Assembly (NCBI GenBank): GCA_012845835.1
Contig: JABAKD010000007.1
Location: 9,178,223-9,242,222 of the forward strand
DNA length: 64,000 nt
Direction: 5' to 3'
Source of the DNA: Undaria pinnatifida
Lineage: Eukaryota > Sar > Phaeophyceae > Laminariales > Alariaceae
Shown: positions 1 to 64,000 of the stretch, piece after piece
Numbering within the stretch: position 1 is the stretch's first letter
Layout: the number at the start of each line of letters is the position of its first letter
Made by a program: the position numbers and the translations under genes
Notes under the pieces: generated by a model
Database searches by the model: none
What the model was told of the DNA's origin: nothing
The model's input: only the letters and a program-made list of their open reading frames with translations

Positions 1-59
1 CCTCACGAGTAGTTATTAGACCATTAACCACGCGTCCGTTTCGAAACGGATCATCAATT

Positions 60-61
<2 letters not shown>

Positions 62-96
<35 letters not shown>
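62..96. repeat. Poly-G run of 35
   Basis: Uninterrupted run of 35 G. It is the longest pure G run of the first kilobase and lies directly beside repeat T. Length may be affected by sequencing or assembly. Confidence 0.95.
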
Positions 97-98
<2 letters not shown>

Positions 99-212
99 TA
101 CTCATCGACCACGGATCCCTTTCGAAACGGAGCAGCACCGTTCCTGCTCCTCATAAAGACACCTCCAACATTCGGGCGCTCATGCGCTTTTTCCATATAA
201 TACATAGAAACT
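97..212 (+). repeat. Dispersed repeat T, copy 1
   Basis: Shares blocks such as CCTTTCG, AGCACCGTTC, GACACCTCCAACATT and GGGCGCTCAT with positions 4887-5056. Both copies start right after a poly-G stretch. No coding potential is visible. Confidence 0.65.
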
Positions 213-222
213 ATTCGCAGAC

Positions 223-238
223 GGGGGGGGGGGGGGGG
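223..238. repeat. Poly-G run of 16
   Basis: Sixteen G in a row, again next to a T-like sequence (the GGTTGTTGCTTGCCTTAG block follows, as it does near 4890). Confidence 0.95.
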
Positions 239-315
239 TATGCTCATAGCTGGTTGTTGCTTGCCTTAGTCACTTGACCCTGGACCGCGCGTGACGGAAC
301 GGCGGTGGGGAGGCA

Positions 316-667
316 AAACGTGTAATATGAGCGGTCAGTTTGGACGCGTCAAGGCGCCTTTTCGCCGAACTATGCTGTTTTTAGTGGAGGGGGGCGGTCC
401 GTCAAGAGGTCAAACCGCCGTCTTCTAAAATCGTGCTAGATGAGTGGTCATGTTGGACGCGTCAAGGGCTCTTTTCGCAGAAGTATGCTGTTTTTAGTGA
501 AGGGGGGCGGTCAGTCCAGAAGCCAAACCACCGTCTTCCAAAAACGTGCTAGGTGAGCGGTCATTTTGGGCGCGTCAAGGGCTCTTTCAGCAAAACTATG
601 CTGTTTTTAGTCAAGGGTGGCGGTCAGCCAAGCGGTCAAACCGCCGTCTTCTGCTATAGTGACGCAT
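316..667 (+). repeat. 113-bp tandem repeat, three copies
   Basis: The block GAG(C/T)GGTCA recurs at 329, 442 and 555, exactly 113 bp apart. Each unit carries CGCGTCAAGG, CTATGCTGTTTTTAGT and a CGGTCA...CCGCCGTCTTC segment. Units differ by scattered substitutions, so the array is not recent. A loosely similar GGTCAGTC...GCCGTC sequence lies near 26790-26930. Confidence 0.9.
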
Positions 668-865
668 TTTCCCCGCAAGCTCCTTGACTTGAGAATCTAT
701 ATGCCCGTCTGAAGGCAATAAATGATTTCGGAGGAAAATAGAAGTGAAGTGCTACTATTAATAAATACAGCACCTTACCCGATGAGCTATTCCACGGCAT
801 TTAGGTATACCACGGGAAATGTTGCTACTCTCGTACACATAATAACAAGGGAAAAAAAAATCGAA

Positions 866-962
866 AGATTGTGGGCTAAGGAGCGCCTCGTCATTCAGAA
901 GAGAAAAAAACACCGAAAAACAAAACAAAAACGCCTCCTCCTCTTCTACCGTAGCACGCGTC
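866..962 (-). mobile_element. MITE A, end fragment
   Basis: Contains the reverse complement of the A 5' region (TAAGGAGCGCC...TCATTCAG) and finishes with the A terminus TACCGTAGCACGCGTC. The middle of the element is missing. Confidence 0.5.
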
Positions 963-1011
963 TACAGTACTAGCATAGCATCTATCTACACAGGTAGGTA
1001 TCTGCTACAGT

Positions 1012-1432
1012 TTTGGAGCCATCAAACGCTCTGCTAGGGGCGTGCAGCAAGAAATTTGTGAGCTCCCGCCACGAGGAGCTCAACATGTCAAACCCCGGAG
1101 TTAACATGGCTTCGAAGGCGTTCGTGTCGTCCACGCAACCCGACCAACAGCGCAGTTCTATGCGCTAGTAGTCTAAAAAGGAAAAAAAAAAACACTCCGT
1201 AAAATTACCGTACTTGAACCGATAGGTCTATTCCGCCTATTGAGCCCCTTTTAGAGCCATACAAAGCCCCATCCCTATACTAAATCCAAGTGATTTTGTC
1301 CCCCCAAAAAACGGGTTTCCAGTTGTACAGGCGTTAAGGAGCTAAAAAAAAGCGGCTACAAGCGTTTTCGAACAAAAAAGTGCAAAGCCCTATCGTGGGA
1401 TGACATGGTTAGGGTTACCTAGTGGCTTGCGG
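1012..1432 (+). repeat. Repeat E, copy 1, interrupted by B
   Basis: Matches the E copies at 31680, 49996, 20058 and 21995 through GGAGCCATC, GAGCTCC...GAGGAGCTC, GCAACCCGACC and a tail with AAAAAAGTGCAAA...GGGATGAC. Element B (1239-1337) splits it. Confidence 0.6.
1239..1337 (-). mobile_element. Mini-MITE B, copy 1
   Basis: Has the family core CTATACTAAATCCAAGTGA, ACGGGTTTCCAGTTGTA and the right end GGCGTTAA. The left TTAA has decayed to TTGA. Non-coding. Confidence 0.75.
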
Positions 1433-2056
1433 AGGGTCGGGAAGGGGACAGGGCGGGCGGTGTGATCGTTTTTTGCTCGCCTTAGCTAGTCATGGGGCCA
1501 GTTCAACCAAACACGTGTATCGTTGTGCGCCTGTGCCCAGTTCGAGACGGAGATGCAGCGGTGTTGGCCAAAGGCCCTGACAGACCGGTCATAAAATTTA
1601 CGATGGGTCATGGACCCCTTTCGGCCTATTCGCACAATATATGTATATACCATACAGCACACGTCGAAAATAGTTGGCCTTCATGAAGAGGGGCCGGTCA
1701 GTCACGGGGACACCCCGCTCTCTCCTTTGATATAACCGTATTAAGATTGGGCGGTGTATGGACTTAGGGGGCCGACTATTGCTATGCAGGAGTGCCTCTG
1801 GCTCATTTACTGGGCGCTCAAACACGAGGGTTTGCTTATATGATAGATCTCTGGCATTAGTTGCTTGCTGTACGCTGGATGCCCTCTGTACAAAAAGGGG
1901 GACGGAACGGACCCATCCCCTTCGAGGAGAGGACAGCAACGCCTGCCTGCCAGGAAATGAGAGGACACTTCCTATTAAATCATAACGCCGCAACGGGGGA
2001 GAGGGGACACCACAACACCGTGTGCGTCAAGGTAGTTTGGAGGAAGGAGGGGGGGT
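1433..2056. other. Unassigned intergenic stretch
   Basis: Open frames on both strands overlap with no family resemblance. Positions 1595-1690 loosely resemble repeat T. I see no gene. Confidence 0.4.
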
Positions 2057-2061
2057 GGGGT

Positions 2062-2075
2062 GGGGGGGGGGGGGG
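2062..2075. repeat. Poly-G run
   Basis: Fourteen G in a row, just upstream of repeat G copy 1. Repeat G copies at 15715 and 57560 are likewise preceded or followed by poly-G/poly-C. Confidence 0.9.
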
Positions 2076-2084
2076 TACCAGTTT

Positions 2085-2300
2085 ATGCATCTGGCCATAG
2101 ACGTATGGCCATAGACCCTCGCAGCCCTGCTATGCCGGGAAGGAGCACGTCGGGTTTCCACCAACCAGGCAGACATTGCTTGCACCAAACGCGGAGCGCC
2201 GCGAGGTGCTTGGCAAGTCGCACGAAGGGCCGAGCTGCATCCTACTACAAGAACTACACTTGTGAGGCGGACTTGACATATAGATGACAGCTTCGATGGG
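2085..2300 (+). repeat. Dispersed repeat G, copy 1
   Basis: Shares TATGCCGGGA, GGAGCACGTCGGGTTTCCA, CCAGGCAGACATTGCTTGC and GATGACAGCTTCG with 6206-6480, and in reverse with 15715-15970. Short open frames recur in the copies but shift register between them. I treat it as a non-autonomous repeat of unknown class. Confidence 0.75.
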
Positions 2301-2448
2301 TTACTTTAATTTCCGGCATATGGCCACTTTCAGAGGCAGCAATGGGGTTGCTATGCACAACTGCCTCGTCGATGCCTTGCCATAAACACTACGTGATACG
2401 ACCATTCTCCTTGAGCAGAGTAAAAGTTCTCCGCTCCGCATGCGGGGC

Positions 2449-2465
2449 GGGGGGGGGGGGGGGGG
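2449..2465. repeat. Poly-G run
   Basis: Seventeen G in a row within a GC-rich patch. Confidence 0.9.
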
Positions 2466-2584
2466 CGTCTACCGAACATACAGCTGGTAGCGCGCAAGGG
2501 TTGCTCATCCTTCCGGCTCAAATTCGGCGCTGTCAACCATTCAGGGGGAGGGCGTCTATGTCCACGGTTGATACGGTAGGGCTA

Positions 2585-2832
2585 CGGGCCTTTTTTGGTC
2601 ATTTTTTTTTTAGGGCTTGGGACGAGTCGGGGCGTACCAACCCGCGGGTCGGGTCGGGTTGGGCTGGGTAAGGATCAGGGTGATCGACCCGAACCGACCC
2701 GTGAGATTTTGAAAACCTCCTCTTGGATCAGACCCGACCCGACCCGACCGGGGTGAGCGGGTCTGAACCATCTCCTGACCCGACCCCGACTCGAGCCGAG
2801 ACGAGGTCTCATGACCCGCGCAAAAGCCACCC
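2585..2832 (+). repeat. Repeat Q (GACCC-rich), copy 1
   Basis: Dense degenerate GGGTC/GACCC pentamers with inverted-repeat-like ends (GGGC..TTTTT at left, CGCAAAAGCC at right). The same ends flank the Q copy inside element A at 49850-50440. Related pentamer DNA continues at 3150-3240. Confidence 0.6.
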
Positions 2833-3070
2833 GATGATGTTTTTTTTTTTCTTTCTCTCTGACTGACGAAGGCCCTTAACCCCCACACATTCGTCCTAAA
2901 AATATATATTTTCCATTATTATGGTTGTGGAGGTTGTTGGGATGAGGTTTTGTGCACCTAGCTAGCATAACCCTACAGCTAGCTAGGCCATGGGATTTCT
3001 TTCAATCGGGGTTCATCCTTCTCCCCCCCCTCCCCCCGCCCCGCCCCCGCTCAAAATCGGGTTTGACGAT
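2833..3070 (+). mobile_element. Relic of MITE A
   Basis: Degenerate matches to A: GACTGACG..GGCCCTTAACC, TAGCTAGGCCATGGGATTT and CAATCGGG. The termini are not preserved. Confidence 0.4.
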
Positions 3071-3384
3071 CTCGACGGCTAGGGAAGAGCGTGCGCGTCG
3101 ACACAGCAGTAGTAGTAGTGCGAGGTTTCTCGGACGGTTTTCTTCCTTTCACCCGGCGGCCCGACCCGACTCGCCCCCGCGATAATTTTAGGAAACCTTT
3201 TTATCTGACCCGAACCCGGGACGGAGCGTGTGACCCGTGTATATCAACGACACAAAAAACACGAGAAGAAGCGAAGAGCGTGCAGAATCTTCTGGGGCGA
3301 GGTGTGTTATTGCGTTTGCCGTGCTGCTGGGTGCGTGTCGTCGTTTAACACCACGTCCTAACATCACATATAAACATATATGTG

Positions 3385-3637
3385 TACCTGGTATATTATA
3401 AAAAATGAAAATACACTCCATCCAGCTGTGAGATCGAAGATTTCGTCGAAACTCATATTTGCACAAGCTGTGTGTGATACTCCGATCGCGGGTATATTAC
3501 TGCTGCTACTCATACTACTGCTGTGTTTGTCTCCATTAAGGATATAGGTCGGCGACTCCCCTTACAACTACAGTGTAGCTATCAGGGTCAACAGGGTGAT
3601 TTTAGTCAGTCTGTGCACGGAAACTATAAAAAAAACC
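3385..3637 (-). repeat. Repeat F, copy 1
   Basis: Carries the conserved F block (CTGTGAGATCGAAGATTTCG, AAACTCAT, GCAAGCTGTGTGTGATACTC, GGATATAGGTCGGCGACTCC). The element's 3' end lies at the low-coordinate side, next to TATTATAAAAAATGAAAATA. Short frames reading CEIE(D/E)FVETHLCKLCVIL occur in many copies because the DNA is conserved; the frame opens nowhere further. Confidence 0.8.
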
Positions 3638-3767
3638 GATACATACATATGTATATATATATCTCCTAGATGTGGCTGGCCCGGGCAGAGCTCATCAGAC
3701 TGCTTTTTTTAGTCGTCACGCGCGCTTTTACGGGTTTTTTTTGGTTCGACAATTTGTGCCTTCTCCG

Positions 3768-3872
3768 ACGACGCCATTTGTTAAGGTATTAGTGGGGTAT
3801 TAGTCCGTTTGACCACTTGCGAAAAGGTTAACCGATACGTAGCTTGCCCAAACTAAGCCTTATAATAATACA
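3768..3872 (+). repeat. Repeat N, copy 1
   Basis: About 105 bp with CGACGCCATTTGTTAAGG, TATTAGTCCGTTTGACCACT and GCCCAAACTAAGCCTTATAA. Three more copies lie at 7587-7740 (reverse), 7905-7990 and 8225-8345. Confidence 0.75.
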
Positions 3873-4009
3873 GCGAAACATTTGATCCAAAAACAAGTGT
3901 TAATATGACGAATTTCCGACATGATTTGGGGTCAAGGAGCCCCCCCCCCCTCCCCCCCCGTGATGGAAAAAAAAATGTTTTTCAGCACAACAAGACTTGA
4001 GTGCTACCA

Positions 4010-4115
4010 CCGGGTATTAGTTCGGAGTAGCATCACACACAGCTTGCAAAGATGAGTTTCGACAAATTCTTCGATCTCACAGCAGCAGCTGGAGTGTATT
4101 TTTTTTAAATAATAT
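4010..4115 (+). repeat. Repeat F, 3'-end fragment
   Basis: Only the last 100 bp of F is present (CACACACAGCTTGCAAAGAT to GGAGTGTATTTT). It is 5'-truncated like the copies at 14041 and 25258. Confidence 0.75.
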
Positions 4116-4543
4116 TTACTAGTTATAACACCTCTTCTATCATTTCTTTTATCATCGTAGTATACGCGTCTCTGTCTCTGAACGCCCCCCCCCCCCCCCA
4201 CCGCTATCAACATGCTATTAACAAGTTCTTCTGGATATATACTCGGGCCCAAAAATTAAGAAATCGTTCCACAAGAGGTATGTTTTCTGTTCTGTTCTGT
4301 GTTGTGTAAGCTATACGGCATCTTAATCGACGACGTGGCCCATGAGAATGATGTGGAGTCATCATCACAAAGATACGTTCCACGAAAATCCTCGATCATG
4401 TCTTCTTCTGTGTTCGTAGTTTCAACTTTTTATGATAACGTAGTTCAACGAGGGCTGATCCTCTCGCCCATGACGGAGAGAGGTACGGAGAGTCTAGGCG
4501 TATAAGATATGACACCAGTACGTATCATGCGCACCACACCACC

Positions 4544-4544
<1 letters not shown>

Positions 4545-4577
<33 letters not shown>
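4545..4577. repeat. (CTG)11 microsatellite
   Basis: Eleven perfect CTG triplets. Open frames across it on both strands (poly-Leu or poly-Gln) have no other coding features. Confidence 0.95.
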
Positions 4578-4578
<1 letters not shown>

Positions 4579-4787
4579 GGGCGGGGTTTGGGCCAAACGC
4601 GGCGGAGAAACCCGAAGTAGAAATAATGAGAAAGTCGGATGTTGCTGCCAAAAAGGCGCCGCCGACACCACTTTGTTACGCCTGTCTGTAGCGAAGGACG
4701 AGGAGGAGAAATGAAAAAATGCGAAGTAAAAGCTGCACCTGCCTCTTTGGGGACAAAACCACTTGGACTTAGAGTGGATTCATCCGA

Positions 4788-4886
4788 CGTTGGGGGGGGG
4801 GGGGAGCCCCGGGGGGGGGGGAAGCCCCGGGGGGGGGAAGCCCCGGAGGGGGAAGCCCCGGGGAGGGGAAAGCCCCCGGGGGGGGT
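4788..4886. repeat. G-rich palindromic minisatellite
   Basis: Five or six copies of a GGGGAAGCCCCGG-like unit separated by variable G runs. CCCC and GGGG within each unit can pair, and the G runs could form quadruplexes. Confidence 0.85.
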
Positions 4887-5056
4887 ACTCATTTGTTGCT
4901 TGCCTTGGTAATTTAGTAACATTGACCACGCAATTTGCCATCCCTTTCGGGAGGAAGCACCGTTCTTACTTCTAGTATACCTGGTATAGTAGAGACACCT
5001 CCAACATTTGGGCGCTCATTACGCTGCTTCTTCCATATATGTTACATATATATGTA
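4887..5056 (+). repeat. Repeat T, copy 2
   Basis: Second copy of T. Relative to copy 1 it carries a short palindromic insert around TATACCTGGTATA at 4976-4988. Confidence 0.65.
4978..4986. repeat. TACCWGGTA palindromic micro-insert
   Basis: TACCTGGTA inside a 13-bp palindrome. Aligning the two T copies places it as extra sequence between the AGCACCGTTC and GACACCTCC blocks. It is one of twelve exact occurrences in the window. Confidence 0.5.
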
Positions 5057-5059
5057 GTT

Positions 5060-5633
5060 AAACCGTCACATTTATCCCCTCAAAATAATGTATAGTTTCC
5101 AGGCACATATTGAGCTGCCCCACACGCCCCTCCCCCCCCCCCCCCCCGCCCCAACCCCCCCCCCCGCCCCCAATAATATACTGGTGCCAAAACCGTCAGA
5201 TTTATCCCCTCGAAAGGATTTATAGCTTACATGCACAAATTGCCCCCTCCCCCCCCCCCCCCCCCCCCTCCAAACCCGCTCGCTTTTGATCAAAACCAGG
5301 CCCCCACGTCCTTCAAAACTCCGCCCCACCCCCCTCACCGGTTATTCGACTTACAAGATTCACTTGATAAAAGGATACATTTCCCTTCACAGCTGTCAGA
5401 TTTTGTCCCCCTCAGAAACGGGTTTTATAGTTTCCGCGCACAGACTGACTAAAATCATCCTGTTGACCCTGATAGCTACACTGTAGTTGTAAGGGGAGTC
5501 GCCGACCTATATCCTTAATGAGGACACACAACTCGTAATGCGCGCGATCGGAGTATCACGCACAGCTTGCAAAGATGAGTTTCGACGAAATCTTCGATCT
5601 CACAGCTGGAGTGTATTTTCTTTTTTTATAATA
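5060..5633 (+). repeat. Repeat F, copy 3 (long)
   Basis: Contains two or three tandem internal sub-units (each a TTTATCCCCTC or TTTTGTCCCCCTC block, TATAGTTTCC, then a long C run), followed by the conserved 3' block ending CAGCTGGAGTGTATTTTC. Nearly identical to 8990-9552, so the two copies are young relative to each other. Confidence 0.85.
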
Positions 5634-6205
5634 TATGTAGTTGTAGAAGAAAACTGTTAGCCTATCCTATCCCTTTAACTTTCCTGTTTTCACCCGTTTG
5701 TGGCCACCATATACCTATCTATCTCCGAGGATGAAAGGGGTCGTTTTCTCGCTCCATATCTCTCTATTCTGCCAGACTCTTTCCATATATGTTCACGTTT
5801 CGTCTAATTTCCTCAAATCTCCTCCTCCTGACGCTGACACATCCTGTCCCTCCTTGAGTACATTTCGCATTCTCCTACCATGTGCGTCCTACTCTCTAAC
5901 GTTGGGCCCCGCACGGGCACACATAACATGTGCATTCGCGTTCTCTCGGACGGGGGGGGGGGGGGGGTCGAGAAAAACCAAAACAAGCTGATTAAATCAC
6001 AAAAAATCGTGCGAAAAAAACAACAACTTGTTTTCTTACTAGAAGAAAATCGTCCTGCGATCACACAGGGCGCCGGTTAATTTTCCGTTCTGACCATTTT
6101 TGATGTGAGGGGTCGAAAAAGACTGCCCGGGCGCCCCAGCGGCGTAGTGCGCGTCAAGACTAGATGGTCAAGGCCCAGGCTAAGTAAGGGCTGCAGCCCA
6201 AGGTA
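5634..6205. other. Unassigned stretch with poly-G
   Basis: No gene seen. A 15-G run lies near 5953. Positions 6125-6170 contain GGGCGCCCCAGCGGCGTAGT, faintly like the head of the H-type SINEs, but no B box was found. Confidence 0.35.
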
Positions 6206-6480
6206 GGGAGGGCGTACTCAGTTTGTGCATGGCCGTAGTCGCATGACCATAGACCATCGCGTCCCTACTATGCCGGGACGGAGCACGTTGGGTTTTCACC
6301 ACCAACCAGGCAGACATTGCTTGCGCCAAGCGCGAAGCGCCGTGAGGTGTTCGGCTAGAGTCGCAAGGAGGGTGAGAAGCTGCATTGCACTAAGAACGCC
6401 CGCCGCCTGTGAGGCGGACTTGGATACGGATGACAGCTTCGCATACTATGAGTTGTTTTCAATTTCGGTATAGCCACTTC
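6206..6480 (+). repeat. Repeat G, copy 2
   Basis: Close relative of 2085-2300 with the same ACGGAGCACGT and CAGGCAGACATTGCTTGCGC blocks. Ends near GATACGGATGACAGCTTCGC. Confidence 0.75.
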
Positions 6481-6564
6481 CAGAAACAGAAAACTATGAT
6501 ATGGCGGGCTAACGCAGGTTGCAAGAGGGTCACTTGTTTCCCCCTCTTTTTTCTTCTGCGATGG

Positions 6565-6600
6565 CGCTCGGGGTCACTCGCGCGAGTGACCCCTCTCCCT
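6565..6600. repeat. Repeat V terminal fragment
   Basis: Contains the 16-nt perfect palindrome TCACTCGCGCGAGTGA, which also marks the ends of the V copies at 27800 and 30000. It sits just left of an A element. Confidence 0.55.
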
Positions 6601-6615
6601 GTCTCTTCCTTTTTG

Positions 6616-7029
6616 TACGTAGCACTTTTCGTCTGTAAAGTGTGTTCGTGTGTGTGTGGTTTTATTTTTAATGACAGGGGGCTCCTTAAAACCCCTTTTA
6701 CACCTGGAAACCCGTTTTTGGGGACAAACTTACTTGGATTTAATGTAGGGAGGGGTTCGGGGGTTATGAAGGGGTTAACCCGAAATCGTCGGAAATCGTT
6801 CATTTTTTTTTTCCCCCCTCTCTTTGGCGTGATTCTGGGGCTAAATTTAACTCAGTTTTAGTATACAAGTGTATTATATATAGCAGTTATTGTTTTTTGT
6901 TCCCCAAATCGGTTTTGCCTTTTTAGTTAGAGGAGGTCTTTTTTAAGCTCCCCAATTCGAGGAACACCTCGGAAAAAAAAAAAAAAAAGCGGTGTGTGTG
7001 TAAACCTCTGCCGTAGCGTAGCACGCGTC
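6616..7029 (+). mobile_element. MITE A with nested B
   Basis: A core blocks (AGCACTTTTCGTCTG, GAAATCGTCGG-like, GAGGTCTT..TTAAGCTCC, GGAACACCTC) end with the intact terminus CGTAGCACGCGTC. The left TIR is degraded. Element B interrupts at the CTCCTTAA site. Confidence 0.8.
6686..6778 (+). mobile_element. Mini-MITE B nested in A
   Basis: 93 bp bounded by TTAA at both sides. Empty A copies read CTCCTTAACCCAAAATCG here; this copy reads CTCCTTAA, the element, then TTAACCCGAAATCG. That gives a clean TTAA target duplication. Confidence 0.9.
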
Positions 7030-7489
7030 TCTTCTTGTTCTTTTAGTTTTTGTGCGATAGATAGAGGATTCCGCCCTTCCTTGTGGAAGGAAAAGGGTAC
7101 GCTGTGCCTGCGCCAAACAACTCGCGTAACCACAAACAAATCATATGTTTGACCGTGAGATGGGGAGGCACTCGTCGCGCGCGAGGAACTCAAAAATCGG
7201 CCATCACGGGGGAACCTCTAGTAACATAAAATGAGGATCAAGCTTTTGCCATACGTAGACGAGCGACCGGCCTTGTGCAGTGCTACACACGCAGCTTGCA
7301 AAAGATGAGTACACCTCGACCCTAAATTGAAGTCGTGATAACTCACAGCTGAATGAAGTCAAGTTTGTCGGAACTAACTTTGTTAAATATATACTATATA
7401 TATCTGGTTGGAAAGAACAGTGGAGTGCGTGTATGTATAGATAGGTGACTGATTCTTAGTACGATACCCCCCCCCCCCCCCCAAAACCA
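7030..7489. other. Unassigned stretch
   Basis: No gene. A degraded F 3' block is recognisable at 7285-7345 (CAGCTTGCAAAAGATGAGT). A 14-C run lies near 7470-7482. Confidence 0.4.
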
Positions 7490-7880
7490 GCGCGATTTTC
7501 TTTCACGAGAATGTTTCATGGCTGCTCGGCACAAGGAAGGATACTGAATCGAAAAACAAAATATATCCGTACATTTTCTTGTGTGCACAAAGGCTTATGT
7601 TATAAGGCTTAGTTTGGGTAAGCTATTGGTTAACCAGTTGCAAGTGGTCAAACGGACTAATACCCCACTAATACCTTAACAAATGGCGTCGTCGGCAGGA
7701 CAGAAAAGAAAAAATTATCCCACCTATTAATTTCACACTTATCGATCGATGACGCCGGGGCGTCAAGGGGCACCGTATTTTCGGGAGATACGACCGGGAG
7801 CTGGTTTTGAAACCGGCGATTTCGTTCAAGAAAAGTCGGGGGGGGCTGCCGTAGTAAGACTTAGGTTGTTGTGTATATCG
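7490..7880 (+). repeat. Repeat O, copy 1, interrupted by N
   Basis: Matches 19800-20057 and 21740-21990: GTTTCATGGCTGCTCG, CACAAGGAAGGATAC, GATCGATGACG, GATACGACCGGGAGCTGG and GAAACCGGCGATTT. Element N (7587-7740) splits it. Confidence 0.8.
7587..7740 (-). mobile_element. Element N inserted in O
   Basis: The O copies at 19890 and 21830 read straight through GGCCTATCGATCGATG. Here about 150 bp of N plus flank is inserted, and TTAT appears on both sides (AAAGGCTTAT left, CACTTATCGATC right). This suggests a 4-bp target duplication. Confidence 0.65.
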
Positions 7881-7904
7881 TAGGTCTTGATTGCTATGCA
7901 TATT

Positions 7905-7990
7905 GGTGTTATAAGGAATTAGTGGGGGTATTGGTCCGTTTGACCACTTGCAAAAGGTTGACCGATAGCTTACCCAAACCAAGCCTTCCT
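7905..7990 (+). repeat. Repeat N, copy 3
   Basis: GAATTAGTGGGGGTATTGGT, CCGTTTGACCACTTGC and GCTTACCCAAACCAAGCCTT match N. Confidence 0.7.
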
Positions 7991-8167
7991 TGTAAAACAC
8001 TCCCTCCCCCCTTGAGACGGCGGGATAGCAGGTCGGCCGGATACAGTTATACGGGCGGGCCTGTCAATATCCGCAAGCGGTTTCATTTCCTGGGGATACC
8101 GGCCGGCGGGGAGCTTTTCAAGTATTTTTCAAGTTCTCGACATGGGGGAAAGTCTGAAAAAGTTTTC

Positions 8168-8203
8168 TATTATTGGTGGATGGTGGGACTCAAACCCACA
8201 CGA
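8168..8203 (-). repeat. tRNA-like B-box fragment
   Basis: The reverse complement contains GTGGGTTTGAGTCCCACC, a T-arm with a B-box-like core. The rest of a tRNA cloverleaf is absent, so this is a SINE or tRNA relic. Confidence 0.4.
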
Positions 8204-8224
8204 CACCGAAAAAAAAAAAAACAC

Positions 8225-8345
8225 GGTCTGTCGACGACGCCATTTTTTGTTAAAAGGTATTATTAATAGTGGGGCCCTTACTTAGTCCGTTTGACCACTC
8301 GCACAACAGGCTAACCCAACAGCTTACCCAAACTTTTAGCCTTGA
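8225..8345 (+). repeat. Repeat N, copy 4
   Basis: CGACGACGCCATTTTTTGTT, TTAGTCCGTTTGACCACTCG and AGCTTACCCAAAC match N. Confidence 0.7.
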
Positions 8346-8430
8346 TCAAAACAATGGCCCTCCCCCTGAAACGGCGGGAGCGCGAGGGTACCCTCCCTTT
8401 TCGCGCGAGTGGCTCTGTTGTAGTACCTCA

Positions 8431-8820
8431 GACGCGTGCTTCAACAATAGGGGGGTGCAGCACGTTTCGTCTGAAAAAAATTCTGAACGGGATGGGGGGT
8501 TCTTGACCCCTTTACAACTGGAAACCCGTTTCTGGGGACAAAATTACTTGGATTTAGTATAGGGAGGGGTTCGGGGGTCCCAAATTCGTCGTGAATCTCT
8601 CTATACTAACTAGGGCCATTTTTTTTTGCATGAGTTTCGTCGTGTATACCTAGGGGCCATGTATGATGGGGATTTTTTTTTCATCCGGCACTACTAGTAC
8701 TTTCATCAGTTTTTTTTGTGTGTGTGTGTGTGTTTTTTAAATCGGGTTTTTGGACGGAGGTTGTCTCTGTCTTAAGCTCCCCAAAATTGTAAGTGGAGCG
8801 CCTCTATCGTACTACGCGTC
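8431..8820 (+). mobile_element. MITE A with nested B
   Basis: Left TIR GACGCGTGCTTCAACAATAG and right TIR CCTCTATCGTACTACGCGTC are both recognisable. Internal GGCCATG..TTTTTTCATCCGG and CTTAAGCTCCCC are present. A (GT)n run is included. Confidence 0.85.
8503..8580 (+). mobile_element. Mini-MITE B nested in A (end-truncated)
   Basis: Reads CCCTTTACAACTGGAAACCC, GGGGACAAAATTACTTGG and AGTATAGGGAGGGGTTCGGG. The left TTAA is now TTGA and the right end is lost. It sits at the CTCCTTAACCC site used at 6686. Confidence 0.8.
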
Positions 8821-8989
8821 TGAAAAAAAGGAAAAAAAAACTTTCGTTCGGCGATTTTTTTTGGTGCAGCGTCTAGATAACCATCCCTTTTCGTATCATT
8901 ATTATTATGTTTGCCCTGTCCGACAATATATATCTCTTTACTCACTGATTGTATGATTTACCCCAGGATATACATGATAAACTGATGTA

Positions 8990-9552
8990 TTATTTCCAAA
9001 ACCGTCACATTTATCCCCTCAAAATAATGTATAGTTTCCAGGCACATATTGAGCTGCCCCCCCCGCCCCCCCCCCCCCCCCCCGCCCCCAATAATATACT
9101 GGTGCTAAATCCGTCAGATATTTCCCCTCGGAAGGATTTACAGCTTACATGCACAAATTGCCCCCTTCCCCCCCCCCCCCACCCCTCCAAACCCGCTCGC
9201 TTTTGATCAAAACCAGGCCCCCGCGTCCTTCAAAACTCCGCCCCACCCCCCTCACCGGTTATTCGACTTACAAGATTCACTTGATAAAAGGATACATTTC
9301 CCTTCACAGCTGTCAGATTTTGTCCCCCTCAGAAACGGGTTTTTTTATAGTTTCCGCGCACAGACTGACTAAAATCATCCTGTTGACCCTGATAGCTACA
9401 CTGTAGTTGTAAGGGGAGTCGCCGACCTATATCCTTAATGAGGACACACAACTCGTAATGCGCGCGATCGGAGTATCACACACAGCTTGCAAAGATGAGT
9501 TTCGACCAAATCTTCGATCTCACAGCTGGAGTGTATTTTCATTTTTTATAAT
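8990..9552 (+). repeat. Repeat F, copy 4 (long)
   Basis: Almost collinear with 5060-5633, including the C runs. Ends CAGCTGGAGTGTATTTTC, ATTTTTTATAATA. The tandem array U begins within a few bases of its 3' end. Confidence 0.85.
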
Positions 9553-10250
9553 ATAATAGCGTAGATGCCTTTCCGACGTACAAATCGAATGTCCTTCCAT
9601 AAAGCAGCAGCAGTAGTACCTTGTTAGAATATGAAGTCGAACGATCGCACCATACAATGCAATATTGGTATTTTGCGCCAACCATTTGCCCATTTCCTTT
9701 CCCCCACATCTTCTCCTTTTTATCTAATATTTCTCCTTTCCCAATAATATATGATTTAGTTTCGATTAATAATATTGTTATTATTATTTTTGCCCTCTCC
9801 GCCAATATAGCGTAGATGCCTTTCCGATGTCAATCGAATATCCTTCCATAAAGCTGCAGTAACTAGTACCTATTGTGAAGTCGAATGATCGCACCATATA
9901 ATGCAATATTGGTATCTTGCGCCAACCGTTTGCCCATTTCCTTTCCCCCACATTTCTCCTTTTTATCTAATATTTCTCCTTTCCCAATATATGTTTTAGT
10001 TTTGATTAATATTATTATAATTATTTTTGCCCTCTCCGACAATGTAGCGTAGATGCCTTTCGATGTCAATCGAATGTCCTTCCATAAAGCTGCAGTAGAA
10101 CTAGTACCTAATATGAAGTCGAATGATCGCACCATATAATGCAATATTATTGGTATCTTGCGCCAACCATTTCCCATTTCCTTTCCCCCACATCTTCTCC
10201 TTTTTATCGAATATTTTCCCCTTGCCCAATATATGTTTTAGTTTTGATTA

Positions 10251-10512
<262 letters not shown>

Positions 10513-11186
10513 GCCCTCTCCGACAATGTAGCGTAGATACCTTTCCGATGTGTCAATCGAATATCCTTCCATAAAGCACCAGTAACTGGTACCTAATATG
10601 AAGTCGAATGATCGCACCATATAATGCAATACTTCGTATTAGTATCTTGCGCCAACCATTTGCCCATCATTTCCTTTCCCCCACATATTCTCCTTTTTAT
10701 CTAATATTTCTTCTTTCCCAATTGACTACAGTAGACTACGATCGTATATGTTTCTAGATGTTTGACAAGAGTTACTGTAATGTGAGAAAACAACAACAAC
10801 AACAATGTTTTAGTTTTGATGGATATTATTATTATTATTTTGCCCTCTCCGACAATGTAGCGTAGATGTGCCCTTCCGATGTAAATCGAATATCCTTCCA
10901 TAAAGCACCAGTAACTAGACTAAGTACCTAATATGAAGTCGAATGATCGCACCATATAATGCAATACTTCGTATTAGTATCTTGCGCCAACCATTTGCCT
11001 ATCGTTTCCTTTCCCCCACATTTTCTCCTTTTTATCTAATATTTCTCCTTTCCCATTGGACTACAGTATATGTTTTAGTTTTGATTAATATTATTATTAC
11101 TGTTTTTGCCCTCTCCGACAACATAGCGTAGATGCCTCTCCGATGTAAATCGAATATCCTTCCATAAAGCACCAATAACTGGTACC

Positions 11187-11188
11187 TA
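11187..11188. other. TA target duplication (left)
   Basis: TA directly before the transposon end CAGTCAAACC, matching TA at 12791-12792. The uninterrupted array unit reads GGTACCTAATATGAAGTCG at this place. Confidence 0.85.
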
Positions 11189-11213
11189 CAGTCAAACCCC
11201 GCTTAAAGACGCA
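11189..11213 (+). repeat. Left TIR of pogo-like element
   Basis: 25 bp starting CAGTCAAACC and ending AAAGACGCA; exact inverse of 12766-12790. Confidence 0.93.
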
Positions 11214-11394
11214 CTTCTTAAGTCAACTCCCCGCTATAAAGACGAAAAAAAAATCTGAACCAGGGTGCCCCGCAGATGTACAAGTTTAAGGGGGGTGTAT
11301 TGTTTACGCTGCGGGCCCCCCCAAAAAATGGTGCAGCACACCTGTAGACTGCCAGAGAGCGGTCTGCTGCTGCTGCTGCTGCTGCTGCGTGGAC

Positions 11395-12213
11395 ATGGAT
11401 AGATTCCTTTCGTCTGCTGACGGTCCGTCTGCCTCCAACACGAAAGCGTGTGGTGAACCAACATGCAAGATGAAATCTGTCCCGGTCTCAGCGATTCACC
11501 AGTGCCCTTGCGGGCGAGCCATGCATGGGTTTTGTGGTGTGGGCATCGGAGACGAAGGCTACGGGCAGCAGAGAATGTGCACAGACTGCCAGAAGAGAGC
11601 AGGTGGAGATAAGACCGACATCCTTCCCAGGGAGCACCAAAACACGCTCAAGGGCAAGGACACGCGGCTGGACCGAGAGGACAAGGAGGACACGTCCATC
11701 ATCGACGACCTCTGCGGAATGGTGTCCAAGATGTCTATGCCAGCCAGCGTCACGGACTCTAGGTCCATGGCGCGAGTGTTGACGGACAACTTGTTCGTCG
11801 AGGAAGCCCCTGGCCTCACGGAGGCTGAAGTGCGTGAGGCAGTGAAGACGTGGCTTAGTGTAGAGGACGACCCAGAGGTGTTGGAGGAAGAAATCGCAAT
11901 GGAACTGCAGGCTGTAGACGAGCACCTTGCCAACGTGACCCTCAGTGACGATGACGATGTGTCCAGCGAAGAGGAAGGCGACGGTAGGCCAGAGTCGTGC
12001 ATGACAACGTCGCTTACAGAGGCCGACGTCCGCTCTCGCCTCGAGGAGTGCCGCTCCTTTTTCAACGCGAAAGGGAAGAACGGCGAGTACAGCGAAACCC
12101 TGTACCTTCTTTCGAGGACTGTGCATTCGTTCACTCATGAAACTCAAGTCAACCGAAGAGCGAAGCAGGGGGGCGAGGTGCAGGCCACTCTTGGCGACAT
12201 GTGGGGGCGGTAG
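11395..12213 (+). CDS. Transposon ORF: PHD-like zinc finger, acidic tail protein, 272 aa
   Basis: Start chosen at the first ATG (context GTGGACATGG); an upstream in-frame GTG at 11389 is less likely. Residues 19-65 form C-x4-C-x12-C-x-C-x4-H-x2-C-x14-C-x2-C (C19, C24, C37, C39, H44, C47, C62, C65), the ligand order of a C4HC3 PHD-type cross-brace finger. Residues 66-135 are charged. Two related helical motifs, GLTEAEVREAV (140-150) and SLTEADVRSRL (206-216), flank a glutamate/aspartate-rich block (157-197). Residues 263-270, QATLGDMW, resemble a PCNA-binding PIP box. Pogo-family transposases are known to have an acidic C-terminal tail with such a box. No HTH or DDE domain is present. I infer a derivative of a pogo transposase C-terminus, or a second element-encoded protein. 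It is unbroken, while neighbouring repeats are decayed. Confidence 0.8.
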   Translation: MDRFLSSADGPSASNTKACGEPTCKMKSVPVSAIHQCPCGRAMHGFCGVGIGDEGYGQQRMCTDCQKRAGGDKTDILPREHQNTLKGKDTRLDREDKEDTSIIDDLCGMVSKMSMPASVTDSRSMARVLTDNLFVEEAPGLTEAEVREAVKTWLSVEDDPEVLEEEIAMELQAVDEHLANVTLSDDDDVSSEEEGDGRPESCMTTSLTEADVRSRLEECRSFFNAKGKNGEYSETLYLLSRTVHSFTHETQVNRRAKQGGEVQATLGDMWGR

Positions 12214-12765
12214 TTTTTTTTTTTTTGTGGAGGGCATATAGCAATGGGCCTGTTTGTGATGTACGGTTCTCTTGTTGTTGTCTAGCGTTGTTTATCTTCA
12301 CCGTTTTTCTGAGTTGATGTCCATCTGTGTCCTTATCAGGTAGGATTTGACATGTCAAAGTTGGAACAGAGGTGGTGAATGATATATCGGCGAGGTTTCC
12401 AACATGAGGACGAGAAGATAATAAGAAAAACACAGTCGACACCAACCGAGAGAGAGAGTTCACTGCAGTCATAATAACCTTCATCCTGCAACATTGAACC
12501 CACTTCTCGGAGCATTTTATTTCGGGCGGTGGGGTGCGGCAACTACTGTATAAACTTGGTTTTTAAGTACATTCCACTTTCAACCACGGCAACGTTGTGA
12601 CGGTCAGATTTGTGGATTCTCGTTTCGTTATAGTATACCTGCTGCAACGGCGCGTCTTTTGATGTATGTTATGCCTCCATCGGCCCCGGGGATGGTGCGT
12701 TATCGTCCCCGGAATCTTAAAGACGATTCCCCGCGTTAAAGACGCCTTGAAAAAAAGTACCGATA
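12214..12765 (+). other. Non-coding 3' part of pogo-like element
   Basis: Begins with a T run after the stop codon. No long frame continues. Near 12715-12760 lie subterminal repeats (CTTAAAGACGATTCCCCGCG, TTAAAGACGCC) that mimic the TIR. Confidence 0.7.
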
Positions 12766-12790
12766 TGCGTCTTTAAGCGGGGTTTGACTG
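12766..12790 (-). repeat. Right TIR of pogo-like element
   Basis: Begins TGCGTCTTTAAGCGGGG and ends TTTGACTG; inverse of 11189-11213. Followed by TA at 12791-12792. Confidence 0.93.
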
Positions 12791-12970
12791 TACTATGAAG
12801 TCGAATGATCGCACCATAATGCAGTAGCGAGTGGTGTCTTCCGCCAACCATTTGCCCATTTCCTTTCCCCACATCTGTCTCCTTTTATCTACGACGCTAC
12901 TACTGTATTTCCTTTCCCTATATATATTTAGTATGAGAACAACGACAACAATGCTCAACACCATGAAATT
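12791..12970 (+). repeat. Array U, sixth unit resumed
   Basis: CTATGAAGTCGAATGATCGC continues the unit interrupted at 11188. It decays after about 180 bp. Confidence 0.85.
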
Positions 12971-13264
12971 AAACACAGAACTTTCATCTCATGTTCACAA
13001 TTAATCCCAAGCCGGCCACAGAGACACTCTGATAACTACATGAAACAGTGTTATTATAGATAAATATCGGCGCTTGCTTGTGAGCGTTGAGTAAACGCGA
13101 GGCTTGATGGGTAAGTTTATTCTGATGCTCGTTGATGAATTGGCGAAGACCCCTTGAGTCGCTTCCCAACCTGGGCAGTACCTGTATACAGAAAAACGGA
13201 AAAGCCACGCTACGCAAGGCATTGAGCCGCAAATATACGTTCGTTCGCATACGAACATACATAG

Positions 13265-14035
13265 GATTAAATATTATAAAGTTGAAAATGTACACTCCAG
13301 CTAGCTGTGAGATCGAGGATTTCGTCGAAACTCATCTTTACAAGCTGTGTGTGATACTCCGATCGCGCGTATTACGGGTTGTGTGTCCTCATTTAGGATA
13401 TAGGTGGGCGCCTCCCCTTGCAACTACAGTGTAGCTATCGGGGTCAACAGGGTGATGTTAGTCAGTCTGTGGCGCGGAAACTATGAAAACCCGTTTTTGA
13501 GGGGAACAGAATCTGACTGCGACTGTGGAAGGGAATGCATCAGTTTATCAAGTGAATCCTGTAAGTCGAATAACCGGTGAGGGGAGGGAGAAATTTTTAC
13601 GGACGTGGGGGCCTGGGTTTGATCAAGAGGGAGCGGGGGGGGCGGGGAGCGGGGGGGGCAGCTCAATCTGTGCGTAGAAACTATAAAACCTACCCTGTAA
13701 GTCGTACAACCAGTCGAGAGGGCGGGGCATTGGAGGGGGTGGGGGTGGGGGTGAGGGGGGAAGGGGGGGGGGGGGGGGGGGGCAGAAAGGGTTTTTATAC
13801 AAACATCTTCAGGTCGCATAGATGTAGGGGTTTGCTATACGCGTGGTACTAGGTCTAGGCGATGGTGCAGGTGGTGGGGAAGGAGGGGGCGTTGGGAGGG
13901 GGACTGAATGAAAGCTACGTCGTGGATGGCTAGAAAGTAAATGACGTTCTATCCATTGCGTAGAAGTGTTTATTACTCTGGCCGATTTCGATTGTAGGTA
14001 GTGCGTTTGAACAAAGGGGGGAGGAATATATATAT
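13265..14035 (-). repeat. Repeat F, copy 5 (long)
   Basis: Reverse copy. The 3' block is at 13270-13460, then sub-units with G runs, then the distal part (TTTGCTATACGCGTGGTACTA, GTGTTTATTACTCTGGCCGA) that is otherwise seen only in the longest copy at 60350-61447. Confidence 0.8.
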
Positions 14036-14040
14036 ATATA

Positions 14041-14140
14041 TATTATGCGCGATCGGAGTATCACACACAGCTTGCAAAGATGAGTTTCGACAAAATATTC
14101 GATCTCACAGCTGTAGTGTATCATTTTTATATTATAATAG
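14041..14140 (+). repeat. Repeat F, 3'-end fragment
   Basis: 5'-truncated copy in opposite orientation to 13265-14035, joined through a (TA)n run at 14026-14043. Confidence 0.75.
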
Positions 14141-14149
14141 AGTCTATAC

Positions 14150-14590
14150 ATAGAATGTGCGCTTTGCAATGAACTACTTGCCCAAGCGTTTGCGATGGAT
14201 CGACCGAACGGTCGTTGTTAGCACGTCCTTCGTTCATCACACAATAGTCCCGCGGCACCCTGAACATTTTACAAAACACTACTGACTGCACTACTACTAG
14301 TCGCCGTGCTCTCTTGGAGTAAAAGGCAGTGATTTGGCTGACTGTACTAATAGCAAGTTATGCACTAAGAGGAAGGATTTATACAATCTATCATGCGGCG
14401 CCAGGAACACAGCGCAGTAACACTGCTGCCTATGTTCTTTGGGTACTCGTACAAGGCTTTGAGTTAGCTGACTATACCAATAGTAACGTATGCTATTCAT
14501 AGGAATGCGTCACCGGCTAGCTAGGTATTAGTCTGGCTAAGTATTGTGGAATGCTTTTTACTACATACAGAGCACGTCGTCACCAACACA
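14150..14590. other. Unassigned stretch
   Basis: AT-moderate DNA with a GTACTAATAG/CTATACCAATAGTAA echo (14344, 14473) but no gene or known repeat. Confidence 0.35.
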
Positions 14591-14591
14591 T

Positions 14592-14690
14592 CAAGTAGTT
14601 CCACCAAAACACACCACAACACCATCATCACCACCACCACCACCACCAACAACAACAACACCCCAACACCACCACCAACAACAACATAAC
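14592..14690. repeat. CAC/CAA trinucleotide tract
   Basis: Interspersed CAC, CAA and CCA triplets (ACCACCACCACCACCACC then AACAACAACAACA). Confidence 0.9.
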
Positions 14691-15100
14691 TAGGTGCCGG
14701 CGCGGTAACTTTCAGCCTTTTTCACGGGTCTGTATAATATCTCTTAATAGCCGCATCGCTTCTCGCGGGTCGGATGGGGTTTCCACCCTGTTAAAGTGCG
14801 GCCTTGGAAGGCCGGTAATTACCTGCTCCCGATAGGCCATATTGGCCGTTTTCGTTTATGATGGGATGGCGTTTTGTATTCGGGATAATACGGAGACGGA
14901 GCGAGACTCGTGCCTTCCGTCCCAGTTGTCATTCACGATCATGACGAGCTAGAATAGTTTCCAAAGGCTGGGTGCTTCTGTTCCGCTTATAGAACTGAGC
15001 TGACCCAAGTGAGTATCACCGAGGGCATGCCCGCTTGGTCGACCTGCAGGGGATACTATTTGTGTGCTGCTGCGTCTCACCCCTATCAACTTGACAAATG
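14691..15100. other. Unassigned stretch
   Basis: More complex sequence than its surroundings. Frames on both strands are broken by stops and no protein family was recognised. Confidence 0.4.
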
Positions 15101-15129
15101 GCGTCGACGGCAGGGCTTAAACACACACA

Positions 15130-15385
15130 TATATACACATATACTCGATTTCTGACCGGCCCGTGATACATCTAAAAAAATCCTGACCGAACGCCGTGAT
15201 TTTTTTTTCGACCACCTTCTTGACCCGGCCCGACGACTTGATCCGCAACGTTTTCGCATTAGAAACCTCCTGACTCGCGACCCGCGGGCCGACTCGCGAC
15301 CACAGAATAAGTGGCGTCGATGGCAGAACTTAAAACACACACACCTTGACCCCTGCTCAATCTGACCCGACCCGTGATATCTCAA
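15130..15385 (-). repeat. Repeat Q-related (GACCC-rich)
   Basis: TGACCGGCCCGTGATA, TTGACCCGGCCCGACGACTT, AACCTCCTGACTCGCGACCC and CTGACCCGACCCGTGATA match the pentamer-rich Q family. Confidence 0.55.
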
Positions 15386-15714
15386 GGGGTTGGCGTTGTT
15401 TGGCAAGGGCGCTGTAAAACTTGCCGTTCACTGCGTGAGCTAGACAACCAGTGCATGCCCTTTTTTTTGTTTTGTTTTTGGCGGTCACCGCGTGATGGTT
15501 ATCGAGTTTGACCATATTGCGCGGGGTGTTGTTGTTGTTGTTCTCACATTAACTTGCATATAATCAAGTGTGGATAACCCTAACTCCGTACAAGGGGCAC
15601 AAGGGGAATGATCGCATCACGTAGTGTGAATATGGTAAGGCACCCACGAGGCAGTTACATATAGTAATAACCATTGCTGTCTCTGCAGTGGTCACGCTAT
15701 AACACGAGGTATAA

Positions 15715-15970
15715 CTCATTGGCGCTGTCATCCATGAGCAAGAAAGTAGGCACAAGGTGCCGAAGTCCGTCTTACGAGCGGTTCTTGGAAGGATGCAGTT
15801 CAGCCTTTTTGCGACTCGCCGAACACCCACCCGGCGCTTCGCGCTTGGTGCACGCAATGTCTGCCTGGTTGGTTAAAACCCGACGTGCTCCGTCCCGGCA
15901 TAGTAGGGATGCGAGGGTCCACGGTCATGGGATTACGGCCATGCACAAACTGAGTACACCCCCCCCCCCT
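15715..15970 (-). repeat. Repeat G, copy 3
   Basis: Reverse complement of G: AATGTCTGCCTGGTTGGTT, ACGTGCTCCGTCCCGGCATA, CGCCGAACACCCACCCGGCG. Bounded by a C run at 15960. Confidence 0.75.
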
Positions 15971-15974
15971 AAAC

Positions 15975-16140
15975 CGTAGCCGTGGTCTCTCCTGGCATCT
16001 TGTGATGTGTTGTGTGTTGTCTTCACGTCTTCACATTAAATTGATTATTTCTACCCAACGTCATCATCACTAGGCCACGCAGTCGGTGTCACTCCTGATC
16101 CTTCATGCTAGACAGATACAAATTCTGTTGAAACAGAAAA
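15975..16140 (+). repeat. Repeat L, copy 1
   Basis: Shares TGTGTGTTGTCTTCAC, CTACCCAACGTCATCA-like and CATGCTAGACAGATAC with 41440-41600. An A-rich stretch follows to 16340. Confidence 0.5.
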
Positions 16141-16357
16141 AAACCCAACAAAATAATCACAAAGGAGGAGACGGAAGCAATTTGAAACCTCAGCGTGCGT
16201 ACTGGGCACGAGCAACGTAGCCAAAGAAAACAAAAAAAAAACAGACCGAACAAGAAACTGGAAAACAAACTAAACCAAAACTAGAAAAATAGAATAACAA
16301 AAAAAAACAGAAGGACTCGTGGAATGGAACATAAAGAAAGCCATTTTTTTTTTTTTT

Positions 16358-16460
16358 TTTTCATCCTCCGGCGGATGGGAAAAAATAAAGCTTTAGCTCA
16401 CCATACTTCCACGTATTTTCATACGCGTCGTGTGTCGATTTAACTCAGTTGCTTTCGCGT
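16358..16460 (-). repeat. Repeat C, copy 1
   Basis: TCATCCTCCGGCGGATGGG, AAAGCTTTAGCTCACCATAC, TTCCACGTATTTTCATACGC and CGATTTAACTCAGTTGCTTT define the family; preceded by a T run. Confidence 0.75.
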
Positions 16461-16599
16461 TTTTACTCATCGCGTGTTGATCAAGGTCACGTCACCTGCG
16501 TAAGCTTGCCCTGCGTGCCGTATGCAGTGGATATTACCGCGCGCGGTATTTATTTTCCGAAAGAAGGAGGAGAAGCAGAACGGGAAGTGATTGCTCTAC

Positions 16600-16840
16600 C
16601 CCTCAAAGCTCACCCTTCACTTGACTCGCCAAACAACCTCTACCCGTCACAGCTCCCCCTTCATGCGACTCGCCGAACACCCTTGCGGCGCGCCCTCGCG
16701 CTTCAGGTGCAGCAACGTCTGCCTGATCACTGCCGCACGGCAAAAACAACCCCAGACAAATGTTCAAGCAACACTTTGTCCACAAATTATACGTTGGTGT
16801 GGCAGTTCGAAGTGGGTCAATAACACGGCCATGCATCAAC
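16600..16840 (-). repeat. Repeat G, diverged copy 4
   Basis: GCGACTCGCCGAACACCC, GCGCTTCAGGTGCAGCAACG and TCTGCCTGATCACTGCC are decayed matches to G in reverse orientation. Confidence 0.5.
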
Positions 16841-16919
16841 GGGCAACGAAGGTCACTCCACGCGGCGTAGACAGGCGCTCAACTTTCTCGTCTTACAGCC
16901 CGCATACACTCCCAAACTC

Positions 16920-17891
16920 TCATCTAGTTGCGGCCGTGTTAGCGGTAGCCTTACCCCCAGCCTTCGCGGCAGCGTTAGTCTTAGTCTTAGAGGTGGCGGC
17001 GACCCCCCCTCCCGATCGCGGGCGCGGGCGTCCACTTTTAGGCGAAGCCGCCATCCCCATCGCCCGGAAGCTGCTGCTACCTGAGGGGAGCGTTATTCTG
17101 CTCGCTGTAGTGCTACTAACACCGCCGCTGCCGCCGCTGTTGCTGCTGCTGCTGCTACCGCTAGCGCTGCCGGTGCTGCTTGTGCTGACGCTACTGCTAC
17201 TACCGCCGCCACTTGAAACCGCATCAGAAGGCACCGGCTCCGCGAGCGACTCATCAAACACCCCCCCATCTGCGCTACCCTCCCCCTCCTCCTCTTCCCA
17301 CCTCATATCTTGCTCCCCCTCCCCCCCCCCACTCCGTCCCCTCCCCCCCCACCCCCCCCCCTGCCACTTCTCCTCCTCGTCCTCGTCCCCCCCCCATCCC
17401 CCCTCCCCATCCGCTTCCTCTTCTCCTCGGCCTCTGTTTACACTGCCCTCAAACGATGCTGCATCGCTAACGCCCCCCACTCTTTCTCTCCCTTTCCTTA
17501 GCTCGACCTCGACTCCTAGCTCCCTTCCCCCGCCCCTGTCTTTGCCCAGAGCTTGACCAGGGGCTTGACCAGACGAAAATTCGCGAGACAAGCCTTCGCC
17601 AGGTAAGACGCTGCTAGATGAGGCTTCGCTAGATCCAGATAAGTCATCGCCAGATAAGCCATCATCAGATATGTCATCGCCAACTAAGACATCACCGGCT
17701 AGGGCATCACTATATAAGGCATCACCAGCTAAGACATCACTAGATAAGTCATTGCCAGATAAGGCATCCCCAGATAAAGCGTCCCCAGCTAAGACATCCT
17801 CAGATAAGGATTCGGCAAGAGCATCGACGGACCTCGCTTTGGTCTTAAGTGCAGCAGCAAGCCGGGCCATGACGGGCCTCTTGGCCTCCAT
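16920..17891 (-). CDS. Low-complexity protein with 5-residue repeats, about 323 aa
   Basis: Function not recognised. The frame runs from ATG at 17891 (context CACAACATGG) to a TGA at 16920-16922. It stays open upstream to about 17941, where an AG acceptor (AACCCAG) could make it a downstream exon. Residues from about 20 to 90 contain roughly a dozen (G/S)-D-x-L-(A/S) units (GDALSGDALSG), akin to but not matching the A(D/N)Lxx pentapeptide fold. Then come a Glu/Gly-rich acidic segment, a Ser/Gly-rich linker, and a basic Ala/Lys/Thr tail. Composition is strongly GC-biased compared with the flanks, and codons use mixed synonyms across the repeat. Probably a disordered host protein. A repeat-derived chance ORF is the alternative. 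Confidence 0.5.
   Translation of the reverse strand: MEAKRPVMARLAAALKTKARSVDALAESLSEDVLAGDALSGDALSGNDLSSDVLAGDALYSDALAGDVLVGDDISDDGLSGDDLSGSSEASSSSVLPGEGLSREFSSGQAPGQALGKDRGGGRELGVEVELRKGRERVGGVSDAASFEGSVNRGRGEEEADGEGGWGGDEDEEEKWQGGGWGGRGRSGGGEGEQDMRWEEEEGEGSADGGVFDESLAEPVPSDAVSSGGGSSSSVSTSSTGSASGSSSSSNSGGSGGVSSTTASRITLPSGSSSFRAMGMAASPKSGRPRPRSGGGVAATSKTKTNAAAKAGGKATANTAATR
17630..17826 (-). repeat. 15-bp coding minisatellite
   Basis: About 13 copies of a GATAAG(T/G)CATC(A/G)CCA-like unit in phase with the frame on the minus strand, each giving five residues (D-x-L-S-G). Confidence 0.85.
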
Positions 17892-17983
17892 GTTGTGCTC
17901 CAGCCAGGCTCCAACAGCGCTCGCCGACACCACGACACGCCCTGGGTTTCCAACCTTTAACGCGTTTCATGGAGAGAGTGAGG

Positions 17984-18016
17984 GACGGGATGGAGGGAGG
18001 GAGGGAGGGAGGGGAG
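17984..18016. repeat. GGGA tetranucleotide tract
   Basis: GGAGGGAGGGAGGGAGGG just upstream of the minus-strand ORF; could form a quadruplex on the G strand. Confidence 0.85.
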
Positions 18017-18019
18017 AGC

Positions 18020-18870
18020 GTCAAGTACGTACGGCGTACCTGGTATAAAATAGTACCCAGTCAGGGCCCAACAGCATGGTAGCGGTCGCTGACACGACCA
18101 TCCGTCCTGAGTTTTAAACTTTTCAGCCTTGCCATTGCAGAAGAGGCCTCTACACGCCCATCACGACAGGTCTCCTTCAAGCGGCATGTTTCACCAAAAT
18201 AATACGAATACGTATTATACCATACAGCGCAAGTTGTCGGATACATTTAGTGTTGGCTACTGACCACCAATGGCTACGTGCAGAATAAGCGTTTGCGTAT
18301 TTGCCGAAAAACGAACCCCATTACACCAGCGCTGTACCATTTTCTCTTCGCTTTGAACTCGTTAGCTATCGCTATCATAACAAGCATACGACCCCGAACG
18401 GCATTTTCATGCACGGTCCGACAGTAAACACAAGCTCGATATCACCAACGCCGGAAAACTTTGCGAAAACTCCGAGATCTTAGGGAGGGGACGATAAATG
18501 AGCATCCCCGGGTCACGTCAACCAGTGGATGTTCCAATCCTTTGTTCTACCTGCACGGGGATACGATTATCAACTAGTCTTGGGTTGATTTTGATATGAA
18601 TACCGCATGGCCTCAATTCCATGCCAAGCCTTAATTGTTGTTCATATCAGGCTTATGTTTATATATGGTCGGACTGGTACGTACCATTTATAAAAATATA
18701 CTCGTGCGTATCAGGTGCAGAACACTTTTGTTTGCAGTTTTCACTGTTCCCCCCCCCCCGTTTTGTTGCAAATAGTCTGGTGTGCTGGCTTGCATCTTTC
18801 TTTGGCGCGCGTGTTCATTGCGGTTAATGGCATAGCCAAATCACCATGCTGTATTTGGAATGTGCATCCA
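18020..18870. other. Unassigned stretch
   Basis: No recognised repeat except one TACCTGGTA at 18037. It could hold 5' exons or the promoter of the 16920-17891 gene, but I cannot place any. Confidence 0.35.
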
Positions 18871-18874
18871 TATC

Positions 18875-18992
18875 TCGTAATTTGTGACCACAGCGGTAGC
18901 AGCCCTCGTCTCTCCAGAAGGCATCGGCACGGACACTGCTTCACGGCTGGATGTAGATGGGTGGAAACATCAGTTTAATGTGAACACCACAC
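18875..18992 (+). repeat. Repeat R, copy 1
   Basis: CTCGTCTCT, AGAAGGCATCG, ACACTGCTT, GGCTGGATG and AGATGGGTGGAAACATCAGT match 34862-34992. Confidence 0.7.
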
Positions 18993-19099
18993 ATTGATGT
19001 CCTCCACTTCCCATTTACACATACATACCAGGCAGTGTATTCAGACGTTGTTCTTCTATTATTTCAACGTCATAATCTATGCTGTGGTCACCAAATTAC

Positions 19100-19560
19100 G
19101 GGGTGCGATGAAAATCGACGTGCGTAAAGAGCTGAAAAGTGGGAACGCCGAGCCCCGTGCGCGATACTTTTCTTTTTTTCCTTTTCAATCACCACGTTTG
19201 CTCTCCAGCTCAACCAACCCGTAGGAGAATTGTTTTCCTCTCGACGGCCTTCTGGGCAGAAGCCGTGAACCACAGTCGCAGGTGTCTTCCCTTCTCCCCT
19301 CCCCCCCCTCCCGTACTTGCGTTCGTTTTGATCGCGAACGCAAATACGGAAAACGAACGCAAGTACGGGGGGGGGGGGGGGGGGGGGGGGGGGCAAGGGA
19401 AGACGCCTGTGACTGTGGTCCACGGCTTCTGCCCAGAAGGTCGTCGAGAGGGTAAAAACCTCCTACGGGTTGGTTGAGCTAGAGAGCACACGTGGTGATC
19501 GAAAAGGAAATGAAGAAAAATATGCGCTCCACTTCCCACTTTCCTTTTCTTTTCTTTTCG
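19100..19560. repeat. Long hairpin (inverted repeat), unit 1
   Basis: Arms of about 160 bp (19140-19300 and 19391-19550) pair through CTCAACCAACCCGTAGGAG, TTCTGGGCAGAAGCCGTG and CACAGTCGCAGGTGTCTTCC and their complements. The arms resemble the 3' part of SINE H in both orientations. C and G runs lie inside the loop. Confidence 0.9.
19311..19368. repeat. Perfect inner palindrome
   Basis: CCGTACTTGCGTTCGTTTT and its exact complement (19-nt arms) separated by 20 nt, at the tip of the larger hairpin. Confidence 0.95.
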
Positions 19561-19625
19561 CGCTACGATAGAGGTGGCTCTTTTTTTTTTCGGCTAAAAA
19601 CGTTTTTTCCCAGTGACAGAGCTCC

Positions 19626-19735
19626 TTAACCCCTTTAGAGCCCCCCCCCCCCGCCCCCCCCCCCAAAACGCCTCCCTATACTAAATACAGGTAACTTTTT
19701 TCCTCGAAACGTCTTTCCGGCTGTAAGCACGTAAA
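19626..19735 (-). mobile_element. Mini-MITE B
   Basis: Left end TTAACCCCTTTAGAGCC, core CCTATACTAAATACAGGTAA, right end GCACGTAAA (decayed TTAA). A long C run replaces part of the core. Confidence 0.8.
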
Positions 19736-19799
19736 CCCAAAAACTACCGGAATCATATTTTCGTTCTGGAATGACTGATTCTACGATAATAGCCCGTCC

Positions 19800-20057
19800 C
19801 AAAATCAGCGACTTTCTTTAACGAAACGTTTCATGGCTGCTCGACACAAGGAAGGATACGATTTTAATACAAAGCACCCATATATTTCTTGTGCGTGCAA
19901 AGGCCTATCGATCGATGACGTCGAGGTGTCGAGGGACACCGTATCTCAGGAGATACGACCGGGAGCTGGTTTTGAAACCGGCGATTTGTTGAAGAAAAGT
20001 GGGGGGGGCTACCGTAGTAAGACTCGAACAAACTTTTCTAAGTTGTGTACCTAGACG
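19800..20057 (+). repeat. Repeat O, copy 2
   Basis: Uninterrupted O copy (the empty site for N). A 70-codon frame starting MAARHKEGYDF is shared only with the unit-2 duplicate. Confidence 0.75.
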
Positions 20058-20340
20058 GTGAGGTAGCTCATCTGGTCGTCGAGCCATCCCAAACGGTTGG
20101 GGATGCGGCCAAAAACTCCCGAGCTCCTTACACGAGCAGGAGCTCAACACATCTCACCCAAAAAAAAATGACCTTCGAAGTCGTTCGCTGGCAACAACCC
20201 GATCAAGCTTCTGTATGGCCCTTGAAAAAAAAAATAATAATCTCGTACTCAACTCGTGAATTTACTTGACCAACGACGAACCGCTAGTTCCTCACTTGGT
20301 GAGGTATCATTCCCGATACTACATTCAAGTCACTTTGTCC
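20058..20340 (+). repeat. Repeat E with tRNA-like head
   Basis: Starts GGTGAGGTAGCTCATCTGGT, resembling a tRNA D-arm/A box. Then GAGCCATCCC, AGCTCCTTACACGAGCAGGA, GCAACAACCCGATCAAGCTT and a tail to 20340. No matching B box was found, so SINE origin is only suggested. Confidence 0.6.
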
Positions 20341-20348
20341 CCCCAAAA

Positions 20349-20608
20349 GACGCATGTTTTCGATAGAGGTATACCGTTTTTTGGCGAAAATGGCTTCTGA
20401 ACGACGGGGAGCTTCTTAACCCAACATCGTCGGAAAGGGGCAAAAGAAAAAAAATGCCTGATCGTTGTGTACCTAGGCCATGGGATTTTTCATCCGGTAG
20501 GAGTTTTATTTTTGTCCAAATTTCGTTTTTTGGGGGGGAGAGGTCTTAAGCCTCGAAATTGAAGAAACCTCAGAGAGTAAGCGGTACGCTTTTATCGTAG
20601 CATGCGTC
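20349..20608 (+). mobile_element. MITE A, 260 bp (empty for B)
   Basis: GACGCATGTTTTCGATAGAGG at left and TATCGTAGCATGCGTC at right. Both TTAA sites (CTTCTTAACCC and GGTCTTAAGCC) are unoccupied, making it a reference for B insertions elsewhere. Confidence 0.85.
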
Positions 20609-20721
20609 AGCAGCTCAATCGGCCAGGAACAATTTGGCCCCTAAACGGGCAGCCCCTACCCGTGGAATGACTCGGTCGTAGATTCATATCTTCGCATTTT
20701 TTTTTTTTCTTTTTTTTTTCA

Positions 20722-20850
20722 TCTCCCGGCGGATGGGGAAAAATAGCTTTAGCTCACCACACTTCCACGTATTTTCATACGCGTCGTGTGTTGATTTAAC
20801 TCAGTTGCTTTCGCAGCCCAACGCTAGCTGGCGCACCCTTCGGGCTTCTT
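20722..20850 (-). repeat. Repeat C, copy 2
   Basis: CTCCCGGCGGATGGGG to CAGCCCAACGCTAGCTGGCG. An S-like tail with CGTAACTTAGACCCAGGG follows to 20945. Confidence 0.75.
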
Positions 20851-21037
20851 TTTATGTTCTTTCCCCCCCCCCCCACGAGGACGTAACTTAGACCCAGGGT
20901 GACTACGAGTAGGCAAAAGCCCCACTTCGCCTCCCCACTGTTTGCTACGGTACACTCACACGCCATGTATATATTAGGTGCTGTTGTTCTTGCACATTGT
21001 CTCAACATCATGATCGATGCCGTGGTCACCAAATTAC

Positions 21038-21497
21038 GGGGTGCGATGAAAATCGACGTGCGTAAAGAGCTGAAAAGTGGGAACGCCGAGCCCCGTGCGC
21101 GATACTTTTCTTTTTTTCCTTTTCAATCACCACGTTTGCTCTCCAGCTCAACCAACCCGTAGGAGATTTGTTTTCCTCTCGACGGCCTTCTGGGCAGAAG
21201 CCGTGAACCACAGTCGCAGGTGTCTTCCCTTCTCCCCTCCCCCCCCTCCCGTACTTGCGTTCGTTTTGATCGCGAACGCAAATACGGAAAACGAACGCAA
21301 GTACGGGGGGGGGGGGGGGGGGGGCGGGCAAGGGAAGACGCCTGTGACTGTGGTCCACGGCTTCTGCCCAGAAGGTCGTCGAGGGGGTAAAAACCTCCTA
21401 CAGGTTGGTTGAGCTAGAGAGCACACGTGGTGATCGAAAAGGAAATGAAGAAAAATATGCGCTCCACTTCCCACTTTCCTTTTCTTTTCTTTTCGCG
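21038..21497. repeat. Long hairpin, unit 2
   Basis: Same structure as 19100-19560 including the perfect inner palindrome (21249-21306). The G run in the loop is shorter and interrupted by a C. Confidence 0.9.
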
Positions 21498-21562
21498 CTA
21501 CGATAGAGGTGGCTCTTTTTTTTCCCGGCTAAAAAACGTTTTTTTCCCAGTAACAGAGCTCC

Positions 21563-21660
21563 TTAACCCTTTTAGAGCCCCCCCCCCCCCAAACGCCTCC
21601 CTATACTAAATACAAGTAACTTTTTTCCTCGAAACGGCTTTCCGGCTGTAAGCACGTTAA
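21563..21660 (-). mobile_element. Mini-MITE B (unit 2)
   Basis: 98 bp with TTAA intact at both ends, unlike the unit-1 partner whose right TTAA has mutated. Confidence 0.85.
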
Positions 21661-21739
21661 CCTTAAAACTACCGGAATCCTATTTTTGTTCTGGAATGAC
21701 TGATTCTATGATACTAGCCCGCCCCAAAATCAGCGACTT

Positions 21740-21990
21740 TCTTTGACGAAACGTTTCATGGCTGCTCGACACAAGGAAGGATACGATTTTAATGCGAAGC
21801 ACCCATATATTTTCTTGTGCGTGCAAAGGCCTATCGATCGATGACGTCGAGGTGTCGAGGGACACCGTATCTCAGGAGATACGACCGGGAGCTGGTTTTG
21901 AAACCGGCGATTTGTTGAAGAAAAGTGGGGGGGGCTACCGTAGTAAGACTCGAACAAACTTTTCTTCGTTGTGTACCTAGACGGTGAGGT
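21740..21990 (+). repeat. Repeat O, copy 3
   Basis: Near-identical to copy 2. Confidence 0.75.
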
Positions 21991-21994
21991 AGCT

Positions 21995-22270
21995 CATCTG
22001 GTCGTCGAGCCATCCCAAACGGTTGGGGATGCGGCCAAAAACTCCCGAGCTCCTTACACGAGCAGGAGCTCGATACATCTCACCCAAAAAAAAATGACCG
22101 TCGAAGGCGTTCGCTGGCAACAACCCGATCAAGCTTCTGTATGGCCCTTGAAAAAAAAAAAAAAAAATCTCGTACTCAACTCGTGAAATTACTTGACCAA
22201 CGACGAACCGCTAGCTCCTCTCACTTGGTGAGGTATCATTCCCGATACTACATTCAAGTCACTTTGTCCC
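21995..22270 (+). repeat. Repeat E (unit 2)
   Basis: Near-identical to 20058-20340, with a longer A run at 22150. Confidence 0.6.
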
Positions 22271-22277
22271 CCCAAAA

Positions 22278-22537
22278 GACGCATGTTTTCGATAGAGGTA
22301 TACCGTTTTTTGGCGAAAATGGCTTCTGAACGACGGGGAGCTTCTTAACCCAACATCGTCGGAAAGGGGCAAAAGAAAAAAAATGCCTGATCGTTGTGTA
22401 CCTAGGCCATGGGATTTTTCATCCGGTAGGAGTTTTATTTTTGTCCAAATTTCGTTTTTTGGGGGGGAGAGGTCTTAAGCTCCGAAATTGAAGAAACCTC
22501 AGAAAGTAAGTGGTACGCCTATATCGTAGCATGCGTC
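22278..22537 (+). mobile_element. MITE A (unit 2)
   Basis: Same ends and length as 20349-20608; GGTCTTAAGCTCC is again empty. Confidence 0.85.
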
Positions 22538-22641
22538 AGGAGCTCAATCAGCCAGGAACAATTTGGCCCCTAAACGGGCAGCCCCTACCCGTGGAATGAC
22601 TCGGTCGTAGATTCATATCTTCGCATTTATTTATTTTTCTT

Positions 22642-22775
22642 ATTCTCCGGCGGATGGGGAAAAATGAAGCTTTAGCTCACCACACTTCCACGTATTTTCG
22701 TACGCGTCGTGTGTCGATTTAACTCAGTTGCTTTCGCAGCCCAACGCTAGCTGGCGCACCCTTCGGGCTTCTTTT
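22642..22775 (-). repeat. Repeat C, copy 3
   Basis: CTCCGGCGGATGGGG to GCTGGCGCACCCTTCGGGC; followed by a C run and an S-like tail. Confidence 0.75.
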
Positions 22776-22964
22776 CATGTTCTCCCCCCCCCCCCCCACG
22801 AGGACGTAACTTAGACCTAGGGTCACCACGAGTAGGCAAAAGCCCTTCTTCGCCTCCCCACTGTTTGCTACGGTACACTCACACGCCGTGTATATATTTA
22901 GGTGCTGTTGTTCTTGCACATTGTCTCAACATCATAATCGATGCCGTGGTCACCACATTACAGG

Positions 22965-23735
22965 GCGCACTAATTCCGGGAAAAACAAAAAAACAAAACG
23001 AAAACTAAAGCAAAAAAAAAAGACGCTCCATCGTCAAACGACTCGTGACAAAAAAGTAAGATAATGAGCGAATAGGGTCACGTTTTTCTTCTGTCACGAC
23101 GACGTGCATATAAAATTAATAAATAGTGCAAGTTGATGCGAGTCGGTCAGGGAAGAAAGGGGGCAAAACTCCTCTCGCGATCACAATAAAGGCGCGCGAC
23201 GTTGTGCGGAGGGGAACCCGGAGAAGAGCCCGCTCAGTGACCCCGGGTCTGAGTTACGATTATCACAGAGCGCGAAAAAGAGGAGAAAGAACAAGCGCCG
23301 AAACAATGAACAGGAAGAAAAACAAAACAAACCAGAGCAAAGCAAAAACCAAACCAAACAGAGGGGATGAGAAAAAGAAGGAAAACGAGAAAAAAACAAA
23401 ACAAAACCAAGAAAAAGTAGTTGTGTATACTTCGTTACGATCGTGACCCTTCGAACTACGGTCAGTAGCAGCTGCACCCCGCCTTTTCAGAGGACCAATT
23501 TTATTTTCAATACTTGGAATCAGTGTAGGATAAGTTTTGCCGAGCAAAATGACTTTTGGTCGGGACTACCGTATGTATGTCGCATTTTTTTTTCGACCGC
23601 GAAACACGAGAAGGGCTTTCTCACCCCAGCCACCTCTAGTCTACACCTTTTGTTTTCAGGCGCACTTATATCGCCCTCTCGATGCGTGGCCAACGGCCAA
23701 ACGACCAACGCAAGCAACAAAAAAAGTGCTCATTA
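22965..23735. other. A-rich unassigned stretch
   Basis: Runs of A with AAAC motifs (22980-23030, 23320-23420). The frames here are Lys/Asn-rich, reflecting composition. No gene recognised. Confidence 0.4.
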
Positions 23736-23739
23736 TAGG

Positions 23740-23975
23740 CCTACCCACTGAGCTGCTCGGTCACGGGACTCAGAAGTGGTGGCCTACTATAGGAGACGTA
23801 CTGTTCGCTTATGACCCTGGTGTGCGCGGGTTCGAATCACGGCATCACCGGAACAAAAAAAACGTGACTCTGGCTCTGAGCGCGGCTCCGAATCCCGTTA
23901 TCACCGGGAAACAAAAAAAAAAAACGTGACGCTGTAGCTCAGTGGGTAGTGCTGTAATGGCCTATATGACCAACA
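23740..23975 (+). repeat. tRNA-derived SINE fragments, scrambled
   Basis: A B-box arm GGGTTCGAATC near 23828 is followed by CATCACCGGAACAAAAAAAA. A second decayed arm GGCTCCGAATCCCG and ATCACCGGGAAACAAAA follow. Then comes an A-box head CTGTAGCTCAGTGGGTAGTG at 23933. The order (3' half, 3' half, 5' half) suggests tandem truncated SINE copies. Confidence 0.6.
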
Positions 23976-24330
23976 GACGTGTGCTACAATAGAGGTATAC
24001 CTTTTTTTGGCGAAAATGATTTCCGAATGACGGGACTCCTTAACCTACTAATACTATGGTCGAAAAAATAAATAAATAATAGGCCATTTTTTTACATGAT
24101 TCTCGTCGTGTACCTCGGCCATGGGATTTTTCATCCGGTAGCACTTTGGGTTCTCTCCAAACCAGTTTTTGGGAGAGGTCTTAACGCCTTTACAACTGGA
24201 AACCCTTTTTGGGGACAAAATTACTTGGGATTAGTATAGGGAGGGGTTTGGCGGCTCCAAAAGGGTTAAGCTCCCAAATCCAGGAAACCTCAGAAAAAAA
24301 ATGTGGTGCACCTGCACCGTAGCACGCGTC
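23976..24330 (+). mobile_element. MITE A with nested B
   Basis: GACGTGTGCTACAATAGAGG left, CACCGTAGCACGCGTC right. B sits at the GGTCTTAAGCTCC site. Confidence 0.85.
24181..24269 (+). mobile_element. Mini-MITE B nested in A
   Basis: 89 bp, TTAA on both sides, inserted into GGTC-TTAA-GCTCCC (empty at 22470). Confidence 0.9.
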
Positions 24331-24344
24331 AACAACAAGTGCAA

Positions 24345-24505
24345 ACAAAGCGATGAGAATCGACGAGCACCAAAAAAAGCTGAAAAATGTAGTGGGTATG
24401 CTGAAACCCTATGCGCAATGAAAACGAAGGCATGCAGTGCTGGAGGGGGAGAAGGGGAGACAACACCGGTGACCACGGCTTGCCCAGAAGTTCGCTGAGG
24501 GCAAA
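24345..24505 (+). repeat. SINE H-like 3' segment
   Basis: AATCGACGAGCA, TGAAACCCTATGCGC, GGGGAGAAGGGGAGACAACA and GTGACCACGGCTTGCCCAG match the H tail; the tRNA-like head is missing. Confidence 0.6.
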
Positions 24506-24632
24506 AACCTCTCACGGGTTGAGCTAGAGAGGGACAAGAAAAAAGTGACAAGGGTAAGCCGAAGCCGTCCCTCCTCGACAACGCCTCCCTCTGAATTACC
24601 AAAACGGTTCATAGTAGTTATCTGCATCCTAT

Positions 24633-24881
24633 GACGTATGCTACAACAGAGGTGGCAATTTTCGTCTGATTTTTCGTTTCTGAATCGACGGTGCTCCTTA
24701 ACCCAAAATCGTCGGGGAAAAAAAAATAATTCACGTTGTACGCCTAGGTCAGGGGATGTTTAATCGGGTAGCGGTATTTTTTTTTTGTCACTCCAAGTTC
24801 GTTTTGTTGGGGGCGGTCTTGAGCTCCCAAATGCAGGAGCCTCAGAAAAAAAAGCGGTGCACCTCGATCGTATCACGCGCC
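24633..24881 (+). mobile_element. MITE A
   Basis: GACGTATGCTACAACAGAGG at left, ACCTCGATCGTATCACGCGC at right; no nested insertion. Confidence 0.8.
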
Positions 24882-25257
24882 GAAAAAACAGAAAAAGAAA
24901 AAGAAGCCAGGTATACACACATCCCTCTTCCGCAGTGTCAACAGTGCGGCATCCGTTAGCGCGTTTAGTGCGGCTATCGATCACGAGGGAACATGACGAT
25001 CGCGGGACACTAAGTTTTTTCGATGCCTCGACACCGATTTCGTTCAGGGCTGTGAATCGGAACAAAAACTTTGATCGACACGGAATCGATCTAGGCGAGC
25101 GAAGCGGTAATTCTGCTGTTTTCATGCTTGATCGATACATAAAATAGATTTTATATCAAGTGAAATAATACGAGGGACGCGAGCCGGGCGGGCGAAGCCA
25201 GCCTTAATCACCCCTCGCCTGTTGTGGGGGGGGGTATGGCCGATAAAACACGATATA

Positions 25258-25352
25258 TATAGATCGGAGTATCACACACAGCTTGCAAAGATGAGTTTCG
25301 ACAAAATATTCGATCTCACAGCTGGAGTGTATTTTAATTTTACAATATATAG
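25258..25352 (+). repeat. Repeat F, 3'-end fragment
   Basis: GATCGGAGTATCACACACAG to CAGCTGGAGTGTATTTTAAT; same 3' end as the other copies. Confidence 0.8.
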
Positions 25353-25559
25353 ATGGGCGAAGTAAGGAATAACACAATACGTGCATGCCGATCGTAGTAC
25401 GATGTATATGCTGTCGATCTTGCCCACGAACAACTTTGCATGCCCGTGACGTGTGCCTGCCTTCGTTCACGTGTTTCCTCATCACTCGCTTTCCAGGCCG
25501 TGGAAAACGTCAAAAACAATCACCACCATTACGCCGATTGGATCGTACCATTTATGTAC

Positions 25560-25704
25560 TTTCAAGTACAAATCGACGCGGCGAGTCGACGCGGGAAGAA
25601 AATGCTGAAATATTTTCGCGATGAAAATGAAAATGAAAATGAAAACGAGGTCACTGTACCGTGCGTAGTGGGGAGGGGGGAGGAGGGCCCGCTATGTGAC
25701 CTCA
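25560..25704 (+). repeat. Repeat S, left part
   Basis: AAATCGACG, GCGAGTCGACGCGGGAAG, CGTAGTGGGGAGGGGGGAGG and AGGGCCCGCTATGTGACC match 35040-35230. Element A interrupts at 25705. Confidence 0.75.
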
Positions 25705-26058
25705 GACATGTGCAACGAGAGCGGTAGCATGTTTCTTCTGAAATATTTTTTTCCTGACTGACGGGGGGGCTCCAAAACCGTCGGAAATGCGACATTTTTT
25801 TGCATGATTCTCCTGATATACCTAGAGGCCATGGGATTTTTCATCCGGAATATATTCATAGCAGTTTTATATCTTCTCCAAAATCAGTTTTTGGGAGGGA
25901 CAGTGTCTTAACCCCTTTAGAGCCCCCGAACCCCTCCCTATACTAAATCCAAGAAATTTTGTCCCCAAAAACGGGTTTCCAGTTGTAGACGGGTTAAGTT
26001 CCCAAATTGAGGAACCTCAGGAAAAAAAAAGTGGTGCACCTCCATCGCAGCACACGTC
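25705..26058 (+). mobile_element. MITE A with nested B, inserted in S
   Basis: GACATGTGCAACGAGAGCGG left, CACCTCCATCGCAGCACACG right. S resumes at 26059 with GGCTCTGAGTTACTCCTGGG. Confidence 0.85.
25908..25997 (-). mobile_element. Mini-MITE B nested in A
   Basis: 90 bp, TTAACCCCTTTAGAGCC to GACGGGTTAA; at the GTCTTAAG site but opposite in orientation to the copy at 24181. Confidence 0.92.
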
Positions 26059-26125
26059 CCCGGCTCTGAGTTACTCCTGGGAGGGAGTACGAGAGCAGTG
26101 CGAGAATATTAAATGGGATGAAAGA
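26059..26125 (+). repeat. Repeat S, right part
   Basis: GAGTTACTCCTGGGAGGGAG, CAGTGCGAGAATATTAAATG, GGATGAAAG continue S across the A insertion. Confidence 0.7.
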
Positions 26126-26164
26126 AAAAGAAGAAAGAAAAAAAGTAGGCACAAGCACGTCGTA

Positions 26165-26375
26165 TATATTTTTTTTTTTGCTCATCCCATCCATCATCTT
26201 CACCCCTTTTTTTTTTCTTTCTATCTCCTTGCCTACACGTAACTCAGATCCAGGGCCGCTAAGCTGGCTCTTCCCCCCCCTCCCCACCACGCCGGCGCGT
26301 GCGTTCATTTCTAGCGCGGGAATATTCCATCAGGTTCTTCTTCCCTCGTCGACTCGCATCGAATTGTTGCGCCTA
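26165..26375 (-). repeat. Repeat S, reverse copy
   Basis: TTTTTGCTCATCCCATC, ACGTAACTCAGATCCAGGGC and CTTCCCTCGTCGACTCGC are S in reverse. It forms an inverted pair with 25560-26125. Confidence 0.65.
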
Positions 26376-26454
26376 CCCACGCTGCCATGATCGGCGCTCT
26401 CAGCAGTTGATTCTTTTGATTTTTGATTTCTGATTTTTGCAAAAAAACTCAAAA

Positions 26455-26545
26455 GTTCGACCCACACGGGGTTCGAACCCCCGAACCAACTGCAGCATTC
26501 GAGGGTATGATAACCACTAGACCACCGGGGCGATCGGCTACCCAC
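26455..26545 (-). repeat. tRNA-like sequence (SINE head)
   Basis: The reverse complement reads GCCCCGGTGGTCTAGTGGTT (A box) and CGGGGGTTCGAACCCCG, a perfect 5-bp T-stem with a 7-nt loop. The acceptor strands (GCCCCGG against TGTGGGT) do not pair, so it is not a functional tRNA. It shares the CGCCCCGGTGG start with SINE H. Confidence 0.65.
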
Positions 26546-26570
26546 CACTGGACCGGATGAACCGCTTTAC

Positions 26571-26680
26571 GGTTCATCGTCCTCAAATTCGCAAAAATGT
26601 ATGTACCTGGGAGGCACTCAAGGACGGTTCATCGTTCTCAAATTCGCAAAAATGTATGTACCTGGGAGGCACTAAAGGAC
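26571..26680 (+). repeat. 55-bp direct repeat, two copies
   Basis: GGTTCATCGTCCTCAAATTC...AAGGAC at 26571 and again at 26626 with three changes. Confidence 0.95.
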
Positions 26681-26689
26681 AGTACATAG

Positions 26690-27795
26690 GTGATACAGAT
26701 AGCGCGAACAAAGAACCCGCGCAAACCGGCAGCTGAACAGCAAAGAAAGCGAAAATTCACGGAAGGAAGGGCAGATGTGTCAGAAGACGGTCAGTCAGGT
26801 GGAAACGTCCACCGGTCAAGGGCGTCAAACGGATCGTTCCATACACTAAAACCTAGTAGTTTGCCGTCAGTCAAGGTCAAGTACTGGAAAAATTGCCGTC
26901 GGTCAAGGGGTCAAAGTGCCGTCTCCTGACGTGTCTGAGGAAGGGTGCAGGAAAGCCTATTCAAAGAAATTATACCAGGTATTTTTTTCTCAATCGTTGC
27001 TTTCAGATATACACCAACGATGTGTCAGCTTTGAGCTTAGTCGAGGATTCCATCAAAACTCCTTTTCGCGAGCTGCATGTATGTGATAGTCCGATCTAGG
27101 ATATGACTGGAGAAATCCAACAATCGCACCCTCGACTTCTTCTGATAAAAAAAAAGAGCGAACAAAACAACAACAACGAAAAACCATGTTCCAAAGATTG
27201 ACAGCACCAAATCTCCAAAAGATGGAAGTTAAAAGATGGAAGTTGTTAGCAAAATAACAAAAAACACGTATTTTTCCTTTTTCGCGACATTTGGGCGCAA
27301 TCTGGAACGAACAAAAAACCAAAACAAAAACGATTACACTCTCCTCGTAGCATCTCGGTTTGAGAGACGACATGTGCCAACAAAACATTTGCTCGCACGG
27401 CACTATGACAGTCTCGCAAGACATACGTACATCATGGCGACACGAATCAGCGTGGTCGTCACCCAAGTTTCCGAGCACGTTCCTTACACGTGCGTCGAAA
27501 AACGAAAAAAGAAGAAGAAAAAATCGCATCTTTTCTCGCATAATACAGCACCACGTAGTTGTTGGTATTTTATACAATTATTCTAAAAAGGACGTCAGCT
27601 GTTAGTGGTTGGTATTTGTGTGCGGTGTTCAGCCCCTAGGGCAGAATTAACCCCTTTGAGACGTAAGAAGAAAAAATTGAAAAAAAAAGACAACAAAACT
27701 GATGATTACTGTGGCAGCGGCCACTCACTGCTGGTTGGGGGGGGGGGGGTGAAAATAGTGGCATACGCAAGAGGACTGAAAGGCTTGCGGTCCGG
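26690..27795. other. Unassigned stretch
   Basis: 26760-26930 faintly resembles the 113-bp repeat of 316-667. A 174-codon minus-strand frame (27053-27577) is Phe/Cys-rich and matches no family I know. A G run lies at 27737. Confidence 0.35.
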
Positions 27796-27799
27796 GGGT

Positions 27800-28075
27800 C
27801 GCTTTTGATATCTCCTCGCTCTGCAGTAGGTCTGGGTCACTCGCGCGAGTGACATCCCCCCCCCTGCCCCTTTCCACTCTGAAGCTTTCGTGCTGTTTAA
27901 TTTGGCGACATGGGTCCGCGATGGAATGGCAAGCTACGCTGCGCCAAAAAAAAACGCCCAAAGTATTTTGGTCCGCGCGTGAGGTACAGAGTCACTCGTG
28001 CGAGTATGATGGCTCAAATCTAATAGTGAAAAAAGGGTATGATGACACTACAATAAGGTAGCCTTGGTTACTACA
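27800..28075 (+). repeat. Repeat V, copy 1
   Basis: GGTCACTCGCGCGAGTGACA, GAAGCTTTCG(T/G)GCTGTTTAA, CCGCGATGGA(A/G)TGG and GTATTTTGGTCCG, with GTCACTCGTGCGAGT near the right end, match 30000-30265. CACTCG...CGAGTG at both ends suggests inverted termini. Confidence 0.75.
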
Positions 28076-28439
28076 ACAGACGCAAAAGAAAGACCAGTAC
28101 GGAACGGGTACAGCGTGGTTGGTCCCTCGTACCGGTGCTGCCGCGCGCCCACGCTACCTACGACTGGCTACTCGTTGACGCTTTGAATAAAAAAAAAATC
28201 GCGAAAAAAAAAAATCGTCGATTTTTTGGGTCGCTATACTATATCCAAGATATATTTAACTCCCAAAAGGGTCAAAACGTCCCCTAATGAAAAAAAAACA
28301 CACACACACACATACACTAAGTCCTAGAAAAAAATTGTCGAAAAGAACGACAGCCAGTGAGAGAGTGCAGTTCTATAAACTTCTAAAATAAAATAAAATA
28401 AAATAAAGTAAAGTTCCAATTTTTTTCGTTCTTGTTTTG

Positions 28440-28596
28440 TTCTATTTTCTTTGCTCATCATCCCATCTATTATCTGCTGCGTATTCTTTTTTTTTTTCTC
28501 TTCTTTTTTGCTCTTGCTCTTTCCCTACAGTCGTAACTCAGATACAGGGCCACTCACGAGCAAGCAGGCTTTTCTCTCCTCTCTCCCTCGCTAGTA
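28440..28596 (-). repeat. Repeat S, reverse, part 1
   Basis: TTTGCTCATCATCCCATC and GTCGTAACTCAGATACAGGG; continues at 29480 beyond three A elements. Confidence 0.65.
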
Positions 28597-28599
28597 AAC

Positions 28600-28874
28600 G
28601 ACGCATGCTACGACATAGAGGTAGCATTTCCGTCTGAAATGGTTTCTGCAAGACGGCGCTCCTCAACTCAAACTCGTAGGAAATTGGCGAAAAAAAACTC
28701 GCACGATTTTTCTCCCTCATTGTACCTCGGCCATGTGTGCGTGGGAGTTTTCATCCGGTGTCGTACAAGCTATTTTTCTACAAAAATCCGTTTTTGGGGG
28801 GGAGAGGTGTTGAGCTCTCAAATCGAGGTGGCGTCTCCGAAAAGAAAGGGTGCACCTCTACCACAGCACGCGTC
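28600..28874 (+). mobile_element. MITE A, first of a trio
   Basis: GACGCATGCTACGACATAGAG to CCACAGCACGCGTC, 275 bp. Confidence 0.9.
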
Positions 28875-28894
28875 TATACTTAGTACTAGTAAAC

Positions 28895-29176
28895 GACGCA
28901 CGAAACGATCGAGGTACGAAGCACTTTTCGTCTTGAACACTTTCTGTATGGCGGCGCTCTTCAACCCAAAATCGTCTGGGAAAAAAAAAAAATCCTTCTT
29001 CCCGCTCGATTTTTTTGTGGTCGTGGTGTATCTAGGCCATTGGACGTTTCATCCGGGGTGTAGCAATGTTTTTTTTTTTCTTCCTGCAAATCCGTTCTTC
29101 GGGAGAGGTCTTAAGCTCTCAAATTGAGGCGACATCTCCGAAAAGAAGGGGCGCACCTCTTACCACAGCGCGCGTC
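28895..29176 (+). mobile_element. MITE A, second of a trio
   Basis: Separated from the first by 20 bp (TATACTTAGTACTAGTAAAC); 282 bp with both TIRs. Confidence 0.9.
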
Positions 29177-29197
29177 TATACTCAGTGCCAGTAAACG

Positions 29198-29465
29198 ACA
29201 CACGCTACGATCTAGAGATAGCACTTTTCGTATTAACAAGCACTTTCTCAATGGCGGCGCTCCTTAACCCAAAATCGTCGGGAAAAAAAAAAATTATGTC
29301 CTTTTTTCTGCCCGATTTTTTTTGTTGGTCGTGGTGTACCTCGGCCATGGGATCTTTATTTCTTTCCTGCCAATTCGTTTTCGGGAGAGGCCTTGAAAAA
29401 GCACCCCAAATGGAGGAACCTCGAAGAAAAAAAAGAAGTAGAGCGCCTCTATCGTGGCACGCGTC
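29198..29465 (+). mobile_element. MITE A, third of a trio
   Basis: Separated by 21 bp (TATACTCAGTGCCAGTAAAC plus one), a close copy of the first spacer; 268 bp. The repeated spacer points to unequal exchange rather than three independent insertions. Confidence 0.9.
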
Positions 29466-29479
29466 CCCTAGTACTTGAT

Positions 29480-29590
29480 GCCTTCCATCTTCATCGCGAG
29501 AAGACTTGCCACAGCTATATCAGCCCTTCCTTCCCTCGCCGACTCGCTCACCACCGGAACCAACCCGCCCCCCCCCCACTAATCCCGAGT
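29480..29590 (-). repeat. Repeat S, reverse, part 2
   Basis: CATCGCGAGAAGACTTGCC and CCTTCCCTCGCCGACTCGC complete the S copy interrupted by the A trio. Confidence 0.6.
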
Positions 29591-29788
29591 AGTTGGTAGC
29601 AAAAAACGACGGCTAGTCACGGGGGGCCATACACAGTAGCCAGGACGTTCGTACGATAAACACAGAAACCCGTGTATCCCTCCTTTTTTTTTCCGGTCAT
29701 ATTTGGTCCTGATTACTACGCCCCCCGCAACAGCAGTAACACTTAACCCAGTATTTGCGGTGGCCGGGCCTGAGGAGGGTAGCTATTA

Positions 29789-29829
29789 ATGGCGGAGGGA
29801 GGGAGGGAGGGAGGGAGGGAGGGAGGGAA
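29789..29829. repeat. GGGA tetranucleotide tract
   Basis: About ten GGGA units in a row. Confidence 0.95.
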
Positions 29830-29999
29830 GGCCCCACAAGCAACGCCTCCACACTTTTGCAAGTTTTTATTTTATATTTTGACAATCACTCACCCGCACT
29901 CCCTCTCGATCCCCTCTCGGCACCGCGATCACACACCCACACTCACCCGCGTGGTACGCGATAGAGGTGTTAGTAGCCCTTCTTCCCAAAGCTACGTTG

Positions 30000-30265
30000 G
30001 GGGGGTCACTTTTCGGGCACGTGTTCGGGGCGGCTCGGGATCACTCGCGCGAGGGACCCCCTCCCTGTTCCCTTGCGGTTTAAAGCTTTCGGGCTGTTTA
30101 AACCTTCAGACACGAATCCGCGATGGAGTGGTAAAAGTTACCGTGCGCCAATCTAAATCGCCTCAAAGTACTTTGGTCCGGGAAGCCGGAGGGTCACTCG
30201 TGTGAGTGGCTCATGCCCGGTCGGTGTAAAAAAAGGTTGCCTCTCCTTTACCCGTAGCCTTGGTA
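30000..30265 (+). repeat. Repeat V, copy 2
   Basis: Second copy of V with ATCACTCGCGCGAGGGACC left and GGGTCACTCGTGTGAGTGGC right. A degenerate A-like stretch with G and C runs follows to 30460. Confidence 0.75.
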
Positions 30266-30552
30266 TTTTGTCCAAAAATTGCTTTTTTGAATGACGGGGA
30301 GGGGCGCCCGATTGTTCGAATTTATTGTCGGATTTCTTGTTTTGCGAAAATAAAATGTTGTACGAGTACCTTGACCATGTGGGGGGGGGGGGTTGCCCAT
30401 CGAGTGGAACTTAATTTTGCGGTTTACTCGATACCCCCCCCCCCCAAAAAAAAAAAGCGGGTGAGGTGTGTACAAAAGAAAGAGCCCTCCCCATGCGAGG
30501 TGGACCCTCAGCGAAACGATTGAGCATTTTCATCATAGCAATTCATTTGTTT

Positions 30553-30862
30553 CAAATACGCTCCAGCTGCAAGATCGAACAATTCGTCGAAACTCATCCT
30601 TGCAAGCTGTGTGTGTTACTCCGACCGCGCGTATTACTGGGTGTGTGTGTCCTTATGAAGGATATAGGTCGGCGACTCCCCTTAGAACTAGCTCGCACCC
30701 AGGGCCAACGGGGTGATGTTCTAATCAATCTGTGAACGGAAGCAATAAAACCCATCTTTGAGGGCGACAAAAAAAATCTGATGGCTGTGGAAAGCATCAC
30801 TTTACCATGTGTATTATCTATCCTGTAAGTCGCATAACCGGGTATTGTAGATAGCATGCGAC
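30553..30862 (-). repeat. Repeat F, copy
   Basis: GCTCCAGCTGCAAGATCGAA, TGCAAGCTGTGTGTGTTACT, GGATATAGGTCGGCGACTCC and CTGTAAGTCGCATAACCGG. Diverged relative to 3385-3637. Confidence 0.75.
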
Positions 30863-30913
30863 TTAGCACCCCCCCCTGACCTGAGCTCTCCAAATCAGTG
30901 CCAGCAGTACTTC

Positions 30914-31015
30914 TTAACCCCTCTAGAGCCCGAAAATCCCTCACTATAATAACTTCAAGTAAATTCGTCCCCAAACAAGGGTTTTCAGTAGTGAAGGCGT
31001 TTTAACGACGGGGGT
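30914..31015 (-). mobile_element. Mini-MITE B
   Basis: TTAACCCCTCTAGAGCCC to GAAGGCGTTTTAA; TTAA at both ends. Confidence 0.8.
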
Positions 31016-31585
31016 GTTCTTCAATTTTTCGCTGACACTCTACCCATCTAATATGCATCCAGCATAACACTCATTGTGCCCGTGCCGGTGCTTCCTACAC
31101 AGAGACGAAGAGAGGCGACCTCGCCGTGGTCACAAAGTTCGATGGAGACGCGTCGAGTTATCACGTTTCTTTTAAGGTTCTTCGCTTTAAGAGCTTGATT
31201 GAGACACCGACCTCCCAAAAAAAAACGGTTTGAAGAAAAATAACAAAACTGCTACGAGTACCGGATGAAAATCATTCCAATGGCCTCGCAGGTATATACA
31301 TATACAAACGAGCACCCTGCAAAAAAAATAAGCTATTTCTGGCGATTTTAGGGTTAAAAGAGCACAGTATTTCAGAAACCATTTTCGGACGAAATGTGCT
31401 TCCTCTTTCGTACCACGTATCCGTCGAGACAGAGAGAGACATACATCGCAAACACACCCGCAAGGCGATTGGGCCATGCCTTGTGAACCGCAACGAACAC
31501 GCGGGCGAAAACAAAGACGCCTCAAGCCAGCTCAGCGCAGGGACCATTCTTGCAACAAAAAACGAAAAAAAAAAAATAACTCACA
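31016..31585. other. Unassigned stretch
   Basis: No repeat family recognised. Two overlapping minus-strand frames of 91-112 codons (31187-31547) are not family members I know. Confidence 0.35.
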
Positions 31586-31679
31586 GAGCAGTAGTGTAGT
31601 GGTGGGCGCGCCACGGAAGGGTACTGGCTGTGTACCTCTTATTGGCCGAGGATAAAACAATATATTTTATTTTTCTGGG

Positions 31680-31830
31680 CCATCCCATGCTAAGAGTGCA
31701 GCATATTCTAAGAATTTTCTGAGCTCCTACCATTGGAGGAGCTAGCTCAATACCAACACCATCACCCGAAACATGACTCGGAAGGCATTCCTTCGCGCAA
31801 CCCGACCGAGAAGCGTCCATCATGCCCTGA
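31680..31830 (+). repeat. Repeat E, copy
   Basis: GCCATCCCATGCTAAGAGTG, AATTTTCTGAGCTCCTACC, GGAGGAGCTAGCTCAATACC and CGCGCAACCCGACCG. Confidence 0.65.
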
Positions 31831-31869
31831 TCCAAAAGAAAATTATGCTCGATTTTTATTAGATGATTC

Positions 31870-32193
31870 GCGAGCTACACGATAGAGGTATGATCACTTT
31901 TTTTGGCTAAAATATTTTCTGAATTTGACAGGGCGCTCCTTGATCCAAAATCGTAAAAAAAATGCCAATCTGCCATTTTTTCTTTGTTTTTGGCAATGAT
32001 GATTCTTGTTGCGTACCTAGGCCAGGGCGAGATTTTTCATCCGCGATGAAGCATTTTTTTTTTTTCTTCTTTTTTCCAAATACCAGGGTAATATTTGTTT
32101 GGTGCAAGAAGGGACGTGTCTTGGCCTCCCAAAACTGGGGAACCTCAGGATAAAAAAAAAGCGGTGCTCTTCTATCGCCGCACGCGACGCGTC
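31870..32193 (+). mobile_element. MITE A
   Basis: CTACACGATAGAGGTATG left and TCTATCGCCGCACGCGACGC right; includes CAGGGCGAGATTTTTCATCC. Confidence 0.8.
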
Positions 32194-32302
32194 CAAAACC
32201 GTTAGTTGTCACTTGAGGAGCTCAAAGCGTACCAGGTAACAATTTTACCAACACTACCAACATTACAAGTACCAGAAACGTTTTGGTAAAAAAAAAAAGG
32301 AA

Positions 32303-32677
32303 GACGAGTGCTACGATAGAGATAAGCACGATTTTCTTTTTTTTCTTGTCCGATTTTTTTTTCTGAATGACGGGGCTCCCTAACCCAAAGTCGTCGGAAA
32401 AACAAAAAAAATTAAACTTTTTTTATTTTCGGCCTGATTTCTCGACGTGTACCTACCTACCCAGGCCATGGGATTTTGTATCCGATGGCGGTTTTATTTT
32501 TCTCCAAATCAGTTTTTGAGAGAGATGTTAACCCCTTCAGAGCCCCCGAACCCCTCCCTGTACTAAATCCAAGTAATTTTGTCCCCAAAAACGGGTTTCC
32601 AGTTGTAAAGGGGTTAAGCTCTTAAATTGAGGAACCTCAGAAAAAAAGTGGTGCGCCTCTATATCGTAGCATGCGTC
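32303..32677 (+). mobile_element. MITE A with nested B
   Basis: GACGAGTGCTACGATAGAGA left and ATATCGTAGCATGCGTC right; B occupies the second TTAA site. Confidence 0.9.
32528..32617 (-). mobile_element. Mini-MITE B nested in A
   Basis: 90 bp between GAGATG-TTAA and TTAA-GCTCTTAAATTG; a clean filled site. Confidence 0.92.
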
Positions 32678-32909
32678 AAAGTGCGAACCCACACCGTGGG
32701 AAAACTCCCGATTCCAACGCAAACCCTACTCCACCGGAACCGGAGCCCTCCGAATCAATAATCAACACCAGGAATTTCTTACCGATGTATACGACGTAGT
32801 GGTGGACGGGTCTAAGCGGGTACACACACAGCGGCGACTAAATACATTAATGCCCGCGGACCCTCTCCCCAAAATTTAATCCTGACCTTTTAACGCTATA
32901 CCTACAATG

Positions 32910-33062
32910 GGACCCGAAGGGTGCGCCAGCTAGCGTTGGGCTGCGAAAGCAACTGAGTTAAATCGACACACGACGCGCATGAAAATACGTGGAAGTGTGG
33001 TGAGGTAAAGCTTTATTTTTCCTCATCCGCCGGAGGATAAAAAAAAAAAAAAAAAAAAAAAA
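32910..33062 (+). repeat. Repeat C, copy 4
   Basis: GGGTGCGCCAGCTAGCGTTG, GCAACTGAGTTAAATCGACA, GAAAATACGTGGAAGTGTGG and CATCCGCCGGAGGAT, then a 24-A tail. Confidence 0.8.
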
Positions 33063-33099
33063 CTTGACCGTTTTTTTTCCCCCCGAGAAGTGGTTCGAA

Positions 33100-33815
33100 C
33101 ATGGTCAAACATTGGTTTTTTGAACTACACGACGAGCCCTTTGATCCCTGCTGGCGACCCCGCCCTCCCTCACAATCTGATCCCACCATAGACCTGAGCG
33201 CCTCCGAATCAGCACCAGCGACTCTTACCGGTAAAAAGCACAAAGTCGTGGCCCAGCCTAAGAGGGCTAAGCTTTTCATGAGCCTAGAATCACACTTTGA
33301 CCAAACCCCTTTTGGTTGATCTCACAGGTAGCTGAAGTGAATTTCTCGTTTTTTTTCAATTGTTTGAATATGTTCCGATAAACTGTTTGAACACATTCAT
33401 TCCGAGAATTTTTTTTTTTTTCCAAACATTTTTCAACGAATTATGTTCGGAAACCACGCGACGAACCATCTGCGCCCCCTCTCGGCACCAAAAAACAAAA
33501 AATGTTACACATGCGCAGGCAGCATGCGGTCGCGGATATTCTTTTTTCATGAGCAGAGCAGGCGATTGCTACGAAAGTAAAACTCTTTCGCGGGCGACGT
33601 TTATTAAAAGCGACGGGTTGGGGCTGCATACAAAAACACGAAACAAATGCTTTCTTTCTCTCCGCACCCGCTACTCTAAAATCGACAGCAGGCAATTGAG
33701 CACATTCCGAGCATCTAAACCTTGACCCCCTATCCCTTACCCCCCCGAAAAAAACGTCTCCAATGCCTTGGAGGACAAAAGACATCAGGCTAGACTGCGT
33801 TCTAGTGAATCCGTG
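33100..33815. other. Unassigned stretch
   Basis: Several short frames on both strands, none family-like; no repeat recognised. Confidence 0.35.
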
Positions 33816-34216
33816 CTACGATAGAACCGAGGACCAACACCGGCATGGGTAGCCCAAGTAAGGGTGAACCGTAACTGCACCAAGTCCGCCGGAAGGCTTT
33901 TTTTCCGATGGCCGGGGGTGTTGTTCGTGAGTAAGCTTGCTTGCGCAAGTGCCACACTTCCCGGAGGGGCGCCCTTCCGGGTGGCTATCTCCACCGCACC
34001 CTGGTCCCCAGGGATCAGGTCGGGTCGACATGCTCACGCATCCGTATACCAAAGCAGCTTGCGCTGCTGGAGTAGTAACGGTGACCGCCGGCAGGGACAG
34101 CTCGCGCTCTCGCCACCACGGAAACTGAAGGATACGCCAGCTAGCGCCGGGTTGCGAATACGGTCGAGTCAAATCGACACACGACATGCATGAAAATACG
34201 TGCAAGTGCGGTGAGC

Positions 34217-34304
34217 TTAACCCCATTTAGATTCCCAAATCCCTTCCCGTACTAATTCCGAGAAAAATTTCCCCCGAACGGGTCTCCAGTTGTAAGAGCG
34301 TTAA
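34217..34304 (-). mobile_element. Mini-MITE B (tail-to-tail pair, left)
   Basis: TTAACCCCATTTAGATTCC to GTAAGAGCGTTAA; shares the TTAA at 34301-34304 with the next copy. Confidence 0.9.
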
Positions 34305-34388
34305 CGATTTTACCACTGGAAACCCTTTTTGGGGACAAAATTACTCGGATTTAGGAAAGGGAAGGATTTGGGGTTCTAAAGGGGTTAA
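34301..34388 (+). mobile_element. Mini-MITE B (tail-to-tail pair, right)
   Basis: TTAACGATTTTACCACTGG to CTAAAGGGGTTAA. The pair sits in a TTAA of repeat C (GAGC-TTAA-GCTTTATT). Confidence 0.9.
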
Positions 34389-34439
34389 GCTTTATTTTTC
34401 CCCATTCGCCTGGGGAAAATAAAATTACAAAAAAAAATA

Positions 34440-34474
34440 TACCAGGTATATATATATATATACTTCGAAGTATA
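34440..34474. repeat. TACCAGGTA with (TA)n
   Basis: TACCAGGTA followed by a TA run and TTCGAAGTA. The same TTCGAAGTA neighbours the TACCTGGTA at 38699. Confidence 0.6.
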
Positions 34475-34861
34475 CAGGCGAGGAGCGAGCGCCCCCGTCG
34501 AAGCCAGAAAAAAAAGAAACGGCCAAAAAAATGCAACGACTATATCAGCGGGAGCACGCGGACCAGAATCCCAGAGGCTACACTCTTAGAAAGGCCAGAA
34601 AGAAAAACAGATCGATCGGGGTATTGAGATTTCTGTACGAATCGATATTATGACATTTCTTTTCGCACACTTTTTTTCGCTTGTTTGGTTTTAGTGTAGC
34701 CCCCTGCCCCGGGCTCTCGAAAAGAGCAGCTGCAGTGTGGCCGTCGATATTTTTCTTTTCGTTCCCCGCTGAATACATGTATGAAAAAACACGCACGCAA
34801 AAACAACAAAACAACAACAATAACACCACCAACAACAATCAATCAGTCAGCAGACTACTCT

Positions 34862-34992
34862 CTTTCCGCAGTTTGAGACCGCAGAGCTCGTCTCTTTATT
34901 AGCTGGTATTAATAGAAGGCATCGACTACGACACTGCTTGGGCTGGATGCAGATGGGTGGAAACATCAGTTGAATGTCAAGAACACACACCA
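34862..34992 (+). repeat. Repeat R, copy 2
   Basis: AGAAGGCATCGACTACGACA and AGATGGGTGGAAACATCAGT match 18875-18992. Confidence 0.7.
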
Positions 34993-35039
34993 ACACCTTT
35001 CCAACTGCTGAGAGCTCCTACGCAGCGTGGGTAGGTACA

Positions 35040-35230
35040 ATTCGACGCGAGTCGACGAGGGAAGAAAAAGCTGGATGCTTCTCGCGATAAAAATGGAGGC
35101 ACGTGCGCCGTAGTGGGGAGGGGGGAGGAGGGCCCGCTACGTGGCCCCGGATCTAGGTTACTACTACTGGGAGGGAGGGAGGGAAGGCGAGAGTAGTGCG
35201 AGGAGAATAAATGGGATGAAGGAAAAAAAT
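35040..35230 (+). repeat. Repeat S, uninterrupted copy
   Basis: Provides the empty site for the A insertion at 25705: CCCGCTACGTGGCCCCGGAT, CTAGGTTACTACTACTGGG. Confidence 0.75.
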
Positions 35231-35366
35231 AGTAGTACGAGTAGACGGGGGGTGGAAATATAAGTTTAATCCCACCAGGCGTTGAATTGCACGTACGTGC
35301 AAGAAGAGATTGGCACGTAAACTCCATACTGCCCCTGCCGGCCTCGAGAGCAGACCTCCAACCCCC

Positions 35367-35428
35367 CAAAGGGTTAGGGTTGGGGTTAGGGTAAAACAAC
35401 AACAACAAGGGTTAGGGATAGGGTCAGG
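35367..35428 (+). repeat. Telomere-like GGGTTAG cluster
   Basis: GGGTTAGGG occurs three times with variants (GGGGTTAGGG, GGGATAGGG), split by an AAC run. Possible interstitial telomeric sequence. Confidence 0.65.
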
Positions 35429-35611
35429 TCTGGGCGGCGCAACCGTCGTTTTGTGCGGACCTGCATATACGGAGCCGCCATACATGAATCGCTGTGGAAT
35501 TCACGTGCAAACAAATCTAAAAACCCTTGCACGAACATACGTGCAACTTCGCGGGGGCCCGTTTAAATCAATGACCTGAGTATCACGCCGCAGTATATTC
35601 AGTCAGTATAT

Positions 35612-35614
35612 CGT

Positions 35615-35648
<34 letters not shown>

Positions 35649-35650
35649 CC
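35612..35650. repeat. (AAC)n microsatellite
   Basis: About twelve AAC triplets. Confidence 0.95.
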
Positions 35651-35739
35651 CTTATCGAATGATAGTACGCGTCATCCATACGTGAGCTCTTGGTCCTTTT
35701 CTCTCCCGATTCTCACCATTCTCTAAAAACATCACCGTA

Positions 35740-35900
35740 CAGACGGTGCGCAATACGACCGCCTTATGGGGAGAAGCCGCCTTATTCACTTCACTTGTGA
35801 GCGCAATCACCCAGTCGCGGCAAGGGATGTCAACCGCCTTATATCGGTATACCGCCTTACTTAAGCTGCCGCCTTAGTGGGGACCCATACTATCAATAAC
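35740..35900 (-). mobile_element. Element K relic
   Basis: GACCGCCTTATGGGG, ACCGCCTTATATCGG, TACCGCCTTAC and CCGCCTTAGTGGGGAC echo K (36230, 46506) in reverse. Confidence 0.5.
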
Positions 35901-36229
35901 TGTAGTCGATTGGGAGATTTTCGTTTTCGTTTTCGTTTTTTTTTTTACATTGTGTCTTTCTACGGTAGTCCCCCCAGCTTTTCCTCAAGGGAATCGTCGG
36001 TTTAGGAACCAGCTCCCCTTACCATCCCGACGTCATCGTCCGATGGTGCTTTGCCAACAAGAACATAGCTGAAGGTCTTTTGTTCATACCTGGTAGCATT
36101 CTTCCTCGCGTCGAGCAGCCATGAAATATTCGTTAGAGGAAAAAGAAGAAAAAAAAACGCGTTTTTTTAGGGGGGCTATCATTGTAGAATCAGTCCATTG
36201 CAGCAATTCTTACCATAATAGCAAGTATA

Positions 36230-36394
36230 CAGTAAGGCGGTACCCCGATAGAAAGCGGTCAAAATCGCTTGGCGCTGGGAAGTTGCACCGATAGCCTGGA
36301 ACGAACAAGGTGACTTGCCCCAACCTTGGGCGGTTGATATTGCTCTAAGGCTCTGGCACACCACCGCCTGAATACTGGGAGACCCCTACAGCAG
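36230..36394 (+). mobile_element. Element K (pogo-like ends), copy
   Basis: Left end TA-CAGTAAGGCGGTACCCCG. Contains AAATCGCTTGGCGC and TGGCACACCACCGCCT. The right end GAGACCCCTACAGCAGTAA is decayed. Confidence 0.65.
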
Positions 36395-36551
36395 TAACCG
36401 AAGCCGTAAAATTGAGGTCGTGCCAAAATGAACGCCAACGGGCCAAGAGCCCACGAGGATCTTTCTATCTGATGATCTGATTACCTCGTATAGGTTTGTG
36501 TTTTTGGCCATTCGTTCTTACATTCGGTTTTGCAGTTGAACTCCCCGTTTA

Positions 36552-36576
36552 CATATATATATATATATATATATAG
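36552..36576. repeat. (TA)n microsatellite
   Basis: About twelve TA units. Confidence 0.95.
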
Positions 36577-36697
36577 ATTACACGGCTCACAGCTCACGGG
36601 TCCCGGAACACGTCGATGTCCAACGCTACGCAATGAAAAAAAAACGATTCTGCTAAATTGAAAAATAAGTTTGATTTTCCCGATTCAATTGCCGAAG

Positions 36698-36815
36698 GGG
36701 CCGGTCGCCCCGCCGGTGGTCTGGCATGCTGGTGGCGAACCTCGAACACTACTACTGGATAAGATTAGGGGGTCAGGGGTTCAAATCTCGGTATGGAGAT
36801 TTGTTTTTCCAGAGA
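36698..36815 (+). repeat. tRNA-like SINE head, second type
   Basis: GGTCGCCCCGCCGGTGGTCT at 36700 and the B-box-like GGGGTTCAAATCTCGG near 36775. A full-length cloverleaf is not visible. Confidence 0.55.
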
Positions 36816-36848
36816 CACCACCGGGTGAATTGGCGCTTCATATAAACC

Positions 36849-37140
36849 GGTCGCCCCGGTGGCGTATCAGGTTATCCTCGAGCCTGGTATTGGTCAGTTT
36901 CGTGAGTTCGAATCCCCCCGAGTGCATACGCGTATAAATTCGTGGGGATTTTTTCTTGCGCACAACTTGACTTGCGGAAAACGCGAGAGCGTGAGTTAGT
37001 GACACCAGATGAAAAATCGACGAGCAGTGGGATTGCTGAACCCTATGCGCGAAAAAAATTGAAGGCAAGAACCGGGGGGAAGAAGGGACGACACCTGTGA
37101 CCACGGCTTGTCCGGAAGTTGGAAAATGAAAGTGTGAGAA
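36849..37140 (+). mobile_element. SINE H, copy 1
   Basis: tRNA-related head: CGCCCCGGTGGCGTATCAGG (A box TGGCGTATCAGG) and GTGAGTTCGAATCCCC (B box). The body has AACTTGACTTGCGGAAA and CGCGAGAGCGTGAG. The tail has CCTATGCGCG and GTGACCACGGCTTGTCC. About 290 bp, with four head-bearing copies in the window. Confidence 0.9.
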
Positions 37141-37199
37141 AAAAGAGAAAAAAAAAATCGTAGCGTGGCCAAGGCGTGGCTAAGAAAAAATCCCAGAAT

Positions 37200-37390
37200 A
37201 ATTCGACGCGAGCGAGTCGACGAGGGAAGCATATGCTGGATTATTCTCGCGATAAAAAAGGAGCGTCTGGCGTACCGTAGCGGGGAGCGGAGATCACCTG
37301 CTTCCCTCGTAGTGACTCGGCATGTTGTCCGGACGTGAGGAGGGAGAAGGAGACATAAAGGAGCGAAGCTAATAAATGGGATGAGCAAAA
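37200..37390 (+). repeat. Repeat S, diverged copy
   Basis: CGAGTCGACGAGGGAAGCAT, CGCGATAAAAAAGGAG and AATAAATGGGATGAGCAA. Confidence 0.6.
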
Positions 37391-37439
37391 AACAAAGATT
37401 GCGATGATTTAGTAGTGTATGTACACCAGGTAGTACCTA

Positions 37440-37692
37440 AAATGCTGTCAGATTTTGTCCCCCTCAGAAACGGGTTTCATAGTTTCCGCGCACAGACTGA
37501 CTACAATCATCCTGTTGACCCTGATAGCTACACTGTAGTTGTAAGGGGAGTCGCCGACCTATATCCTTAATGAGGACACACAACTCGTAATGCGCGCGAT
37601 CGGAGTATCACACACAGCTTGCAAAGATGAGTTTCGACGAAATCTTCGATCTCACAGCTAGAGTGTATTTTCATTTTTTATAATAAAATGTA
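37440..37692 (+). repeat. Repeat F, copy 9
   Basis: 5'-truncated at CTGTCAGATTTTGTCCCCCT; ends CTAGAGTGTATTTTCATTTT, ATAATA. Confidence 0.85.
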
Positions 37693-37732
37693 TCAGGTAC
37701 CTTGTCTCAATTTCCGATAAAAGAAAAACGGA

Positions 37733-37830
37733 TTAACGCCTTTACAATTGGAACGTCGTTTTTGGGGGACAAACTGACGAACTACTTGGAGGTCGTATAC
37801 GGAGGGGTTCTAGGGCTATCAAGGGGTTAG
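37733..37830 (+). mobile_element. Mini-MITE B between inverted F copies
   Basis: TTAACGCCTTTACAATTGGA to AAGGGGTTAG; left TTAA intact. Confidence 0.8.
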
Positions 37831-37904
37831 GTTATAGGGTTCAATCTGCGCTTGCTTCGTATCGTGCATCGCCCCCGTACATGCATACATGCGAAGCATT
37901 ATAT

Positions 37905-38222
37905 TACAAAAATAAAAATACACTCCAGCTGTGAGATCGAAAATTTTATTGAAACTCATCTTTGCAAGCTGTGTATGATACACCGATCGCGCGTATTACT
38001 GTGTGTGTCCTAATTAAGGATATAGGTGGGCGACTCCCCTTGGAACTACAGCAGTGTAGCTTGCACCAGGGCCAACAGGGTGATGCTAGTCAGTCTGTGC
38101 ACGGAAACTATAAAAACCCATTTTTGAGGGGGACGAAAATCTGACAGCTGTGGAAAGAAATGCATCAGTTAATCAAGTGTATGCTGTAAGTCGTACAACC
38201 AGTGAGAAGAGGGCGGAGTGTT
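37905..38222 (-). repeat. Repeat F, copy 10
   Basis: Reverse F copy. With 37440-37692 it forms an inverted repeat of about 250 bp arms around a 212-bp spacer. Confidence 0.8.
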
Positions 38223-38627
38223 CGAAGAGGTCCGGGGGGGGGGAGGGGGGGGGGGCTGGATTTTCAACGCATCACACAATGCTCATACCATGCGGCTAGG
38301 TGAGGGAGACATACTTACGCTACGTACAGGATACCACTCACAGGGGGGGAAGCGGTATGTATATGTACTACGTACAGCGGTGCGCAGAGTCAGCACAGCA
38401 AGGTACAAGCAGGAGATATACGTACTATACGGCTACCGTATTACGTATGCACAGGTGTCACCCAACGCGGAGACTTCCAGCAGCAGTTGGGGTCGTCAGC
38501 TGCCGGGGAAGTCGCGATCTCCATTTCCTTGAAGCCATATCGTTGTTTACTACGTATGACCCGGTACGAGTATGGTGTTTTTTTCTCTTTTTTTGGAAAA
38601 AAAAATCTTGGTTTTGTCTCGTTGTTT

Positions 38628-38985
38628 TCTTATTCTCTGGCGGAAGGAGAAAAAAAAAGCATAAGCTCAACACTTCCACGTATTTTCATACTTCGAAGTA
38701 CCTGGTACATGTTGGTGTGTCGATTAAACTCAATTACACTCTTTGGCCATCCAGCGCTAGGTGGCGTACCGGTGTCCTTCAGTTCCACGGTAACGACAGC
38801 GCGGGCTGTCCCTACCGGCGGTGCCCGTTACTACTCCAGCAGCGCAAGCTGCCGTTGTACACGGATGCGTGAGTATGCCGAACCGACTTGATGGCGGGGG
38901 ATCAGGTGCGGTGGAGACGGCCACCCGGAAAGTCATCCCTCTGGAGAGTGAGGGTCTTGCGCAAGCTCATCACTCATATTCTCCG
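38628..38985 (-). repeat. Repeat C, long form
   Basis: CTCTGGCGGAAGGAG, TTCCACGTATTTTCATAC, TGTGTCGATTAAACTCAATT, then GCGCTAGGTGGCGTACC and CAGCAGCGCAAGCTGCCG. A short insert holding TACCTGGTA interrupts it at about 38692-38715. Confidence 0.7.
38699..38707. repeat. TACCWGGTA micro-insert in C
   Basis: Other C copies go from TTTTCATAC directly to GCGTCGTGTGTCGATT. Here TTCGAAGTACCTGGTACATG intervenes. Confidence 0.6.
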
Positions 38986-39464
38986 GTTCAACTCGTAAGA
39001 TGTCTTACCCTCAGCGACCTTCTGAGCAAGCCGTGGTCACAGGTTTCTTCCCTTCTCCCCCCCCCCCCCCCCCGGTACCATAGGTTCAGTTAGTGAGTAT
39101 CCCCGTACAAGAGCGCCCAAGACTGGAGCATTAGCAGCGACAAGATCGGCGGGTCCCGCGATACCACAAGCCATATATTTCCGACTACAGATAAGAGCGA
39201 TGCCAACGTATGTAGTAAGAGCACACGGTTCTGCTTGCCGCGGGGTGCTCTTAAATCGGAGTACCCACGGTACTGTGCTGCATGAGTACTGAGCGACTGG
39301 ACCGAACGGACACACGATACGGCTGACAGGGGGAAAGCGGTAAAGCGTGAAGGATGCATACGGCTTCGTTACCGGTAGTATACAGGCAGTTCAAGCACCA
39401 GTTGAGGCCAGCTGATTGGGGCTACTTGGGGGGGGCGGCGGAGAGGTCGACCTCCACTTGCTTG
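38985..39464 (+). repeat. 530-bp direct duplication, unit 1
   Basis: GTAAGATGTCTTACCCTCAG to GGTCGACCTCCACTTGCTTG. Contains an H-like tail, a C run and a J element. Offset to unit 2 is 530 bp. Confidence 0.9.
39087..39274. mobile_element. Element J, copy 1
   Basis: CAGTTAGTGAGTATCCCCGT and AAGAGCGCCC at left; GGGGTGCTCTTAAATCGGAG and TACCCACGGTACTG at right. Inverted ends with pogo-like CAGT/ACTG. Confidence 0.7.
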
Positions 39465-39512
39465 GGATCATAGTCGACCAGTATGGATCTGTTACAATGG
39501 GCAGTCACCTCT

Positions 39513-39992
39513 CTGAATCAACCCGTAAGATGTTTTACCCTCAGCGACCTTCTGAGCAAGCCATGGTCACAGGTGTTTTCCCTTTTCTCCCCCCCCCCGG
39601 TACCATAGGTTCAGTTAGTGGGTACCTCGGTATAAGAGCGCCCAAGACAAGAGCCTTAATCAGCGATCAGATCGGCAGGTCCAGCCATACCACAAGCCAC
39701 ATATTTCCCTCTACAGATGAGAGCGATGTGTATGTAGTAATATTAATAGCACACGTTTCTGCTTGCCACAGGGCGCTCTTACATCGGAGTACCCACGGTA
39801 ATCTGCACGGTATGAATACTGAGCGACTGAACGGACACACGCGTGATACGGACGACAGGGGGAAAGCGGTAAAGCGTATAGGATACATGAAGCATACGGC
39901 TACCGGTAGTATGTATCACACGGGCAGTTCAAGAAGCAGTTGAGGTCAGCTGTTTGGGGGGATGAGCGGAGAGGTCGATCTCCACTTGCTTG
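39513..39992 (+). repeat. 530-bp direct duplication, unit 2
   Basis: Collinear with unit 1 with roughly one difference per 10-15 bases, so the duplication is older than the one at 19-23 kb. Confidence 0.9.
39612..39804. mobile_element. Element J, copy 2 (co-duplicated)
   Basis: CAGTTAGTGGGTACCTCGG left and GGCGCTCTTACATCGGAGTA right. Occupies the same place in unit 2, so it was inserted before the duplication. Confidence 0.7.
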
Positions 39993-40074
39993 ACCCCGTA
40001 TGGCGTGTTACATACCTACGCTGACTTCCGAATTCAATTTGATATTTTTTGGCGGATGCGCGACTTGTTTTAAG

Positions 40075-40320
40075 GTAATGCCTTGGGTATGAGGGCAGGG
40101 ACGCAGGGGTACAAGAGCCGCTTACGTTTAATGGACTACCGTGCCCAGGGGAACGTTCCATCACCGGGAACATTCTTGTGCTATAAGTTAACTTGGTTCT
40201 ATGGGTTATCTTCTCTATTCAGAACATTTCTTTCAGGAGAAAATTCTTGTGGCCACGAGACCGAAACCCTGCGGGCTATCTTACCAAAGCCCGATACACT
40301 GACGCTCTGTTACAATAGCC
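40075..40320 (+). repeat. Direct duplication, short copy
   Basis: GAGGGCAGGGACGCAGG, TACAAGAGCCGCTTACGT, AACGTTCCATCACCGGGAAC and CGGGCTATCTTACC match 40590-41035. Confidence 0.85.
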
Positions 40321-40589
40321 CACCCTGAATAGTCGTAAAAGCAGACCACAAAACGGTCGAAGATGCGGCTATTCGAAACAAAGATATGAGGCTATAGATT
40401 CCCCCACACCTCGTAATGAGGCCTAAACGCCAAGGATAGGGCCATTTACTAGAGCAAAGTCGGTCTCGGGAGTTGATAAAGGCGTCCTGGGATTCATGCC
40501 TGGATCCAACCTCCCTCCCCACTTTCCACCCAACCAATCCAGGCTTGAGTATCAGGAGGCGACTGAGGACGCCAATTGTGACGGTAGTG

Positions 40590-41035
40590 CCTTGGATACG
40601 AGGGCAGGGACGCAGGAGTACCACCTTAGCTTGGAAACGGCACCGGTTCTTCTTAGATCTTATTATTGGCGTGGAGCTAGGAGAAGCTCGAGAGGAAAGG
40701 AGCGACAGTGCGTGGGGGTTGCGCTTGCTCAGTGTGCGCTCCATCCCAGAACTAGCTCTTTTATGAACTTTTCTACGGAACGCCCAACGAACGTTCTCAT
40801 TGCTGACTTGCTATTCTTCAGGTACAAGAGCCACTTACGTCAATGGATTACCTTGCCCAGGGAAACGTTCCATCACCGGGAACATTCTTGGTGCTATAGG
40901 ATAACTTGGTTCTAAGGGTTATCTTCTCTACTCAGAACATTCCGTTCAGGAGAATATTCTTGAGGTGACGAGACCGAAATCCTCCGGGCTATCTTACCGA
41001 ATCTATTGCCCGCTATACAGACGCTCTATCACACT
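40590..41035 (+). repeat. Direct duplication, copy with about 195-bp insert
   Basis: Identical order to 40075-40320 but with extra DNA between GACGCAGGAGTAC (40620) and GGTACAAGAGCC (40820). GTAC occurs at both edges, consistent with a short target duplication. The insert has no recognised termini. Confidence 0.8.
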
Positions 41036-41190
41036 TGTTTCAGCTATGATATATACGTGTTTATGCCACTTTTGGTTTGAGCATTTTTTTCCCTGGGGTA
41101 TTCTTCCACTCCAGAGTGACTGGAGCCTGTCCTGTGACCACGGACTTGACTACGCAAGTTAACGCGAGAACAACAACAACATATATCTCA
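41035..41190 (+). repeat. Repeat M, copy 1
   Basis: CAGCTATGATATATACGTG, CCACTCCAGAGTGACTGGAG, CTGTCCTGTGACCACGGACT and GAGAACAACAACAACA match 53710-53850. The AAC-rich tail suggests a retroposon. Confidence 0.7.
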
Positions 41191-41221
41191 TGCCATCGGC
41201 TATATACGAAGCACATGGATA

Positions 41222-41419
41222 CATTATAATGTAGCTGTGGCTCCTCGTTAGTGCGTTACCACACACCGCCATAGTGCGGTGCAAACTTCTTGCCACTTTT
41301 CACGTCTGTCCTGCAGAGTACCGCACCAATCCAGGACAGTGCGGGGGTCTACTTTAGTGCGGTTGTTGCAACCTGGCAAGGCACCGCACCACTAACGAGA
41401 TACCACGACTATTATACTG
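41222..41419. mobile_element. Pogo-like MITE, 198 bp
   Basis: Imperfect TIRs of about 37 bp: CATTATAATG...CTCGTTAGTGCG at left, inverse of CGCACCACTAACGAG...ATTATACTG at right. TA flanks both sides (41220-41221 and 41420-41421). The interior has further GTGCGGT repeats. The right terminus read inward, CAGTATAAT, resembles the Drosophila pogo end. Confidence 0.8.
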
Positions 41420-41439
41420 TACTGAGAGTACTGAGTGTG

Positions 41440-41600
41440 CCGACTGTGTGTGTTGTCTTCACATGAAACCGTTCTTTTTACCTAACTACATCAATCCGTA
41501 AACCCAGTGACCCCCCCCCCCGCCGCTTAAAGTACCAGTCCGACAATAAATATTCTGATTCTTCATCCTAGAGAGATACGAACTCTGCGGTCACAGACGG
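41440..41600 (+). repeat. Repeat L, copy 2
   Basis: GTGTGTGTTGTCTTCACATG, TACCTAACTACATCA and CATCCTAGAGAGATACGAAC match 15975-16140. Confidence 0.5.
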
Positions 41601-41619
41601 TGAGACTGAGAAAAGCAAA

Positions 41620-41700
41620 AAAACGACCGCCTTTTTAGCACCGCACTCCCGACATGGGGCCAAATCACGTGGAGTTAGACTAGGAACATCTCAGGAACTG
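41620..41700 (+). repeat. Repeat P, copy 1
   Basis: CCTTTTTAGCACCGCACTCC, GGGGCCAAATCACGTGGAG and TTAGACTAGGAAC resemble 42178-42260 and 56219-56300. Confidence 0.45.
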
Positions 41701-41849
41701 GGAATGAGCTAATCAAGGTAAAATAAGACCGTGCGGACATAAAACATCTGATGAGACATCCTACGGTAGCCTTGATCCACATTTTTTTCTCTGAGACTGT
41801 TGCTCACTTGAACAGCTCCTTCTATAGACCACAGATACGGTAGAGACTC

Positions 41850-42079
41850 ACCCCTTTCTTCCTGAGGCTCCTAACTCGAAAGAGAAGAACGAAAAAAAAG
41901 TGCGAAAACTCGATGGAGAATCTCATGGCCTAGGTACGTATTCAAAACCAAAAATTGCGAGAGAAAAAAAAGGAATGAAAATTTTCCGACGGTTTCGGGT
42001 CAAGCAGAACCGTCGCTCAGATAACGTTTTAGCCGAAAAGTGGTACTAGTATACCTTGATACATCCATCGTAGCACGGG
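41850..42079 (-). mobile_element. MITE A relic
   Basis: ATGGCCTAGGTACG, TTTTCCGACGGTTTCGGG and CATCCATCGTAGCACGGGTC are A in reverse; strongly decayed. Confidence 0.55.
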
Positions 42080-42092
42080 TCTGCATCCCACA

Positions 42093-42583
42093 CAGGACAG
42101 ACCCAATGGCCTAGGCATGAAAAAACATGAACTCATATCGCAAAAACAAGAATGACCTTTCGACGATCTCGGGTTTTTAACCCTTTTAGCGCTGCACTCC
42201 CGATAGAGGTACGAAGCAACTGGAATTCGACTAGGACTGTTCTTGAGTTGGGACGGGCAGGGCTAGCCCGCTCGGGGCCCATGTACAGCGGTAAAACAAA
42301 CAATAAACAAGCGCGTTCATATCACAGCAGTGCGAGCACGCAACAAGCGGCGGCAGCGCAAGCTCTGCGCGCGTCTTACAGGTGCTTGCGTTGAAGTTCC
42401 GCTGGAAAATCGTCGTCACACCTAGTCTAGCAGCCCGGGTTGCTTCGTGCGAAGGATACTTCCATCGTCCGTTTTTATTGGTCAGTGTATTCCTTTGAAG
42501 CCGGGCTAAGGGGGTATCCCGTCTTTCAGGCAACGCTTTTCGCCAAAAAGTGATCTTGATACCTCAATCACAGCACACGTCAC
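42093..42583 (-). mobile_element. MITE A relic split by P
   Basis: AATGGCCTAGGCATG on one side and TTTCGCCAAAAAGTGATC, CACAGCACACGTC on the other. Between them, P begins at TTTTTAACCCTTTTAGCG (42178), so another TTAA site was used. Confidence 0.5.
42178..42260 (+). repeat. Repeat P, copy 2
   Basis: TTAACCCTTTTAGCGCTGCA, CTCCCGATAGAGG and ATTCGACTAGGACTG. Confidence 0.45.
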
Positions 42584-42699
42584 AGTGTACATACAATTGT
42601 TAAAGCTACTTCTGTTTGGAGGCATCATTTGTGGGATCCCTCCACTACCAACCCTCGCGATTTTATACCTTCGCTCTGCCACTCCCACCGCGCCCGCAT

Positions 42700-43011
42700 T
42701 CATGTACCTCGCACACCATCCCCGACAAGATAGCACCGCATGCGCCCTTTTCTCAGCTCCTGGCGTGCGCGATATGGCTTTGCGGCTACCTGCGCTACGT
42801 ACAGCATCTCCCACAATTTCAAACAGCTGCTTTCAAGGGAGTCGATCATCTGTCTGCACCTCATTACTTCACTCGTATCTTCGTATCTACCACATCCTAC
42901 CCAAACCCGTAATTTATCCCGCTGCAAAAACCCGTGGTATAACTCATCGGGGCAGTAGAAAATGAAAACTGTTGTCGTGCTGACGCAGGCTTGTGTAGGA
43001 GGGAAAATCAT
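42700..43011 (-). CDS. Unassigned 103-codon frame
   Basis: Not recognised. The frame is open from 43011 to 42700, in a stretch (42584-44030) that matches none of the window's repeat families. The downstream half has a mixed charged/hydrophobic composition with plausible helices (for example DSLESSCLKLWEMLYVAQVA), unlike the simple-sequence frames elsewhere. No domain, catalytic motif, signal peptide or good splice border was identified. It may be an exon of a host gene, a decayed gene, or chance. An overlapping frame of similar length exists on the same strand. Confidence 0.18.
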   Translation of the reverse strand: MIFPPTQACVSTTTVFIFYCPDELYHGFLQRDKLRVWVGCGRYEDTSEVMRCRQMIDSLESSCLKLWEMLYVAQVAAKPYRARQELRKGRMRCYLVGDGVRGT

Positions 43012-43094
43012 CTTATACGTCGTACTGCTGTAATTTGACTTATACTGTAAGTAGTAAATTTCGTTGCTTGGCTTATATTTCGCTGTGTTGTTGG

Positions 43095-43103
43095 TACCTG
43101 GTA
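43095..43103. repeat. TACCWGGTA motif
   Basis: TACCTGGTA in otherwise unclassified DNA. Confidence 0.5.
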
Positions 43104-44032
43104 TGCTCGTAAGGCCCGTTTATATCGACCAAAAACAAGACATTTTGCGATCCTATCAGCCGTCGAGACAGAGCCTGCAGCTGTACTATCAATTGTATGA
43201 GAACGCGGTGAGTGTGTCTACATGGCTCTCTCCTACCGTTGCGCTTTGAACACACAAGTAACCACACCCTCTAACTGGCGTCCCGGGCTGCTCCGTGTCC
43301 AATATTCTGGAACCGCCATTTATTTTTTTTCGTCAATATTTCCCTCTCAAGCTCCAAGGGGTGTTCTCCTCGGTTAATTTGCGTTTTTTATCTTAGTTCT
43401 GTCTCAATAGTTTGTGATCACAAACATTGTTCCCGGTGCAATACATCGCCTCGATGATAAAATGCAACTAGGACGGACAGTCGACATTTGCGCAGCTTTT
43501 ACATGTCGAACCCTGGACTCGCGGGAGAGCGTACGGAATAGTTATCCCGAGGTGTAAGGAAGTCGTTCGGTCTTGAGAATACTCGGGCAATAGTCGTTCC
43601 CGCCCCCCTGTGTTACTGCGACGTAACTTTCAGCAAGAAAAAAGGGAACCCATACCCCGAGCATCAAAAGTATCCACCCAAATAAAATTCCGTGCTAGTG
43701 CCGCCCGTAGAAGTTGCCCTGTGGCCCATCAGCTGCAGGAGAAGGTACCCAACTCGTGCTCAGCGGACGACCAGCGAACAACGAGGAACATCCCTCGGCT
43801 ACGACCTGACCCAAGTCGGGACTCGTTGTAGAGGTGACGCGCAAACAGGGACGGCACGGATATACATATACCAGTTTGCACCCCGATACAAGGGCCGATT
43901 TGGTATTACTGTAGTATACATACATTAAACGGTCCTTATAAATACGGACATAGGCCCGAGGTCAGAGAACGGCATCACGGGAAGCTATGATCGACCTTCC
44001 CCAAGGTTCGTTCGTTCGTCCACACAAGGGCC

Positions 44033-44131
44033 ATGGCGGATGACGACGACAAATTCAAGCACATGCAGCGGTCTCTGCTGCGCGCGATGCCCAACAATCG
44101 CCGTCCAGACAAGTGCACTTTAGCACACTAA
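44033..44131 (+). CDS. Possible first exon or small ORF, 32 aa
   Basis: ATG in strong context (GGGCCATGGCGG) opens MADDDDKFKHMQRSLLRAMP and continues basic (NNRRPDK) to a stop at 44129-44131. The codons up to 44113 are GC-rich and protein-like. Then an AAGTGCAC sequence could act as a donor (AA|GTGCAC), after which the sequence becomes repeat-like (CTAAATCCAAGT, as in element B). I infer either an initial exon whose gene was truncated by mobile DNA, or a chance ORF. No family recognised. Confidence 0.25.
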   Translation: MADDDDKFKHMQRSLLRAMPNNRRPDKCTLAH

Positions 44132-44204
44132 ATCCAAGTTATAGGCATCGGAAGATCCTACCAAGGCTATTGTCGGGGAGCTACCCCGTTTTTTTTCACT
44201 ATCG

Positions 44205-44495
44205 GACGGTTGCTAGGATAGAGGTATACCCCTTTTCGGCAAGAATGGTTTCTGAACGACGGGGAGCTCCTTAACCTAAAATCGTCGGGAAAATAAAAAA
44301 GTCATTTGTTTTTTTTCTCGACTCTCGTCTTGTATGTACCAAGGGCCAGACGGGGTTTTTCATCCGGTAGCAGGTTTTATTCTTTCGTCTAAATCAGTTT
44401 TTTTTAGGGGCAAGAAGGGCGTGTCATCACCTCCTCCCAAATCGAGGGGTAGTATTAGAAAAAAAAGTGGCGCTACCTCTATCGTAGCACGCGTC
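44205..44495 (+). mobile_element. MITE A, 291 bp
   Basis: GACGGTTGCTAGGATAGAGG left and CTATCGTAGCACGCGTC right; includes AAAATCGTCGGGAAA and TTTTTCATCCGGTAGC. A good full-length reference copy. Confidence 0.9.
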
Positions 44496-44527
44496 ACCTT
44501 TTGAGCCATGACTCTATACTACACGGA

Positions 44528-44688
44528 CAAGCAGACTGCTGTAGGCGATTTTCGTGGAGGAGCTTACCTTGCGTGCACATATTGATTAACCCTGTTGGCC
44601 CTGGTACAAGCTAATAGTAGTTCTACGGGAGGTCGCAACACCTCAAGCAGACTGCTGTAGGCGATTTTCGTGGAGGAGCGTACCTTGC
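44528..44688 (+). repeat. 45-bp direct repeat, 116 bp apart
   Basis: CAAGCAGACTGCTGTAGGCG...TACCTTGC at 44528-44572 and 44644-44688, almost identical. The DNA between is an F fragment. Confidence 0.9.
44582..44645 (+). repeat. Repeat F internal fragment
   Basis: CCCTGTTGGCCCTGGTACAA and GGGAGGTCGC match the F middle (compare 38045-38085 in reverse). Confidence 0.6.
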
Positions 44689-44793
44689 CATTCCTTCGCG
44701 GGTTCGTGTCGCAAGATTTCAACGGGCAACGAACGGAAAAGGGGGGTGTCTCGCGCGAGCAACAGCCTCGAGCCACTGCTTGCTAAATAAAGA

Positions 44794-45017
44794 GGCGTGC
44801 TACGATAGAAGGTGCATACCACGTTTTTTTCTGAGGTTTCCTCAATTCGGGAGCTCAAGACCTCTGCCAAAAACTCATTTGATAAAAGAAAAAACCCGAA
44901 AACTGCCACCGGATGAAAAAAAAATCCCATACATGGCCTAGGTACACGACGAAAATCATAAAAATAAATGGGGCTTATTTTCCGACGAAAACTGCTATCG
45001 TCTATCGTGGCACGTGC
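44794..45017 (-). mobile_element. MITE A, reverse, short form
   Basis: GGCGTGCTACGATAGAAGGT left, CCTCAATTCGGGAGCTCAAG, CCACCGGATGAAAAAAAAAT, CATGGCCTAGGTACACGACG and TATCGTGGCACGTGCC right. Confidence 0.85.
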
Positions 45018-45334
45018 CGCCAAAAAAAAGAAGAAAAAGAAAGCGACCCCCCCCCTTGCAGAAAGTAGCCTCGGTCATCCATCCGGCCACAGTTTCTTGT
45101 TTTTGGCCATTACAAGGGCATATAACATGGCCTAACCCTTGCGGGACTTCGCAGGGATTAAGCGCCGGAACCAAACGACGAGTGCAGCATCGATCACAAG
45201 AAGCAGCCCACTGCTGCCGGGACAGGGGCTGCAACCTTACAAGGACATGTAGGCATCAACGCCTCAGACACACGCTACGGTAGAGGTTCGCCATTTGTTT
45301 CTTGCCGAGGCTCTTCGCCTGAAGCCGAACCGCA

Positions 45335-45640
45335 ACGGTGGCGTATCAGGTTATCCTCGAGCCTGGTGTAGGTCAGTTTCGTGAGTTTGAACCCCCCCCC
45401 GAGTGCAAGTGCATACTCGTATAAATTCGTGGGGACTTTTTCTTGGTGCACAAATTGACTTGCGGAAAGCGCGAGAGCGTGAGCTAGCAACACGCAATGA
45501 AAAATCGACGAGTAGCGGGATTGCCGAACCCTATGCGCGATAAAAATAGAAGGCAAGACCCGGGGGGGGAGAAGGGACGACACCCGTGACACCACGGCTT
45601 GTTCAGGAGCTGGAAATTAGAAGAGTGTGAAAAAAAAAAT
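45335..45640 (+). mobile_element. SINE H, copy 2
   Basis: ACGGTGGCGTATCAGGTTAT head; the B box is decayed to GAGTTTGAACCC. Body and tail as in copy 1. Confidence 0.85.
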
Positions 45641-45649
45641 AATAGTAAA

Positions 45650-45915
45650 ATACCCCGCTGAGGCAAAAAATGTTTTCGAGTTAAACTGAAAACGGCAACC
45701 CGATGGTCAATCCCATGGCCTTAGGCATGAATGATATTTCGAAGCAAGAAGAGATATTTCCAACCCTTTGGAGCCCCAAAACCCCTTCCTATACTAATTC
45801 CAAGTAATTTGTCCCCCAAAACGGGGTTCTGTTTGTCAAGGCATTAAAGGAGCCCCGTCATTCAGCGACCGTTTTTTGGCAAAATGTGCCACCTCTTTTG
45901 TAGCACCAGTCCACA
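45650..45915 (-). mobile_element. MITE A relic with nested B
   Basis: CCCATGGCCTTAGGCATGA, then B, then GGAGCCCCGTCATTCAG and TGCCACCTCTTTTGTAGCAC. Confidence 0.7.
45759..45847 (-). mobile_element. Mini-MITE B nested in A
   Basis: CCAACCCTTTGGAGCC to GTCAAGGCATTAA; the left TTAA is lost. Confidence 0.75.
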
Positions 45916-45919
45916 CCGG

Positions 45920-46440
45920 CGCGGCAGCATAGCCATACGTGTACTGTTCTTCTGGACGCCTTTTCTAGCTGCTTGACAAGACCATCGCAATGTTTGTAGA
46001 GCTCGGCACCCTTCCTAGCTTTTTTATCATGTCGCAGCTGTCCAGTTTTTTGGTCGACACGCGTGGCTCTCAACCGGGTTCATGTGAATGCAACACACAA
46101 TGACGGAATGGGCACCGACATTTAGGCTTACACATGCACGTGTGTCCATTTTGCTCTTTTTCCCTCCAAAATATACGTTTTTTTTTCCCCATCATGAATA
46201 GTAGTGGTTTATGCTCTTTAATTTTTCGCCCAGTTATGCCTGTATGAACCTAAACAAGTCCACTCATGCTATACCAGGCATATTTTTACGCAAAACAAAA
46301 TAAATGATGCTACTCTATGCCCTCTTAACACAATGCCCGCTTATGCCGAAACAACTGCAAGCACAATGGCTACCGTACAAGCTTGCGGCCATACGCCATT
46401 CCAAGGTGGCCTAGGGTTTCACCTCTAGTAGCGGGGTTGA
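45920..46440. other. Unassigned stretch
   Basis: No gene or family recognised. Recurrent TTATGC/GCATAA words at 46210-46350. A C/G-rich run lies at 46443-46461. Confidence 0.35.
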
Positions 46441-46505
46441 GAGGGGGGGGGGGGAGGGGGGAAACTCGCCATCAAACAGCAGGGGGTTCGCCAACAAGGC
46501 GGTCT

Positions 46506-46867
46506 GAGTAAGGCGGTATCCCGATACAAGGCGGTCAAAGTCGCTTGGCGCGACCGGGGAACTGCACTCATAACGTGGAATGAATTAGGCGGCTTGCCCC
46601 CATAAGGCGGTCATATTGCTCTGGCACGCCACCGTCTTGCTGGGGCTTCCCCCTATAAGGCGGTCATATTGCTCTGGCACGCCACCGCCTTGCTGGGGCT
46701 TCCCCCCATAAGGCGGTCATATTGCTCTGGCACGCCACCGCCTTGCTGGGGCTTCCCCCCATAAGGCGGCCATATTGCTCTAGCACACCACCGCCTTCCT
46801 GGGGCTTCCCCCTATAAGGCGGTCATATTGCTCTAGCGCACCACCGCCTTGCTGGAGACCCCCACTG
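46506..46867 (+). mobile_element. Element K with 53-bp tandem expansion
   Basis: GAGTAAGGCGGTATCCCG at left, as in 36230. The right end is GGAGACCCCCACTG followed by TA. Confidence 0.7.
46602..46866 (+). repeat. 53-bp tandem repeat, five copies
   Basis: ATAAGGCGG starts at 46602, 46655, 46708, 46761 and 46814, exactly 53 bp apart. The unit contains AAGGCGGT and ACCGCCTT, which can pair. Confidence 0.97.
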
Positions 46868-47289
46868 TAACTTGCTGGGGGGGCGGTAGGACTCGCAATT
46901 GATATACCGTAAGCACAGTGTAGAAGGGACACGGACCGCAAACAGGATAAAAAAACGCGATGTCACATGGGCAAGCGGTTTTTATAAAACAAACAAACGG
47001 TATCATAAGATGTACACAACCATGGCAGGAGCCGCCATTCCATGTTGGACCACGGCAGGATTTTACTAACCTCGGTGGCGGAGTCGAGGGGGGGGTAGAA
47101 CTCGTCCGTCAGCATCCGTTGAACCTCGGGTCTTACCTGGAAACGGACGGAAACATCAGCAGCAGCGGAAATACCGAAACGTCATTACAGGTAGCAATAA
47201 ATAGCAGTATGTAGTATCAATAACGGTAAAATAAGAACGGCGGCGAATGGCCTGGGGATGGAATGTTGATTAGGATTAGGATAGACGAT

Positions 47290-47485
47290 ATACCCATAAT
47301 AGGTAATAGCTAAAATGAGCATATGTGGGGAAAGGAAGTAGCAGGTGAATGAAAACATGCGGGAAAAAGGAAAATTGGGAAATGGTTGGCAGACGGGCAC
47401 AGGAGAGATACTACTGCCTTGAGAGAGGATATTCGATCTACATCGGAACGTCGTCTACGTTATATTGTCGGAGGGCAAAAACGAT
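47290..47485 (-). repeat. Array U relic, reverse
   Basis: GGGAAATGGTTGGC, GATATTCGATCTACATCGGA and TATATTGTCGGAGGGCAAAA are the reverse of U. Confidence 0.7.
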
Positions 47486-48082
47486 ATCGGTAAAAGACAG
47501 AAATGGTAATATCTATAGCGGCGACTTCAACCGCGGTAATACCAATAACAATATATCACTGCGAAATGGTCGTATCATAAGCGGTAGCATCATCAATCGC
47601 AAAACCAGACACGGTAACATCTACAACGGTAACATCAAAAACGGCAACACAATAAACGGTACCATATGCAACTTCAAACGCAACAAAAACATCCACATCG
47701 ATAACACCCACAACGCGTAAATCACGGAAACATCAGCAAAAACAACGGGAGCGTCAACAAAGGTGACGCCAATAGAGTTGGCATCCAAAACGGCAACACA
47801 TCGAAAACGGTATGGGTCCATAGCGGCAAAACCGACCATCCGCGGTTGCAGACCAGAAACGTCAAACCTACAGCAGCAACATCAACAACGGTAACATCAG
47901 TAGTGGTATAACCAAAAATGTCAAGATCATTGGCGGTAAAAAGCAGCAGCTACAATGGAAATTGCAGCAGAGGTAACATAAGTTGAGGCAAAACGGAAAC
48001 ACCAACCGCAGCACAAAAAACGGTAACATCCACAGCGGTAGCATTTCGTATTGCTAACACCAATAACGGTAACATAAAAAAA

Positions 48083-48345
48083 GACGAGTGCTCGATGGAG
48101 GTAGCACTTTTCGTCCGAAACGGTTTCTGAATGACGGGGCTCCTTGACCCAAACTCGTCGGAAAAAAAAATTAATAGGCCATTTTTTTGCATGATGATTC
48201 TCCTTGTGTACCTTAGGCTAGGTCATGGGATTTTTCACCCGGTGTAGCCGTGTTATTTTTGTCTAAATCAGTTTTTGGGATAGGTCTTAAGCACCTAGAT
48301 CGAGGAACCTCGAACAAGATGATGAACCTCTATCGTAGCACGCGT
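48083..48345 (+). mobile_element. MITE A in minisatellite
   Basis: GACGAGTGCTCGATGGAGGT to CTCTATCGTAGCACGCGTC; both TTAA-type sites empty. Confidence 0.88.
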
Positions 48346-48765
48346 CTCACGGCCACCTCAACCATCGTGGTACCATCATCGACGGGAACAGCAATAGCAG
48401 TACAGCAGCTGTAGGATCAACAGCGGTAACACCAATAACGGTAACCTCAACATCGTTAACCTCAACAACCGGTACCATGAAAGCCGAAACTTCACCATGG
48501 TAGCAAACAAATTAAACATCAATAACGGAAGCATAAAAACGGGTACAGGATATACGGTATACCCAGAAACACATTCTAAGCGGCGACAAAAGCAGCGGTA
48601 ACGCGCAGGACGGGTAACATCAAACAGCGGAAATAGTACTAGTGGTATCGAAAAAAACTGTAACATCCACAACAGCAAAGCCATAAATGGTAGAGCATAT
48701 TTACCGATGACATCAACAACGGGAACACAGGAAACAGCAAAATCGACAAAGGTAGCATTGATACA

Positions 48766-49008
48766 CAGTTGGTACTCCGATTCGAGAGCGCCCCGTGATA
48801 AGCCGAAACAAGCGTTCCTAACCACAAATTGCTGTACCTCTAGTGGGAAATACATAGCTTTTAGCTTATAGGCGGGACACACGCACATTACTCCATCTCT
48901 AGTGGGAAATACATAGCCTGTTGGCATATAGGCGGGACACGCCGATTTGACCGCTCTTAAGTCCCGAATGCTCTTATCCAGGGCGCTCTTATATCGGGGT
49001 GCCCACTG
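48766..49008. mobile_element. Element J, copy 3 (243 bp)
   Basis: CAGTTGGTACTCCGATTCGA at left; the right end is ATATCGGGGTGCCCACTG. An internal 60-bp tandem duplication carries CTCTAGTGGGAAATACATAG twice. Confidence 0.8.
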
Positions 49009-49309
49009 CAACGGTAAAACCGGAAACGGCAACAACTCAAGCGGTGACATCAATAGTCATGGCATCGAAAACGGTAACACCAGAGAGAGCAAAGCGCATA
49101 GCGGTAAAATAACAAAGGCAACATCAGTATCGGTAACGCCGATACGGGTAACATCCATAGGGGTAACACTAGCAGCGGCAACATCAACCCGAGATATATC
49201 AAAGACGGCAACATCAACAGTCGTACCACAAACAACGGTAATATCCACAAACAACGACAAAACATAGTGGTGGCAGGAAAGAGCCGGAGGGGGGGGGGGG
49301 AGGGTTGCA

Positions 49310-49545
49310 CAGGAGATGATACGATCGACAGACTGTCAGATAGATGGACAGACATATTTACAGACAGCCTTTCTGATATGCAGATGGGTAGACAAACATG
49401 CACAATTTCAGAAGTTACACCATCGCGCGGACGGACGGACAGACAGGCAGACAGACAGACACCCATCAGACATAAAGACAGGGGGGCAGATGCTGCTACC
49501 AAGAAACCAACGGATAGACACACACAAACACTTGCCTGAAGCGTA
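49310..49545 (+). repeat. CAGA-type simple repeat
   Basis: GACAGACAGGCAGACAGACA and relatives; moderately degenerate. Confidence 0.85.
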
Positions 49546-49595
49546 CGATTCGCTTCACAAAATACAGGCAAAACGACGCGCCCTACGGGGCTCCT

Positions 49596-49680
49596 CAACG
49601 CCATTACAACTGGAAAGCTGTTTCGGGGACAAAATTACTTGAAATTAGTACACGGAGAGGTTTTGGGGCTCTAGAATAGG
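49596..49680 (+). mobile_element. Mini-MITE B
   Basis: CAACGCCATTACAACTGGAA, GGGGACAAAATTACTTGAAA, GGGGCTCTAGAA; TTAA ends decayed. Confidence 0.75.
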
Positions 49681-49849
49681 CGGGAGGCTTTGCCGAAGAT
49701 GAAAAACCGACACTCGTAACCCGAACTTGTCGGAATTTCATCCAGTTTTGAGCAATGCGTTTTTTTTGTCTTATCCCTAGGGCACGGGTTCGTTAGTCGA
49801 ATGGCTCTCTCTTTTTTTTATCCAAATCAGTTTTTTGCTGGGCTTTTTT

Positions 49850-50440
49850 ACGGGTCACGATCCGGCCCGTGGGTCGGATGGGAAGCGTTTACAAAAACAA
49901 CTCGCGGGTCGAGTTGGGTCGGGCCAGGAGGTGTTCCAAATCTCACGGGACGGGACGGGTCGGGCTGAGTCGGGTCAGGAGGTTAATCAAACATAACGGG
50001 TTGGAGCCATCCCACGCCAGGTAGGGGTGCAGAAGATTCTAAGAATTTTCTGAGCTCCTAACGCGAGGAGCTAGCTCAAAATCTCATCCAAAACACGACT
50101 TCCAACACATTCGTTCGCGCAACCCAGCCTGCGCCTCCTCCTTGCGCTACAGTAGTCCTAAAAACAAACATTTCTAAATTCGTCGAACTCACAGCTGAAG
50201 TTGTTAGAACAATTTAACAAAATAAACTCGAAAATATCATCATGCTGAAACCGATAGCTCCAATAAACTTGAGATCAACCCGTCAGAAACACTTGACAAA
50301 AAAAAAAGTGCAAACCCCTACGGCGGGATGACTCTTCCGGGTCTCGGGTGACCCTGACCCGACCCAACCCGACCCGACCCAACCCGACCCGACCCGACCC
50401 ACGACATGTAATCCGATCCGCGAAAAGCCCTGGTTTTTGG
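49850..50440 (+). repeat. Repeat Q, copy 2, containing E
   Basis: Left end GGGCTTTTTTACGGGTCACG, right end CCGATCCGCGAAAAGCCC. GGGTC/GACCC pentamers lie at both sides of E (49996-50340). Confidence 0.65.
49996..50340 (+). repeat. Repeat E nested in Q
   Basis: TGGAGCCATCCCACGCCAGG, TTTTCTGAGCTCCTAACGCG, TTCGCGCAACCCAGCC and AAAAGTGCAAACCCCTACGG. Confidence 0.7.
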
Positions 50441-50532
50441 GGTGGGGTATAGAGCTCAACAAGCGAGGAAGAAGCCCCAGAAAAAAAAAACTGGTTCACC
50501 GCCACCGTTGCATGCGCCAGAAAGAAGGACAG

Positions 50533-50718
50533 CAGTGGGTACCCCGATTGAAGGAGAGTGCCCCGTGACAAGCCGAAACAACCGCTCGTAACTACACATT
50601 GTTTTCATATCTGCAGCGGGGAACACACATTATTTGGTATAGGCGGAACACGCCGATTTCACCGCTCTTGAGTCCCGAACGCTCTTATCATGGGCTCTCT
50701 TAAAATCGGGGTACCCAC
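50533..50718. mobile_element. Element J, copy 4 (186 bp)
   Basis: CAGTGGGTACCCCGATTGAA left; TCTTAAAATCGGGGTACCCA right; near-perfect inverted ends. Confidence 0.85.
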
Positions 50719-50779
50719 AGCACACGGAAATGCGGCTTTGGTGGATGTTGACACAGGCAGCACTAGCCAATATTTGAAA

Positions 50780-52060
50780 ACAGATACCACTGCAGCCGGG
50801 ATACCCAGAAAGATGCGCCGACAGAGAGATAGAGAAAGCGTACTGAAAGGCAGACGATCCAGAGAGGCACATGGATACAGCTGTATATGCTACTGCTGTA
50901 GATGCTACTGCGGCTGTTGCCACCGAGACGTCCACGCAGACGAACAGCACAGACAGGAAAACAGGTAGGCAAGAAAACTAACAGAGCGGGCAGAATTAAA
51001 AAATATGCCACTGCTTCCGGGAGCGCATGTAAGACACGCCGATAGACAGACAGGCAGACAGACAGACTGAACACGCAGAAGGCCAGACAGATAGATAACA
51101 AGGATGGACGGATCAAAAGGACCGCAAACAGTTGAAAGCAGCGATGACACAGATGGAGAAACAAAGCGTGAAGGCAAAAGGTACCACCGAATACCTGTTG
51201 ATAGAGGAAGGACAGACAAATTGGACACGCAAATAAAGTAAAAACTATGACTGGCACACGGACATGTTAGATGCTGCTGCTGCTATCGAGACACCCACAT
51301 AGACGCGAAAGGAAGGCATACCAGAAATGTAGATACTAAACAGACAGATACAGCGCGCAGAAAAACGACACACAAAAACACGGCTACGATAGACACACAC
51401 GCCTCCGCTGCCAGGAGTCAACATGACAAGGCGATACCGGTATAATCTATCCAGATAGACAGACAGACAGACACACAGACAGACAGACAGACAGACAGAC
51501 GGACAAACACGCAGGCAGAGACAGATAGGAAGATAGAGCACACACAGACAGACTGGCAGAGAGACAGATAGAGCAGGTAGAGCCCACCGAAGGGCAGATA
51601 CAGCGGGAAGGCCAAAAACAGATACATGAAAAAACGGCTTTGGCAGGTATCATTGCCGCCGCAACACTCAGAACGACACGTCCAAAGACAGACAGACAGA
51701 ACGAGAAATAGGCAAACAAAGAGGTCACAATGATGGACAGAAAAAGAGGCCGGGTAAAATAGACATACCAATTGTCAGGATGTAGGCATCGCAAGAACGA
51801 TACAATAAAACATTTGGGTTTTGTATTATATGGAAGGTGGTTTACTAGGATACGAACCTCTGGTCAGCGCCAGCTAGTGCACGACCTGCTGCTACAGCAC
51901 CGGCAGGTTTGCCGACCCAGATGTCACGGGTGGGGAAAAACGAATCCGGCAGGCGAAAAGAAAAGGAAAACAAAAGACGGCTATCGATAGATAAGATACC
52001 ACTGCTGCCGGGACCCTCAAAGAGACGTCAAGACAGACGCAGTCGACCTCATCATCCAAT
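50780..52060 (+). repeat. CAGA satellite with higher-order units
   Basis: CAGACAGA runs alternate with GATACCACTGC(A/T)GCCGGGA (50785, 51005, 51990) and GCTGNTATCGAGACACCCAC-like blocks (50905, 51270, 51655). This gives a loose higher-order period near 370 bp. Cys/Leu-rich minus-strand frames are artefacts. Confidence 0.75.
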
Positions 52061-52421
52061 GGATAAAAGAGGTTATTCGTACTCAAACTATTCACATAAC
52101 TATTGGCGTGCTAACTGGTTACGCACGATAGGCAACCTAATACAACGTCATCTCATATATCAGGTTTGGGTTTATCAAACTTAGAAAAAACGGGCCGATC
52201 GATGCAGTATGCAGCCTGCAAAGACGATACATATCGACCATACATTCGTCGAATTCACAGCTGGCGTCGTTGGCATAATTTTACAAAATGGTTTAGGCAC
52301 ACTGCGTGTGTAAGAGACGAAGGGGAGTTTCCCGACGTTGGTCTAGTGGCTTTGCGCTGAGGTGAGCGAAAAAAATGTACACACCTCTAGGGGTGTGTAT
52401 AAGCCATGCACCCTTTTTTTT

Positions 52422-52712
52422 CACACTTCTGCATTCCAACTTCTGGACAAGCCGTGGTCACAGGTGTCGTCCCTTCTCTCCCCCGGTTCTTGCCTTCGAT
52501 TTTTTATCGCGCATAGGGTTCAGCACTCCCACTGCTTGTCGAGTTTTCATCGAATGTTGCTAACTCACGCTCTCGCGCTTTCCGCAAGTCCATTTGTGCA
52601 CAAGAAAACGTCCCTACGAAATAATACGAGTATGCACTCGGCGGGACTCGAGCTCACGAAACTGACCTATACCAGGCTCGAGGATAACCTTATACGCCAC
52701 CGGGGCGACCGG
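52422..52712 (-). mobile_element. SINE H, copy 3
   Basis: TTCTGGACAAGCCGTGGTCA tail to GCCACCGGGGCGACCGG head. The B box reads as the reverse of GTGAGCTCGAGTCCCG (decayed). Confidence 0.88.
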
Positions 52713-52714
52713 CT

Positions 52715-53160
52715 ACCCTTAATATAATACCAGGCGTACTGCTCTAGTAAATATACCGACATACCTGGTACCAGGTCCCAACTCAACCAGCAGCACAAGT
52801 GCTAACCTAGCCCGAAAATCATATGGGGTGGGATCAGGGTGTGCATATACAAGTCAATACTTTGGGTCGGGGTGCATGGCTTACATACACCACATGTATC
52901 TGGTATATCAATTTTTCCGTTACTGTTAGACACCATTTTCTCGAACACCTGGCCAGCGACGAGTCGTGTCATGGTAGAGAGGCAGGGTAACGCGACTTTT
53001 CTCGATTCTTGACATGGGGAGCTCTAACTAGATCATGGCGGCGAGTCGAACAACACCAACAACCGAGCTGGCATTTGGTTAGGGATACCATTAATTTTCA
53101 CGGTAAGAGTTCCGGGTCGGGGTGATCGTCACCGCGAGGCCGAATCCGAACACAATCCCG
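52715..53160. other. Unassigned stretch
   Basis: Contains TACCTGGTA followed at once by CCAGGT (52762-52776). No gene recognised. Confidence 0.35.
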
Positions 53161-53164
53161 CTCA

Positions 53165-53350
53165 ACCCGCGGCCTAGTTGTATATATATAGAAGAAAATA
53201 AAATGCGAAACTTCTGGTGCTCCTTCTTCGTACCCAAAATATCAATATTGAGAAGAAAAAAAAGTAAACCCGATCACTAAACCAACGGCCTAGGTGTATA
53301 TATATAGGAAAACAGAAAATCTGAACAGCCCAAACCCACGGCCTACCGTA
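53165..53350 (-). repeat. Tandem repeat X, part 1 (about 115-bp unit)
   Basis: Units hold CGGCCTAGGTGTATATATAT, CTGGTGCTCCTTC and CCCGATCACTAAACC (53170, 53287). Confidence 0.7.
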
Positions 53351-53359
53351 TATGACAGT

Positions 53360-53445
53360 GTATAACACCCCCCCTGAGAGAATAACACCCCCCCTGGGGG
53401 GATAACACCCCCCTGGGGGGATAACACCCCCCTGAGCCCCCTGGG
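53360..53445. repeat. 22-24 bp minisatellite
   Basis: Four units of ATAACACCCCCCTGGGGGG; each has an inner CCCCC/GGGGG palindrome. Confidence 0.9.
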
Positions 53446-53709
53446 ATGAAATGCTGAGCCCGTTTCCTCCGAAACCGGCACGACACGAATAACAACGGTG
53501 GCGGCTTTGGGAGGATGTCGTCCAGATCTTTCCATAGACGTGTCGCTCGGCGTTTAGACTCTACAGGTCGTCGAGAAATCGGCATACGAAACTCGTCCGA
53601 GGGGGTGTGCCATATACCGTCACATACGGTAGGTGTGTGTAAATAGACCCAGCACATCGTAGGCTGACTCCCGATTTCACTTTTAATATTTTCTGGCGGA
53701 GGTATGAAT

Positions 53710-53850
53710 TGCGTCAGCTATGATATATGCGTGTACCACTTTTTGTTTTGTGTTGTTTTGCCCTGGGACATTCCTCCACTCCAGAGTGACTGGAGGCTGT
53801 CCTGTGACCACGGACTTGATTATGCGAGTCAATATGAGAACAACAATAAC
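53710..53850 (+). repeat. Repeat M, copy 2
   Basis: GTCAGCTATGATATATGCGT, CACTCCAGAGTGACTGGAGG and TATGAGAACAACAATAACAA; same AAC-rich 3' tail as 41035. Confidence 0.75.
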
Positions 53851-53874
53851 AACAACAAAAACAACAACAATATC

Positions 53875-54180
53875 TATATATATAAAATAAATTCTGAAAA
53901 ATCTGGGGCTCCTCCCCTCCTTCCTCTCACCCAAAATCTGAACATTGAAAAAAAAAAGGTGCTACGCGATCTCTAAACCCACGGCCTAGGAGCATACATA
54001 CATATAAAAAAAAATCCCTGAAAAATCTAAAACCGCGGCGTAGGTGTATATCATTTATAAAAAAGGAATACCGTAAAAATCTGGGGCTCCTTGCTCTCAC
54101 TCCAAATCTGAATATTAAGAGAAAAATGAAAGGTGCAACCCGATCTCTAGACCCGCGGCCAAGGTGCACATATATACATG
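53875..54180 (-). repeat. Tandem repeat X, part 2
   Basis: Three more units: AAATCTGGGGCTCCT, AAAATCTGAACATTG and GATCTCTAAACCCACGGCCT at 53895, 53980 and 54080. An F 3'-end scrap (GTGTATTTTAATTTTTATAA) follows at 54185. Confidence 0.75.
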
Positions 54181-54559
54181 TATGTGTATTTTAATTTTTA
54201 TAATACATATGTACCAGGTATGAAATATGAAAATGCAATCACGCAGTGACATCGAAAATTTTATGGAAGTGTATGTAATTTAAAGAATCATAGCTAATGT
54301 ATAGAGCACAACAGGCATTCTAACGGCATTCAAGAGTTTGTCAGTCTGAGGAGCCGCATTTTGTACTAAACGATCTACGTTAAATATCGCAGATCGCGGC
54401 AAGCGCCATATGCAGATGACATGAATAAATGATTAGGCAGAACAAGACCGTCTGCTGGGTAGATAAGCGGGGTAGATATGTATCACGAAAACATACAGCA
54501 GACACACATCATACCAGGTAGACATCATTACTATTAATAGCTGTTAATAACCATGACAC

Positions 54560-54850
54560 ATGGTTAGACATACTGACATACAGACAGATCGACAGGCAGG
54601 CAGGCAGGCAGGCAGACAGACAGACAGACACACACCGTCAGACAAGCTGGGCAGAAATCAGGCAGACACGTGGACGGACACAGAGGTAGACATGCGAGAC
54701 GACTATACCATATACGAAAGAAGATAAAATAAAGGCAGGCTTATAGGACGGACAGAGACAGACAACCAGCAACTCCGGACAGAGAGACAGACAAGCAGAA
54801 ATAAAGATAAACAAGCACACTACGGACGGATAGAGAGGCAGAGAAAACAA
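54560..54850 (+). repeat. CAGA/CAGG simple repeat
   Basis: GACAGGCAGGCAGGCAGGCA then CAGACAGACAGACA; degenerates rightwards. Confidence 0.88.
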
Positions 54851-54859
54851 AGAAAGCTA

Positions 54860-55425
54860 TCAAGTGGTGTTTAAGGCATATTGCTGCCGTACAGGCGGGA
54901 CGAACAGCCCAGGACACCGAATCAACCGCTTGGTGTGTGCATCCCCTCCTACAAATCAAACTGTTACATATTGTACAGTTCAAAATCCGCAAAATACAAC
55001 AAATACAATTCAGACATCAATACAAGAAGAGCCTTGCTACAGTGAACGTACCGATGTCTACGGGTCAACTGCTAGGAATTACGAGCGGGGGGGCGGGGGG
55101 TCGAAAACGTGCGGTTTCCTCCGCACTGTTGATAATCTTCGTATGCTTTAACAATATACTAACAACGATGTTTACTTTCCAGCTCATCTCGTATGAGGTT
55201 TTACGTTCGGCGAGCTTGTAGACAAGCCGTACTCACAGGCAGTTTCTTTCCCCCCCCCCCGGGTACATGGGCATTGTTTAGAGGTTCTCCTCCCCAGTGC
55301 GACTGTTTTTTTTTTTTTTTTTTTCAAGGTCAGGATTCGCCGTCTTGAAGAGTACCAACCCTTGTTTTCGTTCCTAGTGACGTTCCAACTCGATGCGCAT
55401 GGGTTTGAGCCTCAAGTCAAGCCGT
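54860..55425. other. Unassigned; may hold the missing last PPR-SMR exon
   Basis: An H-like tail lies at 55215-55260 (GACAAGCCGTACTCACAGG) and an 18-T run at 55307. I could not identify the terminal SMR exon here or to the left. Confidence 0.3.
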
Positions 55426-55429
55426 GGAC

Positions 55430-55690
55430 CCATGCACCACGATTCCGATTTGTATGCGCAATGCTAGACTCACAGTAGTGGTCCCTCAACAGTGCCGGTA
55501 TGTGCCAACCAAAAATACCGGCTCTATATCCGCAACCGGCACTACTCCGCATACTGCCACCACTTGCTGTTCCCGTCTCTGCCACGTGACTTCACCGGCA
55601 CTACATGGGGCAACTGGCACTACTCAAACGGCACTATAGAGGGACCGCTACTGCGTGCGGTACTACTCAATCGGCACTATAGAGGGACCT
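55430..55690 (+). repeat. GGCACTA-based degenerate repeat
   Basis: CACCGGCACTAC, AACTGGCACTACTCAAACGG and CGGCACTATAGAGGGACC recur; each is a variant of (T/C)GGCACTA. Confidence 0.7.
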
Positions 55691-55779
55691 TTACTACATC
55701 TGAAAAAAATGCGCAATATCACTTGACACGATATATTCGTGGTTGTACAAGCGATATAGTTGAAAAAAGGCCGACTTAC

Positions 55780-55870
55780 AATGGATCGGAAGGAGTGAAG
55801 GCTGCCGCGTCCCTGTCTGGTGTTGATAATCAGATCACAAAAAAAAACGCCCCCCTCTCTCTGATTACTC
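55780..55870 (-). CDS. Duplicated SMR exon (alternative or decayed)
   Basis: 91 bp bounded by an AG acceptor (GTTATCACAG) and a consensus donor GTAAGT. It enters in phase 2 and leaves in phase 0, exactly like the functional exon at 56028-56139, and is open throughout. Its 3' half encodes DLIINTRQGRGSLHSFRSI against DLTIITGQGRGSLHAFQPI. The 5' half has diverged and includes a T run giving VFFC. The SMR glycine in TGQG is replaced by arginine. Either a decaying exon duplication or a mutually exclusive alternative exon; the former is more likely. Confidence 0.55.
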
Positions 55871-58800
55871 CTGTGATAACGCTATATACCCTTTCGCAAA
55901 AAAAATTGCCGCAAAAAAAAAACGCTGACGGTTTCACAAACTACTGCATTAACTCTTGTGAGACTGCTTGACAAATGCTCTTTCATGGGCATGATAATTT
56001 CGCAGCATAACAAACAGGTTGACTCACGATGGGCTGGAAGGCGTGCAGGCTTCCACGTCCCTGCCCGGTGATGATGGTCAGGTCGCCCAAAGACGCCCCG
56101 TCCTTTTGAGAGTGCCTCCATATCTCCTCCAGGGCAAACCTGACACAAACGCATGGTGACAGTAAATTATGGTTTCGCTTTTTTCACTAAATATTGTTTC
56201 TATTTTCCGGTCAACCTTTAACCCCTTTAGCACTGCAGCCATGCTTTTTAGGGGCAAACCTAACTCGATCTAGTGCGGGATTATTCACACGGCAGTAAAA
56301 AGGTGCTAGGCACCGCACAACAGAAATTCCTGACTACTGACTACATGACAACACAAAAAAAACAAGATAATCAACACATGACATGTAGTTTTTTTTTTTT
56401 TTTTTTTTGCACACTTTTACTTTCCAGCTTCTGGACAAGCCGTGGTCACAGGTGTCATCCCTTCTCCTCCCCGGTTCTTGCCTTTAATTTTTATCGCGCA
56501 TAGGGTTCAGCAATCCCACTGCTCGTCGATTTTTCATCGAACGTTGCTAACTCACGCTCTCGCGCTTTCCGCAAGTCAATTTTTGCACAAGAAAAAGTCC
56601 CAACGAATTTATACGAGTATGCACTCGGCGGGGCTCGAACTCACGAAACTGACCTATACCAGGCTCGAGGATAACCTGCTACGCCACCGGGGCGACCGGT
56701 AGTACATCACACCGGCTTGGTTGGTATGACAAACTATAACACGTCACTATCGGACAACATCGATGTCCATATGATATCAATACCGGGCATCGATAAAACA
56801 CCCGCCTGATATTTTGTAGGCGAACACAACAACAAAACAAGTAAACCGGGGAGACAGAAAAAAAAGGTTATCGGCAAATGATAATAGATCATACCCGGCA
56901 GGATTCTACAATAATCTCGATACCGGCGTCAACATTAATATCGGATATCGATAAAAAAAAATATACAACACCAGGCAGGCTGCTTAAAAAAATGTATCAA
57001 TATCGATATTAATCGGCTGTCGAAAACGATACCATCAAACCACCCACCTGACAGCCGCGTGGGCGAGAGGCAAGCTGTGACCGTGCAAATCCATCACACG
57101 GCTTTCCACGCCTCCAGAGGCATTCGCGAAGGCTGGAACAGCATCAACTCCGTCCCCTCCCTCCACCAACCCTCTCCCTCCGTCTCCAACCATTGCGGCA
57201 TCTGTAGCCAGGGCCTGGGCAGGCGGGACCTGATCCTGCCAATGGACCACCGCTCCTTCTCGATACGCCTCTCGGTAAAAAAAGTCGGCCAGATCGAACC
57301 TCCCATCCCTGTACGCGAAGAACGACAAGCGGTATAATTTTGTATGCGCATAATGAGCAGCGGTATGCTTTGTATGCGCATAGTGAGCAGATTCTTGAGT
57401 TGCATGCGCGTCGATATTTTCACCGAGGGCAAAGGCGTCAAGGATGTAGTCTAGATAAGGTTTTCATTAGCTATTTGGAGAGGCGCGCGGGGGGGGGGGG
57501 GTCACTTGATAAATAGTCGTAGCCGCAATCGAAGCATAACCATCGACCTTCGCATACCTACACTGCCGGGACGGAGCACGTCGGGTTTCCACCGACTAGG
57601 CAGGCATTGCGTGGGCCAAGCGCGCGCGAAAATCCGTCAAGTGTTCGGCGAGACACATAAAGGGTGAGCCGCCTCCTGCTGAAAGCCACATGTGAGACAG
57701 ACCTCGGCACCTTCTGCGTACTTTCTGGCATGTGGACGATAGCTTCAAAGTCGGGAAGGCGGTACGTGATAGTGCCAGTGAACAACCGACCCCTCCCGAC
57801 AAGCGTCTCGGGGGAAAAGCCCAACGAGATTGAGCCTCTCGTCTTTGTATGCGCGAAACAAAATAGCTACGCCACGGAAGGGCTTGCATTTTCGGGCCCA
57901 AACATCAGTCACTGGTGAAGCTCCTCCTCAACTGAGGACCTACCCAATATCTTTGGGTCCGATGAAAGCTAAGCCAAACCGCCTCAGGCTCAGTTGCCCA
58001 CTTGTGATTGGACAAGACGAGCGTGTGGATGTGTCAAGAAACCAATCCAAACATAGCACAAAAAACAACCAAAGCCACACCGAACCAACCCAAACCAACC
58101 CAAACCTAATCTAACCAAAACCAAACCAAAACCAAACCAAAACCAAACCAAAACCACACCAAAACCAAACCCAAAACAAAACAAAAAAACCAAACCACAC
58201 CACACCAAACCAAACCAAAACCAAAGCCAAAACCAGAATCAAAACCAAAACCAAACCAAAAAGAACCAAAACCCAAACCTAACCAACCCAAGCCTAACTA
58301 ACCCAAGCCTAAGCAACCCAACCCAACCCAAACCGAACCTAACCAAATCCAACCAACCCAACCCAACCCAAACCAAACCAAACCAAACCAAACCAAACCA
58401 AACCAAACCAACCCAACCCAAACCCAACCAAAACAAAGCAAAACAAAACAAACCAACCTAATCAAAGCCAGTCCAACCCAACCCCGCCAAACTAAACCAA
58501 AACCAAAATCATCGATCTCAATCAAAACCTCAAACCAAAAACAAACGACGAATAAAAACCAACCCAAACCACCTCTCGATATTACTCACTTGTGGAAGGA
58601 GCAAACGAGCGTGTTGTACACCGGGAGAGTTAACGCGTTTCCCATGAACTGCCGCAGCTCGGCAAGGAGATCTATCGCCCTGTGCAACAACAAAAAAGTC
58701 AAGTAAGCAAGCGAGGGAAAAAAATTACGGGTGCTGTTGTGGGTCGCTGAGAGGTCGTTCGTTGTAGTGGTGGTGGTGGTGGTGGTGGTGGTGGTGGTGG

Positions 58801-61728
58801 TGGTGGTGGTGGTGGTGGTGGTAGTGGTGGTGGTGGTGGTGGTGGTGGTAGTGGTGATCGCAGTTGTGGTGGTACGTTGGTGTTGGCGGTGGTGGCAATG
58901 GCGTGGTGGTGTTGGAGGCGGAGGCGGAGGTGGTGGCTGTGTTAGTGATGGTGTTGGCTGGTGGTGATGACTTCGGTATTGGTGGTTGTGGTTGTGCTGG
59001 TGGTGGTTCTGTTTGGTATTGGTTGCGTTGTTGGCGGCCCTGGCTGTGTTGGTGTTTGTGTTGATGGTTTTGCTGGTGATGTGGCGTGGTGGGTAGTGAT
59101 GCTGTAGGTGGGTGGCGGCGGGGGTGGTGGCGGCATCGTTGCAGTGTGGTGGTGGTTGGGTTGGGGGTGGTGGTTGTGGCGGTCGACGTGGTGGTTGTGG
59201 TTGTGGTGTTGCCGTTGGTGTGGGTCGTGGTGGTGAAGATGGGGGTGGTGGCGGTGTTAGTGTTGGTATAGGTGGCGTTGGTGCTGATCGTGTTGTTGGC
59301 GGTGGTGGTGGTGGTTGTTGTGGTGGTTGTTGTGGTTTTGGTTGTGGTTGTGGTGGTTGTGGTCGTGTGGTGGTGGTTGTGGTGTCGTTGGTGTTAGTGT
59401 TGGTGTTGTTGATATTGATGTTGGTTGCGTTGGTGGGGTCGGTGGTATTGGTGGTTGTGGCGGCCGACGTGGTGGTTGTGGTTGTGGTGTTGCCGTTGGC
59501 GTGGGTCGTGGTGGTGGAGATGGTGGTGGTGGCGGTGATAGTGTTGTTATAGGTGGTGTTGGTGCTGATGGTGTTGTTGGCGGTGGTGGTGGTGGTGGTG
59601 GTGGTGGTGGTCGTGTGGTGGTTGTGGTGTCGTTGATGCTAGTGTTGGTATTGTTGATATTGATGTTGGTTGCGTTGGTGGGGTTGGTGGTATTGATGTA
59701 TTGGTGGTGGTGGTGGGTGGTGGTTGGGGTGGTGGTTGCAATTGCGTTGGTTGTGGTTGTGGCGGCGGCAGTGTAATATTGGTGCAGTGGTGGTTGTTAG
59801 GGTTGTCGTGGTGGTGTTGTGGTGGTTGCGTTCTGCTTGTGGTGGTGATAGTTGTGGTGGGGGTGTTGGTCGACGCAAAGCTGACGCCAACCACGTAGGC
59901 ACGTCCCGAATAGCAAAAAAAAACGGTGCGGCAAGCGAGGAAAAAACAACGAATGAACGAACAAGCAGACACAGTACCTTTGCGGGGAGTGGCCGACGCA
60001 GCAAGCTCTCATTGCCGAGCACACGGTGTAGACGTTCGGAGATATCCCTCCCGAGAGCATCGCCCTGAGAATGGCCAAGGCATCCTCCCACCGCCCCTGA
60101 TACACCCAAAGGTCAACAGCAAGAAGATAGATGAGAAACAAGAAACAACATCACGAAAAACAGCCTTGAAAGTTGATCCGCATGAGTTTGTTGCTGTCGT
60201 TTTTTTGTTGTTTTGACTTTATCATTGTGGTTGGTGTCGATATTGATAGAGTTTAACGCCTATACAGCTGGAAACCCGTTTTTCGGTGAAATTTACTTGG
60301 AATTAACTTAGGGAGGATTTCGGGGCTCTAAAGCTATGAATTGCTTAAATAATCCATCCGATTCATTTCCGCCCCCCCCCCCCCCCCCCCCCCCCTCCCC
60401 CCTTTTTTTTTCCCCGGTCCCTTTTGTTCGAACGCCCCATCCAAAATCGAAATCGGCCAGAGTAATAAACACTTCTACGCAATTGATATCACGTCATTAT
60501 CTTTCTAGCCATCCATGACGTAGCTTTAATTTATCTCCCCCCTTCCCCCAACGCCCCCTCCTTCCCCACCACCCGCACGATCGCCTAGACCTAGCACCAC
60601 GCGTATAGCAAGAGCCTACATATATGCGACCTAAACCTGTTAATAATCCTCCCCCCCCACACCCTTTTCCCTGCTCCCTCTTGCTCAAACGCCCCACCTA
60701 ACATCGAACTCTGCCAAAGTAATAAACACTTCCACGCAGTTGATATCACCTCATTATCTTTCTAGAGCCATCCATGCCGCTGCTCCAATTCAACCCCCCC
60801 CCCCCGCCCCCCCCTCCCCAACGCCTCCTCCTTATCCATCACCCGAACCATTATCTACACCTAGCACCACGCGTATAGCAAACCCCTACATCTATGTGAC
60901 CTAAAGCTGTTAAAAACCCTTTTGCCCCCCCCCCCCCCCCCCCCCACCCCCTCGAACACTCCGCCCTCTCTTCACTGGTTGTACGACATACAGGATATAC
61001 ATGAAAAACTGGTGCATTCCTGCCAAAACCGATAGATTTATCTCCTTAAGGATTTATAGTTTCCACGCACAGATTGAAGTTACCCGCCCCCCCCCCGCCC
61101 CGCTGCCTCGTGGTCAAACTCAGCCCCCCACGCCCTTAAAAACTCCACCCTCCCCTCACCGGTTATACGACTTACAGGATACACTTGATAAACTGATGCA
61201 TTTCCTTCCACAGCTGTCAGATTTTGTCCCCCTCAAAAATGTGATTTATAGTTTCCGCACACAGACTGACTAACATCACCCTGTTGATAGCTGCACTATA
61301 GTTCCAAGGGGAGTCACCGACGTATATCCTTAATGAGGACACACAGCCCGTAATACGCGCGGTCGGAGGATCACACACAGCTTGCAAAGATGAGTTTCGG
61401 CAAAATCTTCGATCTCACAGCTGGAGTGTATTTTTTCCTTTATAACACTGAAGCAAAAATCGGGCACCTCAGGCAATGAAAACCATAGTTTGCACTATCG
61501 ACTGTTTTGTTGAAGCTGGTTCAGTTGGTATACGAGGTGTACTCCGCATACACACGTACACTATATACTGGGCGACTTCAGCGCATTCAAATAGCCGAAG
61601 TCACCGCCTTAGGCCTTACCGCTTTTTCGCATGACCTGATGACCTGGTTGCAAGATACCACCGAGGGCGACACTCGGTCAAGCCGCATCAGGGTCAGAAG
61701 TTTCTTCGAAGTTTCCGCATCGCCGTGC
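55780..61728 (-). CDS. PPR-SMR protein gene (partial, multi-exon)
   Basis: Five exons on the minus strand at 61620-61728, 59978-60096, 58590-58679, 57048-57308 and 56028-56139 join in one frame with compatible phases. They encode at least three pentatricopeptide repeats followed by an SMR domain (MDLHGHS near its start, ITGQGRGS further on). PPR-SMR proteins are organelle-targeted RNA/DNA-binding factors in plants and algae (for example GUN1, SVR7, pTAC2). I infer plastid or mitochondrial RNA metabolism. All junctions use GT..AG. Introns are 0.9-1.5 kb and filled by repeats (F, B, GTG and AACC tracts, G, SINE H). The N-terminus with any transit peptide and the last SMR residues were not found, so both ends are partial. 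A duplicated SMR exon lies at 55780-55870. Confidence 0.88.
56028..56139 (-). CDS. PPR-SMR exon: SMR core
   Basis: 112 bp; acceptor TTTGTGTCAG, donor ATC|GTGAGT. Encodes (R)FALEEIWRHSQKDGASLG then DLTIITGQGRGSLHAFQPI. TGQGRGS is the conserved glycine-rich SMR motif. Phase 2 in, phase 0 out. Confidence 0.9.
56219..56300 (+). repeat. Repeat P, copy 3 (in intron)
   Basis: TTAACCCCTTTAGCACTGCA, GGGGCAAACCTAACTCGA and TCTAGTGCGGG; starts with a B-like TTAACCCCTTTA. Confidence 0.5.
56411..56702 (-). mobile_element. SINE H, copy 4 (in PPR-SMR intron)
   Basis: Reverse copy: tail TTTCCAGCTTCTGGACAAGC, B-box region reading as GTGAGTTCGAGCCCC, head at GCCACCGGGGCGACCGG. The T run at 56391-56408 abuts the tail. 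Confidence 0.92.
57048..57308 (-). CDS. PPR-SMR exon: last PPR helix, linker, SMR start
   Basis: 261 bp; acceptor TTCGCGTACAG, donor CAG|GTGGGT. Starts (K)DGRFDLADFFYREAYREG, completing a PPR. Then follow a Gly/Asp/Ala-rich linker of about 45 residues and VMDLHGHSLPLAHAAV, the LDxHG signature of SMR. Phase 2 in, phase 2 out. Confidence 0.92.
57490..57503. repeat. Poly-G run in intron
   Basis: About 13 G in a row, preceding repeat G copy 5. Confidence 0.85.
57560..57870 (+). repeat. Repeat G, copy 5 (in intron)
   Basis: CTGCCGGGACGGAGCACGTC, CCGACTAGGCAGGCATTGCG and GTGGACGATAGCTTCAAAG. Antisense to the host gene. Confidence 0.75.
58070..58570. repeat. AACCAAA-type degenerate tract, 0.5 kb (intronic)
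   Basis: AACCAAACCAAAACCAAACC variants. In the gene's sense this is GGTTT/TTGG-rich with no A/C. Unusual for a polypyrimidine region because G and T alternate. Confidence 0.92.
58590..58679 (-). CDS. PPR-SMR exon: PPR
   Basis: 90 bp; acceptor GTTGTTGCACAG, donor CAA|GTGAGT. Encodes (R)AIDLLAELRQFMGNALTLP then VYNTLVCSFH, the second helix of one PPR and the first of the next. Phase 2 in, phase 2 out. Confidence 0.92.
58757..59870 (+). repeat. GTG/GTT tract, 1.1 kb (intronic)
   Basis: (GTG)n at 58760-58850 passing into GGTGGTGTTGTGG-like degenerate repeats with duplicated blocks (GGCGGTCGACGTGGTGGTTG near 59180 and its relative near 59460). Val/Gly frames on plus and Pro/Thr/His frames on minus are artefacts. 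Confidence 0.93.
59978..60096 (-). CDS. PPR-SMR exon: PPR
   Basis: 119 bp; acceptor TGGGTGTATCAG, donor AAAG|GTACTG. Encodes GRWEDALAILRAMLSGGISP then NVYTVCSAMRACCVGHSPQ. A classic PPR spacing of helix, turn, ISPN and next helix. Phase 0 in, phase 2 out. Confidence 0.94.
60253..60348 (+). mobile_element. Mini-MITE B (in intron)
   Basis: TTAACGCCTATACAGCTGGA to GCTATGAATTGCTTAA; TTAA at both ends. Confidence 0.8.
60350..61447 (+). repeat. Repeat F, longest copy, about 1.1 kb (in intron)
   Basis: A distal module in two tandem units of about 245 bp (GCCAGAGTAATAAACACTTC... and GCCAAAGTAATAAACACTTC..., each with CTAGCACCACGCGTATAGCA). Two medial sub-units with C runs follow, then the conserved 3' block ending CAGCTGGAGTGTATTTTTTC. 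Antisense to the PPR-SMR gene. No reverse-transcriptase frame is visible. Confidence 0.85.
61620..61728 (-). CDS. PPR-SMR exon: PPR (most upstream found)
   Basis: 109 bp; acceptor TATCCTTCCCTCAG, donor GCG|GTAAGG. Encodes HGDAETSKKLLTLMRLDRVS then PSVVSCNQVIRSCEKA. Phase 2 in, so at least one more exon lies upstream, phase 0 out. I could not find it up to 64000. Confidence 0.9.
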
Positions 61729-61739
61729 CTGAGGGAAGG

Positions 61740-62400
61740 ATACGGGACGACGAGAGCAGCGATGCACCTAAACAAGATACCAGGAACCAGGAATACAACA
61801 GACGCTGTGACATGAAGTAATCGTACGCAAGTACAGTACAAAAAAAATGCACATATATTCAACACCTGGTGGTCACGTGTTGGCTTCCCTCGTTTTCTTC
61901 TCCTTTCTGTGATTTTTCGTTGCTGTTAGTGATCGGCGTTGAATTGAAGCCCATGCCGCCCATCGTCTTGTGGCGAAATATGAAGGCGGAATGGAGGCGA
62001 AGCTGCAAGAACGGATGCGCACAAAATTCATAAAAAAAAGAACTATTCATAAAAAAAGGACAAAAATACATTCAAAACCAACACGAAACTTAGATAATTG
62101 ACACAGAAAAAGAGTGAAAAATTGGTGCCCCCTCCACCCGCTGCCGCTGCCGCCGCTGCCGCTGCCGCTGCTGCTACTGCAAATAGTACCGCAACTTGAA
62201 AACTAAAAAATGAACAATTGGAGACGCGGAGATATGAAACATAGATCTTTGAAGGTTTTTGATGAATCGACTCCGCCGTCGCCGACAAGACTTTTCTAGG
62301 AACCCGATGAAACATCGAAGTCCATCGGCATGATCTTGCCCGGTATCGCAAGCAAGACAGGCCCTAACGCTCAGGACGTCAAATCCCAACAACGTGCGAC
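61740..62400. other. Unassigned; expected to hold upstream PPR-SMR sequence
   Basis: Minus-strand frames of 70-102 codons exist (61859-62071, 62043-62351), but none shows PPR helices. A CCGCTG repeat at 62139-62180 gives a poly-Ala frame. Confidence 0.35.
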
Positions 62401-62655
62401 CACGACGACCACAGCAACAGCTATTGCACTATTAATGGAAGCGGAACAGCGCAAGAAGGCAACTGCACTGAAACTAATACCGATAAAATACTACACCAGG
62501 AATACAAACCAAGCAACTACAATCACAACACCACCACACAACATCTAAACCAACCAGAATAACACCGGGCGCCCACCACAAAACAACATCAGCAGCACAT
62601 ACCTACAATGTCAACACCCAACGTCTACACCAACAACAGAAAAATACCGCTGGAT
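62400..62655. repeat. AAC/CAC-rich degenerate tract
   Basis: ACGACGACCACAGCAACAGC, CACAACACCACCACACAACA. Confidence 0.6.
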
Positions 62656-62659
62656 TGCG

Positions 62660-62755
62660 ACTACAATTGAGTTAAACTGACACACATGTACGAAAATACG
62701 TGGAAGTGTGGTGCGGTTAAGCTGATTTTTTCGCCCATCCGCCGGAGGGCGCACA
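62660..62755 (+). repeat. Repeat C, copy 7
   Basis: AATTGAGTTAAACTGACACA, ACGAAAATACGTGGAAGTG and CCCATCCGCCGGAGGGC. The surrounding AAC/CAC DNA continues on both sides, so C was inserted into the tract. Confidence 0.75.
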
Positions 62756-63475
62756 AAATAAAACACACACAATCACAAGAAAACAATAGCCGCCAATACC
62801 AACAACACCAATGCTGACAACAACTGTAACAAGTAGCACACGAAAAAAGTACCCAATTCGTAGCAGCAGCAGACAGCTACACCAACGCCCACATCAACAA
62901 CAACGAACAGCAAGAACAAGCTCCCTTGCCAGCAAAAACATCGACCACAGCAAACAATAACAACAACGACAACAACACTAACACCGACAATGGCAACAAC
63001 GTAGTCGCTAAGTAAGAACAGCATGAGCAAATAACAAAAATATCGACAACCAAATCAACAAAAGATGAAAACAACGTTGCCAACATCACTGACAAAAACA
63101 AACAGTCAGATCAGCCACAAACACCACCACCAATGCCAAACAACAACAAACGACATCGGCCGAACAGAAACAATCCAAACAGAAGCAACAGCAGCACCGA
63201 CGGCGAAAGTTACGACGACGGCAAACAACCTAATACCACCACCGCCAACACCCAACGCCACCGCCAACCATACCACCACCACCACGACACCGCCAACATC
63301 ACCAACATCAACACCGACACAACCACCATCGACACCAACACCTACATCACCAGCACCAACACCGCAAAACACCAACGCGACAACACGAAACGACACCATC
63401 AGCACCACCATCAGCGCCACCACCACCACCACAAACGACAACATCACAGGTAGCACACGTACAGAGTCTAAACTA
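62756..63475. repeat. AAC/CAC tract, 0.7 kb
   Basis: ACCACCACCACGACACCGCC, AACATCACCAACATCAACAC. The same composition as the intronic tract at 58757-59870 but on the opposite strand. Confidence 0.88.
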
Positions 63476-64000
63476 ACATGATATTTTCAGAACTACACGC
63501 AAGGGTGCTGACGACTTCCAACTTTTGTTCAGGTAGAAAAAATGAAAAAAATGTGTTGAAACCGACGAAAGTCACCCAAGGCCAACCAACCCACCTAACG
63601 AAACTGATTAGAAATCTAACAATGGTAGGGAAACATAGTGTTTATCCATTGTTTTCGCTCAATTTCGTGACTTGGGTTGGCCTTGGATTGATGCGTATTC
63701 CTGCTAGAAAACGAGTAGTTTAAAACATTTTCTTTGCTGATTTTCTTAATCGTGACGTGCGTTGGACATGGATTGATTGATACGTTTTCCAACCATTTTT
63801 GTTTTTTTGTCAACCTATTTGTTTCGTGTGTTGATTGGTTGGCCTTGGATTACGACGTTCGACGGCGTCAGTTCTATTTTACGAAACGATAAAAAAAAAC
63901 GTCAGCTGTGAGTTCGATAAATCCAAGGGTCGATACTCATATGTGCAATATTATTTACACTTTTTTCTACCCAATCCATCTTCTACCCAAGCAAACCAAA
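63476..64000. other. Unassigned stretch with a loose repeat
   Basis: TTGGTTGGCCTTGGATT-like phrases recur at about 63670, 63755 and 63838 (spacing near 85 bp). No gene recognised. Confidence 0.4.

Follow-up and report, generated by a model that had tools for sequence, protein, structure and literature searches.

An internally deleted, non-autonomous pogo-superfamily transposon of Undaria pinnatifida with an open reading frame joining two ends of a predicted transposase

Introduction

KP and other deleted P elements of Drosophila carry one internal deletion, keep both ends and retain a short open fragment of the transposase gene, and KP spread in trans. The KP polypeptide, as described in the available part of PMC4938643, retains the transposase start, binds to P elements and acts as a repressor.

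The pogo superfamily of IS630-Tc1-mariner comprises the families Tigger, pogoR, Lemi, Passer, Mover and Fot/Fot-like. The available part of PMC7386202, from which this list is taken, gives a TA duplication and terminal inverted repeats (TIRs) of ≤40 bp for most families, element sizes of 1.2-5.2 kb, transposases of 300-977 aa and a DD29-56D spacing; it also mentions zinc fingers at the N-terminal end of POGZ, a domesticated gene. A PIP box is known in the pogo transposase (PMC4103810, available part). In the brown alga Ectocarpus, the TcMar-2_Ec32 transposase has an N-terminal EsV-1-7 domain, and this domain has proliferated in brown algae (PMC12477816, available part).

The element described here lies in a 64,000-nucleotide stretch of Undaria pinnatifida DNA (GCA_012845835.1, contig JABAKD010000007.1, positions 9,178,223 to 9,242,222, forward strand), hereafter the window, to which all positions refer unless otherwise indicated. 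A preliminary description had read it as a recently active pogo-like transposon with a readable empty site and a non-transposase open reading frame (ORF).

Results

The element and its insertion site

The element and its borders are as follows.

11189..12790, + strand: non-autonomous pogo-superfamily element, 1,602 bp, deletion type 427/2863 relative to a 4,042-bp copy
11187..11188, no strand: left TA target-site duplication
12791..12792, no strand: right TA target-site duplication
11189..11213, + strand: left TIR, 25 bp, starts CAGTCAAACCCCGCTTAAAGACGCA
12766..12790, - strand: right TIR, 25 bp
11229..11244, + strand: subterminal repeat of the TIR core CCCCGCTATAAAGACG, putative transposase-binding site
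12707..12725, + strand: subterminal repeat with TTAAAGACG
12729..12744, + strand: subterminal repeat CCCCGCGTTAAAGACG

The two TIRs were identical at 25/25 positions, or 27 when the TA was counted, and no TIR-pair match was obtained in 100 shuffles of the window. The TIR core TTAAAGACG recurred just internal to both ends, one such copy having a mismatch. An Rfam search of the window gave no matches.

The element interrupted a single unit of array U, an AT-rich array of tandem repeats, five other units of which were located at approximately 9.56-11.1 kb. In silico removal of the element together with one TA gave GGTACCTACTATGAAG. Starting at GTACC and running through the insertion point, the emptied site aligned without gaps to four of the five sister units, the remaining one (unit 1) exhibiting a 6-bp insertion at that position. 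Within GTACCTAxTATGAAG, the single difference from units 3-5 was the base after the TA (C at the emptied site, A in the units), and unit 2 differed by two bases. When placed on the sister units by BLAST, the element flanks overlapped by exactly 2 bp, the TA, at 10109-10110 and 10594-10595. Both the perfect TIRs bordered by TA and the readable empty site of the preliminary description were thus borne out.

Two inverted copies (~86% identical) of a ~390-bp repeat, at 9171-9554 and 13271-13658, enclosed array U and the pogo insertion; this repeat was also observed elsewhere in the window, e.g., at 5060-5635, 37444-37689, 37898-38213 and 61049-61445. Array U may be the interior of an older foldback-like element. 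Between two of the array U units lay ~266 bp of ATT triplet repeats (10247-10512).

The 272-aa open reading frame taken alone

One long ORF was considered on the plus strand, with the following parts.

11395..12213, + strand: 272-aa ORF, in-frame fusion of parts of transposase exons 1 and 4
11449..11589, + strand: C4HC3 PHD-like zinc finger, residues 19-65 (Pfam Znf_SCAND3, E 5.9e-6)
11785..11994, + strand: acidic region, about residues 131-200
12181..12204, + strand: PIP-like C-terminal motif QATLGDMW

The finger ligands C19, C24, C37, C39, H44, C47, C62 and C65 followed the C4HC3 pattern, using the general PHD ligand spacing widened to allow C-x4-C and C-x-C, and this pattern was obtained in none of 20,000 shuffles of the ORF protein. 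The Znf_SCAND3 score of the finger was 26.6 bits, compared with a cut-off of 27, in the Pfam search and 30.0 bits, above the cut-off, in the genome scan; a PHD model was not among the two Pfam families of the ORF search. A strict PIP box reads Qxx[ILM]xx[FY][FY], and that of pogo itself sits C-terminally. The strict motif was not found in the 272-aa ORF, which exhibited only the degenerate QATLGDMW, without paired aromatics; a degenerate motif of this kind appeared in the last 14 residues in 5 out of 20,000 shuffles. The finger, the acidic region and the PIP-box-like end that had been noted earlier were therefore all recovered, the last in degenerate form. Taken alone, the ORF gave no Pfam match to an HTH or DDE domain.

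When the element was resampled with a Markov model, a stop-free stretch of at least 307 codons, like that of the ORF, occurred in 4 out of 2,000 cases, and one of at least 267 codons in 11 out of 2,000, or in 29 out of 2,000 when the resampling followed ORF-region composition. ORF length by itself is fairly weak evidence of a gene; the reality of the ORF is settled by its homology to transposase exons (see below), not by its length. A minus-strand ORF (11491-12291), for which Pfam gave no match at E ≤0.1, was rejected as a gene.

Searches of other collections gave nothing useful for the element or the ORF in phages (tblastn), plasmids (blastn) or NCBIfam, nor for relatives of the ORF in PDB (best E 0.32). 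Protein-pattern scans for ORF relatives gave 4 pattern stretches in viral_contigs and 19 in genome_contigs, none of which was confirmed. A 22-mer of the TIR had no match in genome_contigs and a 22-mer of array U none in viral_contigs. Two viral_contigs records matching a TIR 20-mer were discarded as chance matches, as their ORFs read as phage contigs; two stretches from a degenerate DDE motif scan of viral_contigs also read as phage, and two further such scans gave no stretches. In the literature, the titles among the matches listed for the TIR start were unrelated to transposons, and none of the titles listed for pogo-type terms in brown algae concerned this element.

A full-length element with the same ends

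The genome searched was the window's own assembly (G000; 511 Mb, 68 contigs). A search with the DDE exon gave eight places, two near 100% identity (on contigs C57 and C30) and six at 82-84% DNA identity. The place on C57 (locus L013, 4362-8403, minus strand) belonged to an element of 4,042 bp with the same TIRs (25/25) and TA on both sides, whereas that on C30 was without a 3' end. L013 was the only one of 66 two-TIR elements examined (see below) to contain both TIRs and the DDE exon. No other full-length copy was found, and L013 is situated near a contig end, at a distance of no more than ~1.3 kb.

On the basis of reading frames and splice signals, not RNA, the gene of the full-length element was modelled with four exons (element positions 205-482, 940-1468, 1738-2537 and 2751-3462) and three introns, all GT..AG, encoding a predicted protein of 773 aa. 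In order, this protein was characterized by a PHD-like finger (exon 1), an HTH, a DDE_1 domain with DD30D, and an acidic tail ending QATLGDMWGR (exon 4). The spliced protein matched DDE_1 (PF03184) over the whole profile (E 1.1e-32) and HTH_Tnp_Tc5 (PF03221) at residues 251-314 (E 2.9e-15), while Znf_SCAND3 remained under the cut-off (E 0.0011, 19.4 bits). The HTH_Tnp_Tc5 score increased from 45.4 bits with exon 3 alone to 56.4 bits after splicing, and that intron is therefore supported. The catalytic residues were D352, D469 and D500, with 30 residues between the last two. Residue 65 of the finger was a serine in L013 and a cysteine in the 24 other copies holding the codon. The tail as a whole may resemble Tigger-type tails.

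By its TA, TIRs, HTH and DDE spacing, as read from the predicted protein, the 4,042-bp element is assigned to pogo at the superfamily level; the DNA-binding HTH of this superfamily lies ahead of the DDE domain and is of the CENP-B_N, HTH_Tnp_Tc5 or psq kind. A longer relative with a DDE transposase and the same C-terminal protein, which the preliminary description had proposed to look for, was thus found, and the pogo-like character of the window element was upheld.

Derivation of the window copy

Aligned with the full-length element, the window ORF was resolved into two parts.

11395..11617, + strand: exon 1-derived part of the ORF, positions 205-427 of the 4,042-bp element
11615..11617, no strand: deletion junction, 3-bp microhomology CCG common to both breakpoints
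11615..12213, + strand: exon 4-derived part of the ORF (post-DDE acidic tail, from DILPRE on)

Positions 1-429 of the window copy were 98.4% identical to 1-427 of the full-length element, and positions 423-1602 were 99.6% identical to 2863-4042. A stretch of ~2.44 kb running from exon 1 to exon 4 was missing and the join was in frame, such that the exon 1 finger was fused to the exon 4 acidic tail without the first part of exon 4; the HTH lay in the deleted section. With no HTH and DDE encoded, the window copy does not qualify as an autonomous pogo element; its two near-identical ends and missing middle are those of an internally deleted, non-autonomous derivative. The apparent 272-aa orphan protein is, according to this alignment of predicted coding parts, two ends of the transposase joined in frame and not cargo. 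The earlier label of a non-transposase ORF holds insofar as the ORF itself contains no HTH or DDE, but not as to its origin, which lies in exons 1 and 4 of the element's own transposase.

Recent movement and the genomic family

A second copy of the window type was found at C18:6147390-6148996, identical over 1,602/1,602 bp. Its flanks were unlike those of the window copy, save for scattered short common repeats, and its own site differed. By the rule of three (0/1,602 differences), the divergence of the two copies would be below about 0.2%. Identical copies at two unrelated TA sites argue that the deleted form itself moved, very recently; as this form is without DDE, we infer that it moved in trans. 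Recent activity had previously been proposed from TIR identity and the open ORF. The proposal stands by virtue of the second copy, but the evidence originally named is weak: the open ORF bounds divergence only at about 10%, and TIR identity, which bounds it only at about 11%, was rejected as a clock.

The TA+TIR 27-mer, with ≤2 mismatches, occurred 157 times in the genome (79 forward, 78 reverse), compared with none for the reversed-pattern control, which would correspond to roughly 78 elements of the family. From the places of the first genome search and the first 100 of the 157 TA+TIR places, we drew 66 two-TIR elements, at 66 distinct sites; four loci without one end (L021, L029, L056 and L083) and L030, the same copy as L079, were left outside this set. 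TA was present on both sides in 65 of the 66, and the TIR pair was identical in 57.

Under our breakpoint grouping, the 66 elements represented 19 deletion types and one full-length element. The commonest types were 414/3517 (n = 17, near variants counted), 217/3280 (n = 11) and 127/2964 (n = 9, one copy with a large insertion); the window type accounted for two copies. Mean pairwise substitution, measured without the insertion-bearing copies L039 and L079, ranged from 0 to 0.7% in 10 of the 11 multi-copy groups and was 1.75% in the other, a two-copy group.

Around the TA, the 66 insertion sites exhibited T at -6 in 35 cases, A at +6 in 39 and both in 21, compared with 27%, 26% and 7.5%, respectively, at 14,039 TA sites in the fetched loci. 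A weak palindromic target preference was observed about the TA, with T at -6, A at +6, G at -1 and C at +1. At one locus (L038, G000:C27:2371980-2374243), two copies of one deletion type were found in opposite orientation, 7 bp apart and each flanked by TA, as if one copy had jumped beside the other. At another (L079, G000:C34:13621680-13628127), a 127/2964-type copy that retained its TIRs and flanking TA was enlarged internally by ~5 kb of other DNA, which is probably a nested insertion.

Related families

In all six relatives at 82-84% DNA identity, finger-exon and tail-exon matches flanked the DDE exon; the finger match covered only part of the exon in L091 and was divided between two frames in L088. 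Most of the six had stops, frameshifts or missing ends. The tail ended in the form QATLRDxW in three of them, which suggests constraint on the PIP-like end; PCNA binding by this end is a conjecture. Genome-wide, the DDE exon protein gave 82 matching rows, many of these at 35-45% identity in long open frames, and several other pogo-type families seem to be present.

One related family had its own in-frame finger-tail fusion ORF, of 142 aa from its ATG (L093 266-700; G000:C61:4042549-4043149). Its TIR, as judged from the left end alone, starts CAGTCATCCCCGC. With a 601-bp query from L093, 19 of the 40 scored places (406 candidates) matched over the whole length with 99-100% identity, the match at one of these places beginning at base 4. 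No stop was present in the corresponding 19 tail rows, which had open frames of 155-388 aa, and two of these rows ceased to match at residue 212 of 225.

Discussion

The window element is very probably a pogo-superfamily transposon copy that is internally deleted and non-autonomous, was shortened by interrupted repair and mobilised in trans, and carries its ORF as a by-product. The internal deletion would have arisen when repair of the gap left by an excision was interrupted. An autonomous copy may supply transposase that binds the repeated CCCCGC..TTAAAGACG sites at both ends, cuts the short copy out and inserts it at a TA, the target here being an array U unit. The fused ORF would most likely be a by-product without selected function.

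In several respects the full-length element is typical of the superfamily: it has a TA duplication, a 25-bp TIR (type 1, ≤40 bp), HTH_Tnp_Tc5 and DDE_1 domains and DD30D, and its 4.0 kb and 773 aa fall inside the size ranges given in the available part of PMC7386202. It differs by the N-terminal PHD-like finger of its predicted transposase; no such finger is mentioned for transposases in that part of the source. The window copy differs further by the loss of HTH and DDE. As for the known PIP box of pogo, a PIP-like motif is likewise found here in a pogo-type transposase, but QATLGDMW is without the two aromatics of the strict motif.

The window copy resembles KP and other deleted P elements in its single internal deletion, its two preserved ends and its short open transposase fragment, and KP itself is a precedent for a repressor made from a deleted element (PMC4938643, available part). 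We nevertheless consider it unlikely that the finger-tail fusion protein is produced and serves as a regulator in the manner of KP, i.e., as a truncated transposase that damps or redirects the full one. The fusion is open and in frame, with a complete C4HC3 finger and most of exon 4, and it retains possible partner-binding parts in the finger, the acidic tail and the PIP-like end; the related L093 family has a finger-tail fusion of its own, in 19 copies with uninterrupted tails. However, the KP polypeptide keeps the transposase start and binds P elements, whereas the HTH is gone from the window fusion, and in copies this young open frames are to be expected in any case, in the L093 family likewise, where two of the tails also end their match early. 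A whole finger and tail in one frame is confined, among the 66 elements, to the two copies of the window type, compared with 17 and 11 copies of the commonest types, and the first of these, 414/3517, reads as a finger-only ORF of ~75 aa. Finally, among the 11 testable deletion types, i.e., those with the start codon kept and a breakpoint inside exon 4, five had in-frame junctions (P = 0.29 versus one third by chance). Selection for the fused ORF was rejected, as there was no sign of it in these junctions.

A broader version, in which brown-algal pogo elements repeatedly shed HTH and DDE and keep an in-frame finger-tail miniprotein as a shared regulatory product, is likewise unlikely. If true, the miniprotein (272 aa in 2 copies; 142 aa in 19 copies) would anchor the machinery of transposition on chromatin or on replication clamps or, alternatively, would poison the full transposase.

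A host gene captured by a pogo element, or a cargo gene within one, is a very improbable origin for the ORF. The ORF alone has no HTH or DDE match, and Ectocarpus has DNA transposon families carrying only non-transposase genes (PMC12477816, available part); against this, both halves of the ORF correspond to parts of exons of the transposase gene that belongs to the element itself, near-identical to the full-length copy, and finger and tail matches surround the DDE exon in all six relatives. That the element is autonomous, with the 272-aa ORF itself as an active transposase of a new type without DDE, can be practically dismissed: the deleted copy clearly moved, as its two identical copies indicate, but the types unable to make the 272-aa protein outnumber the window type (127/2964 without the start codon, 9 copies; 414/3517 without the coding part of the tail, 17 copies), and mobilisation in trans suffices, since a DDE-bearing element with the same TIRs exists.

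Internally deleted and mobilised by a transposase made elsewhere, as we read it, the window element may also be compared with the Tc1/mariner-like families of Ectocarpus. These are alike by their description in the available part of PMC12477816, with mostly non-autonomous copies and an extra N-terminal Cys-rich domain. The domain added here differs from that of TcMar-2_Ec32 in being a C4HC3 finger nearest to Pfam Znf_SCAND3, not EsV-1-7. As a separate observation, EsV-1-7 gave 2,164 first-look candidates in the window's genome, of which 150 were scored, all above the cut-off, and none in 14 control genomes, which points to a brown-algal lineage.

The element itself is of an ordinary kind, and its reading as a recently mobilised, non-autonomous deletion copy of the pogo superfamily is well supported. 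The remaining interest lies in the finger-bearing transposase and in the finger-tail fusions of two families. The explanation of an orphan protein as two transposase ends is a warning for the annotation of such ORFs, and the finger and PIP-like tail make the replication-clamp link of pogo transposition testable outside animals. Overall, the family provides the anatomy of a very young pogo family in a brown alga, with one full-length copy and dozens of deletion copies that have near-identical ends and mapped junctions.
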